A DNA stretch of 64,000 bases, taken from NCBI RefSeq assembly GCF_000003815.2, contig NC_049979.1, positions 28,268,249 through 28,332,248 of the forward strand, in the 5' to 3' direction. A model generated the notes under the pieces. That model did not search any database and was not told the DNA's origin. It saw only the letters and a program-made list of their open reading frames with translations. Made by a program: the position numbers and the translations under genes. Origin of the DNA: Branchiostoma floridae (taxonomy: Eukaryota > Chordata > Leptocardii > Amphioxiformes > Branchiostomatidae). Numbering within the stretch: position 1 is the first letter of the stretch; the number at the start of each line of letters is the position of its first letter. This document shows, piece after piece, positions 1 through 64,000 of the stretch.

Positions 1-700
1 GTATTCTGTATCACCTGAGGTACCAGCCTGACTGTGGGTGGGATCCCCCGAAGGCTGAATTGTAATCTGATACGCGGGAGGGCTGGGACTGAGGGTGATG
101 CGGAATACACCGTGTTGTAATTTATTTTTATCATATCCATCCGAGAAAACACACGTTTCAATGCAAACTACATCCTGAAGTTGAGAAAATTTTGGTGTCT
201 TCGAACGGAAATGGTAAATAAAAATTTGGTGTGTGAATTTTCGACCATTCCACACGTGGGCATTCCATTTATTCAATCAAAACCTGTGTGATATGGTACA
301 TGTGGAAGCCCACGTGATGCATGTAGAATATAACATGGCGTATAGTATATAATATGGCCAGACCTGCAAAAGGGCTGGGACCGAGGGCGATACGTAATAT
401 CCCGTGTTGTATTTTATTTTTAATGCCAACCTGAAAAAACTCAAGTGTGTCTGAAAAAAAAGAGCAGAAGACGGACATCAATGCACATCGCATCAACAAC
501 TTTGTCAATTTGAACAAAAGAACTGGTGCACTCAAGCAAGTTCGAATTGCTTGAATTGAACTATGAAACCCCGAGCTGTACTGTGAAATACAGACCGGTC
601 GGAAAACCGATATCAAACATAAAAATGGCCCGAGTATGATATATGGTTAGTTATCATCTGGTCCAGAACACCTGTATTGAACGTTATTGTGGCTGAAGTA
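1..700 (+). repeat. Dispersed repeat, copy 1
   Basis: AGGGCTGGGACTGAGGGTGAT...ATACACCGTGTTGTA at 80-125, repeated at 368-420, reversed at 9343-9385, and seen again at 34985-35700 (there interrupted by the MITE at 35142). No coding exon is visible in 1-1180. Confidence 0.45.
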
Positions 701-779
701 TGACATAGAATAAGAAGGTAACAGTTACTCAAGCAGCTTCAAGCAACTTCAAGCACCTGGATAAGATTTGGAATTTTAT

Positions 780-1070
780 TGGGTTATTGGGTGGGCCGAC
801 TACTCACTCTTTGCAGCCAGGGGCTGAATTGCGAGGAGCTTACAATAGGCGGGGCTAAATCGCAAGGGTCTGGAGCGAGCTGCCATTCGGCGCCACTCAG
901 GTGACCTCAATACGACAGTAATTGCCCCAGGTGCGGCCAAGGTGCTGTAGGTTTTTTTGGACCACTCACACCGCACCATCGCACATGTGGCGGGTTCTTT
1001 AACGTGCCTGGGGTATGGCTCTCCCTAGACACGGGACCTCCATTTAACGTCCTATCCGAGGGACTTAAAT
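780..1070. repeat. Dispersed repeat with an inverted copy at 32648-32770
   Basis: Shares GGTCTGGAGCGAGCTGCCA and AGGTGACCTCAATAC with the complement of 32648-32770. Confidence 0.55.
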
Positions 1071-1189
1071 AGAATTGGATATGGTCAGACGTTACAGAGA
1101 GTATCTGCTGTCTTACAAGTTACAACAGTGACTGGACAAACCCATGACCTTCGGTGTGGTTGACATATTGTGTCTGTATTTCCTCCCAG

Positions 1190-1317
1190 TCGTCCCCACG
1201 TGCCATCCGTGTGGAGGTGAAGAGCCAAGGAGCGTCGGAGGACTACCCTCTGCTGTTCGTGGTGCGACAACAGCGGGGCATCCTGTCGTGGCAGGTGCCC
1301 CTCATGATCAGAGGCAT
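1190..1317 (+). CDS. SIDT1/2: SIDT visible exon 1
   Basis: Acceptor CAG at 1187-1189, donor AT|GTGAGT. Starts in phase 0 and encodes the strand IRVEVKSQ, then PLLFVVRQ and [10 protein letters not shown], matching the N-terminal extracellular part of SIDT proteins. Confidence 0.85.
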
Positions 1318-4300
1318 GTGAGTAGCAAACAAATGAATAAATGTCTCTTTATTTCATATGATTATTATGTAATGCTGTTCACTAGGGTGACGTATATCCT
1401 TTGTTGGTATAAAAAAAAACGCATTTAGGGAAATGAAGTCGACGGACAGTGGTTTCTGGTTTCAAAATGGAATATCTTGAAAGTAATCTGAAACCACAGT
1501 CCGCAGACTTGATACTCCTAAATGTGCTGTTTTTAAAGACAACGGATAAAGTCACCCCATGGATAAAGGTGAACTCCCGTTACATGTATACATCTACTGG
1601 GTTAAGTACGGGTCACAACAAAACAATAGGTTGCAAATATAAATTGACAAGCTTCTATGATAAGTATAAGTGAATTCAACTTCTTGCTTCTTTGTGATGG
1701 TGAAAGTTTAAGAGCAAATATAAATTATTACAAATTTTTGTAGATGTAGATATTTCTGAAAGATGATTTTTGAATGAAAGGATATCTAAGCTCCTTGATC
1801 TTAGTCAGAATATTTCTATAATTTTAGACATCTTAGATGTTTGATAATTATCCTGAATAAAGGGGTTTTGAAAATTCAAAATGTTTTCGAAATGTCCAAA
1901 GAAGTCAGATTCAAATCTTCATATTTCATCTTAAAAAGATAGAAATATTCTGACTTAGATCAAGGAGCTTAGGTTTTCTTTTATTCAAAATGATTCAAAT
2001 ATCATATGACTTGGAATAGACTCTTTTTTATATACTTTTTTCTTCCATTTTGTAGCTATGGATACGACAAGGTGAGCCGTACGCTGTGTCCCATGGACCA
2101 CCTGCAGACTGGTGTGAAGGACGAGAGGGAAACCGTGTACCTGGAAGTGTCGGCTGCATCGCCTGCCGCACTTAACTACCGCGTCAACGCAACCATTCTC
2201 ACTGACTTCAGCTTGAGGTTTGTTTGTTTGTTTGAACCTTTATTTATTCATAAAAGCTTAAATCGGCCTGCAGGTCGCATTTCATTCAGGTCATGAGGGA
2301 AGAGGCAAGGGTCACACAAAGTATATAACAGAGATACAGTTACATCGTTTAGAGTCCTTATAAGTCCTATATATACACATGATAATGAATGTAGAATAAG
2401 TACTATCTAATACCAGCTCAAAAAAGACCAAGAAACATTCATGCCTTTAAGTTCCAGAGTTACCAAGTTGAACTTAGGATTGATGTGTTTAAAAATTTGT
2501 ACTTTACCAGAACTATCGTAGAGTGGAATTTCTTATAACCAAGTACAGTAGCGGCATCTTCTCTGGGTAGTTTTAAAGAACGCTTGCAGATAGATGTGCA
2601 AAAGTTAGGTGTGACAGGTTGTTCAGTGTAATATAACCAGCTGCTGCCACGTCTGCAAAGCTGGTGTGTTACGCGAAAGGGGGTTATGCCGGCTATATAG
2701 ATACAGATACAGATACATGTACCTGTAGATGAATAGATGAATTCAGAATTTTGTGTATTACAAAACTTACTTGCATCACGTGATACAAGTGGTTTTTATG
2801 GTCTGTAGAAGTGTGAACTTGTCTCTTGGAAAGTATCACGCCAGGAAGGACAGTATTTGCACGTTCGTATGAATTTTTCCCAGGGGATTTCTATCCATCT
2901 AATAAAATCAACATGGCCTAATGCTCATGAAAGAATAGATGATGGAAATATCTTTTTTGTTTTGTAAGTTTATGACAATTAAAGAAATGTGCACTACTGC
3001 ATGAAAAAATTATAAGTCAAAATGAAATTAATCAAAGTTGTTGCTTTTCTTATCTTTCAGCACCGGACAATCCAGAAATTTTCTAGTATCACCTTCCCAA
3101 CCACAGGTTAGTACTACACGTTTGCAAAATGAGGACTGTTTTGGATGACTTCCTGTGTGAAAATCAACTCGCCCCGGGCGGTTCGAACCGGTCCGAGGGC
3201 AGTCCACCTCGTCCGCCTACGTCAAAGCCGTCCGGCCCGCGAGGCTGCCAGTCCGAACGCCCACGCGGTGAACCGTCATTAAGTGGTTCAGCACGTTCGG
3301 CAGTTCAGGACCGCCGGACGCTTCGGGCGCCGTAAAACACTTAGAAAAAAATTGCCGCTGCGTGGCCAAATTTTGTCTAAGTCCCTAAATTGTCGGAAGC
3401 CGTGCGACAGCGCCCCCTTCCGTACACTAAACGCAGCGACCAGAAGAGCGCTAAAGTCCGCAAGTGAGACTATTAGACATTGTTAGAGGCATACATTACG
3501 TCCAGTATTACGTGGCAACAGCCAGAGCGGGCGAACACTAATAGTAATAACGTTGTACTATCGCCTGAACAATACTATGAAAATAAAAAAGAGATATTTT
3601 TCTACCCTCAAATCTACAACTTTTCTTCTATATTAATATTTTGGTCGCGACTAATGAATGGGTGACGTATTTTCTTGTACATATTCGTTCATTAATATAG
3701 TCACCACGCACGGCTATCTGAAGTAAAGAGTAGAGTATAATACAATCTGATGGGTCTTCTAGTAAAGTTTACATACACTTATAAAATGCTGTTCATTTTC
3801 CAATTCCCAGCTTACAGTGTTGAGTCCCCCTTTGAAGAATCTACTCCGCTACTCAGTGCAGTTTTTCAGCATGCGCGAGCGTTGCTCGGAAAGCCGACTG
3901 TCCAGTGCGCAAGATGATATTGACAAACACGGCGATCCCAGTTCCAGGCCGCATCCGCTGAAATAAACAGCGGGTTGATTGACATCCCGCCTGTGAGGCT
4001 CACGTGAGCGGCGCTCTGGTAGTCTTCCCACCACACATTGGCCGTTGCCATGGCGCCATGCTGGCGGTAGCCGTTTGATGTGTACAGTGTGTGACAATCT
4101 ATTTACTGGCTAGCCAATCGCTACGATTGGTACGAAATGAGCCGGAGACATCGATTTTCACTGCAAATAATGAGCAACAATTGGTTGTAAGAAACTGAAA
4201 TCCTATGCCCCACTTTCAAGTTTCTTGGAAATTCATCTGAATATGGCGAGCCAAAACACGTTGTTCAACCACGTACTTGAGCCCCCTGGTCGTCAATAAG

Positions 4301-7300
4301 AAGTTTTAAACATACGCAGAAATGTGACAAACGGAGAAATTTTACGATAAATTCAAGTGATTCAGGCATTGCCAAAATTTTCGCAGTTACATATTGCCAC
4401 ATTTTGTGACATAATTTAGGTTGTGGGCCCTGTCCGAGTTTTATGAATTATGGACGGGAAAATACGTCCGAGTGGGAGAACTGCTACAAATGCCTGTTTA
4501 TGGTACCGCCGGGCAGTCTAATGAAGTCGGCCTGCTCTCTCCTTGCAGGAAAATGTTAGTCTCTACAAGGACGTTATCTGATAGAATGTCCTTGGTCTCT
4601 ACCAGACTCCAGGTCGCTGGAAAACCGTAGAAATAGAATGAATAGAAGAGTAAGCCGGCCAGAGCCGAGTGTAGCCGGCCAGGGAACAGTACGCGACCTG
4701 CACAGTTTGGATTGCCCATCACGCCCATGCAGCGTTGAGTGTGCGGATCACACCTACATGTTTATCCTCTCGACCATTATTAAAGGGTAATCTGCCACGA
4801 AGTACCAGTCTTTGTATCGTATCTCGTACACTACCAAATGCCGTGCATGCAGCATATAAAATCTTTATTGACACGACAAAAGTAAAGCGACTTTCGTAAG
4901 GTCTATAACTAAACAGACATGTGAATACATATAGGTATGAACAAGTCATTGTTACGAAGTCTGTTCTCATGAAGAATGAATATGTTTTGGTCCTGTTTGT
5001 CTCTTTATTTTTCTCTAGCGATAAATGAGAAAAAAGTCTTAAACACGTAACAGCAGATACCGCTTGGATAGTCGCAGTGGCATGGCGAATAAGAATTCGG
5101 CACGCCGTGTTTCGTTTCTAAATCACACGAACGCTATATTGTCCGTTCTGCTGTCGTGTTTGATTTGCTAACTACATTGCCCACGCCAATAAAATCGTTG
5201 TCTTCCAAGCCCAGTGTAATAAAGTACTATAAGAAGAATAAACGACAATGCTATTGTAGGTCACCCTGGCACCTGAGGTCTTCACCACACGACTCGGGAT
5301 TGATCATGCTCGCACGGCGTTAAAACGGGCGGGGAAAAGTTACAGACCACCATTGTTTTCTGTAGAACTAAATATAATCTTTCTACCCTATGATTAAATA
5401 ATTGTCTCTGGCTCTTTACAAATAAGACGACATTGAGTTGCGCTACGTTTCGATTGACTGTCATTGTACCAAGCGACGATTCTGTCCAAATGTGCAATAA
5501 TACGGGAGATAATGTTGAAAATGTATTTAGCATCTTTATTGCCTTTCATGGCGTCCGGCATTATCTCGCCTTGTGGACAATACCTAACATGATTGGTGAA
5601 GTGCAATATTTTGAATGTTTCTCACTTACCAAAATTTCCACCATCGTTTGGAGTCAAAGCGCATGCTTTGGCCGGAAAGGAACTTGTGAGCAGTACCTGG
5701 TTGCATCACCTGTTGGACGACCTGCAGCAGCGAGACTTCAATCGACTCTCTGAAAACGTGTTGAGTTTGACCAGTGATATTCCCCTTGACATTATATCAA
5801 GAAAGTGGGACTAAAAATAAGTACAGTGCTGTGTCACGCTGGAGTACGGCATCCAAAACAGGACACGGGTAACGGTTAGCCGAACATCTAACACCACATC
5901 TAACCCAGCTAGCGGAGATATGGTTGCTAATTATTTTGTCGGTCGCCACGCGATGATGGACAGCGGCACGCCTCTATACCTAAAGTTTCACGCTGTGTGG
6001 GTGTGGCCTAGCCACTGGCTCGCAAATTGATATCTGGATCGAATTTTCCCGTCTTTGAATAACTTGCTCGTGAAAAAAGGCAAGAAACACAAAGGAAATG
6101 GGTATAATGACGACATCATTCTTAGTGGTATTCCTGTCAATGGATGTGCAAACTGTGCCAAAAATTAACACATGGAACGTAAAATAAACAACAAACAACG
6201 AGTTATAGACATGTGCGCACTTGTCGGGCGGCTGTCCCAAAGGACCGGGAGGCTTCAATCAAGTGTGGGAGAGTTCAATTCACGTATGGGGGCCAGCACC
6301 TATATCAAAACTAGTCTTATTTTAGACACGAAGAATAATATTTTGTGGCACTAGATTAACATATATTACCATTCAATATTTAGATACAACTTTCTTTCAA
6401 CAAAATACAATAAAGTTGAACACACACCAACAAAATGTTTGGCTTCTTCATAGGATCGTCTTCTTGTTTACGTTTGAGATGGGGTCACTGAACCCTAGCC
6501 GCCGCTGGGTGCGTAACGTGCCTAGCGTTGGCATGAATATATTAGGGCATTCAATGATGTTTATAAATGAATCTTCTAGATTATGGACTTGAATGTATAT
6601 CATATATCAGTGATAGTGTCTCCACCACATGTTTGGTAACCACGCTTCAGTCGGAAAGACATCAGAAATCCATTACTTACGCTTTGTACATGGTTTGTGC
6701 GGGCAATCAAATGTTTCCTGGGACTCCGCACGCACATAACGTCAAAGTGAGGGCACATGTGATTTACATTGATTGTCTTGCGGCTGGTGTCATTCTGTAA
6801 CTTCAAGCCGTCATTAATATTTTGTCTATAGGAGCGCTGGCGGCAGAGGGATGAATTGCATTCAAATTCTTTCTATTTTGTGACGGCATTCCGGCGGTTC
6901 AGACCGTCCGAACTGTTTGGGCAGCGATTTCCACCTCACAACAGCACGATTTTACGCATTTCACGGGTGTTTGGGAGGTACAGTTGCCATGTAAATTGGT
7001 GGTTCGCAGACGTCCGCAGACGTCCGCAGACGTCCGCAGACGTCCGAACCGGCGCCCCGCGGTGCTCTGCACGCCCCCAGACGGTTCGGATCGCTTTGTT
7101 GCTATGGGAACCGCCCGTTCGGCCGTCCGGCCCGGGCGGAGCCGTACCGGCTCGAACCGTTCGAACGGCCCGCTCCAGGCCGCCGCCCGAAAGCGTTCGA
7201 ACCATGCCGTCCGGGACCAGTCCGGGACGTAGTCCGGGCTAGTCCAAGCGGCCAATCTGGACCCTTTATGGCCGTCCGAACCGTTCTGCGAACTGTCGAG

Positions 7301-10300
7301 CGTCCGTCCCGTCCGACCGACCCGTCCGACCCCCGGACTATTGCATGGTTCGAACTGACGGTTCATGCCGGTTCGGACTAGTCCGGGACGGGCAAATTTT
7401 CACACAGGTTTATAAATCTACTTGAAGTCCTTGTAAAGAAATTCAGATAAGCACTTATATAGGAAAGACATAGAAAGAAATATCAACTTCTAAGACCTGT
7501 GATTGTGTTTTTCCCCAGTATTATGCATATAAGATGCCCCCAGACCTGGACATGGTGGTGGTGAAAGTTTCCTCACCGAGCAACCTGTGTGCTGTGTTCT
7601 CTCTTCAGCCAATCAAGGTGGGTCTGTCATTCTACTGATACCAAATTCCAATACACTTTGGCCCAGTGCTGATGTCACAGCTGTGTAAAAAGCATGTGTC
7701 CAAAGAAGTGTTGTTTTTGTAGTAGCTGTGTGTGTGTGTCCGTGTGTGCGAGTGTGTCTGCAATTCTCAATACAGACACAATGCCATACATACTCGGTAT
7801 AGGACTGGAAGGATAAAAAAACAGTATGGGTATTGGGGTGAAGTTTGCTGTCTCTGATAGCCATGTTGTACAGAGGCTGACATGATGTGACATGTTGTCT
7901 GTTTCTACACAGTGCCCAGTGTATGACTTGGACCGAAACATTGAGTTTGTGGGAATCTACCAGACTTTTATGAAGAAGGCTGCCATCACGGTACAGGTAA
8001 GGTGACTTAGTCTTATCGAAGTGTATCTGTATCTGTATAGCCAGTATAACCTGACCCTTTGGCATAACACACCAGCATAAACTGCATAAAATAGAAAACT
8101 GTAACGCTGGTTCACCTTTATCCGACCTATATCCGCTGTTTGTAAAAAAAGCATATTTAGGGACATGCAGTCTATGCTGCGGACAGTGGTTCCAAATCGG
8201 AACATTTTGAAGATAGTGCAAATTTGAAACCGCAGATTTAATACTCCTAAATGTGCTGTTTTTAAAGACAACGGATAAAGGTCACCCTGCGGATAAAGGT
8301 GAACTAGCGCTAGATCCAAAAGTAACTTGAATGCAAAAGTCATTGTTTGAATTGTGACATAATCATTCAAACCATAATGCTGTAACGTTGCCTTACTACT
8401 CCAACTTGCAGAAGAGTTATTTCCCCAATGGAGAGTTCTATGTGGTTGTGGTGGTAAAGGCTACGGATTCTGACTGCACTGGTGAGATGGAGACCATACA
8501 GCCTGCAAATCCTTCTGATGAAGGTAGGGGGCACTTCTGTTCTTTTTTGTTGTTGTTGTACATGCATGATCAGAGATACAACTGATAACTGTTAATAACT
8601 ATAAGCAAACTGTGCTTTTGCCTAATACTCACAAAATATATGGGAAAAAGGGTAAACTGTTTTTGATTTTGTGTCTAATACACCATACATGAACAGTAAG
8701 AAAAAGTGTCAAGTACATATAGATGCCCAAATGATAATCATTAAGAATAAGTTACTAATTTTGCTGGTTCATGTTAGGGAATGTCACACAATCTGTAGTA
8801 ATCTGTGGGGAAAAAAGCTGTTGAAATGTGGGGTTAGCATTCATCTGAATGCTAGCATGCCACATGTCGCTGTGATGTTGTTGACCAGTTAGTTGACCAA
8901 TGTGTCTTTTTTTCGGATACAGCATTCGAGATGCGGCGTGTGAAAGAAGTTACTGTCGTGGTGGGGCCATCTATCACAGGTGAGTAGAATGTATTTGTTT
9001 AGCAATGTCCAGTGGAAATTTCATAGTGCATGTATAGGAGTGAAATATAACTAAAAGAAAGGTTATTCTTGTCCTTGGTGCTGAATGTGCAACTGTTATT
9101 ACACAAGCTTCCATTAGAATAATTTGATTCCTTGTTTATTGTTTATCTATTTTATTTTATTCAATTTGATTACGTTTTGTGTAGGCCTAGTGCAAAGCTT
9201 ACTAGAATTCAGTTACTTTTATGTTGGGGTTGCTGTTGTTACAATTTTTTGTTCGAGGATACCAAATTTTCCCCACTTTTTTGTGTATTTCGCGTTAAAA
9301 CAGATGTTTTCTTGGGCGGGAATGAAATTGAATAAACACATCACGGTGTATTCCACATCATTCTCGGTCCCAGCCCTCCTGTTGGTCAGATCTCCTTTGG
9401 ATGTTTGCCCATCCGCAGTACATTGGGTGCTACATGTAGAAATTAGAGAGGCGATTAGGAACAGAAAAAAACAAACATGCTGACACCCGGGATCGAACCC
9501 GGGTCTGCAGATTAGAACTCGGGCGTAACCACTACGCTAGAAAGGGCCGATTTGTGTGGCTGTTTGGCGCTATTTAACCCCCCCCCCCCACACACACTGT
9601 TGGCTAGAAAAGGCTGATCAGCCAATTTGCTTAGCAGTTTGGCGCTACTTAAACCCCCCACTGTTACATACAGAATATACAGTGGTGTATTCTATACATA
9701 CATACACATGTATACAGTCACTGATTTGATTCCTCTTGACTTCCTCCTCCATGTAGATTCCCAGTACGTGACAGCAGTGTTTGTGGGGATCCTGGTGTTT
9801 GTGCTGTTCTATGTCGTCACCTTCATGGTGCTCTTTATCCAATGGATCAGGTGAGTGGTAATGTGTTAGCTAGCTTAGGTAGTAACGCTAGTTCACCTTT
9901 ATCCATGGAATAACCTATATCCGTCGTATTTAAAAACAGGCATTTAGGAAAATTATCAGGACGGAAAGTGGTTTCAAATTGCAATATTTTCAAAATATTC
10001 CAGTTTGAAACTAACGTCCGCTGACTTGATGTCCCCGAATACTCTGCTTTCAAAAACAACGAATATAGGTTACCCCACGGATAAAGGTGAACTAGTGTTA
10101 TATATATATATATATATATATATGAGAAAAAGTGTGATGAAAAGGTATGAAGCGCTGATGTTGATATTGGGGAGTTTTATCTAGTATACATAATTACAGT
10201 GGAAGCCAGCTATTTGCAATACGCTTTGTCGCAAAAATCGGTTAGTTGCAAAGAATTCTGAAATCCAAAACCATTTCCCATTGGCGCTATTGTTTACAGC

Positions 10301-13300
10301 ACCCCATATATGCAAAGCCCAAATCGGCTAATCGGGAAAAAAATTCAAGTTACAACGCATGTTAACCCCAAAATATGCCAAACAAATCACCAGAATCAGC
10401 AGGAATGAACCAAAATTTTCCCGTATAAAGATATCAGATCGCAAAAAGTATCAAAACTGCCTGTTTTGAGTCCGAAAAGGCCGCGATTTCTATTCAATTT
10501 ACGTCGCTAGCGAGAGGCCCGGCGGTTGCCGCAGGGAATCATGGGATACTACACATGACGCCGCGTCCGCCATCTTTGTTTTCGTGATGGAAATGTTTTG
10601 AAAATGACGCTGTCGACTGTGGCAAAATTTCAGTGTAATCTGTGGACATCGTAACTGGAAAATTTGTAGATATGAAGGTTAACAGTTTATTTATGCGTTA
10701 GTCATGAGTATTTGCGCCTAGTACATAAAGTTTGTCTGAAAACCAAGAGCGTTTTCGTCCTACAACGTAGCGATGTTTTTCGTCTGTGTATCACATGTCG
10801 ACAAATCTTACGTAGTAAGCGCGTGCACTGTACCCTTGATCAGTCCTCTTTTAATCAAAACACTTGTTCATTTGGCAAATTTAGAATACGTTTGCATATG
10901 TACCTCGTTTTTTTCGGTAGCTTAACGTGTTTTAGCAGTGTTAATTTCTTTGTTTTCTTCAAGCCGATACTATAGACGAGACGTAACAGATCTTTTGATG
11001 CATCGCGATTCGTTCTTCGACACTAAAATGTGATAACAATATCACAATAACCGATAAAAGATAAATTTGCCGCTGAAAGTGGCTAATAAGTATATTTGTG
11101 GAGTTTAATGAAATTATGGACTTGATTATTTGTGGTAGAAATGATTGTGTTGTATTCTTTGTGTCAATGCGTGCGATGCGTTCACCGATGCCCCCCTCCC
11201 CCATCCCCACTCGGGTCATTTCGAGCAACATCTTTTAATCGGGAACGCCGGTTAGTCGGGAAAATTTAGCTGGCAAATGGCCTTCCCTAATAAGCGGCTT
11301 CCACTGTATATCATTATCAAGTAATACTCTTGTGATGTTTCAGACAAAGGAATGCAGAGCTGGAAGGATTGGCACCAAGACCTGAGGAACAAGGTTAAAG
11401 AAGTTAAATTGATTTGGCAAAATGAAACCAGAAGGAGTTTGCAAATTCTTAGATTCTTTCTTAAGCATGTTTGTAATTTAAAACAGTAAATTAAATGCTA
11501 GTTCAACTTTATCCAGGATCTGCAAGGTAGCCGATATCTGATGTTTTTGAAAACAGAGTACTGAGGTATGAATGGTGGTTTCAAACTGTAATATCTTAAA
11601 ATAAGAATAATGTTGAATTATTGTGGTTTGAAACCACTGTCTGTTGCCTGATATACCCTGTTTTTTTCTCAATGCAACAGGTATAGGCTACCCCACAAAT
11701 AAGTGTGAACTAGCATTTACCTACTGCTTTTGAAATTCTCGCATGTACATACATTTGTATTTGTTCCATTTCTTATGACACATCAAACTTTTTAAAGTGA
11801 TTGTGGTGTGATGTGACTTTTTATTTTGTTTTTGTTTGTTTTTTCTTATTTACGATACCCTGTTCTGTTCTGTTGTACCTGTGCATGTGCATCGTTCCTG
11901 TTTTGCATGGTCTACATGATTCTCCTCCATGGAGCAGGCTATGCCGGAATAGGTTGGAAATGAGATGATTTTGTTCTCAGTTTCACTGGTGGTAAGGTTG
12001 CACTGTTTTTTGTTTGAATGCAAACTTAACCCTTACTAACCTTAATATCAAGGCTCGCATGCATGTGTGGTTCTAATCTGTACTACAGACAGCATATCTA
12101 CCATTGTACCCATTATTATTTATTTATCATATTCTCCTTCCATATTGTGGTTTAGCCTTTTCGTAGAGAATGATAAGCAATGATTGGTAGATATTGGTTT
12201 CCAGATATGGAAATGATATTATAGCTCAAACTGCTTAATTTGAATGTACTGCAACATGTTGGCTGCATTGGCAGCCAGCATGTTAGAAACATTTGTACAT
12301 GCTTATATGAGGGGCTGTTGAAATGTCCTCGGCCTCACACAGAAATAGAGTGCACTTCTCAAATTTCGGGAAATATTAGTAATCATAGTACAACATGTAC
12401 ATGTATAGTACATGTGGTATGAAGCCTTTTATCAGCATCCATCAAAATTCATATCATTGTAATCATTATTTTGTAGACTACAGTAACGTTAGATGAAAGA
12501 CAAGGGAAAGACAATGACAATTGAGCTGTAACCTCAGGCGTGCTGGTCAAATTGCTCTGCTGCAAGTCAGATACCGGCTTCTTTCTGGTTGAATGCCAAG
12601 GAAGAAGCCAAAATTTTGATAATGATCTAAAATTTCATGCCATAAGGAACATAACATATACAGCTATGAATTTAGTCAACAAAGGCTTCATACTATGGAA
12701 TTGTGCTGCAAAAAATGAGTTGTACACCTTATACTTCTGGGGGAAACAGTGCTTATATATGTAGGCACTTCTGACAAGTATACCTAAATGTAGTATCTTA
12801 ATGACAGAAAAAGTATCTTCCAGTATATCTTCCAACAAATTGTCAATGCACATCACTTGTTGTTGAAGACCGTAATGTCCATAAAATCAGTACTGCTATA
12901 GATGCACTTCTGTCTTGGAATATTTTCTCACCTCAGCTTCTTCTTTCTCATGCTTTGCTATCTCCAGGTGGTTTCCAGATCACTCAGCGTATGTGGTCTC
13001 TTTCTTCCTCTCTTTCTATGCTGTAAAGCTTAATGAACTGCTTGAAGAAGAAAATCTGGCCTTTTTCATATTTTCATACCGCATGCAAATCTGTTTTCGT
13101 CTGTTTCTAAAGATAATAAAAAGTTTTCCATCATGCTTCGAATCAAAAGCAGCTGTAAAAGGAGCAAATACATGCTGTAGCTTTAAAAGAAAATACAATA
13201 GAAGCCACTTAATTGCATGGCCCATTTGTCTGTGAACTTCATGCAATTATCCGGCTGGTGCAATAATGTGAAGTTATCCAGCTGGACCGCACCGGTTTGG

Positions 13301-16300
13301 GATTTGGGGGTTCCGTGCTGTTAACAGAAGTGTGCGTTAATCCGTTGTGCAATTAATTGGCTTCTACTGTTTATCGAAAACTTACACTAATGTCAACGTC
13401 AATTCCAATGTCAAAGAAAAAGGCTGTGAAACAAAAATGAATCTATTGTTCAGTATTCAATACTCTGACTGTGTTTGTTACAATGTATTTGCTCAGCATG
13501 CCAGATCACTTATGATGAATGCAACTTTTTTGGGCCAAACTTTGTTTTTCATTTTCACGCTTGCACCCATTTTATGATTCCCATCTACAGAATCAAATCA
13601 ACATGGCCATATATATGATGTGTATGCAAATTGTGTGCCTCTACCAGGACTGTTTCAAGGACCTTTTCAGGGACAAAAATTTGCTTGTCTACAAAAATCT
13701 GCATTTCATGCCACGATAGTGATGAAAGTGTATTTTTGTACGCTTAACATAACTGAGACATAACAATGAAAATCAAAATGGGGTCCCAAACAATGAGTGG
13801 GACAGAAAAAAGTTGAGACAACTGGAGACAACTCTGTCACTATTGCATGAAGTGGTGCAAAAAATCATGTCCTCAGGGAACCATTTTAGGGAATAGATTC
13901 ATTAACCCTCGTCCTGCTGGCTATTTTATGTCAAATTCAACGTTCCAAAGCTGATGGCTTCACACGTGCGATGGTGCGGTGTGCGTTGGTGCAAATCCTT
14001 CTGTCGGGAGTTGGTGATTCACTTCAAATCACCCGGATGGAGGCCTGGCGAACCTCTGTCTTGTATCAGCCACAATCAGTGATCTACATCATTCACCCGG
14101 ACGGGTGTGTCACCCCGTAAGGGGCGGTATAACCCGTCGTGTGCGAACATGTGCAAACATGTACAGGCTAGCCCTTAGCAATAGCCTACGGCTAGTTGGG
14201 CAGCCCTGGCTGTTTGTAAACAGCTGAACAAATAAATAAATAGATGGCTTCATCAGATAAGTAAAACTTGACCTGTTCTGTACTGCTGCTGCTGCAGATT
14301 TACTCCCCCATCCAATGGGCTTTGCAGACTATGCTTTTACAAGAGAAATACCCAAAACTCATAACAATACAGCTCAGCATGACAAGGGTTAAATAAGTCT
14401 ATTCCGTTCCCATATATAAACAGGCTCAGTAGGACAAGGAATATGCATGCAGTTTGTCTTCTTCAAATTTTGGGAGGATGCACACTACCAAAAATGATTT
14501 TGTCTTATTTTGCTTATCCCATGGACAATTCTTGTATGAAGAAAAAATATTCTTGCAGGAAGAAAATGTAGAAAAAAATTCAAGCAAAACGAGAAACTAC
14601 AAAAATTATTTTAGACATTTAAACAAAATCTTCTTATTTGTTCTTACAATGCAAGAAAAAAATTCTAGAAATTCTTGTTTTTTTCTAACCAGATTCAACT
14701 CTTAAGAAATACAAAAATTTTTTTTCTTCCAGGAAGATAAATTTTCTATGAGGAAGCAAAACAAGATAAACAAGAAAAGGCATTTTGAGAAATACAAGAA
14801 AACAAATCTCAAATTTTCTCAAAAACTGCCCCATGGACAAGCACATTTTTCTAACATTTCTTAGGGACAGAATAATTTTCTTCCTGGAAGATAAATTTTC
14901 TGTGAGGAAGCCAAACAAGATAAACAAGAAAAAGCATTTTTGGTAGTGCATACCTCAAAAGCAGTGTATAATTGAAGCCAATTCTTTTGCCAAAATGACT
15001 GTCCAAACAAAAAAATTCTCAACGGATTGTATGATTGAAGAAATGGTATGATAACTGTAGCAAAAAAATTCTAGCTACACGTAACAGTATTGAGTTACCA
15101 AGGAACAATTATTTTCCATCTTCTGCTTTCTGGAATATTTTTACTTCATCTCCCTCTCTTTCTGTGCAAACTTATTTTTTTGCTAGATATAATTCTAATG
15201 TTAGTAGAATACAATCCTATATATATAAGAGACGATATGTTTTTATGAATGACATCCCTGAAGATAAAACCTTTTCTGTGTGTGTGAGAAAATCAGGGCT
15301 GTCTCCAACTTTTGAATTTTTTTCTGTTGTTGCATTTGGGCCCATGTTGTTAATTTTAGTTGTTTATTCGTTCTGAAATATTATGAAAATACATTTTTTT
15401 TATCAATTTCATATCATGAACTTCTGATTTTTGGATGGACGGGGAGAAATTTTCTTCTGTTTCAACAAAACAAGCAAATTTCTGTTTAGGGACAAAGAGA
15501 TGAAACTTGGAGACAACCCTTGTCAGAATATCTTAAATTTTAGATTACCTGGTACATGATATTTGAATCTTGATATTTTGAAAAGCACACTAAGAATTAA
15601 CAAACTAACATAGGGGGATGCATGATGGCAATATTAATGTCTGGCTCTTGTTAATATATAATAACAACACTTATGTGTCCAAGTCTAGGAATCAATGGAA
15701 ATCTGACCTGTATATTTATCAAACTTATTAAGATGTAACCCTATACTAAATGAATAAATGAATGGATGAATGATTGGACAAAGAACCAACCAAATAACAT
15801 ATCAATGAACAAACGAGCAAACCAATAAACAAGCTTAAGCAAACAAACAGATGTCCGGCCACTATGCATGCGTTTGAGCAGTAAGACCATAAGTTACATG
15901 TATGTTTCGCAATATGATGTATGATTAAAATATGACCATGTTCTGATTTTTACAGCAGCAACCAATGCTGAGGCTCCCATCAATGCCCAGAGAACAGAAC
16001 CCAACTATGGAGCCACTGGTGAGTGATGGGTTACTGATTAACATTTACGTTGTGTGTGTCATCTTTACGGATGTCTGTCAAGCCAATGCCTGTACAAAAT
16101 GTAAACTTTTTGCTGTGAGATGATAAATTTTGGTTGATTGTATGCATGGCCATGGATGATAAAATGTTTTTGGCCTCACCCAGAAACAATTTGCACAACA
16201 AAAATTTGGGGACATAATTAAAAAGAACATGACATCTAAAGTCTTTATAAATGCCAAAATCAAAATCACTGTGAACATCACTTTGTAGGAAACATGCTTT

Positions 16301-19300
16301 TGAAAATCAGCAATATTAGGTGAGAGGAAAGGACAACTGAACCTAGACCTGAGGTGTATGATGAACTCCAGCTCTGCTGTAAGCTACATAACCACTTCTG
16401 TTTAGGATACAAAGGGATTCCTAAATTTTTTTACAGTGTCTACAAATACGGTGGATTTCCGAGTATGAGGAACATAACCTACACAGGCCTGATCACATGT
16501 CATCATCCTTGTTTTTCTCACCACTTTTCTACTATTTTTTGAAAGGACGTTGACCAGAAAATAATGACCACAATGATTTGTAATTTGGAGGGTATTGATA
16601 AAAGGCTTAAACTTTGCCCCGAAATTTGATTTGTGCACCTTGTTTTATATGGGTGAGGTCAAGACCTTATTGATCACCCCTCATATGTTTTTCCATAATT
16701 CATAGAAAATCAATGCAACCGGTAATGTTTTTTCATCATTATTATTATTATATTTTTTTCTTAACATGTTTCAGAATATTTTGTTGCATCTAACATAGGA
16801 ATCGCATTTACAGTATTTTTATTTTTTTTTAACAGAAAGCGTTTCTTTTGTTTTATGTTGACAAGGTTGGGACAGGGTAAAAATGCCATCAGTGCTGGAC
16901 TCTGCTTTCACAGATGGACTGAGTCTTAACCACATAACCATTCTGGGCAAAAAGTTGTCCAAAAATACCTCACCCAGCACAGAGAAAGAGGCAAACATCT
17001 CGACTAATAAACCAAGTGTGTAATTCTGTATAATAACGTGTGACTTATACTATGGTGTGGGATGTAGACTAGAAGGTACAGCAACCACAATATGTTAAAG
17101 TTTAACATACAACATTGCATGAACTTCACAGTAGCATAACAATAATTATGTACATAAAAACATCTAATTCAATTTGAAATAACAAAGCTACCATAATTTG
17201 ATTATAAATTGAATGAATTTTGTATCGTCGTACAAATCATTAGTATGACAGTTGCATGAGTAAAATCTACTAAATATGAATAGATCTAAATTCTAAGTAG
17301 CCAAACATTGGCTATTTTTGGAGTCTGGGCTTGGCAAAAATGTGAAATGATTTGAATCTTGGAAGCTCTTGAAAAAATTACATGTACATATTAATGTAAA
17401 AGCTATTGACCACATTGTGTGGTGCTGTGTGGTTGATACAGCTCAGAACTTGGTATTGCAAGATTTTAGAAATCAAAACTGACAAATTTATGACGAATAC
17501 ATGTATTTAACTCTAAACTAAATCTGAAAAGGATCATGATTGTTCAAAGTAATGGTGTTAGTCAGACTCAATTATGTCCAGTGTTTTGATAATGTTTTGT
17601 TAATAAAAAATGTTATTATTTGTGTCCTCACTCAGCGACTGACCCCTACTCCATGGGAGAGCAGCCCATCGAGACAAAACCTGGCATCCCCCCGACCGAC
17701 CAACCCAACGGTCCCCCCATGCCCACCAACCCCCCTCCTCCCCGCCCGGCCCAGTCCAAGTCCTACCCCAAACCCCCCATGGTTCACACCCTGTCAGACA
17801 GCTCCATGGAGGATGACATTGACATGCTGGATGATGCAGATGAGGATAAGGACATCTACAGAACCAAGGTCAGCAGAAAAAAAGAAGTCTTCTTCTTAAC
17901 TTAAAGTTCATCTGTGTTGGTAAAAGCCATTGTGGATAAAAACTCAGTGCTCAGCCAGTGTTAATTCAGTAGGAGGATAATCAGTGTGAATGTGAGTTCA
18001 GCACCAGGGACAGAACCAGTGTGAATTCAGTAGGAGGATAATCAGTGTGAATGTGAGTTCAGCACCAGGGACAGAACCAGTGTGAAATAGGTTTGAGGTC
18101 GCAGTAGTGCCATATATCGAATCACATACGAACATCTCTGTATTTACAGTTCTTGAATTGTGTCCATTTCTCTCATCCTTCTTTTTTTCCTGTAGACCTT
18201 CCTGTATGTTGCAGACCTTGCTAGAAAAGACCACCGCCACCTGAGTCAGAAGTACAACCTATACAGCTGGTAAGTGGTTGTCTAATTGTGTTTAAACACA
18301 TTATTGATCAGCTGACAGTTGAAGTGATCTATGATTGTAATGAATACGCTTTTTGCATGAGCAGCATGACTGGAAGATTTCCCTGCCAAAATATGCTGTT
18401 GGCATTGGATAATTGATATGCACACAAAAGAAGATATATATTGATGAAATACACAATCATGCTAGTGCCTGATTTTTGTCGTTTTTCCCTCCTACAGGAA
18501 CCTGCTGACCATCTCAGTGTTCTACGCTCTACCTGTCATACAACTGGTGATCACCTACCAGAAGGTCAGAAGTACTTTTATGTCACACCTAGGCTTTGAT
18601 AACATTTGTTACAGGTGATAACTTGGGTTATCGCACAGGGTTCTGCTGTTATCACATGGTTTGAACATACATTGTACTTTGTATGACCCAAGGAAAATTT
18701 ACATGCCATTATTATATTCAATCCCTGAATCTGTATGTACCAAAGTAAAGATAGATACTTTCACCTACATTGGGAATCCCATTTTAGATTATATCAGGGC
18801 CAAGGACATTTGTCCTGTTCATGTTCACCATTACAGTACATGTATATCCATGTGAGCGTAGAGCTGGACTAGTCACCCATGGTCAAGTCCATCGACGATA
18901 AACAGATTGTCTGACAGGATTTAAAGAAGACTAGAAGAAAGAAGACTAGCCTTGTAATAAAGTTTTGTAATTTTGATGTTCCCACAGATGCTGAACACCA
19001 CTGGCAATGAGGACATTTGTTACTACAACTTTTTCTGTGCGCAGCCTGCTGGGGACCTCACGTAAGCCACTCATTATGAATTTTACATTATTAATCATGG
19101 ATGATATCTTAACTCGAATCTACAACCTCTAAACTGTATCCCTTTAGAGTGTTTGCATTGCATTTGGTAGATTGTGAGTTCAATCTCCGGCCGAGTCATA
19201 CCAAAGATTTTAAAAATGGTAGATGCAGCCTTCTTTGCTTAGCACTCAGCATTTGGGAAAGAGTATGGTAGTTGAACATGTACATCACTACCAGTGACAT

Positions 19301-22300
19301 AGCCCCCTGCTGTAGTGATTGCACAAAGTTTTGTGGCCCAGGGCTACCGAAAAGGAGTTGCTTCACTTAAGTGTCCAAGAGACCAATCCTGTTTCTGCAA
19401 TTATAAATGATTGTGTCTTTTGTTTTCAGTGCTTTCAACAACGTGTACAGCAACATTGGCTACATCATGCTTGGTGTCCTCATTCTTATCCTTGTCTACC
19501 GTAGGTAAGTAACATTGGTTTGTATCTGCGTAATCACCTCAAGGTGAAACATAACATTTTTGTCCAGTTAAATACAAGCAACTGATCGATAAAATCCCCT
19601 CATGCCCCTACTACATGTACATGTATTGTCAATTTATTAAGTTCGGATTGTATCTCAATACTTATTGATAAATCGTGTGTAATTTTATTTACTTAATCTG
19701 ATTCTTACCACCATCTTTCTACAACCCGAATACTGTTGATGCATTTACATTTCTGTAAGTTTGCAGAGATTTAATTTGATGGTAGGGAGGAAATGTTCAC
19801 GCCAGTTTGAGCTTGCAATTATAGTGCTATCATAAGTCACATGATGTACAGGATTAGAAACCGTGCTGCCTTTATGGATAGTCAGCTTGGAAATCACCTA
19901 TTAGTGACTCGGCAAGGGTGCTACAATCAGACAGAATACCGTAGTCACTTTCATGCAGTGCTGGCGTGATCAACTGTCTAACCGTATCTATCCTCTGGAT
20001 ATCTTGCACTTCTTAATAAATATGCGCTCAACATTGAATGATAGTGTGCAGTCAGATCTGTGTTCAATTTACACATCATTGTGCACAATTTTTGTAGTGA
20101 GAATGTGAGCCAAGATACTGTTCATCTTTCACAGGGACTACACTCATCAGAAGAAGGTGGATGCAGGGGACAGATATGCCATTGTAAGTTTTAGAGCTGT
20201 TTTTGATTTCGGTACCATGGGGTTTTTTAGCATTTAATGACATGTTTGTTTTCCAGTTTTGATGTTTATTGACTTATAGGTGTTTATTTTTCATTGCAGG
20301 ATTATGGCATCCCCAAACACTTTGGTCTCTTCTATGCTATCGGTAAGAGGAGTATCTTTGTCATATTGCAATAAATGTATAAGGTTCAGTCTCTACACTT
20401 GTTGTCATGTTGATATGCAGGACTCATATGCTTCCTGCAACTTGCAACTTGCCGGAAATGTTTGTTGAGTGCAGATGAACATCCAAATTTATAGCTTTCA
20501 GTTTAACTTGCATGTCACAACAAAGTCACATAAAACATGTTGACATTATCAGTGCTGCACTCATTAATCAAGACATTTTAATGCGTCAAATACTGCACTT
20601 CAGAAAATCAGATACATTTTGCTGTATCATCTTAAAAGCACAACACACAACAGTATCCAGAGATGTATACAGTCATAAAATCTCAATATGCTATGCAGAA
20701 CTTAGAAAGAGTTAGAATTGGACAATACATGCAGTAGTTACAATGTACGAGGCACGAATGATTGTTGGTGTTGGCTAAAGTTGCCATAATTCATGGACAA
20801 CAGTTCAGGATTGCGTATTATGGGTGTAATATATGGGTATAATTGATACATGTAGATAGATTGAAAAAATAGATTCTGAATAAGATGAAAAATTGCCCCG
20901 CTTGCTAGGTCCGAGCGTGCTCTGCATTTGTAAGACCACACGTTTTGCAGACTGAGTTAGATGTTCCACACGAACACAGAACACCTGTTGTTTATTTCAG
21001 GCATTGCTCTAGTGATGGAAGGGGTAATGAGTGGATGCTATCACGTCTGTCCAAACTACTCCAACTTCCAGTTTGGTAAGGAAAACTTACTGGTTATTAC
21101 TTTATTGCTTAATGAGAGAATTAAACTTTTGTCCAATCCAACACATTAAGCAATTTTTTCAAATCTCTCGAGCTCGGTCTTCTTCAGCTATCTGACTCAA
21201 GTGCTGTAGACACATGATTTTACCGCATGTGTGACGTCAGCATTGGTTCAACACAATGAGTTGGAGAAAAGTTTTATTTTCTCATTATGTAATTTACCAA
21301 CTCCTCAATATTTTGGTTCCTGGTACCAAAATTTCTAACAGAATGTAAGATGGTTAATGCTACAAAATGTGCATTCCCAACTTAAAGTTTGAACACGTTT
21401 TTACTCATTTGGCTAAAAAAATGTATGTGGATCTGGCTTTCTTTTGCTTGTGATATGTGCCTCTGAAAATGGGGCTGCTGTTTGTTTCTTCAACTTGGGT
21501 ACAATTCTTTGGACATACTGATAAAGAATGTAATAATCAATTAATACATTGTAGGTGTTGCCTGACCTAACATGGTTGTTTATACATACTATTATGTATC
21601 TCCCAGACACTTCCTTCATGTACATCATTGGGGGACTGGGCATGCTGAAGCTCTACCAGACACGACATCCTGACATCAACGCCAATGCCTACGCAGCGTA
21701 TGCCAGCTTGGCCATCGTTATCTTTGTCGCTGTGATTGGAGTGGTAAGTAAACTATAGTCATTGCACATGATGCATGGTGATATTCCAAAGGTGATTTTT
21801 ATATTATTCTTAAGTTTATAACTCCACAGTACACAGTTTTGAAATGAGTACTCTGAGGTAGAATGTTAAATGGAGGTCCCATGTTTTAGGAGAGCCACAC
21901 CTCAAGCATGTGTAAGAATCCATCACACAAAACAGTAGGCAGGGCTCGAAATACTGGGTACACCCAGGTGCACCCAAAATTGGAGCTGTGCACCCAATTA
22001 TTTTCTGTGGGTGCACAGGGTGCACCCAAATATTTTCTTAGGCTTATGTACATGTGTATGTAAAGATATCAAAGTACACTTAAAAGAAGCTCCATCTTAA
22101 GATTGGAATTCCGTTTTTCCCATTTTGAAATGTGCTAATATTTTCAATATAAAAGCACTTGGTGCAAAGTCTTTACATATGATTGACAAGTATGATGTAC
22201 AGTTGTGAAATATGATAATAACTTTCATGAGTATTCATTTTGAAAATTTTCTTCCTGCAGGAATTCCTGCAGGAATTCCTGCAGGAAGCGTTTTTCCTGC

Positions 22301-25300
22301 AGGAATTCCTGCAGGAAAACATTTTCCTGCAGGAATGCTGCAGGTATTCCTGCAGGAATTCCTGCAGGAGAAAGGTAAATTCCTGCAGGAAGAATGTTTT
22401 CTGCAGGAATTTCTGCAGGAATGGCCTTGACAATGACAGGAAGCGTTCTTTATGCATTTAATTTTGTTTTGAAACTGTTAAACAATGCATTAGATTTCAT
22501 TAGATGTTTCAGACTTGACTTTAACTATGTATATAAAACAGATATATAATGGAGGCATTTTTTATTGTTTCGTTTTCCTAGTTTTATTGACTGTTGCTGG
22601 AGATGCCTGGCATTAGAAATAACTGACCTATGAATGAACTTCACTTCAAGAAAATGCATTTCCTTCAGTGGCTACTCATATTTTTCAGAAGTACAGAAGT
22701 TGTTGTTGTTTATTGTTGTTTATTAAGAAACCTTTTAGCCCTTACGGGCTAATCTTCCAAGGTTCAATCAACATGAATCAACATTACAATCAACATGAAT
22801 ACATACATTTTTAAAAATACAACAATCACAGAGTATTTACAATAGAGCACAGTGTCTAGGGGTCAGAGGTCTAGTTGACAATGTTTGAGATAGCTTGCTT
22901 AAAACTGGACAGTGTATACAGTGACTTAATGTTAGATGGCAATGAGTTCCAGAGCATAATTGCTCGGTACAGGAAGGTACGTTTTCCACTGTTTGTTTTA
23001 GGTTTGGGTAGTCTGAAGTTGTTGGATACAGAAAATCTAGTATTATACATGTGGGATGAATTAACTGGTATGAAGGAATTGTACACATTTTGTGGTTCGT
23101 GGCTAGTGAGGACTTTAAAGAACATTATCAGAGTACTTAAAGAGAATCTCTTTCTCACTGTAGGCCAACCAAGCTCAAGATGCATCCGCCTAACAGATGT
23201 GTCCGATGTACATTTTAATAACAGTCTACACGCTCTATTTTGTACTATCTGCAGTTTTCTCATATTCGAATCTGACATGCTGGCTAGCAGTGGTGAACAA
23301 TACTGTACTACTGATAGCACCAGGGCTTGAAGTACCAGTTTACACACATCATCAAGTATATAACAAGCATATCTTCTAACATAGGCTAAGTTTCCTGAGA
23401 GTTTTGTTACAAGATATTTGGTATGAAGATTCCAAGTTAGTGACGGGTCCATATGTAAGCCCAATAGGACTGCTTCGATTACTTGTTCAACTTTCTCAGA
23501 GCCGATTACAAGGTTCAAAGATTTATCGGGTAACAGAGCAAGCTTGCGAGCAGTGCCAAATAGCATACATTTTGTTTTCAGTACATTCATAACTAGTCGA
23601 TTGACACTAACCCAGTTAGACAATTCTATAAGATCAGGTTGCAAAGCTGCCACAATAGCACTGACTGACTTGGCTGCCTTGTACAGTGAAGTATCATCAG
23701 CATACATTTCTGTCGAACATTGTGATACAGTCAACGGAAGGTCATTAGTATAAAGGGTAAATAACAATGGACCTAAGCAACTGCCCTGTGGTACTCCACA
23801 TTCAAGTCCCAGAGGTTCTGAGAATTGACCATTGATGTAGACAACCTGCTTGGGCATGGTTACTTCTTTCATTTTTTTCTTTAATTCTTTAACATCACCA
23901 CTTAGGGTTTATTAGTATCTAAGCCAATTTGATTGTACATATAGGTGCAAGTCAGGAACATAAACACAAAATTCATAAATTTCATGACAGGCCTAAGCTT
24001 CCCTTAAAAGTATAAATTCAATTGTTGTAAATTGCACATGTACTGTAAGGGTAGGGTGCCCTAATAGGATAATCATTGGAGTCCATAAGAAAAGTACTGT
24101 ACAATGAAAGTACAGTACTTTTAGTTACATGTTGTGTAAAAACCTTTATCCTATTATCAGTGCCAACCTGATGAAATTATTTTCGGAACTTCCAGTAACT
24201 ATTTACTGAATTCTAAACTGTAGTAAATCAAATAATACATTCAGTTGGTGGAAAAGTAGATGACATGAACCGCCTTGTTTGCCATGCTGATAGCTGGTGT
24301 TTGGGTTATAGAAACCAACCACTGGCGGCTTTATCTCATGATGCACCCCTCAGGGTAAAACATTGATCCTCTATTACTGGTGAATGCCACCTGGCTATAT
24401 GCTAATAGTATTAGCATATAGCCAGGTGGCATTCACCCAGTCATATTTTATGTTGGTTATGACACTGTAACACAATATTAGAAGTGTCCCGAGCCGGGTG
24501 CGTGGACACCTAGAAATTCATTAAACACTGGTGCTAAATGAATCTTATTTATTAGGTTTTTGATACCTAGTTCTAATAATAATCAACCGTCACCAGATCA
24601 GATCAGATCACAGAACATTGATCAATCAGAACAACACCCTGTCCTCATCTGGAACTCTTTACATGCTCTAATTGTCTAAAATCCTTGAGATTGGGACAAA
24701 GGCCTTTTTATCACAAGAGTGTGATATTATCACCTCCCCTCCCCTTTCTCACCTATCTTTAGAGAAGTCATTATATAATCTCCTTTGCACCTACATGAAG
24801 GTGTTTAAAGCCAGCAACAACAATGCGTGCATTGATTTATAATGACAGGTAATTAGAGACTGAAGTGAATGGTAGCTGCCTTATTCAGTGCCTCCACTGG
24901 TGTATAGAACAGGTCAGTATTTAACACTGCATAGAAGACTAAAGTTTACCCAAAGAGGTTTAACTACCTTGTAGATCACCAAGGAGTTTAGAATTCTCTG
25001 ATCTCACTGACCTAACCTAGGTTTTACAGCAACCTTGGAATAGATATAATTTTTAGTCTTTACTATTTGCCTTTCAATTGGTAATCTTTTACTCTTGTCT
25101 TGGCGACCTTAGGTCTCTTGTTTTAATCTCCAAGCAGATCTTGCTGTGGCAAATGGGAAGGAGTTTAGCCGGCAGAGGAGTTATTGGCCACAGCGAAGAT
25201 CTGCTGCAGAACGCACCGGTCAAAGGCAATTATCAGGCAATTAAACTGCGTTAGGAAGAAGGTGCGAATTGCCCCGGGCGTGCGGGGCCAGGGATCCCGT

Positions 25301-28300
25301 CACGGGTCGGCTGTAAGAGTTCATTGTGTTTTCTGTGACATCTGGGGATTTCTTTGCTTCTTTGGTGTCAATAACGCGTCAATAACTTACTACGTACTGG
25401 AGGAAAACAACAGCAAAACGCGTCAGCACGATGCGACAGGACGCAAGTGCAGTGGGGAGGGGGGCGCTGACGTCGATTTCCCCCAACGTTTCATGAAGCC
25501 ACGGCGCCCGTTTGTTTGCCTGAGAATGCACCGGACGCCGTTAGAAATAATTCAAATCGGCTTTGCTGAAAATGCACGTGCTGATTTATGTGGATACCTT
25601 TCCAAAATTTCAAGTTCTGTCTACGTTTTTACACGCCGATGTCTGTCCGTCAAATGTGACGAGCGTGGGTCTTTGAACCAAATCCAAGCGTATATGATCG
25701 GTAAAGATTTGAAGTTGCAGACATGAAAAAATGATACAGGAAGTGTTTAGAGCAGCTTTTATTGTAAAATATATACAAGTAACAACTAGATAATAACTTG
25801 TTATTTGTGTACAAGTACAACTGATAATTTCATATGTCGATACGTTGTCTTGGTGCGCTGTGATGCAGTCTGCTCCAGCGGTTTCGGGGGGGAAGCCCCC
25901 GCTGTGAACTGGCGCGGCTCGCCGCGTTTGTCCCAGATACTGGCTCGGAAGGGTTGTAAAACGATAATCCTGGCCAAATTTAGCCAATTTGCACGTTGGA
26001 GGTAAGTGGATACTAGGAGGAGCAGAAACACGTTTCTGAAAAGATCGCTCCTCCCGCTGCCTTTGACCGGTGCGTTCTGCAGCAGATCTTCGCTGTGGCC
26101 AATAACTCCTCTGCCGGCTAAACTCCTTCCCATTTGCCACAGCAAGATCTGCTTGGAGATTATCTTGTTTAAGCAAGGAGCTTTTATCTTGGTTTCAGAC
26201 AAAAAGTTCCTGATGATGGGTTTGAAGGCTGATAGCCAGAATAAAGCTACCATTCCAGAATGGCTATCAGTATCACATCAAAATATATACCACAGGCCTT
26301 CTACTCTTCAAAATCAACCAGGAAAGTTTGCCAACACGGAGGGTATTGATATGTAAAATTTGGGGTCCTGGAGTATCTTGCAAATACAAGCAATTTTTGT
26401 ACTATAGAGCCAGGCGTTGAAAAGCAGAAAGGCCCACAAAATAACAACAAACTTTTTGATAACCAAACTTATTGATAACCTGGGCTTTATCTGGTCCAAA
26501 GAACCATTATCTTTTTGACTATTAATAAACTTGAAGCCCGCTATGAAGCTGTTTACCAGTATGGTTCATTATAAGCCAGAAGGCCGACATAACCACATTC
26601 CTCTGGAACAAAGAATTTGCCAATACTGTAACTTGAATAAGATAGAGGATGAGTGTCACTTTAGTGTTTACTGTACTTTATACAACAACAAAAGAAACGT
26701 CCTCTTTGAAAATATACAAGATATGTTCCCTATTTCCAATACTTGAATACCACGGAAAAAAATTCATATTTCTCATGCAATTAGATCAACCATACATTAT
26801 TGATTCCATCTGTACTTAATATTTATAACTGTTTTAAGAGGTGAGAAGAAGTTGAACTTGTAAATACTGGAATGTATTACTATTAGTATTTGTAGAGGTG
26901 ATAAGATACCTTTTTTTTAATCAAAATTGTATTTCACTAGCGCTCGTAACAACCTGTACTTAGCTTGTTTGAGCACAAATGTACAATCAAGGTCATTGAT
27001 TCATTATATAGAAACATCAGGCAAAAGTTTGTTCCAGAGATTATTTGTAGTTTCCAAATCCTATTACATGGGCCTGTATATAAGGCACTCACTTTCCTCT
27101 TTTTGGTAATTAGGCACATTGTTATGCAGGTTCAAAGGAGGTCAGTTATTGTTAAGGCATGCTTCCCAATTAGCAAGTTGAATTAGCAAGTCCCACAGGG
27201 ACTGTCCCAAAGCACTGGATGGAAAGATTCAGAACACCTCCCTGAGATCAAGGAGGTTTAAATGCTTCTTGCTGAGATATTTCTATACTGAACTGCTTTT
27301 GAGCCAGATTAGAACTAGAAGAACTTCAAAATTGCAGAAACCTGAAAATTCACTTCTGGGATAGATTACAGGATTCGAATGGTTAAACCAGATCGGCAAA
27401 TTAAGGAGTAATAAAAGCTCCTTGATCTCACCAACTTGATCTGGCCCTCTTTCAACCTCCTTGATCTGGCTCAACACTTTTGTTTTGAACTGCCAACTAA
27501 TGGAAATCTTAGAATTCAGAAAAATGGTAAATTAGGTAGTGCTCTGCATTGCACTTTAGCCAACCTCTCACTTTACATATATAATATATATACCATTGAA
27601 GCTTGGATCCAGGTTACATTCAGGTATGTGACGTCATACTTTGTGGCGTCACCCAGGAAAATAAAAGTTTTTAGATAATAATCTTATATTTAGGCCATGT
27701 TTCTGAATCAAAAATTTTTTTGAAACAGGATGTGTTTGAAGGCACTTGAAAGGCCATGAAAGAATGAAGCTTCTTACGGTTGCATAAGATAGTATTGTCA
27801 GCCTGCAAGATCCGCTTGGAGATTCTGATCATGATAGACAAAGAAGCACAGTGCAAATGACACAGTAGGGTTCGGAGGACACCAACTGACTAGTCTAATT
27901 AGTCTGTTCTGTCAACTTTTAGCTTGATTGGTAAATGTGTTGGGTTCATGAGCTGGCGGGCCCAGGTTAAAATCCTGGGAGCCAGGCACAAATTTTTCTC
28001 TTGTGTTTCAGAAGTGTAAGGTTGTGAAGGACGTTGCACTTCTGTGAGGGCCTGCATGCCTTTTTCCGTTAAGTGTTACGAGCCATTTTAATTTACCGTT
28101 AATCGTTACCGACCCACTCTAATTCACCGTTAAGCGTTATCGGTATATTTTTCGTGAAGCGTATTGGTCGTTTTAATTCCACGTTAATCGTTACTTGTTA
28201 TCCCGAATTCACCGTTAAGCATTACCAAGAAATTCTTCGTAACAAGTTATACCCACGAAGTCAAATGCCAGGTAGAGCCCCTGAAAATGCAGGAAATGGT

Positions 28301-31300
28301 GTTTCAAAGGGTCCAGATTTCTAAATTTCTCTGAGCCTCCCGGCCGCTTCGGGTAAAAATATGTTGCGGAAGCGTCGCCCCTCCCCCTCCCAAAAAACCT
28401 TTTCACTCATACAGATTTCAGTGTCCAACTTAGCATAGTTTCCGTCAAAATTTTCTCATCGAATGCAGAAAATGAGGTTTCTCCAGACCTCCCTTGCAAC
28501 GGCTTGCGGCTTTGGTGCTCACGACGACCTGGCGAAAACATGTTTCAGGGGCGTTGGCCCAAAAAATTTTCTCTTTAATAAAATGTCATTTGATTTACCT
28601 TCGTTGGCCAGCAAAATTTGTCCTTCAAAATGCAGTAAATGGCGTTTCAGACGGTCCAGACTTTTAAATTTCCCCGGACTTGTCTGGCAATTTCTCGTGC
28701 CGTCCGAGCTTGAAATGGTAAAAATATGTCGGAGGCCGGAGGTCAATTGCTACAACCATGTGTAATTTTGATGAAAATTTCATTATTCTGTCAGCAAAAT
28801 TTGCCGGAAAATGCAGGAAATAGCATTTCAGAGGGCCATGATTTTAAAAAATTTCCCAGGGAGCATACCCCCCTACCCCCATACGATGCGTTGCGCCTTC
28901 GGCGCTCCATGTGCTGAAAATTTTGTCAGCAATAGTCTCCCCCAGCCCACAAGAAACTTGCTGTTGCCGCCTCTGGTGGGAGCACTGACCCAGGGAAGCA
29001 AACGTCATAGACACAGCAGGCATTGTCCCTGTCATTCCTCCGGGCTCTGGGCACCTTTTCCTTCTCACAATGCCATTAGTCTGATATTTTCAACCATCGA
29101 GGTAACCTAGTTTAGCGCCGTACAAAGAGGAACGAACGTCAATGTTTACTGTCATGCTTTGTAACCCCTCCTGAATTTACCGTTAAGCGTTACCGGACCT
29201 TTTGAATTTACCGTTAAGCATTACCGGGCCTCCTGAATTCACCGTTAAGCGTTACCAAGAACCCCCCATGCAGACCCTCTTCTGTGTCAGTGGGAAAGGT
29301 CACATTCCCATGCATCCCTTTTTTTGAACTGAACTGGTTTTAGCCTTGGTCCCAGTTTGCATCATAAGGCAAAATCCAAACTGTTTAAAACTGTCTTGTT
29401 TTTTTTTTGCATCACAGGGCTTGAAAGTCATATTTGCATGCCCCTTAGGCTTAGTAGCCTCCTTCCCCTGTCTTTCTTGGAAGCTTGGCGATTTTTTTTT
29501 GGTGGGTTGGGGGGTGGGGGGGGGGCGCCCGAAAAAAAGCCGAACTCGTCTAGCCCGTACAAGCTTACCGGTGTATATGCCTTTCCCGGCATATATTCCT
29601 TTCCCGCAATATTCCCGGTTAAAAATCGCGAATCGACACCCCCCAACCGCAACCCCCCCCCCCCCAAAAAAAAAAATCGCCAAGCTTCCCAGAGATGCCG
29701 GTCAAGGAGGCTACAGGCTAGCACCTTAGTATTTCCAAGGAGGTTCTTGGTATTTTGTGTCCTTTGTTATTAACCAAGGAGCTTTATCTGTCACTCAAGA
29801 AAGGGTTCGATATCTGGTGTGGCAACCGGTGAAACAACCAGAGGGGCGAGTAGAACAGAAAAAACAGCATCCCAACTCCCAGGATTCAAACCAGCAGCCG
29901 GATCACAAATCCAGTACGCTACTGCTGTCGCCACAAAAGCTCAGAGCTCCTTAGCAAGGACGGTAGGAACTACTAGAACCCACTGTTACACTAGATGGGC
30001 AAAAGCAAACTTTTTTTGGGTCTTCATCCTGCACCAGGTTTTTTGGGAAGCAGTCATAGTCACTGTGCAACAGTGGTATCAAACGACCAAATGACCAACT
30101 TTGAAAGTAGCCCCCCCAACTAGAAGCAGCAGACTTCCAGCTTTTATTTTCGAGCGCTCGGGTCTGATTTTACCATGGCCATTACTGACAGAAGGGGGTC
30201 TGATAGCGAGCAGTTGTTTAATGTAACGCAGCTTGAAGGGCAAATTGAGCAAGGCACAGCTGGATTGGAAATTAGGCACAGTGGTGCTGACTTCAGATGC
30301 CTATATTAAACCTCCTTGGTTTGAGCAGTCTATTTATTACCTTATTATAAGTGGAGTCCACAATTACCATCAAATTTTCCAAAACTTCAAGAAAAATTAT
30401 TCATAGTTTACCCCTAAATTGACAAAGACAACCTTGATTTACCCTTTAGGTTTAACCATTTCATATTTAAATAGATTAGTGTAAAAGTGAACTTAGGTTT
30501 CTGAAATTCTGTAATTCTTCAGTCTGTAATTTCTTGTAATAGTGTACCCCCAAGTTCCAGGATTCTTTCTGAAGGCCTTAGGTTCTCAGCACCACAGGTA
30601 GCCAGGATGTTTGGACCTGGGGAATAATTAGTCCTTGATAATTGATAATTGGACACCAGCATCCTTTGCATATCTATAGAACAACAGCTGACCTTACTTT
30701 GAACCCGCATTACAATAGCGCATACTTACTTGAATTTTCAACAAGAGGAAGCAAGCCCCTGGCTTTCTTAGGCCCAATTTTAAACTTTATGAAATATTCT
30801 CTGGAACAAAAATTCAAGTGTTAATCTTATGATGGTCAAAATATGACCAACCAGATCAAACAAATCTCAAGTTGCTGACCAAGGAGCTTTCATTCTTTGC
30901 CACGTTCAACTTGGTACTGCATTTACAAGATATCATTGCATGCATGGAAGGAGCATTCGAATAGAGCAGTTTTCATTTGATGAAAACACCCATGTGTGAA
31001 CAGCCATAATGGCGCTGTCGGCACAACTGTTGAACATGTCATGGGCAACTTGGACCCCATTCAAATGAAACAAGAAATCTTTTTAAAAAAGCTGTGCCTT
31101 GCCGCGTATTTTATGTTATTTTGGTAAGATAGACTAGATTCTACGCTTAAAAATCCCGAGTTCCACATGTCGCCCCCTCCCCCCTCATTATCATAATTTA
31201 TGTCAGATGAATTATTGGCACATTAAACAGGTTTTGTAAAACTTTTTGACCCACAATGAATATGCATTATTTTTTATTACAAACTAAGTTCCTTCTGATG

Positions 31301-34300
31301 CAATTTGTGATATATATTTATATAAACATGGTGAGTTAAAGCGTAGATTTATTACGCTGGACCACATACAGTAACATGCGTCTAGAAGAGCGTTTTAATA
31401 CTCGCCTGGAATGTACTATTGTCTAACTAAGCCATGAAACTCGGCAAGGAAAGAAGGGCCTTTGGAAGGGGCTTTGGAAGGGCTGGGTTAAAAGGTCCGT
31501 CCATTGATCCATGGAAAAAAGCTGGCGTAAAGCCTTGCCTGGCGGCAAGGCAAAAATACAAGTGAGTTAAATGAGGAATCCGATTAAAGCTTTCTGTTGG
31601 ATTAAAAAAATGCGTTCACATTTAATCGGATTAAACTCAAACTTGCGACCACGACAACCCCGAGTCGGGCACACGTCGTGCTTCCAAAATGTTGCCGGAC
31701 TACCTCATAATTTTGAAGGATTTAGTGACATTGATATTATATATGATAACTGTTGAGAAATTGGCTGGCTTTTGATGCGTCAACAGTCAACAAGAGCATG
31801 GCGCTTGTGAGGTCATACAGGTTAAACTGGGGGTAGAAATGTTGCGCGGGGTGTGATTATACTCTACATTTAACTGTAGTACAAAATGTAAATGTGTATG
31901 TTGAAAAAGTTGCATGAATAGGAGAAACTACTACTAAAACGTTTGTTGCATACTTTTTAGCCGGTGTGTAGCACTCCTATCTTAGTGTCATTGATTTAGA
32001 TATGAATTATAAGGCCATTCCTGCAGAAATTCCTGCAGGAAACATTCTTCCTGCAGGAATTTATCTTTCTCCTGCAGGAATTTCTGCAGGAATGCCTGCA
32101 GCATTCCTGCAGGAAAATGTTTTCCTGCAGGAATTCCTGCAGGAAAAACGCTTCCTGCAGGAATTCCTGCAGGAATTCCTGCAGGAAGAAAATTTTCAAA
32201 ATGAATATTCATGAAAGTTATTATCATATTTCACAACTGTGCATCATACTTGTCAATCATATGTAAAGACTTTGCACCAAGTGCTTTTATATTGAAAATA
32301 TTAGCACATTTCAAAATGGGAAAAACGGAATTCCAATCTTAAGATGGAGCTTCTTACTAGTAAACCTCATATTCTTGACATCTAAGTTAGAAAGATATTA
32401 AAAATGTCTCTCATGGTACTTGTTTAAGATTTGATAGCTTGTAACTAAGTTTTATTATTAGGTTATTGCTTAAATTTAAGTGGTGCACCCAAATTTTTTT
32501 GTGTGCACCCAATTTCTTAAGCTGGGTGCACCAGTGCACCTAATCCCAAAAATGAATTTCGAGCCCTGGTAGGGGTCCTTCCTTTTGTGAGTGGTTCCAA
32601 ACCTACAGTCCTATGGCTGCACATGGGGCATTTACTGTTGTATTGAGGTCACCTGAGTTAGCGCCAAATGGCAGCTCGCTCCAGACCCTCGCAATTTAGT
32701 CCCACCCATTGTCAGCTTCTGGCAATTCAGCCCCTGCGAAGAGAGAGTGAGAATCGGCCAACCCGATGATAATAACACCCGAAATATCAGTTAGAAAAAA
32801 TAGACGATATAAAAACGCATCATAACTGTAATCTGAAAAGTTATGAAGACTGTATGGTTCTCCAGTTCTCTGATTGGTCACCAAGCCTATTGGGCAATTA
32901 GAGATTAATGTCATTTAAATACCCACATTTGTTAGATGATTAGGATTTTCTATAAATCTGTTAACTCGAACCTTTAGGACTGGTGTAGATTTGTAGTTGT
33001 TGGTGTTGTACATGCACTGTATGGTGTGTAAAACTCCACTGTTTCATCCCCATCCATGTGTTCAGGTGTTTGGCACTCCTTACTTCTGGGCCATCTTCAC
33101 TGTTGTCTATGTGCTGGCTATCCTGGCCCTTACTGCACAGGTGTACTACATGGGCAGGTGGAGACTAGGTAGGACAGGAACACTTTTTTTCTTTAGTTTT
33201 GTTTCAAAGACGTTTTGTTTAAAATCACTTTCCCATATTTTGACTTTTGTTGTTGTTGTAGTTAATGTTTGATGAACCTTTTTGCACAAGTTATGAACAT
33301 GTCAATTCAACTAACTTAAAGTAAGATATAACGTTAGTTCACCTTTATCCGCGGGGTAGCCTACAATGTATATCCGTTGTGCTGCTAAACAGGGTATCCA
33401 AGGATATCAAGTCGATGGACGGTAGTTTCAAATTGTCATATTTTCAATATATTGCAGTTTGAAACCACCATCTGTCGACTGAATACCCCTAAATACATTG
33501 TTCTTAAAAGGAACGGATAAAGGTGACCCTACGGATAAAGGTGAACTAGCGTTAGATGACATTCTCTTGGAACCCCAAAACTGATGCAAGCATGAAAAAA
33601 AACAACCTTGGGCCAAAATAATTGTCTACATCATAAAATCTATGTGATCAGGAACGTTGAACCAAAGACAGATATGGTATACCAAATAATAGATTCGTCA
33701 TTTTTTTCACATCTTCTGTGACCTTGGAATTGACTATTAAATTCTATGTATCCATATCCATATTGCAATATTTTATTGCAATCTATGGCCAAAAGTCAAT
33801 ACATGCTCCGATGTCATCCACATACATTGTAGTCAAATCAACATGGCCTAATGTGACCACAGTCAGAGAGTAACCAGTATTTTAATACTAGGTACTTTCC
33901 ACTAAGCATTGATTGACTCTAGCCATGAATGATATGATACGTTATGTATGATATGTTATTTCTGTCCTGTAGACATGGGGATTTTCCATCGCATGTACCT
34001 CCTGATCAGAACAGATTGTTTGCAGTGTTCCAAACCGATGTACTGGGTGAGTAAACTTGCACTTTTATTTTTGACATGAAAGTAAACTTTAATGTTTTTT
34101 CCTCCCCTCTTATTACTAAAATTAGAAAGGTTGGAAAAAACAAAACTCAGTCTTGAATCTTCTCACCCCATACTCAGTAATTTTGCTTCAAATGTTCCCT
34201 GGAAGAGATGGTCACTAGACTTGAGGGTGTGCAACCTGAAATAAACTGGGGGTGTGTCCCTGGGAATTCTTATGATCATGAGGACATCCCAATATTAATC

Positions 34301-37300
34301 CCAATTAGACCAGTGGGATAGATATTTGATATGCTCAAAAATGATGCTGTACATGGATACTCTATTCCTACAGTTACAAGTCATCAGGTTTTTGTTGTTG
34401 TTATTGATTGAATGATTTGTCTCATTGCAGGATCGTTTTGTGCTACTTCTTGTTGGAAACATCATCAACTGGTCGCTGTAAGTATATATATATATACATA
34501 CATATACATACATTCGTACATACGTACATACGCACATTACATATTACATAGAGATTTTTTGCAAATGTTAGCCTAGTGCATTATTCATTGCAGTACACCT
34601 TGATCAAAATGTTGTCAAATACCTCATTTTGAACAGTCCAAGTTCTTTAAACTTGTTTTAACAACTGAAGGCTGTTGTTGTATATTTGTCACCACAGAGC
34701 ATTGTTTGGTGCGGTCGGCCAGCCGGATGACTTTGCCTCGTTCATGTTGGCCATCTTCATCATTAACTTCCTACTCTACTTTGTATTCTACATCGTGATG
34801 AAGGTTAGTCTTTGGACCCTCACAGTACTTCTTCGATGCATGCATGTGTTTGTGTATTAAGTGGATTAGATTTAAATAGTGTATGTAGTAGCTGTTACAA
34901 TTCTACACTTTAATCCTACACTGAACAGTAAGTCTTAAGAAAAAGATGGACGTAAGCCTTGGCATTACCGTAACATTAGAATCTGGGAGGGCTGGGACCG
35001 AAGGTGATGTAGAATACGCCAAAAAGGGTCAGACTATCCACTATCCACAGTATCCACTATCCTTCGTCAGTGACACTATCCGAAACGTCTGACCGTTTCC
35101 AAAACCATATCCAGTTGCTTGAGTAACTACTTTTTTGCGTACTGTAAATGTATTTAAGTTCGCGGGGATTTAATTTCGCGGTAGCGGGAAAGGGGACTTT
35201 TCGCGGTGGATTTAATTTCGCTGTAACACCATAGACTGCAGTCTAATACCATAATAGAAAAATGTTTGCGGTGGATTTAAGTTTGCGGTGAAGTGGTCAC
35301 CACAAAAACCGCGAACATTAATCCACCGCGAACATTTCTGCATTTACAGTATCTTATTACCTGGCTGTCTAACCTACATCGATGTGATGTAGAATACATT
35401 TTGTATACATACACTGTGTTATATTTTATTCATGTCTTACCCTCCAGAGAAAACACACTTTTTAATGTGAAATGTGCCAGACATGTATTTCAACAAAAAG
35501 TCACAACATCATTTCCAATCTTTGAAAGCAATGTTTGAATTTTCAGCCACAATACACTCAGCATACTTAATATGCATTTTTTTAAATCATTCTATGTAAG
35601 CCCTTGTGATACAAGTTGAAATCCACGTGATAACCCCAAATATCTCCCAATCTGGAACAACTGAATTGAACGTTATCACGGCACAGGTGTGACATAAATG
35701 TGGTAATTACTACTATCGACAATAAGTTTTTCTGAGATGTTGTTTCCTGTTGGTGTGTAGCTGCGGAGTGGAGAGCGGATTCTGTGGGTGACTGTGGGGC
35801 TGATCATCATCACACTGATCTGCTGGACACTGGCACTGTCATTCTTCTTCAAGGGAGTCACTACATGGGAGGTATGTCAAGGAAGGAATCAAGTAATCAA
35901 TGTGTGAATGAATGGATGGTTTGGATTGATGGATGAATGAATGGATGGATGGAAGAATGGATAAGGAACTGAATGAATGAAACTATTTGAGTGAATGTGA
36001 CAGCAAACATTTGCATGAACAGTACAGTCAAACCTGTCTATAGCGGCCACTCAAGGGACCAGACAAATTTGGCCACTATAGACAGGTGGCCTCTGTATAG
36101 AGGTGGCAACTTGTAGATAAAATACCCAAGGGACCGACAAAAGGTGGCCATTATGGACAGGTGGCCCCTCTGTAGAGGTGGCCCCTAATACAGGTTTGAC
36201 TGTATGTTTTTTTAGAGGTTGTTAGTGCTCTCTCTATGTATCTCTCTCTCTATACACTGTGACATACATGTACACAGTCACATACATACTTCTGTTGCAT
36301 AACTTACTGTTACATAGACATGCATACCATAGCATAAATACCTTAACATATACATACATACACATACATACATACCGTTACATATATTTATACAATATAG
36401 CATGATGATGACATGCCGTTACCGTTACATGTAAACTTTAAGATGCAAACCATTGCACACATAGTGTACACAGGGTCACATACATGTACAGTGTAGTATG
36501 TACATACTGTTACATGCATACAAACCGTTACACGCATACATACATGTTAAAAAAAGTTAAAGTTGCCCGTACATCAGTAACGGATGCGTAGGGGTGGCGC
36601 CCATCTCCATTTCTGTAGCCCTTGGGCCACACATGTGCAAGCCACTACAGCAGGGGGCTGGTCCGCTGGTAGTGATGTGTGTTTAACTTCCATACTCTTC
36701 CTCATTAGTGCTGAGTGCTAAGCAGAGAAAGCAGCATGTACCATTTTTAAAGTCTTTCGTATGACTCGGCCGGGGATCGAACTCACGACCTACTTACATG
36801 TACATACATATAAATAGTATACAAGCTACTACGTCATGTAGGTAACACTGTACTTTTACGAAGGACATGTACATTGTAAATATAGAAGTTTACCGCAATT
36901 TCTTAAATCTTTTTTTCTCTCCCCACAGAAAACGCCTGCCCAGTCTCGACTGGACAACAAGGCCTGTGTGCTGATGGGTTTCTATGACGACCATGACATC
37001 TGGCACTTCATGTCTGCCATCAGCATGTTCTGCTCATTCCTGGTCAGTCAACGTCTCAAAACTTCAATTTCGATTCTATTCAAAGGCCACACCAATTTAA
37101 TTTGTTGTTTCTCAGAATGTTGCTCTGTGACGGAGGGTAACCTCTGACGACATAGTACATTTGTATTGTTTTTTTACAATGTGATGAGTGTTCACATCTG
37201 TATCTCCATACTCCCTTTGCCTCCTTCGTACGTAGTTTGGCAAGTCTTCTGAGGTACCTGCGCGATGATGCACATTGTTTTTTTTTTCTGCGGTAGCTGT

Positions 37301-38095
37301 TTTTATAATCAATGTAATAATTTCAGAAATCACTCCAGGCCAGCACGTCACCGGAACGTACTGCGCCTGCGCGAACCCTGGTGTTTTGGGGCTTGGTTTG
37401 GTCAACGTTGCATTGAAATCCCGCTTGTTACACAGTATATGTTAGAGACATGGTTTCATGTAAAACGTACACGGGATTTTACCCTTATATACACACGTAC
37501 TTTCTTAAATGCGGCCCTTTAGTAAACCGGGGGTTTAGCAAGGTTTAGCATGTCTATACTTTTCGCGCAGGCGCAGTACGTTCCGGTGACGTGCTCTCCA
37601 GGCCTATATTTCTGATATTGTGGAACAGGTCATGTGGCTTGTCTGTGGCTTGGGGGGTTGCTAATTAGCTTATCTCCAAGCAGATATGGGATAATGTGTT
37701 CTCTAATGTAGGACAGTTGTCGGGAAGAGGAATCCCTAAACAGATGTTAGACTCTTCCTAACACAATGCATTGGTCAGTGATTTGATTTGATTTGGTTTA
37801 TTCGGCTGTATAGAAAGAAATACAGCCAAGGCTACCCAACTAGCTGGAGGCTATTATCAAGGGCTAGCCCTGTTAACTGTACAATATACTATTTATATAA
37901 CTTTTTGGGTAAAGGTGAAATCACAATCCTTGTACATCCATCTTACAATGTTTGTGCCTGAAATTCAGTAGTTATGCACAAGCAAAAAAAAAAAGAATTC
38001 CATGTTGAAAACAACCTTGCTTTTCCATCCAGGTTCTACTGATGTTGGATGATGATCTAGACTACACCCCAAGAGACAAGATTCCCGTCTTCTGA
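1190..38095 (+). CDS. SIDT1/2: SID1 transmembrane family protein (SIDT1/SIDT2 type), 5' partial, 26 exons
   Basis: Multi-pass membrane protein of the SID1 family, which in animals is tied to dsRNA uptake/transport and lysosomal or lipid functions. Exons: 1190-1317, 2056-2217, 3061-3106, 7519-7617, 7913-7996, 8412-8523, 8923-8979, 9757-9850, 11344-11393, 15956-16018, 17636-17868, 18196-18269, 18498-18564, 18988-19061, 19430-19504, 20135-20183, 20300-20342, 21001-21075, 21607-21743, 33066-33168, 33973-34046, 34431-34477, 34698-34803, 35761-35871, 36929-37042, 38033-38095. They sum to 2340 nt, all phases agree, giving 779 residues plus stop. Seen: an extracellular beta-rich N-terminal part, one membrane segment (exon 8), a Pro-rich acidic cytosolic loop (exon 11), then about ten membrane segments. 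The CREST-superfamily zinc-site residues are present: S514-x3-H518, D529 and H743-x3-H747 (numbering from the first visible residue). The vertebrate protein is about 830 residues, so roughly 70 N-terminal residues including the signal peptide lie upstream. Vertebrate SIDT1 versus SIDT2 cannot be decided. Confidence 0.95.
1376..1582. mobile_element. Foldback MITE family A, copy 1
   Basis: Palindromic over most of its length: CATTTAGGGA...GTCGACGGACAGTGG and the complementary half, ending GGATAAAGGTGAAC. Degraded left end. Confidence 0.65.
1762..2000. mobile_element. Foldback MITE, arms about 55 bp
   Basis: CTAAGCTCCTTGATCTTAGT on the left is matched by its complement TTAGATCAAGGAGCTTAG on the right. 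Ends 56 nt before SIDT exon 2. Confidence 0.55.
2056..2217 (+). CDS. SIDT1/2: SIDT exon 2
   Basis: Acceptor TTTGTAG, donor GAG|GTTTGT. Encodes the VSRTLCP motif typical of the SIDT ectodomain and an Asn-glycosylation sequon (NAT). Confidence 0.88.
2500..2700 (+). mobile_element. LINE 3'-end fragment
   Basis: Reads [18 protein letters not shown] then stop in one frame, the usual C-terminus of non-LTR elements, and is repeated at 47745-47905. Confidence 0.6.
3061..3106 (+). CDS. SIDT1/2: SIDT exon 3
   Basis: 46-nt exon between TTTCAG and CAG|GTTAGT. Encodes FLVSPSQPQ, continuing in phase into exon 4. Confidence 0.85.
3152..7408. mobile_element. Possible 4.3-kb inverted-repeat element in SIDT intron 3
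   Basis: Ends CCTGTGTGAAAAT in inverted orientation, each followed by a GC-rich zone dense in GTCCGAACCG-type words (3165-3340 and 6890-7390), including four CAGACGTCCG units at 7010-7045. The interior (3350-6880) has no gene I recognise. Target duplications are unclear; it could be two unrelated GC-rich elements. Confidence 0.4.
7519..7617 (+). CDS. SIDT1/2: SIDT exon 4
   Basis: Acceptor CCCCAG, donor AAG|GTGGGT. Encodes [19 protein letters not shown], the SIDT ectodomain motif with a conserved Cys shortly after it. Confidence 0.92.
7913..7996 (+). CDS. SIDT1/2: SIDT exon 5
   Basis: Acceptor CACAG, donor CAG|GTAAGG. 28 codons beginning CPVYDLDRN and ending KKAAITVQ, among the best conserved ectodomain sequences of the family. 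Confidence 0.95.
8101..8311. mobile_element. Foldback MITE family A, copy 2
   Basis: Begins GTAACGCTGGTTCACC and ends GGTGAACTAGCGC, in SIDT intron 5. Confidence 0.75.
8412..8523 (+). CDS. SIDT1/2: SIDT exon 6
   Basis: Acceptor TTGCAG, donor AAG|GTAGGG. Encodes [14 protein letters not shown], the last strand of the ectodomain. Confidence 0.92.
8923..8979 (+). CDS. SIDT1/2: SIDT exon 7
   Basis: 57-nt exon, acceptor ATACAG, donor ACAG|GTGAGT. Encodes the juxtamembrane stretch [15 protein letters not shown]. Confidence 0.85.
9481..9552 (-). mobile_element. tRNA-derived sequence (pseudo-tRNA or SINE head)
   Basis: The minus strand has A box TAGCGTAGTGG, B box GGTTCGATCCC and a paired D arm and T arm, but the acceptor and anticodon stems do not pair, so a working tRNA is unlikely. 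Confidence 0.5.
9757..9850 (+). CDS. SIDT1/2: SIDT exon 8 (first membrane segment)
   Basis: Acceptor ATGTAG, donor TCAG|GTGAGT. Encodes about 25 hydrophobic residues ([17 protein letters not shown]...), the first transmembrane helix. Confidence 0.92.
9883..10100. mobile_element. Foldback MITE family A, copy 3
   Basis: Begins TAACGCTAGTTCACC and ends GGTGAACTAGTGTTA, just after SIDT exon 8; a (TA)n run follows at 10100-10122. Confidence 0.75.
10197..11306. mobile_element. 1.1-kb TA-target DNA element
   Basis: Ends CAGTGGAAGCC with TA on both sides (Tc1/mariner/pogo type). No transposase in the interior. Confidence 0.6.
11344..11393 (+). CDS. SIDT1/2: SIDT exon 9
   Basis: 50-nt exon, acceptor TTTCAG, donor AAG|GTTAAA. 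Encodes [17 protein letters not shown], the start of the cytosolic loop. Flanked by diverse repeats, so support rests on phase and splice signals. Confidence 0.75.
11492..11718. mobile_element. Foldback MITE family A, copy 4
   Basis: Begins TAAATGCTAGTTCAAC, ends GTGTGAACTAGCATTTA. More diverged. Confidence 0.65.
13196..13369. mobile_element. 174-bp MITE related to the CAGTGGAAGCC family
   Basis: Inverted ends CARTAGAAGCC...TTAATTGCA; TA precedes the left end. Confidence 0.6.
14476..14951. mobile_element. Probable 0.48-kb inverted-repeat element
   Basis: Left CACTACCAAAAATG and right CATTTTTGGTAGTG, with AT-rich partly self-complementary interior. Confidence 0.5.
15956..16018 (+). CDS. SIDT1/2: SIDT exon 10
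   Basis: Acceptor TTACAG (a second CAG follows immediately), donor CTG|GTGAGT. Encodes the polar cytosolic-loop piece [12 protein letters not shown]. Confidence 0.75.
17636..17868 (+). CDS. SIDT1/2: SIDT exon 11 (Pro-rich cytosolic loop)
   Basis: Longest exon, acceptor CTCAG, donor AAG|GTCAGC. A proline-rich stretch is followed by an acidic patch ([17 protein letters not shown]) and IYRTK, matching the acidic DxDxDK...RTK border before the membrane domain of SIDT proteins. Confidence 0.93.
17990..18090 (+). repeat. Two-copy tandem repeat in SIDT intron 11
   Basis: A unit of about 60 bp (CAGTAGGAGGATAATCAG...TTCAGCACCAGGGACAG) occurs twice and shares its core with the minisatellites at 42.1 and 61.0 kb. 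Confidence 0.7.
18196..18269 (+). CDS. SIDT1/2: SIDT exon 12
   Basis: Acceptor CTGTAG, donor CTG|GTAAGT. Encodes [13 protein letters not shown], a family signature. Confidence 0.95.
18498..18564 (+). CDS. SIDT1/2: SIDT exon 13
   Basis: Acceptor CTACAG, donor AAG|GTCAGA. Encodes a membrane segment with [15 protein letters not shown]. Confidence 0.95.
18988..19061 (+). CDS. SIDT1/2: SIDT exon 14
   Basis: Acceptor CCACAG, donor CAC|GTAAGC. Encodes the loop [19 protein letters not shown] with two conserved Cys. Confidence 0.95.
19150..19345 (+). mobile_element. SINE-like repeat with tRNA-type B box, copy 1
   Basis: GTGAGTTCAATCTCCGGCC (B-box-like), then TTTAAAAATGGTA, TGCTTAGCACTCAGCA and CCCCCTGCTGTAGTG. 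About 200 bp shared with 36570-36800. Confidence 0.6.
19430..19504 (+). CDS. SIDT1/2: SIDT exon 15
   Basis: Acceptor TTTCAG, donor TAG|GTAAGT. Encodes [16 protein letters not shown] and the rest of a membrane helix. Confidence 0.95.
   Translation, partial: CFQQRVQQHWLHHAWCPHSYPCLP
20135..20183 (+). CDS. SIDT1/2: SIDT exon 16
   Basis: 49-nt exon, acceptor TCACAG, donor ATT|GTAAGT. Encodes the cytosolic turn [17 protein letters not shown]. Confidence 0.88.
20300..20342 (+). CDS. SIDT1/2: SIDT exon 17
   Basis: 43-nt exon, acceptor TTGCAG, donor TCG|GTAAGA. Encodes [14 protein letters not shown], invariant in the family. Confidence 0.93.
21001..21075 (+). CDS. SIDT1/2: SIDT exon 18 (S-x3-H of the zinc site)
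   Basis: Acceptor TTTCAG, donor TTG|GTAAGG. Encodes [18 protein letters not shown]514 and H518 fit the first CREST motif; the D529 codon is split with exon 19. Confidence 0.95.
21607..21743 (+). CDS. SIDT1/2: SIDT exon 19
   Basis: Acceptor TCCCAG, donor GTG|GTAAGT. Encodes [18 protein letters not shown] and a second membrane helix. The next intron is 11,322 nt. Confidence 0.95.
21940..22430 (+). repeat. PstI-palindrome repeat element, copy A
   Basis: Begins CAGGGCTCGAAAT with a GTGCACCCA-rich head, unique middle, then at 22251-22425 an array of the 12-bp palindrome TTCCTGCAGGAA. Ends GGAATGGCCTT. Confidence 0.8.
22695..23872 (-). mobile_element. 5'-truncated non-LTR retrotransposon with reverse transcriptase
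   Basis: Minus-strand frame 23872-22871 (333 residues) has [20 protein letters not shown], the catalytic YADD, and a typical thumb and C-terminal part ([22 protein letters not shown]), as in CR1/Jockey-group LINEs. The endonuclease and N-terminal RT are missing and the frame opens without a proper start, so it is a 5'-truncated copy. The 3' tail ends in a CAACAA-type simple repeat near 22700. It sits antisense inside the SIDT long intron and looks little decayed (no stop in 333 codons). Confidence 0.85.
24379..24437. repeat. Perfect palindrome, 29-bp arms, 1-nt spacer
   Basis: Arms GTGAATGCCACCTGGC...GCTAATA and exact complement around a single G at 24408. No other copy seen in the window. 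Confidence 0.9.
25124..26162. mobile_element. hAT-type non-autonomous DNA transposon with 105-bp inverted repeats
   Basis: The ends, TAATCTCCAAGCAGATC... at 25124-25228 and their reverse complement at 26058-26162, appear identical over about 105 bp. Flanking 8-bp target duplications are TCTTGTTT (25116-25123 and 26163-26170). The interior has no recognisable transposase, although one 180-codon frame is open. Identity of the arms implies recent insertion. Confidence 0.8.
26531..26746 (+). pseudogene. LINE C-terminal zinc-finger-like remnant
   Basis: The frame contains [17 protein letters not shown] and a following C, the CxxC...H...C signature found after the RT of several LINE clades. No intact RT precedes it. 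Confidence 0.5.
27915..27990 (+). mobile_element. tRNA-derived sequence
   Basis: TAGCTTGATTGGTAAA resembles an A box and CAGGTTAAAATCCTGG a B-box arm. Stems are incomplete. Lies just before the element at 28046. Confidence 0.35.
28046..29279. mobile_element. Element with 13-bp inverted ends and subterminal direct repeats
   Basis: Ends GAGGGCCTGCATG and the complement of GAGGGTCTGCATG, with 6-bp flanks TTCTGT on both sides. Inside each end lie three to four copies of ACCGTTAAGCGTTACC, all in the same orientation, and the middle carries diverged units around ATGCAGGAAATGGCG. No transposase is seen. Confidence 0.65.
29455..29713. mobile_element. MITE with long inverted repeats and poly-G/poly-T tracts
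   Basis: Left TAGCCTCCTT...GAAGCTTGGCGATTTT and right AAAATCGCCAAGCTTCCC...AAGGAGGCTA. The left arm has runs GGTGGGTTGGGGGGTGGG with quadruplex potential. Confidence 0.6.
32010..32569 (-). repeat. PstI-palindrome repeat element, copy B (inverted)
   Basis: Same element in opposite orientation in the same SIDT intron: array at 32018-32188, middle containing ATTGACAAG (as complement), head ending CGAGCCCTG. Confidence 0.8.
33066..33168 (+). CDS. SIDT1/2: SIDT exon 20
   Basis: Acceptor GTTCAG, donor TAG|GTAGGA. Encodes [18 protein letters not shown] and YYMGRWRL, in phase with exon 19 across the long intron. Confidence 0.94.
33329..33554. mobile_element. Foldback MITE family A, copy 5
   Basis: Begins TAACGTTAGTTCACC, ends GGTGAACTAGCGTTA, in SIDT intron 20. 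Confidence 0.75.
33973..34046 (+). CDS. SIDT1/2: SIDT exon 21
   Basis: Acceptor CTGTAG, donor TGG|GTGAGT. Encodes [15 protein letters not shown], a cytosolic loop. Confidence 0.92.
34431..34477 (+). CDS. SIDT1/2: SIDT exon 22
   Basis: 47-nt exon, acceptor TTGCAG, donor GCT|GTAAGT. Encodes [15 protein letters not shown]. Confidence 0.93.
34490..34535 (+). repeat. TACATACA-type microsatellite
   Basis: Starts with (TA)n then (ATAC)n directly after the exon 22 donor. A similar tract is spread over 36340-36545. Confidence 0.8.
34698..34803 (+). CDS. SIDT1/2: SIDT exon 23
   Basis: Acceptor CCACAG, donor AAG|GTTAGT. Encodes [20 protein letters not shown], a membrane helix. Confidence 0.94.
35142..35349. 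mobile_element. 208-bp MITE with CTGTAAATG ends
   Basis: Inverted ends CTGTAAATG/CATTTACAG with TA duplications; the inside is built of GCGGTGGATTTAA-type repeats. Confidence 0.6.
35761..35871 (+). CDS. SIDT1/2: SIDT exon 24
   Basis: Acceptor TGTGTAG, donor GAG|GTATGT. Encodes LRSGERI, a membrane helix and [10 protein letters not shown]. Confidence 0.95.
36025..36202. mobile_element. 178-bp MITE with CAGTCAAACCTG ends
   Basis: Inverted ends CAGTCAAACCTGT, TA duplications both sides, inner repeats of GGTGGCC. A fragment of the same inner sequence is at 63870-63905. Confidence 0.7.
36570..36800 (-). mobile_element. SINE-like repeat with tRNA-type B box, copy 2
   Basis: The minus strand reads GTGAGTTCGATCCCCGGCC and the same downstream words as copy 1, so the B box is better preserved here. 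Confidence 0.65.
36929..37042 (+). CDS. SIDT1/2: SIDT exon 25 (H-x3-H of the zinc site)
   Basis: Acceptor CCACAG, donor CTG|GTCAGT. Encodes [16 protein letters not shown]743 and H747 are the last two metal-ligand candidates. Confidence 0.96.
38033..38095 (+). CDS. SIDT1/2: SIDT last coding exon
   Basis: Acceptor CATCCAG. Encodes [19 protein letters not shown] then TGA, the canonical C-terminus of the family. Confidence 0.96.
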   Translation, partial: VLLMLDDDLDYTPRDKIPVF

Positions 38096-41000
38096 ACACC
38101 GTCTGTCCTGAGAGGAGGTATCATGTACTTTAGATGTAATACCAAGAGGAACCAGCAGGTGGCATCGCTACTCAAGAAGATGACAATGTGGTCATCACGA
38201 AGATGATAAGCTACAGTTGTAGTGTATTAGTACTATTACTATGTTAAGATTAAAACTACACAAGACCACTGAGCTCAAGGGTAGTATAGAATTAGAACTT
38301 TTGGTCCACACCTTTTCAGCACTGTCGTCATAATGTGTGCAAATTGTCTCGGAAATTTTGAGCTTGTATAAAAGTCATACACCTTTTGCATGGTGAACTA
38401 TCAAAATATGCAAAGCATTAAATGGACTTAAAATACACTCTACATATATTACCTTATGATCCCCTCCCCCCAAAGTTTTGCACAAGAAAAATATACAAAC
38501 ATCGATTAAGAGGTAGATATTTGGCAAATAATAAAACCAACTGTGCAACTTTTAACACCTTTGAGCAACTTTGATACTCAGTTAGTTGTCTTCTAGCTTG
38601 ACAAATTCACCCCGTAGCTTTAGAAAGATTTCTAGAACCACAAGATTGCCTATCCTACTACCCTCAACTTGGTTAATAATAATATGGAACTGAACAAACT
38701 GACAGCATTTTTAAGCAAAGTCCCTGTCCATGCAATAATGCTGATACTACCACATTTTTGTACAGTGCTTGGTTGATGCAGAAACAAGAATACTGTGTGC
38801 CATTGCACTTTGCATTGTATCACCATTTTGTAGCACCCTACATGGATAAATTTACCTTGACATAGTAAGAAACATGAGATATTGACTCATTCTTAAGTTT
38901 AGAGAAATTTTGCCTCCCATGTTTTGAGAACTTTGGGGGGAAGACACTATCTCACACACACACACACAAAAAACAATATTGTGAGTGATATAAACTTTAC
39001 CCTACTGCAATCCAAGCCTTTCCTAGCACTGTATCAAGATAGTCTATTTCCCTATTAAGCAATGCAATACTTTTAGCTATGCACCCCAGATCTAGAGTCA
39101 CAAAATTGCCAATGGAGCTGAAACATTTTGGGGAAAACAGCTAACTACACCCCTTGATTTCGATATCCATTTTGAACACCTGGTTAGGACCTAAAAAATT
39201 GTATGGCTAGATAGAGAAAAAAGTGCGTGGCTCAATAGGGGAAATATGAGGTAACTTTACGACTCTACTGTATACAATATGAGGGTAAGAAAGGGGTTGG
39301 GGGAATTTTAGCTGATAAGTTGTGTCATTCCAACAAAAAGATAGCCCTTAGCAAGAATTTTACTGGTACATGTAGTAGTAGGTAAGAAAATAGGTAAGGA
39401 TGTTGATTTCAAACAGAGTGAGTAACTAATAACTTATCAATGTATTTGTGTACAGTTTCTATACATACAAGCTGGATGGTACAGTATAGCATGCTTTAAT
39501 AGCATATAGACAAAACTTTAATGTACAAATAGATGCCACATTGTTTTTGTTTTGTGACACTCAACAAAACCAAGCAATGCGAAAGAAGAAGCTTGTTTCA
39601 AAAGTGTTTTGCTATGGTCATATAGTCAAGATGAATTTCTTCAGAAATGTCGTAGAAATAGGTAACAGCGTTTCTGATATTGTTGACGAAGTTAACAACA
39701 ATTACTGATACTTATTCTACAAGGAGATACAATTTGGGGTGTAGAAGTAGCAAAGATAACATGCTCATAGCAGATGTTGGATTAAGTATTCATGTGAGTT
39801 TTTACGAAATACATACATGTAGGAATGTTACGAAATATATGTAGTCCGCTACTATGGAACATATGAATTTACGGAAATCATACGAATTTTATTGAACTCA
39901 CACAGGTTTGATTATGATCCTTAATAATTTGTAGGACTAGGCTCTTTTCAACAAATTAGTAAGGAGTGTATGCAGTCCATGCAATTTGTTTGAATTCTGT
40001 AAAATTTGTATGTTTCTTAGTAATGGATCGTAAGAATTGCTTGAAGTTATTATATTCCTCAGTAGCAGATAATTTGTACATGTGTATGAATTCTGTAAAA
40101 TTGGTATGAATTCCGTAAAACTAGTACAAGTACTTCCAATAGACAACCCTGAACGTTCTGTCATTTTTCAGTGGCAAACATAAGGAATAGCACACTTGTA
40201 ACTACCCAGGAATTCACAGTCCTGTAAGCTATGAAGTTAAGCATGTGCTTGTACTATGTGTACATTTCTGCAATGTTCCCAAAAGACTTTCAATAAGAGT
40301 TTACGGTTCTCTTAGGTCATTCTTGGCGCGAAAGTCTCACAGAAGAAATCCACAGTGCAATCAAAAGAATCTATTTCAACTAAGAACAAAAAAAAGATAT
40401 AACATTTCAAGAGATTTAACGGACAATGTATGTTGCAACGAAGACAATGATACGATGATAGCATTTTAGATGATATATTAAATCACTGTCGTGTAATGAG
40501 AGATAATCAGGATACGTACAGAATAGTGCACATGCTTGTTTAAGGCTTTTGAAGGGCTTATTTGTCTATGTTATCTGTTACAAAGGTCTTTGCTGCTACA
40601 ATTGCGTGATTACGTCTGTGGAAAGTGTGGTGAAAGTGTGAGTTGTAATGTTATGCGAGTTTAAAGGTGGAAAAACGATACGTGGAAACAGTGGATGTAA
40701 ATTTTCTTCTCTGTATCATATTATGAGTAACACAAGGGAAATATATAATGATATATTATAGATGTTGTTGTTACATATAATGTTACTTCTGGAACATTGC
40801 ATGTAGTAGGAGATATCAGTGTGTTGTATCCCAGGTAAAAAAGGTAATTTCTTTAGTTGTACAATTTGCACTTAATTCCAACACAAAGGACACAATCCCC
40901 ATGCATTTTCAATTGATCACTACTCAAGTCAGTGCTGATTCACTGCACTGACTTTCTGGAAACTAGAAGCATGATGATGTCATAAGTGAATCAAATGTGA

Positions 41001-42030
41001 TAGAAATTTACTCCTAATGTCATCATGCTTCCGGATTTTGGAAAGTTGGCACAGCGAATCAGATATCTGATGAAGGTCGTCGAGATCTTTGTTTTTATGT
41101 TGGAACAAAACTGAAATTGTACAACTATGGATTCTACCAATGCAGTTGAGCTTTCATTCGAAGGTAGCTTCTTTTTTTTTCAGATTATACTTACTTTTGT
41201 GTGTTACATCATGTATCTAAGGGTTGAGTGCAATGTTAGCTTTCATGATATGTATTCCTAAAAGAATATATTGTCTGGAACTGTGGATGTTTATATTTCG
41301 AAATATTTCTTTTGTACATTGTACTCTGGCTATCTCTTCAGCACTTTTTGATGCACACATTTGTATATGAATACTGTATTTCTTTAGTGTGCCGTTCTTT
41401 CATGGGTTTGGGTAGATAGTATGTGTTTTCCATTATCAATTGCTATCATGTGGATGAAGGATGTTGTGTGAGGGACAGAAGTATTATTAAAAGGGTTGTC
41501 CCAGTAAACTATAAATGTTTCAATGTCAAACTTATTCCGGGATAAGATCAAGGTTAAAGTATGTACTCTAGCTTTTGTTGAAAACTTGTGAGTTAGAAGT
41601 TGCTGTCTTTACTGTAACACTAATTCACCTTTCTCCGAGGGGTAACTTATATCTGTTACTTTTATTGTATTTATGGTATTTAGGGATGTCAAGTCGACAG
41701 ACAGTGGTTGCAAACTGCAGTAAATGGAAAGAATTGTAATTTGAAGCCACCGTCTGCCAAATTGATATCAGTAAATACCCCTCTTTGAAAAGCAACGGAT
41801 AAAGGTTACCCCACGGATAAAGGTCAAGTAGCGTAATGTTTGGGGAAAATTTTGAGATACGTTGTAAGGTTGTTCTCCAATTTGCCGACCCCATACCACC
41901 GCCAATGCTCTGTTGAACTGTTGTGTCCTTTGGAAAGGACGAATTTTTTATTGTGTCATACATTACTGTATGGAGGTTTTGGATAGTGGTATGAAGTCTT
42001 AGTGTAAACTTTTCTGCTGCAAGAATAAAA
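38096..42030 (+). other. SIDT 3' flank, probable 3' UTR
   Basis: No gene is seen after the TGA. AATAAA signals stand at 38530-38535 (about 435 nt after the stop) and at 42024-42029. The stretch is AT-rich and largely non-repetitive to about 41600, so it may be a long 3' UTR with alternative polyadenylation. Where the transcript really ends cannot be read from sequence. Confidence 0.4.
41615..41835. mobile_element. Foldback MITE family A, copy 6
   Basis: Begins TAACACTAATTCACC, ends GGTCAAGTAGCGTA, in the SIDT 3' flank. Confidence 0.7.
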
Positions 42031-42084
42031 TGCATGGAAAGCCTTCCATCACACATGGGTTGCTGCAGATTTTTAAATCAGAGC

Positions 42085-42500
42085 AGGGACAGGTGTGTTC
42101 GTGTGTGAAAATGGTGTTCAGCACCAAGGACAGGTGTGTGGATGGTGTTCAGCACCAGGGACAGGTGTGTTAACTTGTTTGTGGATGGTGTTCAGCACCA
42201 GGGACAGGTGTGCTTACCTGTGTGTGGATGGTGTTCAGCACCAGAGACAGGTGTGTTTACCTGTGTGTGGATGGTGTTCAGCACAAGGGACAGGTGTGTT
42301 TACCTGTGTGTTGGTGGTGTTCAGCACCAAGGACAGGTGTATTTACCTGTGTGTGTGTGTGTGGTGTTCAGGGGCAGGTGTGTTAACCTGTGTGTGTATG
42401 GTGTTCAGGGGCAGGTGTGTTAACCTGTGTGTGGCAGCACTAGGGACAGTTGTGTTTACCTGTGTGTGGATGGTGTTCAGGACCTAGGACATGTGTGACC
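42085..42500 (+). repeat. Minisatellite, unit about 42 bp, about 9 copies
   Basis: Unit built on GGTGTTCAGCACCAGGGACA and GGTGTGTTTACCTGTGTG. Open in several frames because of the repeat, not because it codes. Confidence 0.85.
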
Positions 42501-43650
42501 ACCAGTATCAAAATTGTGTTCAGCACCAAGGCCAGGTAGGATTGCCAGGTTGTAAATTGATAGACAAGAATGGAATCAATCACAACCAACAAAACTTTTA
42601 ATCCTATATTCAGTGATACAATGTACAAATGTATGCTATAGAACTTAGTGGCACTGATGTCAGTATTAAAATCATTAAACAGAATAAAATCAGCATTTCT
42701 TTGGCTAAGAAAACTATAATTACCAGAGAACATCTCTATTCATGTCCGTAACCGATATGAATATTTTATGAAGTCAGGTGAAAATGAAGGCTAATGTCTT
42801 AAAGAAATGTACAGGCTTTGGTCATAAATCAAAGAACAACAATAGTTGAACAGCGCAACGGCGTGCTGATACAAAAGCGCCGCCTAGCGGACAAAATAAT
42901 TATTACCATCATTCCAGATGGAAAGATTTTGATAATGTCTATGATTGGTCAATTTCATCATGTCTTAAGCATTCTCATTGGTAGAGATGCTACACGTTGA
43001 CCAGTGGTAGCGTATCAATTGAACACCACAGCAGCCAATCAACTTCAAGCTTTCTCTGCCTAATGTCAACGAAAGGGCTGCATTTTCCTTTCTGATCACT
43101 AGGGGGCATTGTGAGACCGTGAGCAATCCAACTGAAACGTTGTCGTGAAAAAGGCGTCCATTAGTTATTTTGTTGTTTCAACCTTCCTAAACTTTGTTGT
43201 GTAAGTGGCACAGTTGGCGAATTAACATACGTTACGTAAAAATCTCCAAGAGATTACTAACTATGTAAGCTAAAGGTTACTGTTTTCCTCTCACTAAGTT
43301 CCTGCCATAAAAAAAAATAAATGACGTGAAACGTACGACCGTAACGTTATATATGATTACATTTAACTTCTTCCCCACAAAAGAAGTGGCACTTTCTTCT
43401 TTAACAAACAAACAAACAAACAAACAAACAAGCAAACAAAACACAAGCACTGACTGTTAATGGACTACGCATCGCTATACTTATCTACTGATACATCTCT
43501 GCTATAAAAGAAATATGAGTGACGTGTACGTTATTTAAACTTTTTTTCTCACAAAAGAAACGGCCCTAACTTCTTTAACAAACAAAACAACCAACCAACC
43601 AAACAAATAAACATGAGCACTGGATATACTGATCTACTGTTGAAACGTAA
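42500..43650. other. Gap between SIDT 3' flank and EcKinase 3' end
   Basis: Two (AAAC)n tracts and AT-rich sequence. No gene or named repeat seen elsewhere in it. Confidence 0.5.
43403..43440 (+). repeat. (AAAC)n microsatellite
   Basis: Eight to nine AAAC units; a related tract at 43576-43612. Confidence 0.85.
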
Positions 43651-43654
43651 AACT

Positions 43655-43818
43655 TTAGAGAACTCCCCACTCCTGGATCTCTTGGATCATCCTCAGCAGG
43701 TCTGCACTTGCAGGCAGGACCGCCAGGCGTATGAACCGGTTGATCAACCCGTGCAGACAGTCGGCTCTGAAGTCTGCCTTCAACTGTTCCAGCGTATAGC
43801 TCTTTAGGCCCGAGGATT
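43655..43818 (-). CDS. EcKinase-like coding exon 3
   Basis: Acceptor ATTTCTAG; encodes the helical C-terminus (YTLEQLKADFRADCLHGL) to TAA at 43657-43655. Confidence 0.85.
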
Positions 43819-46800
43819 CTAGAAATATCAGTTTAAACGAAACAGTAATCATGTAATTCACAGCCACACATTGATATCCCTTTGCTCTTTTGGTGGGATG
43901 AATGCCATTACAATGATGCAAACAGACAAGAGAAAAGGAAAACGTATCATCCAAATTCAATGTTTACTGTGAAATATGTACACTGATGATAAAGCCGAAA
44001 ATAATTTAATCCTGGTTGGTAGAATATAGGATATAGGAGAATTCTTTTACACAGCCAGTGTGTACTTACTTTGCTTATAGTTATGTTGCAAGAGTTGTGA
44101 CTAAGTGTACATATAGGTGAAACCGGACGAAAGTTTGATTTGAAACAAGACTAGAAGATAAGAAATATGCAGTAACGGACCATATTGCCAGGAACAATTG
44201 AGTAATTGACTGGGAGGGGACCAAGGCCATAGACCGGGAAAACAAAAGGAAGATCGATCCGGTGGATCAAGGAGGCAGTCAACCACAGTGATGAAACGGA
44301 AACAAACTTAACCACGTTTGGGATTGTGTTCTCGCCGCAAAAGCGCCACCTACATCGGCTACATATAGCGGCGATAAGCAGAACTCCAGTTAAAAGCTCT
44401 GAGGAATGCGTCTGAGAGACATCGAAACGTAAGCAAAGTAAGTACATACTTGTTGTGTACAAGAATTGTCCTAGAGTCCATTCCAAGACACCATGAGGGT
44501 TTTTAGGCGATATTTATAATTAGTCTGAATTATTTTGAATAAAAGAATATCTGAGCCACAATAATTAAATTATTTTTAAAAAATTGACTGAGAAAGTACT
44601 CATATATTTGAATGCCTTTGAATATTTTAGAAACATTTTGAAAGTAACTGTACAAAAATATCTTTATTTAGAATAATTGTGAAACCTCTGTGTGATTATT
44701 TCACATTTACAAACATTTACAAAAAATGGTAAACCTCGCCAAATGGTTAAATTAGTTTATTGCCCCCATAAAAGTAAGCCCTATTGTTGTATCAGTATAT
44801 TTTTAGATTTCACTGGTGGATCCTTTGTGGTGGGCCATTGTTTCATGGCACCCAACCATACTTTGCAAGGATGTGTGAATTGCTATCTTCCCAGCCCACT
44901 GAACCATTTACAAAAAATGGTAGAAAATGGTAGATAATGGTAGAATGCTGTTATCATTATTTAGAAACCATTAGAAGTATCCAATTCCACACGATGAATA
45001 TTTCCAAAGTTTTACAGGACCAGGGAAATATTTATAAAGTTGAAACAGTGTTACAAATATTTCTGAAGTATCAAATGTCCTAGACATATAATTACAAAAC
45101 TTTAAAATCAATTCTAAACAATGGCCACAAACATCCGCATGGTGTCTTGGAATGGACTCTATATAAAACTGATAATAAGGGTTCCTACTAGGGCTGGGTA
45201 TCGGTACAGCGTACCGGTACAAAACCGGTTTTTCTTATTGGACCGGTCCAGAAAAACCGGACCTGAAAAAATTAGGTGGACCGGATGTTGGACCGATTAG
45301 AAAATTAACAGATTATTTTATAAGGCATTCACACGTTTTGGCGCTTGCAGGTGGAAGAAATTGCCAATCATACTGGTGCAGTTAGCGTTGTAGGATTTTA
45401 AAACGACAGTGTAAGTCTAATACTCCACCAAACAGATTTCTTTGTAGTGAAATGGACCATTGGTGTGAGTCATACTGCATCAGGTCCAGGTTCAGGTCCG
45501 GACCTGGACCTGATCCTCTGGACCTGAACCGGACCTGGACCGGAATGTTCTGTACCGGTACCCAGCCCTAGTTCCTACCGTTGGGACCCATGGTCTCCTG
45601 TAGTTTGTGATGATAGTGAGCCAGAATGGCATCCCTGTGGTTATGGAAGACGTCCCAGCTCGCGTTACACAGGAACAGGAGAGTCAGGTCGTAGGTTGGC
45701 GGCTTGTGCATCGGACTCTGCCAGTCCACCAGCCTTGCTGCGATGGGCCTGTCTCCGTCGTACTATGGTTAGGCAAGGACAAATCATTTTAATTTGTATA
45801 TCTGGAATTATATTTCATCATTTATGCATTAAGACTCAATAAAGTATCAAAGTATCTTGTAAAACAACGAAAGAAAACAAATGAATCTTGAGTGTAACAG
45901 CCATAATATACCGCTAGTTCACCTTTATCCGTGGAGTGACCTATATCCGTTGTCAGGGTATCTAAGGCGGGGCTTCAAGTTGACTGATGTTGGCTGCATA
46001 TTGCAATATTTTCAGTATATCAAAATAATTGCATTGCAAAACTACCGTCCACCATGAAATCCCTAAATGCCCTGTTTTTAAAAGCACGGATATTGGTTAC
46101 TCCCCGGATAAAGGTGAACTAGCGTTATACATTTCAACAAGAAAGGCAAAAAAGTGTTTTGTCGTACCTTAATCATGATATTGTTGATCCAACATTCCGT
46201 ATGACAAAGCACCTTACGCTTCGAGGTCTCCCCAAAGATAATCATGGGGTCCAACTTCTCCAGTCGAGCTACGAGGTCTGTCTGGACGTCAGGAAAAGCT
46301 GTGGCGAATTCCTTCACGCTTTTTTGATAAACGTGGGTTATTTCATCCTTCGCAGCTAAAGTATCTTTGGACGTCATGATCCAGTCGTACTGCTCGTCAA
46401 GGGGTTTGCCGAGACGGAGCTCCAGTAGATGTGACAGGCCGTGTAGCTGAGCCAGGGCCCCGGTAGCAAGCATCATCTCCTCACGGTCCAGCGGTTGGCG
46501 GTCGGGTTTGATAGAGAACCCCTGAGTTTTCAAGTTCTCCATTACCCTGACGGACAGCATGGAGTTTGGATCTGTAGCGGCGAAGTAGCATTTTGGCAGG
46601 AACAAGGAATCAGTAGGAGGAGGATTTTCTTCATCTTCATTCATTGGCGTAGATTCACGCTCTGTGTTTGAGATTAACACAGACAAGAGCTCGGGAACTG
46701 CATCAGAGTAAAACTTGACCTCCAACGTCTCGGCTCGGATATGAAAGTCCTTTGACCACTCTTCTGTTACGGTCAACGGCCGCGCAAAATCCGTCAGTTT

Positions 46801-47019
46801 AGCGACCAGACTGTAGCGCTGAGTTGTGCCATTCCTTGTCCCCATAGCATCAAAGGCGATGATGCTACTCATGAATCCTTCTCCTTCGCTGATGGATCCC
46901 TTGACATCGACGTCCGTGATGGTGATGCCCGGGAGATCCTTCTGCAATACCTGCTGCACCCAGGAGGGGGCGATGTCTGCTGCAGACTGGGGGATAGCGA
47001 TCTCGGATGCTGTTGCCAT
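43655..47019 (-). CDS. EcKinase-like (CHK kinase-like) protein, 3 exons, 399 residues
   Basis: Member of the ecdysteroid kinase-like family (EcKinase/DUF227, protein-kinase/APH fold), soluble enzymes thought to phosphorylate small hydroxylated molecules. Coding exons on the minus strand: 47019-46168, 45762-45579, 43818-43655; 852+184+164 nt gives 400 codons with phases 0 and 1 matching. ATG 47019 is chosen because it opens MATASEIAIPQS directly after a plausible acceptor (CTTGTTAAAG); reading further upstream needs a non-ATG start. Seen: N-terminal lobe with EGFMSSI and YSLVAKLT (ATP-side Lys), central VRVMENLK, catalytic-loop region LCHTECWINN (H273, E275, N279/N280), metal-site region LVDWQ (D297). 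Family members normally read HGDxWxxN, so the catalytic Asp is Glu here. Length agrees with the family (about 400). Substrate unknown. Confidence 0.9.
44195..44425 (+). pseudogene. Possible Penelope-like or related retroelement C-terminal remnant
   Basis: Plus-strand frames hold KAIDRENKRKID, then after a frameshift NKLNHVWDCVLAAKAPP, then SEECV, resembling the end of Penelope-type ORFs (REAIWI...NRD...LSHVWD). Broken by frameshifts and stops. Lies in EcKinase intron 2. Confidence 0.4.
45189..45570. mobile_element. hAT-type MITE at an EcKinase splice donor
   Basis: Inverted ends TAGGGCTGGGTA with ACCGGTAC-rich arms; 8-bp target duplication GTTCCTAC at 45181-45188 and 45571-45578. The right copy of the duplication is the donor sequence of EcKinase exon 2. 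Confidence 0.85.
45579..45762 (-). CDS. EcKinase-like coding exon 2
   Basis: Acceptor ACCATAG, donor AACG|GTAGGA. Encodes YDGDRPIAARLVDWQSP (the DWQ motif) and DLTLLFLCNASWDVF. Too short to be seen as one long frame, but phase-consistent with both neighbours. Confidence 0.88.
45910..46128. mobile_element. Foldback MITE family A, copy 7
   Basis: Begins ACCGCTAGTTCACC, ends GGTGAACTAGCGTTA, in EcKinase intron 1, where it falsely extends the exon-1 reading frame. Confidence 0.75.
46168..47019 (-). CDS. EcKinase-like coding exon 1
   Basis: 284 codons from ATG 47019 to NIMIK, donor AAG|GTACGA at 46167. Open reading frame beyond the donor runs into a foldback MITE and is not coding. Confidence 0.9.
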
Positions 47020-47744
47020 CTTCAGCCGTAGTTCTTTAACAAGAAAATAGAGAACATATGAACTGGGCTTTCTCACAGTTCAACCATCGATCTATGAAAA
47101 ACAACAGCCATAATTTCAACTGGACTTCACGTTGAGTAAGGGCGCGATCACATAGGTCGTGGGGTCGTCATACGATTTTGATGCGGTAAAATTTTGCAAG
47201 CTGTGACAGAAGTCAGAACCCAACCACTGACAAGGATCCAAGGGAGCCTTTTGTGTTGCAAGACAGCTGTACTCTGGAGGAAATACACATGCATAGCTGC
47301 CCCCCCCCCCCCAAAAAAAACACATTTAGTTAGCAATCGTACGACAACCGCACGTAAAATAAGGGTTTCCTATATATGTCCCATTCTATGGTTCATTTCT
47401 CGTTGTGTTGTCCAAATTCTAACTTGCTTGTACATGATATAACTTTTTATAAGATACAGAACCCCTAGAATGACAGTATTACTTGACTGGCAACATTTGC
47501 AAGGAAATACAACATATTTCCCCCACCACATGCAAAAATGGACTGTTCCAAAATTGACTTTAAAGAAGTCAACCCCCTTACACAAGTTTGCTTAGTGAAT
47601 CCACCCACATACGCAAGTTTGCTTATAAACTGACAGCGTAAATGTTTAACTAGAGGACAAAGGCTGACCTAATTTAGTTACAATAGTAACGGGCATATCG
47701 TTTTCCGAAAAGAAAAGGAGAAGGTACGAGAAAACTAAAAATTG

Positions 47745-47905
47745 TTAAGGGAATTTGTTATCACCAAGCACAGTACGGCATCTTCTCTGGATAGTTTTAA
47801 AGAACGCTTGCAGATAGATGTGCAAAAGTTAGGTGTGATGGGTCGTTCAGTGTAATATAACCAGCTGCTGTCGCGCCGCGTGCCTGCGAAGCTGCTGTGT
47901 TATAC
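47745..47905 (+). mobile_element. LINE 3'-end fragment, second copy
   Basis: Shares GGCATCTTCTCTGG, AAAGAACGCTTGCAGATAG and ATATAACCAGCTGCTG with 2545-2650, same orientation. Confidence 0.6.
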
Positions 47906-47914
47906 CTAATATCG

Positions 47915-48115
47915 CCAAGCAGATCTTGCGGTGGCATAAGCATCATCATCATCATCGGTCGACGTGATCAAATGTAGACATGTTCGCACATGTCTACACA
48001 CGACGGGGTTATACCGCCCCTTACGGGGTGACATACCCTTTCGTAGGCTAATTACATAAGATAGTATCATAAGCCGAGGAAGGAGTTTAGCCAGCAGAGG
48101 AGTTGCATGCGGTGG
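47915..48115 (+). repeat. hAT-type end fragment with a nested repeat
   Basis: AAGCAGATCTTGCGGTGGC and GAAGGAGTTTAGCCAGCAGAGG match the ends of the 25.1-kb element, split at about 47940-48080 by a repeat (TTATACCGCCCCTTACGGGG) that also occurs reversed at 14095-14230. Confidence 0.55.
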
Positions 48116-48119
48116 TATA

Positions 48120-49100
48120 TCTATCTAAAAAAAAAACAGACAGGGTCGGCTTTATTCGCTATTAATTAACTAAAGCGCCAAAACACTGTTTAATGGATAA
48201 TGAGTGTCACGTGCAAGCATCTTACAAACTCTTAGGCTTGCAATATATTTTCGCTGTGTTGATTTGTTTTCATTCTTCTGCCCCACTTAAGGGGGCACAC
48301 CCTAGTTTCTCGCCCCCATTGAAACCTATAGTTAAGAGACTTTTTTCAACGACGCCGTATTTCCCGGGAACTACACCTATACAGGGGGTAAACATGTACC
48401 ATGAGGTCTCACATATCTGATTTACAAGAAAATTCTAGTAATACAAATCTCACAATAATGAGATGCATGTCGAAAGCCCATAGTGGTGCAGGTGACGTCA
48501 TCGGTCAAGCTGCCCGGGCCGCTTCACTGTTTGCGTCTTCGTAGCGATACCCGGAAGCCAAGATTCGTCGGTAAAAACGTACCGAAAACAACATATAGGA
48601 GTCGAATTTTATGCTTTCAGTGATTTGGATCCGCTACGCTGATTTTACACTAAGTAACTGGGCACAAAACGGATGCTAAAATCCCCTTACTCCAAAAAAA
48701 ATTGGGACTACCATTGGGGTGTGCACCGTTATGTTCAAAAGGTGATCGTTTGCTAATCTTAAACTATCCTCTCTAAACCGCCGTGAACATGCAAAATGTT
48801 ATAGGTGAAATTACTGTAATGGTCAAGTCAGGAAGTGATCAAATGTTCAAAGCTTACCTGAGAGTTTGGTTGACGTGCCTTCTTCCTCAGAACACAAGGG
48901 TCAAACAGAGACCATTTGATGTGTTCACAGATAGTTACTCTAGCTGTATGTGTGGGCTGATCCCTTTCCGGGGTTGACCACTCGGTTATAGGGGTGGCTA
49001 TGCGTATTCTTTAGGGCTGTTTTGTTTGGGTTAGGGTTAGGGATAGGTTTAGGATTACTGTTGGGGTAACTGCCATTACAACTGTTTCGAATACAACATT
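48120..49100. other. Intergenic, nothing coding seen
   Basis: Between EcKinase and the RTK on the map. Holds one short (TTAGGG)2 at 49028-49045 and no frame with family resemblance. Confidence 0.5.
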
Positions 49101-49109
49101 GCAACAGCC

Positions 49110-49760
49110 ATGACTGACTCGCCTCGCACACTCGGTGATTAAGTTATATGGTGGTTATATCAAAGGACAAGGAGTTATGACACCATATACACCTCGCGGC
49201 GGGTCATGAATCCTGAATTAATGACCAGGGTAATGAAGGAAATGAAGCCTTCTGATTGGTCGACGCACGTCGTCGGGCTATATGATGATACATTTGGAAC
49301 CTCCTTATCACCCGAGAAAAGTCAGCTGAGGTAAGATTCCTTGACATTAGAGACTGTTTACGCCACTTGTTGCCTTCCAAGCAGACACCTCAAACATCAC
49401 CATACGAGCGATCGCTGTTTTTGTTGTCGTTCCGATGCAGTACCGTAACAAGCCGCTAGGGGGCCCAAATCTAATCGTTTCCAGGTCTCATCAAGGCCCA
49501 GTCACATACCAAATATCAATACCTGTCCGGGGTATTCGACGGTTGCAGCCTACCAGGACGTCAGTAGATTTGATTCAAAATTGATTTTCAAATTAGCAGA
49601 TCAAATTACTAGTTAGTATGCAAATTGATATTTTTCAAAACACCCGTTTTTTGCCTACCACTGCGTCACCATCGCGATCGCTCGTATACCGCATGAGTCA
49701 TAAGGTCATGCAAATGAGGAAGCGACAAAGCAAAAGTAAAGAAAGCAAAACTACACTGTT
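49110..49760 (+). promoter_or_regulatory. FReD-type upstream block, copy 1 (orphan)
   Basis: Carries the shared sequence ACACCATATACACCTC, then CTATATGAT, then GCTGAG|GTAAGA (GT at 49331), then TTAGAGACTGTTTACGCC and an AAAGCAAAACTACAC tail. No FReD exon follows; the next gene is the RTK on the other strand. A 282-bp MITE splits it at 49404-49685. Confidence 0.5.
49404..49685. mobile_element. 282-bp MITE inside FReD-type block copy 1
   Basis: Inverted ends ACGAGCGATCGC/GCGATCGCTCGT, flanked by AT. The paralogous block near 62095 shows the empty site CCATACC. Confidence 0.65.
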
Positions 49761-50629
49761 TTCTTTTTTGAGGCCTTAACCTTTGACATATTACCTAGGA
49801 TTCCTGTCCCCGCACATGCGTTCTGATCTCTGTGAGCATGGCTTATACACCTTTCTCACGCGGCGGCCATGATAGATCGAAGAAGAGGTCAATGAGGCAA
49901 ACAGACAAAACTTATTTCTAAATCATGTCCCATTTAGTTTTCCCCCAAACCACACAAATTTTCATGATATAAGATAGAATAATAAATATTACAAGAAGTG
50001 TTATGCACCGAAAGATGTAGCAATTTAGAGTAGTGTAGACTCCATAGTCCCTTAAGAGATGCAAAATAACATAATAATGCAAATTTTAAACGAATTTGCA
50101 GCCGTTCACTTATTGGTCGATTTCCTAATTGGCAGGCTACCATCGGTCGAACTGCTAATTATGATGGACAGCCTTTTGTTTGCCACATTGAACTCGTTTT
50201 AGATCTATCATGGCCGCCGCGTGAGAAAGGTGTATTACAGTTCCATTTTGATTGAGATGAAATTTGCATAACAATGTGTTTAATCAGAGCAGCTGTAGAC
50301 CTGACACCTGGACTATGTGGTAACACAAGGGTTTGAAGTCTGCCGCAGTTTATGCGTTGTAACAAGTCAGGCAGGAATAAGGAGAAGAACTGAGGACTCA
50401 AGTTGAAAAATTATTTGGGCCACTTGGGGCCATACAGTGTCACGCGGGCTAGCAGAACACGTGGGTACGGAGAACTTTACCTGACAGCGAGTTTCGGGTA
50501 CAGTCGGTATGTTTTTGTTCTTTCTGTGGTAAAGCAGTCATGTTGCATGTCCGCTATGTTATCTAGGCGAAGATGGTCTAACAAAGTGTGCGGTGCAACA
50601 TAGGCGCAACAGTTTGTAGGCCGAAAGCT

Positions 50630-50968
50630 AAGGGCACAACCCGCCGTAAGTGTAATTTGTCCGTACGTTTTTTTTTGTGGGGGGGGGGAGGCCACGTCCG
50701 CCACATATTTCTGAAAACGTTCAGGCTGTACAGGGCAGGCGCTTAGGCGCGTCGCCCGTACTGTTATGTACGGGGGGCAAATCTGCAGCCCGATGGCACA
50801 CAAAGTTTTGCCTGCACGTAAAGTTCTACGGAGTGTCTGCGTGCTCCAAAATCCGTCGGATTCCCTGCGAGTTGGTACGAAGGCGGTACTTACCACTTAC
50901 GGGTCCCAAAAGATTGCCCACGTTTTGGCACGTAGACAGCACGTGCACGTACGGCGGGTTGTGCCCTT
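50630..50968. mobile_element. 339-bp MITE with ends AAGGGCACAACCCGCC
   Basis: Inverted ends AAGGGCACAACCCGCCGTA, perfect over about 19 bp, flanked by AGCT on both sides. GC-rich, with a poly-G run near 50680. Confidence 0.65.
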
Positions 50969-51253
50969 AGCTTTAGGTGGGCGGGGTCGACTGAACAATA
51001 GGATTAAGTTTTGCATTGGACGTTGCTTAACGTTAACTTTAACATTGAACGTTATATCTTTATTTTGTATGTCTTCCATAACTAACAACCCGTTACAAGT
51101 AAATATAGCACAGCGTACCATTCCAAATATTTACGGTTTGTCAAACTTACATGAACTGCTAGAAATTCATCAGTCAATTTGATATTGGACTGTATGTTGG
51201 CTACTGTGGTTGATCACATTAATTACTACACATTAAAACACATGACTTCATAG

Positions 51254-51259
51254 TTTATT
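51254..51259 (-). terminator. Polyadenylation signal of the RTK
   Basis: AATAAA on the minus strand about 270 nt after the kinase stop codon. Confidence 0.55.
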
Positions 51260-51530
51260 GATGTCCCTTTGCACTAGCCCTAGAAAATCTACTTCTCTAA
51301 ACGTCTCGCACGTCCACAAACGCTTTAATCGAATGTAAAACTATATATACTTCATAACATTAAGTCACTTCCATACAATCAATTGTAACTGTAACATCTT
51401 TAACCTAGTAGATTAAAAAAGCCAGCAACACTCTGGACCCAAAACGCCTTCCATTCTTAGTGGTGGGATTTCAGAATATCACTGCATAGAACATCTTCGA
51501 AATATAAGATGGTGCAGGTGAACTTAAATG

Positions 51531-52487
51531 TTACACTACTGTTTCCATTTCAAAACCGGGGGTCAGTCGCAATAGTCTTGTCTCCACCTCATCCGGACTG
51601 GGTCTTTCCGACGGATTTTCGTGCCAACACGACATCATGACGTCATACATCTCTCCGGAACATTCCGGAGGCCGTCTGAGCCGGATTCCCCTCCGGAGTG
51701 TCCGTGCGAGACGCAGGCAGCTCGGGTTGTCATGCGGGTTGCCTCCGTAGTGTGGTTCTTGTCCCAGCGTGGCGATCTCCCACAGCAGCACGCCGAAGGA
51801 CCACACGTCACTCTGACAGGTGTATTCTCCTCTCTCTAAAACCTCCACAGACATCCAGTTCAAAGGAATGAACTCATTTTCCGCCATATTTTCTCTGTTT
51901 TTGTCATCATCATCTACGTCCTTGACAGGGGCGTACACGTCACGTCCAAGTCCAAAGTCGGCCAGCTTAGCTACGTGATCAGCGGTGATGAGTACGTTCC
52001 TAGCGGCCACGTCGCCGTGTGTGATCGCCAAGCGTTGGAGCTCCCGTAGAGCTCGGGCTATGTCTACAGCATAGAGGAAACCGTGTTCGAGAGGAGCAGC
52101 TCCGTTTTGTTTTTGAGCGTGTCGCAACAAACGCAGAAGGCTTCCTTTGGAGGCGTATTCCATCAGGATATACTTCTGTGAAGTCTCGTTTATCAAGCCT
52201 AATAGTTGAATGATGTTGGAGTGCGCGTTGTTGTGGTGTTCGTCTTCGTGTACAGTGACCAAGATGGCCGCTTCCCTGTAGAAGTTGCGGTAGCACTGCG
52301 CGTTTTTTCTGCGGACAGACTTGGCGGCGACACTGATGGTTTCCCCGCCAGGCGTGTGTAGTGTTCCCTGTATGACCTGTCCGAACCTCCCCAAGCCTAT
52401 CAGCTTACCGAGAGTCAGATGTCGGCTTGTCGTCTCCCAGCGACTCAACCAGCCAGGCCGGACGGTTTCTGCCAGATCTGCCTCAAC
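51531..52487 (-). CDS. RTK exon 2: tyrosine kinase domain
   Basis: Acceptor TATCTAAG|GTTGAG at 52488. Begins VEADLAETVRPGW, then the full kinase domain. There is no ATG at its start, which confirms it is an internal or last exon, not a separate gene. Confidence 0.92.
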   Translation of the reverse strand, partial: VEADLAETVRPGWLSRWETTSRHLTLGKLIGLGRFGQVIQGTLHTPGGETISVAAKSVRRKNAQCYRNFYREAAILVTVHEDEHHNNAHSNIIQLLGLINETSQKYILMEYASKGSLLRLLRHAQKQNGAAPLEHGFLYAVDIARALRELQRLAITHGDVAARNVLITADHVAKLADFGLGRDVYAPVKDVDDDDKNRENMAENEFIPLNWMSVEVLERGEYTCQSDVWSFGVLLWEIATLGQEPHYGGNPHDNPSCLRLARTLRRGIRLRRPPECSGEMYDVMMSCWHENPSERPSPDEVETRLLRLTPGFEMETVV

Positions 52488-54788
52488 CTTAGATATAGAG
52501 AAAGTGTGATGATCAGAAAATTACAGATGTTCTCCAACTAAAGAAATTTTACTAATCAAAAATTACAGATGTTCCCCAAGTCAAGGAATCTTACTCATCG
52601 GAATCTTTGATCCGATTTGTAGGTCTTCCTCAGTTATCTGATCTCATTGCACTTGGGGCACCGGTGCGGCACTAAGGGGTCGGAAGATTCTCAACGAATT
52701 TCAGAGATAAAGGACGAGTTTTCTTGATGATGATTTATCTAGTTTATTCTATGAGAAATTTTCATACACATGACACATGTATTGGGATATCTTAAGACAG
52801 ATTTATGAATGTTTAAATGTTGGAATGTAATTATGATTAGAAGGTGAGTAGTCTACCAGTGCCAGCTCCAGGAGTGCTTCGTTCTCTTCTACTCTCTCGG
52901 GAACAACACCGAACAGGCGTCTCTTCTTGTACAGTATGGCCGCTACAATAAGGACTAGTAAAAGTAGAGATGCCAGTGGCACAAGGATTTCGACCAGCGG
53001 CTCCGGTATGGTGGCTGTCTTTTCGTCGCAGTTCTCCCCCGTCCAAGGCGACACACATTGGCACCTGCCGTCCACGTTGTTACAGGCGGCGTCGTTCCTA
53101 CAGGTACAGGTGTGTTGACACCTCAGCCCGTACCTGTACGTAGGGCAGGACACGTTACAGTCCGACCCGTACCAGCCGGCGGTGCAGTTACACGTACCAT
53201 CGCTAGGGGCGCAGCTCGCACCGTGCAGACAGCGGGTACAGTTCTTTCCGCAGCCTTTGCCGTATGTGCCGTCCGGACATCTTTCTTGACACCTGGTTCC
53301 TGTCCATCCCGGCGGACAGACACAGCCGGCCCACCGGTCACAGCTGGCACCTTGTAGGCACTCGCAAGTTTCATCACAACGCTCGCCTTTTCGATTGGGC
53401 GAACAGTTGCCGGCATCCAATAATATCGTTGCGTTGAAGACGTTTTCATGGGTGTCTGTAAGCTCACACATGTAGGCAACGCCGTCTTTTGGCTGTATAT
53501 CCATAATCGTTTTATTTATTTGACTAACTCCAGCAGAGCTTACAGTCACGGATCCATTTGGAGATAACAGCGACAATGTTGTGGCTTCAAGGTGGTGGAC
53601 ATTGCAGTGAATGGTGACATTAGCGGGGATGTAGATATCAGACGGATCGCTTGGTGTCGTTGTTGCAGAAACACCTGGTTTCGGGATGTCGCAGGCCACG
53701 CCTTGCCATCCTTCCGTGCATTTACACGCACCGTTGAAACCATGGCAACGGGCGCCATTCTCACAGATGCAATTCTTGTCACAAAGGATGCCGTATCTAT
53801 CTGGTGGGCAGCCTACGGGGTTGATATCGACAGTAATCGTGTCAAGATGTTTTAAAGTTGTGACAGCATCAAGATCAAGCGACATCGTGACTACCCGATC
53901 GCGAGTTGAAGGAAGCTTACAGTTAAAACGCGTGGCACCTTTTGTGGGGAGCATAGAAGAAGAAATCATGACGATCAAAGGATGATTGGGCAGTTTGACC
54001 ATGACGTCAGGCAAAATGCCTTCCAGATGACGTAACCTGTCTTTGTACTTGCCGTACGTAGAGAAGAGTTCGAAGAGACCATCGGGAAACGTTTCCGACT
54101 GCTCGTGGCATGTCACGCGGAATGTACCTTGTTCCTCGTTTACATAAAATTGGAACAGTTCTGCTGCAATGGCCACGTCAGACAATGCGTGTACGCCCAT
54201 AACCACTCGAATATGGCAGTCGTTCCCTGCCGTAATGACAACTCTGGGGTCGTTCGGATCCATGTCCCATATAGGACGAGGCTTGCCCAGTGTGCTCTTG
54301 AGGAAAACAACATCTCCAGCGGTCGTCTCGGCTTCTACACTCAGCGTGGAACTAAACAAGAAGTCGTTTGACTTTTCCCCCGAATAAGGTCGGACCGGCG
54401 TCTCACACGTAACGTTATACACAGGAGGATAACCCAAGACGTGGGTCACCTTTACTTTAAGATGGACAACAAGGTGATCCGGGTCTCGAAGCTGACCAAC
54501 ACGAATCTTGAGCAGATACTCTGACTGTACTAACCAGTCCAGCGGCCTGGCCACCACAACGGTACAGTTGGTACGGACATAGAACCGGCCGTACGGATCT
54601 CCCTCCACGATCGCACAAGGAAGTTCCGCTTTCTCCGGTCCCAACAGACTCCGAACGTTCACAACGGCTGTTCCAAGCTTGGCGTTTGTAGCGATATGAA
54701 CCGAGAAATTGTAACCTCCGTGAGCAAGACACAGAAGACAAGAAACGGTCCACAAAAATACGACCTTGTGGCTAACTGCGCATGCCAT
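51531..54788 (-). CDS. Receptor tyrosine kinase with cadherin-like, EGF and Ig-like ectodomain (Tie-like layout), 962 residues
   Basis: Single-pass receptor tyrosine kinase. Exon 1 54788-52857 (644 codons) and exon 2 52487-51531 (318 codons plus stop) join in phase 0. Residues: signal peptide about 1-24; cadherin-like strand pattern about 30-115; unassigned region 125-325; EGF-like 327-367; Ig-like 388-460 (Cys394, Cys441); three EGF/laminin-type repeats 462-588; membrane segment 597-619 then KKRR stop-transfer; kinase about 670-950. Kinase motifs: GLGRFGQV 675-682, VAAK (K700), helix-C E716, HGDVAARN 801-808, DFG 821-823, SDVWSFGVLLWE. Oddities: Arg of the HRD motif is Gly, the APE motif reads SVE, and the activation loop has an acidic insert with a single Tyr and no YY pair. 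The whole ectodomain in one exon is unusual beside the intron-rich neighbours. Ligand and orthologue not recognised; Tie, MEGF-like or amphioxus-specific RTKs are the nearest layouts. Confidence 0.92.
52743..52748 (-). terminator. Intronic polyadenylation signal in the RTK intron
   Basis: AATAAA on the minus strand, about 55 nt after the in-frame stop at 52803 and inside the only intron. It would end a kinase-less transcript. Confidence 0.5.
52857..54788 (-). CDS. RTK exon 1: ectodomain, membrane segment, juxtamembrane
   Basis: ATG at 54788 opens a clear signal peptide. The donor used in the joined model is CACTG|GTAGAC at 52856 (weak at +5). If unspliced, the frame runs 16 more codons past residue 645 to a stop at 52803. 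Confidence 0.88.
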
Positions 54789-55469
54789 GATAATATGGTT
54801 GCTCCAATTGCGGTTGATCAGTGCATGCTAATCAGCACGCGAAGTCTTATACTTAGCTTAGGTACCACATTTCCTACAATTGGCACAAAGTAATCTATTA
54901 AATAGGAATTTGATGTGAGAGAAAACAGCAACTGTTCGCTTGGTAAACTCTTTTTGTATTTTTATGTAGCACAATCTATTCTGAGAGCGTATACCCCATA
55001 AAAGTGTCCAGTTTAGATAAGGAGCCCATTGAATTGATGGTAAGATAATTACTTTTTGTAAACAACAGAGCGGGCGGTTGCGTTTACCGCGAAGGTCACT
55101 TTTTGTCGTCATCATCACATGGCAACACGGAAGTTCCGTTTTTTCCTCGCCGTTTTCCCGTTTCCGTTTTCTATGATAGCTCACTCACATTGGCTGGTTT
55201 AGTGTTTGTAGCAACAGCAGGAACAACGAAGTCAAACAGTCTTGGTAATCTTAGAAAGTTGGCAGTGGTTTTATTTTTGTAAAGTCCTTATTAAAACAAA
55301 TATGTTTCAATTGTTTGAAAACACACATTAGAAGTCGTCACGGCTATGCATACGACGTATCTGTATATCAAAATGTTTATATGATAGTAAGGTTAACGAC
55401 CCGCTTTCCGTCGGTGTGTACGGTGCCATAATTCATGGTCGTTTCCTATAACCACCTCATAAGCGACCA

Positions 55470-56090
55470 TGCAGAAATTTCCATGCAGAAATTTCCCCCG
55501 TGAAAAAAAGTTTCCGCCCCCCCCCATGCAAAAATGTTCCCCGTGAAAAAGTGCCCCCACTTAGAAATATCCCCGTGAAAAAAATGTCCCCCATGCCGAA
55601 GTACCTTGTAAAAATGTCACCGTATACACCTCATGGCGGCCGGGTCATTAACCTGTGAAACTTCCTTGACCTCCGGGACAGGTCAGCAGAGGTAAGACAT
55701 CCTTGACATTAGAGACTGTTAACATCACTTGTTGCATTCCAAGCAGCCACCTCAAACAGGATTAATATCAAACACGAATGCAGAAATCTCCCCCAAGAAA
55801 AATGACCCCCCCCTGCAGAAATGTCAACCGAGAAAAAGTGTCCCCCATGCAGTTGTGTCCCCTTGAAAAGTGTCCCCCATGCAGAAATGCCCCGTAAAAA
55901 AACGCCCCCCCCCCATGCTGAAATGTCCCGTGAGAAAGTGTCCCCCATGCAGAAATGTCCAGTGAAAAAGTGTCCCCCATACAGAAATGTTCCCCGTGAA
56001 AAAGCGTCCCCCATACAGAAATGTTCCCCGTGAAAAAGTGCCCCCCATACAGTGTCCCGTGAAAAAGTATCCCCCATGCCGAAGTATCCC
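55470..56090 (+). repeat. Minisatellite, unit about 33 bp, interrupted by a FReD-type block
   Basis: Units of CCCGTGAAAAAGTGTCCCCC followed by ATGCAGAAATGT at 55470-55620 and 55785-56090. Confidence 0.8.
55610..55760 (+). promoter_or_regulatory. FReD-type upstream block, copy 2
   Basis: Same order: CGTATACACCTCATGGC, AG|GTAAGA (GT at 55692), TTAGAGACTGTTAAC, CCAAGCAGCCACCTC. Lies 1.8 kb before FReD-1. Confidence 0.5.
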
Positions 56091-56099
56091 TTAATTGTA

Positions 56100-56275
56100 A
56101 AAATGTCACCGTATACACCTCATGGCGGGTCATTAACCTGTATAACCTCCCTGACCTCCGAGACAGGTGTCCGAGGTAAGACATCCTTGGCATTAGAGGC
56201 TGTTGACGTCTCAAGATGCCTTGCAAGCAGCCACTTCAAACAGGATAAAGAACACGAGGAAGCGGCAACACAAAA
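56100..56275 (+). promoter_or_regulatory. FReD-type upstream block, copy 3
   Basis: Same order with GAG|GTAAGA (GT at 56175). Its 3' part continues as GAGGAAGCGGCAACAC, which resumes after an inserted element at about 57400 and leads into FReD-1. Confidence 0.5.
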
Positions 56276-56317
56276 GAAAACTAGAAAGGCCGACATTTGC
56301 TTGAGAGCAAATACAGC

Positions 56318-57400
56318 ATATTTCAGCCATCTCCCTCATGCAACAATAGGCCTTGAGGTCGTTGACCCCTTTGGCCATTCAAAAATGACCAAAAAACCCC
56401 CAAATATATCATTTTAAAGTGGTCCATGCCAAAAAATATACATGGGTCATTTGAATAAATATCTAGAGCACCCCTTTACCAATTTACAGGTCATTAGGTT
56501 GTAAATCGAGGGAACAGGAGCCAAAAATGTCAAAATTTTGTCAAAAAATGGCCATAAAATCGCAAAATGAAGCATTTGTTGTACCGTATGGGAAAACTTT
56601 TATTGAATTTATGTGCACATAATTGAAGGGCACTTTTATACCAAATTTCAGATCATTTGGTTGTAAAACGAGGCTACAGGAGCCAAAAATGTCCTTTTTT
56701 GGTAAAAAAATGGCCATAAAATCGCAAAATTAAGTATTTTGTTGTACCGTATGGGAAAACTTTTATTGAATTTATGTGCACATAATTGAAGGGCACTTTT
56801 ATACCAAATTTCAGATCATTTGGTTGTAAAACGAGGCTACAGGAGCCAAAAATGTCCTTTTTTGGTCAAAAAGTCGCAAAATTAAGCATTTTGTCGTACC
56901 GTATGGGAAAACTTTTATTGAATTTATGTGCACATAATTGAAGAGCACTTTTATACCAAATTTCAGATCATTTGGTTGTAAAACGAGGCTACAGGGGCCA
57001 AAAATGTCCTTTTTTGGTCAAAAAATGGCCAAAAATCGCAAAATTAAGCATTTTGGTGTACCGTATGCCAAAACTGTTATTGAATCTAGGTGAGCATATG
57101 ATCAAGGCACCTCTGTATCAAATTTCATGTCATTCGGCTGTAATACCAGGGTACAGGAGCCCGAAATATACATCAAAATTGACAATATCCTCAATAAAAT
57201 CATTTTAAAGGCAGATATGAAAAAAATGAAAAAAACACCTGAGGGTATTGGCTTACTCTACCTTTGTGCCAAATTTCAAGTCAATCGGTTAAAAAATGGC
57301 GGATTTGATTCGATTTGAAGATTTGACAGGAGAAAGAAAGAAAGAAAGAAACATTACGAATACAATATATTTCACCATACCTATGGTATGGCTGAAATAT
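56318..57400 (+). mobile_element. Insertion with internal 150-163-bp tandem units, upstream of FReD-1
   Basis: Ends ATATTTCAGCCAT/ATGGCTGAAATAT. The inside holds about four units starting at GTACCGTATGGG (56581, 56744, 56896, 57058). A shorter reversed relative lies at 62838-63190. The left border may be up to 40 bp further left. Confidence 0.6.
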
Positions 57401-57507
57401 AATGAAGCAAGGCAAATCTACGCGCGGTCAAGCAATCAGCAGAATTAGTCTATAGAAGCCACATCTAGATAGCCACAATCCCTCGGTGTTCCAGTCGCGT
57501 CTCCGAC

Positions 57508-57650
57508 ATGGCCACGAGAGGCTGGGTGTTTGTCCTGTTCGTCATTGCTAACGAAGTCGTCTGTCCTGGCGCAAACTCTTCCCAATCTGGCAGCCCAGAC
57601 TGTGACAAGCATGATTGCATGGACGGCCTTCGTCATGCGGACACTGATGG
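57508..57650 (+). CDS. FReD-1 exon 1 (signal peptide)
   Basis: ATG then a hydrophobic signal, Cys-rich tail ([10 protein letters not shown]), donor GATGG|GTAAGT. The same exon is duplicated at 62252. Confidence 0.85.
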
Positions 57651-58319
57651 GTAAGTCGTATTTTGAGTTAAATCCATGCTGATTTGATCGTAGCCGCGCG
57701 CGCATCAATTGTCGTCCGTTTCCAAAGTTTTGGACCATACTGTGAATCGTACAACGCAGCTCTAAAATGAGAACATAAATGTTGTAAATATTTGAAAAGA
57801 AACATCGGAAAGCGGATGCTAATGTCATAGAAGAGGGTCCAAAAAGAAGGTGTTCTGTGTTACAGGACAGAAATGAACAATATATTGTTCGGTACGTTGT
57901 GTGTTAAGTCATTTGTTCAACCTTCCCGACGACTTATATTTCAAACTAAGGGCAATTTTTCTGGGCTATTTTTCAAAATCAGTTTTGGGGTTCTCGCAGG
58001 TCATCCATATAAAATCAAATCAACATGGCCTAAGTGCATTTTTTGAACAAACATTAAATGTTGATATCGTTGCAGCGCTCTCTATCATTTGTCGATACAC
58101 ACATATCTATATATTGCTCATGTTTTTATTGTAAACCATATTTTACTACAAGACAATCCTGTATAGGGCCTCCTTTGCGTTGTTGGGAAGATGTTGGTGC
58201 AGATTCGCTATTTGCAACACATTGCGGCAATTTTTTTATGCCGGGAAGGTCGTATTCTAGCCGGAGGACAAAAGATCTTCATAAAAACCTTGCCAAGATA
58301 TAGCGAATCTACACACACA

Positions 58320-58379
<60 letters not shown>

Positions 58380-58421
58380 CACACACACGCACACACACAC
58401 GCACACACACGCACGCACACA

Positions 58422-58452
<31 letters not shown>

Positions 58453-59731
58453 GCACAACAAGCTACGCCGACGCCCGTGAAAGGCTGCGAAGGAATATAT
58501 ATGGGGCATACATGTATGAGTACATTAAGGAGATATGAGTAAAACGTTAACTGTTTTTGTCCTTTCCTGACCCTGATCAACGACCAGTCTACTCATCTAC
58601 AAATTTAAAGACGTCCTGACTGGTCATTGGAGTCCGCCTAACCGGGCAGCCATGGAATGTCTTCAGCTACAATTGGACCGGCAGAAGAATTCTATCTCGA
58701 AACTCGGTGCACTGTTGGACAGCATAGACGTAAAAGGTACAAACTGAACATAGTCCATGCAAATCAGAGATTCATTATTATAGATATGAAATATATTTTG
58801 ATATGATAGGTTTTAATGGACGCTTGTCTGGTGTTTTGTAACTTCTTTCTATTAGCATAAATTCGTTGCCTGTACTACGGAATTCAAATTATATCTATAG
58901 AATTTTGCTATGATAGAAAATGTCACTGGCAAAATCATGTCTGGTTGGTTATTGACAAAAACATTTTTGGTGACGCCACAGGAGTGAGCCAAATGGTATA
59001 TTATTGTGTTGACCTGTTCCTTCTTACTGTGAATTGTAGATTGTGGAGAAATCTACCGAAACACCAAAGGCCGTATGGAGTCTGGAATCTACACTATCTA
59101 CCCGCGTGCGTCAGACGGCAAGGACAAGAGCGCCCCTCTCCGTGTGTTCTGCCGTGTGCAGGCCGGCCGAGCTTGGACCGTCATCCAGCGGCGACAGGAC
59201 GGGTCTGTGGACTTCTACAACCGGACATGGGAGGACTACAGCCGGGGGTTCGGCAACCTGACGGGAGAGTTATGGCTCGGAAACGACAACATCCATCAAC
59301 TCACCAACCAAGGCAGATACAAATTGTACATCGACTTTGAAACTTTTGATGGGAAATTTTACTATTCAGATCATGCCTGTTTCCGCGTGGAAAATGAACA
59401 AGCAAGGTATAAATTACACGTGGGTCCACATAATGGAACTGCAGGCCAACATTTGTGGTATCAAAGAGGGGGCGTATTTCAACAAAAACGATGTGGTGCC
59501 CGCTTGAGTCCTTTGTCCTCTTGTTACCTACACAAACCGGGAGGGTTTTGGATGCGTAGATGTGATACCCTGAACCCAAATGGTTTCTATTGGAAGAAGG
59601 CTGAGGATTGCCCCAAATACTCAAGGAATAAGAGACCTGGGGTTCTTGGGAGCATGTTCATTGAGATGAGGATATCTGAGTCTGACAACACAACCTCCAG
59701 TAAACAAAAGTATGACGAATATTGCAAATGA
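57508..59731 (+). CDS. Secreted fibrinogen-related protein (FReD), 3 exons, 327 residues
   Basis: Secreted lectin-like protein of the ficolin/tenascin/angiopoietin-type fibrinogen-domain family, which binds glycans or proteins, often in innate immunity. Exons 57508-57650, 58588-58736, 59040-59731 (143+149+692 nt, phases 2 and 1 agree). Exon 1: signal peptide ([14 protein letters not shown]). Exon 2: short helical linker with a heptad-like [18 protein letters not shown]. Exon 3: whole fibrinogen domain from CGEIY through [35 protein letters not shown] and the C-terminal FIEMRIS. The N-terminal half is canonical. In the C-terminal half the usual DxDxD calcium loop is absent and the cis-peptide NCH motif reads RCD in [17 protein letters not shown] paralogous first exon lies 4.7 kb downstream. 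Confidence 0.92.
58311..58455 (+). repeat. Compound microsatellite (ACGC)n-(CA)n-(CG)n
   Basis: Alternating purine-pyrimidine for about 145 bp, ending GCGCGCGCGCGCGC, in FReD-1 intron 1. Reading frames through it are artefacts. Confidence 0.95.
58588..58736 (+). CDS. FReD-1 exon 2 (linker)
   Basis: Acceptor GACCAG, donor AAAAG|GTACAA. The only phase-compatible open frame between exon 1 and the fibrinogen domain; encodes a Leu-rich amphipathic helix. Confidence 0.75.
59040..59731 (+). CDS. FReD-1 exon 3 (fibrinogen domain)
   Basis: Acceptor AATTGTAG. About 229 residues in one exon, ending EYCK then TGA. Confidence 0.95.
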
Positions 59732-61000
59732 CGTAACAGGAATGGCAAGCGTTGGTATGTCATACAAGAATGGTTGCCCTAAGAAGTTTACACAGAATAA
59801 TAACCCTTAGCATATCGGTGGTTATTGAATTTAAACAGAAAATCAACCAATCAGAATTAGACCCAATAGGGAGGGATGACATTTAACGTTACTACAGTAG
59901 AGAGTTTTTTACATGCCACAAATATTGCAATGTTACTGAATATTTTCTGTGTAAATTTTGGTTTCCTGAAATCTGTAACCCTATTCTCCTTATGTACAAA
60001 TTTTAGAAAATCGACAAATGAATTTACAAGTGTAGTTTTCAAAGTGTCTATGCGTCGTATATGAATCTGCATGTTCGCTTCGCTCACTCGGTGGATTTAT
60101 TCGGTGGCTATATATAGCAACCAGGTATTATGACACCATATACACCTAAGGGCGGGTCATTAAACCCTTTACTATTTCACGCAAAATAACCTACATCGTG
60201 AATGTTGGATTTGACATTGTAAAGAAAGGAAATATCTAGCGTCCAAGAGCTATACGCAATATGCAATACATTTTCTTTGTCAAGAAATGCACGGACAATA
60301 CATCTGTCAGCATCGATCATAAGAGTTTGCATGCAAAAGGGGTTCACACAGGCTGCAAAGAGGCTTTGTGAAGGGTGTCCATTGGTGGTGCCTTGAAGTC
60401 ATGTTTGTACTTAACGTTATGTACCACTTTTACTACAGTTTGTGTTGAGCATTTTTGTATATGCGAGTAAAAAGCGTTAAACACTAAAATATGTCGCTTG
60501 TTTGTGTATGGATAACTAGCTATATATAGTGTGACTGCACCTGTATGTTCAGACAGAAAGCTGTTTGGGCATAAAGCGTCGCCTACCAGTGTTTACTAAA
60601 ACTGCAATAATTTGTGGTAAGGCATCGTCCTGTTGAAAACATTTTGCTGTGCACGTTCAGGATTTTAGAAAAACATTTTCAGGCTTTTAGAAAAACACGT
60701 ATGTTCTACCTATAGCGGACGAGAACTCCCCTGGTGTGATCACGGTTGAGGTTATTTCACCTAAGGTCCCAATTGTGTGGACTGGATGTTTAGTCCTTTG
60801 ATGAAGCGGATTTTTTTGCTGGATTTTCTTTTTTCGCCCTTGCTTATTATTATTTTTAAATCTACAGACGATGTCATCCATAAAATTAAGTCAGGATGGC
60901 CTTATGGCCTAAAATGAAGAATGGAGGCGTTTTAGGGCCATATTGTGGCAGGCTTGTGTCATTCTCCTACGCAGAGAGTCCAACGTTCAGGGGACAATTA
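59732..61000. other. Gap after FReD-1
   Basis: Holds an unclassified fragment of the FReD-type upstream block at 60070-60175 (TTCGCTCACTCGGTGG, ACACCATATACACCTAAGG) and the CATCCATAAAAT...ATGGCC motif at 60872-60912. No gene seen. Confidence 0.5.
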
Positions 61001-61009
61001 TCTCAGTAT

Positions 61010-61760
61010 GAATGATGTTCAGCACCAGGGACAGCTGCCTTAGTGTAGATGGTGTTCAGCACCAGGGACAGTTGTCTTAGTGTGGATGGCGTTCAGCACC
61101 AGGGACAGTTGTCTTAGTGTGGATGGTGTTCAGCACCAGGGACAGTTGTCTTAGTATGGATGGTGTTCAGCACTAGGGACAGTTGTCTTAGTGTGGATGG
61201 TGTTCAGCACTAGGGACAGTTGTCTTAGTGTGGATGGTGTTCAGCACCAGGGACGGTTGTCTTAGTGTGGATGGCGTTCAACATCAGGGACAGTTGTCTT
61301 AGTATGGATGGTGTTCAGCACCAGGGACAGTTGTCTTAGTGTGGATGATGTTCAGCACTAGGGACAGTTGTCTTAGTGTGGATGGCGGGCAGTTGTGTCA
61401 GTATAAATGGTGTTCAGCACCAGGGACAGTTGTCTTAGTGCGGATGGTGTTCAGTACCAGGGACAGCTGTCTTAGTGTGGATGGCGTTCAACATCAGGGA
61501 CAGTTGTCTCGGTGCAAATGGTGTTCAGCACCAGGGACAGGTATGTTTACTTGTGTGTTTGGTGTTCAGCACCAAGGACATGTGTGTTTACATGTGTGTG
61601 GATGGCGTTCAGCACCAGGGACAGCTAGGTGTGTTTTCCTGTGTGTAGATGGTGTTTACCAGTGTAAAAATTGTTTTCAGCACCAAGTGTGTTAACCAGT
61701 GTGTGGATGGTGTTCAGAACCAAGGACCTTAGGCTGGATTGTGTTGAGCACCAAGAAGAG
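61010..61760 (+). repeat. Minisatellite, unit about 40 bp, about 18 copies
   Basis: GTTCAGCACCAGGGACAG then TTGTCTTAGTGTGGATGG, turning into the 42-kb type unit at the 3' end. Confidence 0.85.
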
Positions 61761-61804
61761 GTCTGTTCACCTGTTTGTGGATGGTCCAGAGGGCACAGTT
61801 GCTC

Positions 61805-62251
61805 ATAAACGACCTCGCTACGCTCGGTTGTTCATTCGGTGGTTATAGGAATTGACTATGAATTATGGCAGTGTATACACCTCAGGGCCAGTCATGGACT
61901 ATTAATTAATGGCGCCTGTGTTATGGGGAAATGGAGCCTTCTCATTGGTCGACGTCGTCCGGCTATATGATAATACATGCTGAACCTCCTTATTCTCCGA
62001 GAAAATTTAGCTGAGGTAAGATTCCTCGACATTAGAGACTGTTTACGCCACTTGTTGCATTCCAAGCAGACACCTCACCATACCACATGAGTCACGAGGT
62101 ATTTCTAACCAAATGAGGAAGCGGCAACACAAAAGAAAACAAAGCAAAGCAAAACTACACGTGGTCACGCAATCAGCAGAATTAGTCTGGTTGGAGAACA
62201 CACATGTAGCCACAATCCCTCGCGGTTTAGTTGCGTTAACATTTTCTAGAC
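61805..62251 (+). promoter_or_regulatory. FReD-type upstream block, copy 4, with 5' flank of FReD-2
   Basis: Uninterrupted version: GTATACACCTCAGGGC, CTATATGATAATAC, GCTGAG|GTAAGA (GT at 62015), GAGGAAGCGGCAACAC, GCAATCAGCAGAATTAGTC and an acceptor-like TTTTCTAG two bases before the ATG at 62252. Confidence 0.55.
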
Positions 62252-62361
62252 ATGGCCATGAGAGGCTGGGTGTTTGTCCTGTTCGTCATTCCTAGCCAAG
62301 TCACTTCGCCGTTCGGCACGGTCACTTCGCCATCCGAGCATGGTTGCATGGACACTGAAGG
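62252..62361 (+). CDS. First coding exon of a second FReD paralogue, 3' partial
   Basis: ATG followed by [12 protein letters not shown], nearly identical to the FReD-1 signal peptide, with donor GAAGG|GTGAGT in the same phase 2. About 90 bp upstream and the start of the intron are also similar to FReD-1, so this is a tandem duplicate. No linker or fibrinogen exon is found in 62362-64000; the rest must lie beyond the window, or the copy is broken. Confidence 0.75.
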
Positions 62362-62837
62362 GTGAGTTATATTTTGAGTTGATGCCACATTGATTTGGTT
62401 GTATGGATGAAATCCTCGAGCATTGTTTTTTGCCTTTTCTCAGAAAAAATGTGGCCACATGTGACTCAATGGCATCCCTGGTCAATCAGAATTTTATGCT
62501 TGCCAGAGGATATTTGCTCCCAAGGATAAGTGGGCACATGGTCAGGGCATGGGACCACAGCGCCCTTGTTACCCTGGCCTCTTGAACAAGAATGGTAGTA
62601 AAACCTTATTGAAATGGCGACGATTGTCTAATGAGGTGAACATACATGTAAGAGAAACCAAGCCTGGGAAATAATTTACTGGATGTTTAGTATTGTGTTT
62701 AGCAGCATTTTTGCTGGATATTTCTTTTCTTTTTGCCCTCACACATTAGTTTGGGGGTCTCCAGAGGATGCCACCCATAAATTGAAGTCAATGTGGCCTA
62801 AGTACCTTTTTTGAACCAATCAATTTTCATATTTCAG

Positions 62838-63190
62838 CCATATCACTGGCATGGTGAAATATATTGTATTCGTAATGTTTCTTCTTTCTTTCTTCTCCTG
62901 TCAAATCTTCAAAACACGTTATCTCCGTCGTTCCTGGACTGAATGATCTGAAATTTGGCACAAGGGTAGAGTGGGCAAATACCCCGACGCTTTTTTGTTC
63001 ATTTTTTTTATATCTGCCTCTAAAATGATTTTATTGTTGTTTCATTATAATTTTTTTACCAAAACGGAATATTTGGCCCCCTGTACCCTAGTATTACAAT
63101 TGAATTACCCGAAATTCGGTATAGATAGGCATTAGATAGTTGGTAAAATGACCCATGTAAAATTTTTGGCATCAACTACTTTAAAATGCT
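62838..63190 (-). mobile_element. Short reversed relative of the 56.3-kb insertion
   Basis: Starts ATATTTCAGCCAT, then GGTGAAATATATTG, CTTTCTTTCTTC and later GACCCATGTA, matching the complement of 57400-56410 without the tandem units. Confidence 0.6.
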
Positions 63191-64000
63191 TAATTTCAGC
63201 ATTTTTTTCTGAGTGGAAATTGATTTTCTTTCGGTCTCCAACTGTGACCTTTCGGACGTTTACCCCAGAGCCCCACACCTGCGCGGCGTAGAGCCGGTAG
63301 CAAGAGTTTAGTTCAGTTAATGAGCCAGCCAATCAGCGAAGAGGAAGGCGAAGGCTAAGCAAAATTCATAAGCGGACCACACAATCCGATATATACATGG
63401 ATATTATGACAATACAGCGGCCGTATGTCACTCTGCGCCCGGGTTGAATCGTAGTTTGCGAGGATTTGGAGTTTGCAACAGGGTTATTTGGGTGGTAGCT
63501 ATGGTACGCATGCTTTGAACGTCTTTGTCAATGAGTTTAGGAACATTGCGCATGGCAATATAAATCATTTTCGTTAGATTTGACTTTGGCAGGGTCAGTT
63601 GAGACAATCGAGAAAATGTTACTTGGCGAGAAATAGCGGGAAAATTGAACAGTTTGTGTTTAGTTTTGATACGTAAGTTTGACAGTGGCGAGAATGATTA
63701 TTATCTCATCAATATTTCTCTTCAGAATTGTTTGAACTGTAAATGTAAATAATTGGCTTACCTGTGCAATGTTTATATGAATAAAGATCAGTGGGTACTG
63801 AAATAAATTGTAACGTGTAACTTGTAAAATGTGTAACGTATTGCCCATAGTCAATAGATCAGCATTTTCTCTATAGTGGCCACCTGTCTTAAATAGTGGC
63901 CACATTTCTCTCACTGGACTGGAAAAAAGCGCTTTATTTTCTTCCGAGAAAATATAGGTATTTCTAGTCTTGTTGTTGTTTGAAATAAACTTTCAACATT

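Follow-up and report, generated by a model that had tools for sequence, protein, structure and literature searches.

The window (the whole analysed stretch of 64,000 nucleotides of the Branchiostoma floridae genome, C1:28268249-28332248) contains a minus-strand ecdysteroid-kinase-like (EcKL) gene in which a hAT-type MITE stands directly behind the 5' splice site of exon 2, flanked on each side by the same eight bases (Table 1). The spliced EcKL protein scores 126.2 bits against PF02958 (Ecdysteroid kinase-like) in a profile search with a curated cut-off of 22, and the score against DUF1679 rises from 50.5 to 58.9 bits once exon 3 is joined via the proposed junction, which the alignment spans. 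The exon 2 border, AACG/GTAGGAAC (a slash marks the end of an exon or of a repeat), is backed by open frames, by this junction-spanning profile and by 19/19 of the distinct paralogs that were read. Between exons 2 and 3 and the nearest paralog, JC-corrected dN is 0.13 and dS 0.33, values which suggest that the coding sequence is under constraint.

Table 1. The EcKL gene of the window and the elements inserted in it (window positions)
Feature	Position	Strand	Remarks
Exon 1, EcKL gene	46168..47019	-	284 codons from ATG; open frame, PF02958, matched in paralog loci
TIR element I1 (MITE) in intron 1	45907..46129	-	inverted arms of 44 nt, 91% complementary
Exon 2, EcKL gene	45579..45762	-	ends AACG at 45579, phase 1; open frames, DUF1679 profile, paralogs
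Proximal target-site copy GTAGGAAC	45571..45578	-	intron positions +1 to +8; putative working donor
hAT-type MITE	45189..45570	-	382 bp, ends TAGGGCTGGGTAC...
Distal target-site copy GTAGGAAC	45181..45188	-	weak second donor, CTA/GTAGGA
Ancestral intron sequence	45162..45180	-	resumes at paralog intron position +9
TIR element I3 in intron 2	44472..45161	-	arms of 33 nt, 91% complementary; TA at borders
TIR element I2 in intron 2	44034..44473	-	arms of 44 nt, 89% complementary; adjoins I3 at a shared TA
Exon 3, EcKL gene, with stop codon	43655..43818	-	acceptor AG at 43820-43819; open frame; sequence matched in paralogs

Anatomy of the insertion

The first-pass annotation of this DNA had proposed that a hAT MITE, flanked by an 8-bp target duplication, lies at the end of exon 2 and that a second copy of the donor stands at its far end (45188-45181). 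Both claims are borne out, the proximal and distal repeats (on the minus strand) being identical at 8/8 positions; the repeat sequences and the distal position had been given correctly, but the upper limit of 45579 belongs to exon 2, as its last base, and not to the repeat. The inverted ends of the element extend over 23 nt, of which two belong to the repeats, and are 96% complementary. Terminal inverted repeats of hAT elements begin (T/C)AGGG, and the ends of the window copy (TAGGGCTGGGTAC...) have this form. The element is short, non-coding (its longest stop-to-stop frames reach 61-68 aa at most) and present in many copies, as expected of a MITE. Compared with the 433-bp family consensus it has a 51-bp internal deletion and a K2P distance of only 0.021; at so small a divergence two identical 8-bp copies are to be expected and do not point to selection.

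Some further features of the locus can be noted here. The MITE end ...CCCTA together with a repeat that starts with G spells AG (45188-45189), so that any copy with a GT-first repeat has a potential GT...AG pair around itself, one base off. The hAT MITE, I3 and I2 are all confined to roughly the first 27 nt of the ancestral intron; ATTATCAG and ATCATCAG flank this three-element pile on both sides. Relatives of I1 occur elsewhere in the window (9883-10102, 33327-33554 and 41620-41837, plus fragments).

The donor is older than the MITE

A protein search of the genome (513 Mb in 431 contigs) yielded 47 exon matches, from which 30 loci were fetched, 28 of them paralog loci and two the window itself; 17 of the 47 exon-match rows lacked a locus and were left out, five of these being exon-2 matches at other places. 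Once loci showing the same gene twice had been dropped, 19 distinct paralogs were readable at the end of exon 2, and in all 19 a GT occupies the same codon and phase, preceded by G in 15 cases and by A in four. The donor of three of them is GTGAGAAC, which fits GTnnnnAC. The MITE itself is absent from all 28 fetched paralog loci and was present only in the two window loci. Its distal flank of 19 nt shares 141/361 identities with positions +9 to +27 of the 19 paralog introns, whereas the first 19 nt of the MITE itself share 69; 2000 random intron draws gave a mean of 96 and a maximum of 135 (0/2000 as high), a control that is only indicative since it counts kin paralogs as independent. Beyond the TIR elements, homology to the introns of two paralogs (L055 and L052) resumes at about +12 to +14.

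The GT of 19/19 paralogs, the lack of this MITE in the DNA fetched for them and the flank resuming at +9 together support our main reading, that the element landed on an existing donor. They also agree with what had been proposed from the sequence of the locus: the anatomy and the paralogs' GT support a landing on a pre-existing 5' splice site whose proximal copy was kept, and the MITE-free paralog introns, with the distal flank that resumes at +9, support an intron that once ran without the insert. An allele without the MITE would read AACG/GTAGGAAC/CCTTATTATCAG; no second near-identical locus was found among the 47 exon matches, the best other identity being 80%. Both repeats have AG at +3/+4, where 14/19 paralogs have GA or AA, so that this change probably preceded the insertion.

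The MITE family and its target motif

We took the flanks of 40 copies of the family, namely the window copy and 39 fetched loci. In 34/40 the element has its two ends and is flanked by an 8-bp duplication with no more than two mismatches, the duplication being exact in 31 of these 34; the six copies without two clean ends were dropped from the duplication count. The 34 aligned copies are 375-440 bp long. The exact 19-base end of the family occurs 2,030 times in the genome (its reversed control 0 times), and the number of copies is therefore of the order of a thousand.

In the 33 copies other than that of the window, the target repeat begins with GT in 15 and ends with AC in 17, i.e. it is GTnnnnAC-like; T is found at position 2 in 26 and A at position 7 in 24, the two together, which is the hAT motif nTnnnnAn, in 19/33. 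On a target matrix built from these 33 copies the empty site of the EcKL gene scores 8.63 bits, a value that a fraction of only 1.6e-5 of window positions reach. The motif is nevertheless loose, with a leave-one-out median of 3.04 bits and 12/33 copies above the 99th percentile of the window. According to the matrix, a repeat that starts at +1 of a generic splice donor has a predicted 5.37-fold preference over background, the highest of 19 registers, followed by 3.66-fold at +5.

The same register is seen across the genome. The donor pattern G/GTRNG plus three bases stands directly before the MITE end in 34 genome matches, against one match when the pattern is made one base longer and three when it is made one base shorter. 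We read the sequence upstream of 32 of the 34 in-register matches, and only 4/34 (the window included) were judged to be real donors; the four shifted-register matches were also read and none has a recognisable exon there. The register contrast is a reflection of the target motif, and not of a recognition of donors as such.

The same arrangement in other genes

Three more genes have the MITE behind a donor. The clearest is one that we take to be CLUH-like (Pfam: PF12807 with 6.6e-7 on the exon, TPR_12 with 2.7e-8 on the spliced piece), where AAG/GTAAGATT is followed by a 266-bp MITE derivative and by GTAAGATT again, identical at 8/8, the following exons being in frame. In an MFSD2-like gene the border is GAG/GTAAGAAC and the distal copy, GTAA-CT-GAAC, carries two extra bases; when its spliced protein is aligned to the MFSD2A structure 7n98 (E 7e-8) the junction is gap-free, and in the alignment to 7oix a two-residue gap lies three residues ahead of it. 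The weakest case is a gene that is presumably laminin-G-like (AAG/GTGAGGAC), in which the following exon is in frame, the distal flank is mismatched (3/8), and neither Pfam nor PDB gave a match. At this last locus (L102, C19:6995694-6997500) the MITE is far longer than the family, its right end lying 1342 bp on, and it seems to contain a nested insert with mutually inverted ends (CGAGGGTGAGTCAGAAAGTAATGCAAGTGG).

How many such landings should one expect? We assumed 1,015 copies (half of the 2,030 ends), 200,000 donors in the genome and, as a further assumption of ours, that a fraction of 0.64 of donors fits the pattern. The expected number of landings on this type of donor is then 0.25 if the motif plays no part and 1.36 if it gives the 5.37-fold bias, and the probability of three landings besides that of the window is 0.002 and 0.16, respectively. 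With 100,000 to 300,000 donors the probability of three landings ranges from 0.0003 to 0.007 if there is no bias and from 0.03 to 0.33 if there is; if the laminin-G-like case is excluded, two landings have a probability of 0.03 without bias (200,000 donors). Unless donors are few, the motif suffices by itself in this small sample, with no need of special targeting.

Several other copies were set aside. L022 (C10:16379021-16380454), whose host we take to be a TIR-domain gene, was not counted because its candidate exon starts in phase 1 and the preceding exon ends in phase 0; its repeat, CTGGTAAG, is strong and donor-like at both MITE ends, CTG/GTAAGT scoring 6.53. L025 (ATG/GTAAGG) has no long frame upstream of it, the exon downstream being presumably GRIN2-like. 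L028 (C1:30530818) was left uncounted since it interrupts a frame that we take to be transposon-like, the 5' part of the MITE adjoining the end of this long frame at GTAGGGGC. L087 is antisense, near the apparent acceptor of an exon that we assume to be LTN1-like, and gave no Pfam match. L082, L086, L089, L105 and L111 have open frames without further support (no Pfam match for L082 and L089). Finally, L090 and two further matches, three of the 34 in-register matches, look like one tandem array and not like MITEs; of these only L090 was read.

Which donor copy would be used

On a vertebrate donor table, the proximal donor scores 2.51 and ranks 3rd of the 118 GTs in exon 2 and intron 2 together; the distal donor scores -0.99, i.e. 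3.5 bits less, and ranks 18th. Pairing with the end of U1 amounts to -7.9 kcal/mol for the proximal and -4.2 kcal/mol for the distal copy. Reading through from exon 2 gives GPNGRN and then an in-frame TAG, formed by the first bases of the MITE itself; because of this TAG at the opening of the MITE, use of the distal donor would yield a protein without exon 3. From donor score, U1 pairing and the TAG we would expect constitutive splicing from the proximal copy, whose working status is suggested by its conservation. The same table makes this donor weaker than 14/19 paralog donors, so that some leakage may occur. The first-pass annotation had seen in the distal copy an alternative donor that could exonise the MITE; given its weaker score, its weaker U1 pairing and the in-frame stop, such a useful role is unlikely. 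In each of the four genes either the proximal copy is the stronger or the distal copy no longer has its GT. A frame continued into the MITE is stopped immediately in the laminin-G-like gene, after 8 codons in the CLUH-like gene and after 26 in the MFSD2-like gene.

Discussion

We are confident, if short of certain, that a hAT MITE landed behind position +8 of an old EcKL 5' splice site and that this landing was favoured by a target motif that stands in register with the donor. In the scenario that we propose, the non-autonomous hAT element would have inserted right after intron position +8, and the staggered cut made during hAT insertion would have copied the eight bases from +1 to +8. The exon-side copy would still be preceded by bases -3 to -1 of the exon and would carry the intron bases read by U1, and because this copy is intact splicing should continue, the gene surviving with an intron longer by 390 bp. 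The distal copy would have the MITE end CTA at -3 to -1 instead and, being weaker and reachable only via the in-frame TAG, is most likely unused or gives rare decay transcripts. The landing would be favoured because the GTnnnnAC-like motif, which comes with a mild flanking preference, coincides in register with a splice donor, and other donors appear to have been hit likewise by this family.

Could the element have fallen on the donor by pure coincidence, with no bias toward such sites? Any single event looks improbable in retrospect, the window was picked for this very feature, and our calculation rests on an assumed number of donors. This explanation seems to us improbable all the same, as GT opens the repeat in 15/33 other copies, the register contrast is 34 versus 1 and 3, and the three further landings have a probability of 0.002 if unbiased against 0.16 if biased. 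A related view would be that MITEs land anywhere near exon ends and that selection keeps only those insertions that spare the donor; insertions into exons or into the interior of a donor would presumably be purged and those behind +8 tolerated. An insertion one base deeper should however be equally tolerable, yet there is a single match for it against 34, and the motif is present in copies that were sampled regardless of donors. Such survivorship may well act in addition, but as the sole cause we consider it quite unlikely.

Two further alternatives concern what the insertion did to the gene. That the distal copy is an alternative donor which exonises the MITE has in its favour the GT of this copy, with all of +1 to +8 preserved, and a proximal donor that is not strong; it is nonetheless improbable, and slightly more so than a coincidental landing, since the distal copy comes 18th of 118 GTs (the proximal 3rd), pairs with U1 at -4.2 against -7.9 kcal/mol and, through the TAG that follows the proximal repeat, would cost the gene its paralog-matched exon 3. 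One may also imagine that the MITE created the intron, in the manner of introners, which are reported to draw 5' splice sites from target duplications (PMC9860276), and the TA of the MITE end with the G of the repeat also spells AG. To this we can give hardly any credence: the paralogs have GT at the same codon in 19/19 cases and none of 28 paralog loci has this MITE, the acceptor lies 1.4 kb past the MITE, where the sequence can be aligned with paralog introns, and splicing at the MITE's own AG would remove one G of the target.

The landing on an old donor, which we prefer, can be compared with several known systems. Members of the hAT superfamily (hobo, Hermes, Ac) share with our family an 8-bp duplication, short terminal inverted repeats and a target motif, reported as GTNCGNAC for hobo (PMC3276498) and as nTnnnnAn for Hermes (PMC2803484); the copies of our family that we examined are, by contrast, all non-autonomous. 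Mar of Drosophila is likewise described as a short non-coding hAT MITE (PMC3517528), whereas here family copies adjoin splice donors in one register. Introners, as reported (PMC9860276), resemble our case in that the target duplication of a DNA transposon includes a 5' splice site, but they make new introns; in the EcKL gene, with the donor in 19/19 paralogs and none of them carrying the MITE, an old donor was duplicated and the intron merely lengthened. The titles and abstract openings that were read contained no report of hAT target duplications on host donors, which is a weak indication.

The landing on a splice site is in our opinion an expected result of hAT target choice, and it is repeated in other genes. 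This amounts to a simple, testable rule, namely that the bases preferred by the hAT transposase include those that start an intron, and it would account for elements that enter genes at the very splice site without doing damage. It is an evenly balanced proposal, for which we would claim neither more nor less, that, owing to the register match between GTnnnnAC and the donor, hAT elements in this animal, and perhaps in others, generally prefer splice donors as landing sites and do little harm there. Each landing would then copy a donor and lengthen an intron without loss of function, leaving tandem donors around a MITE, from which new exons or an introner-like gain of introns could readily develop, and so a possible first step toward TE-derived exons and introners.
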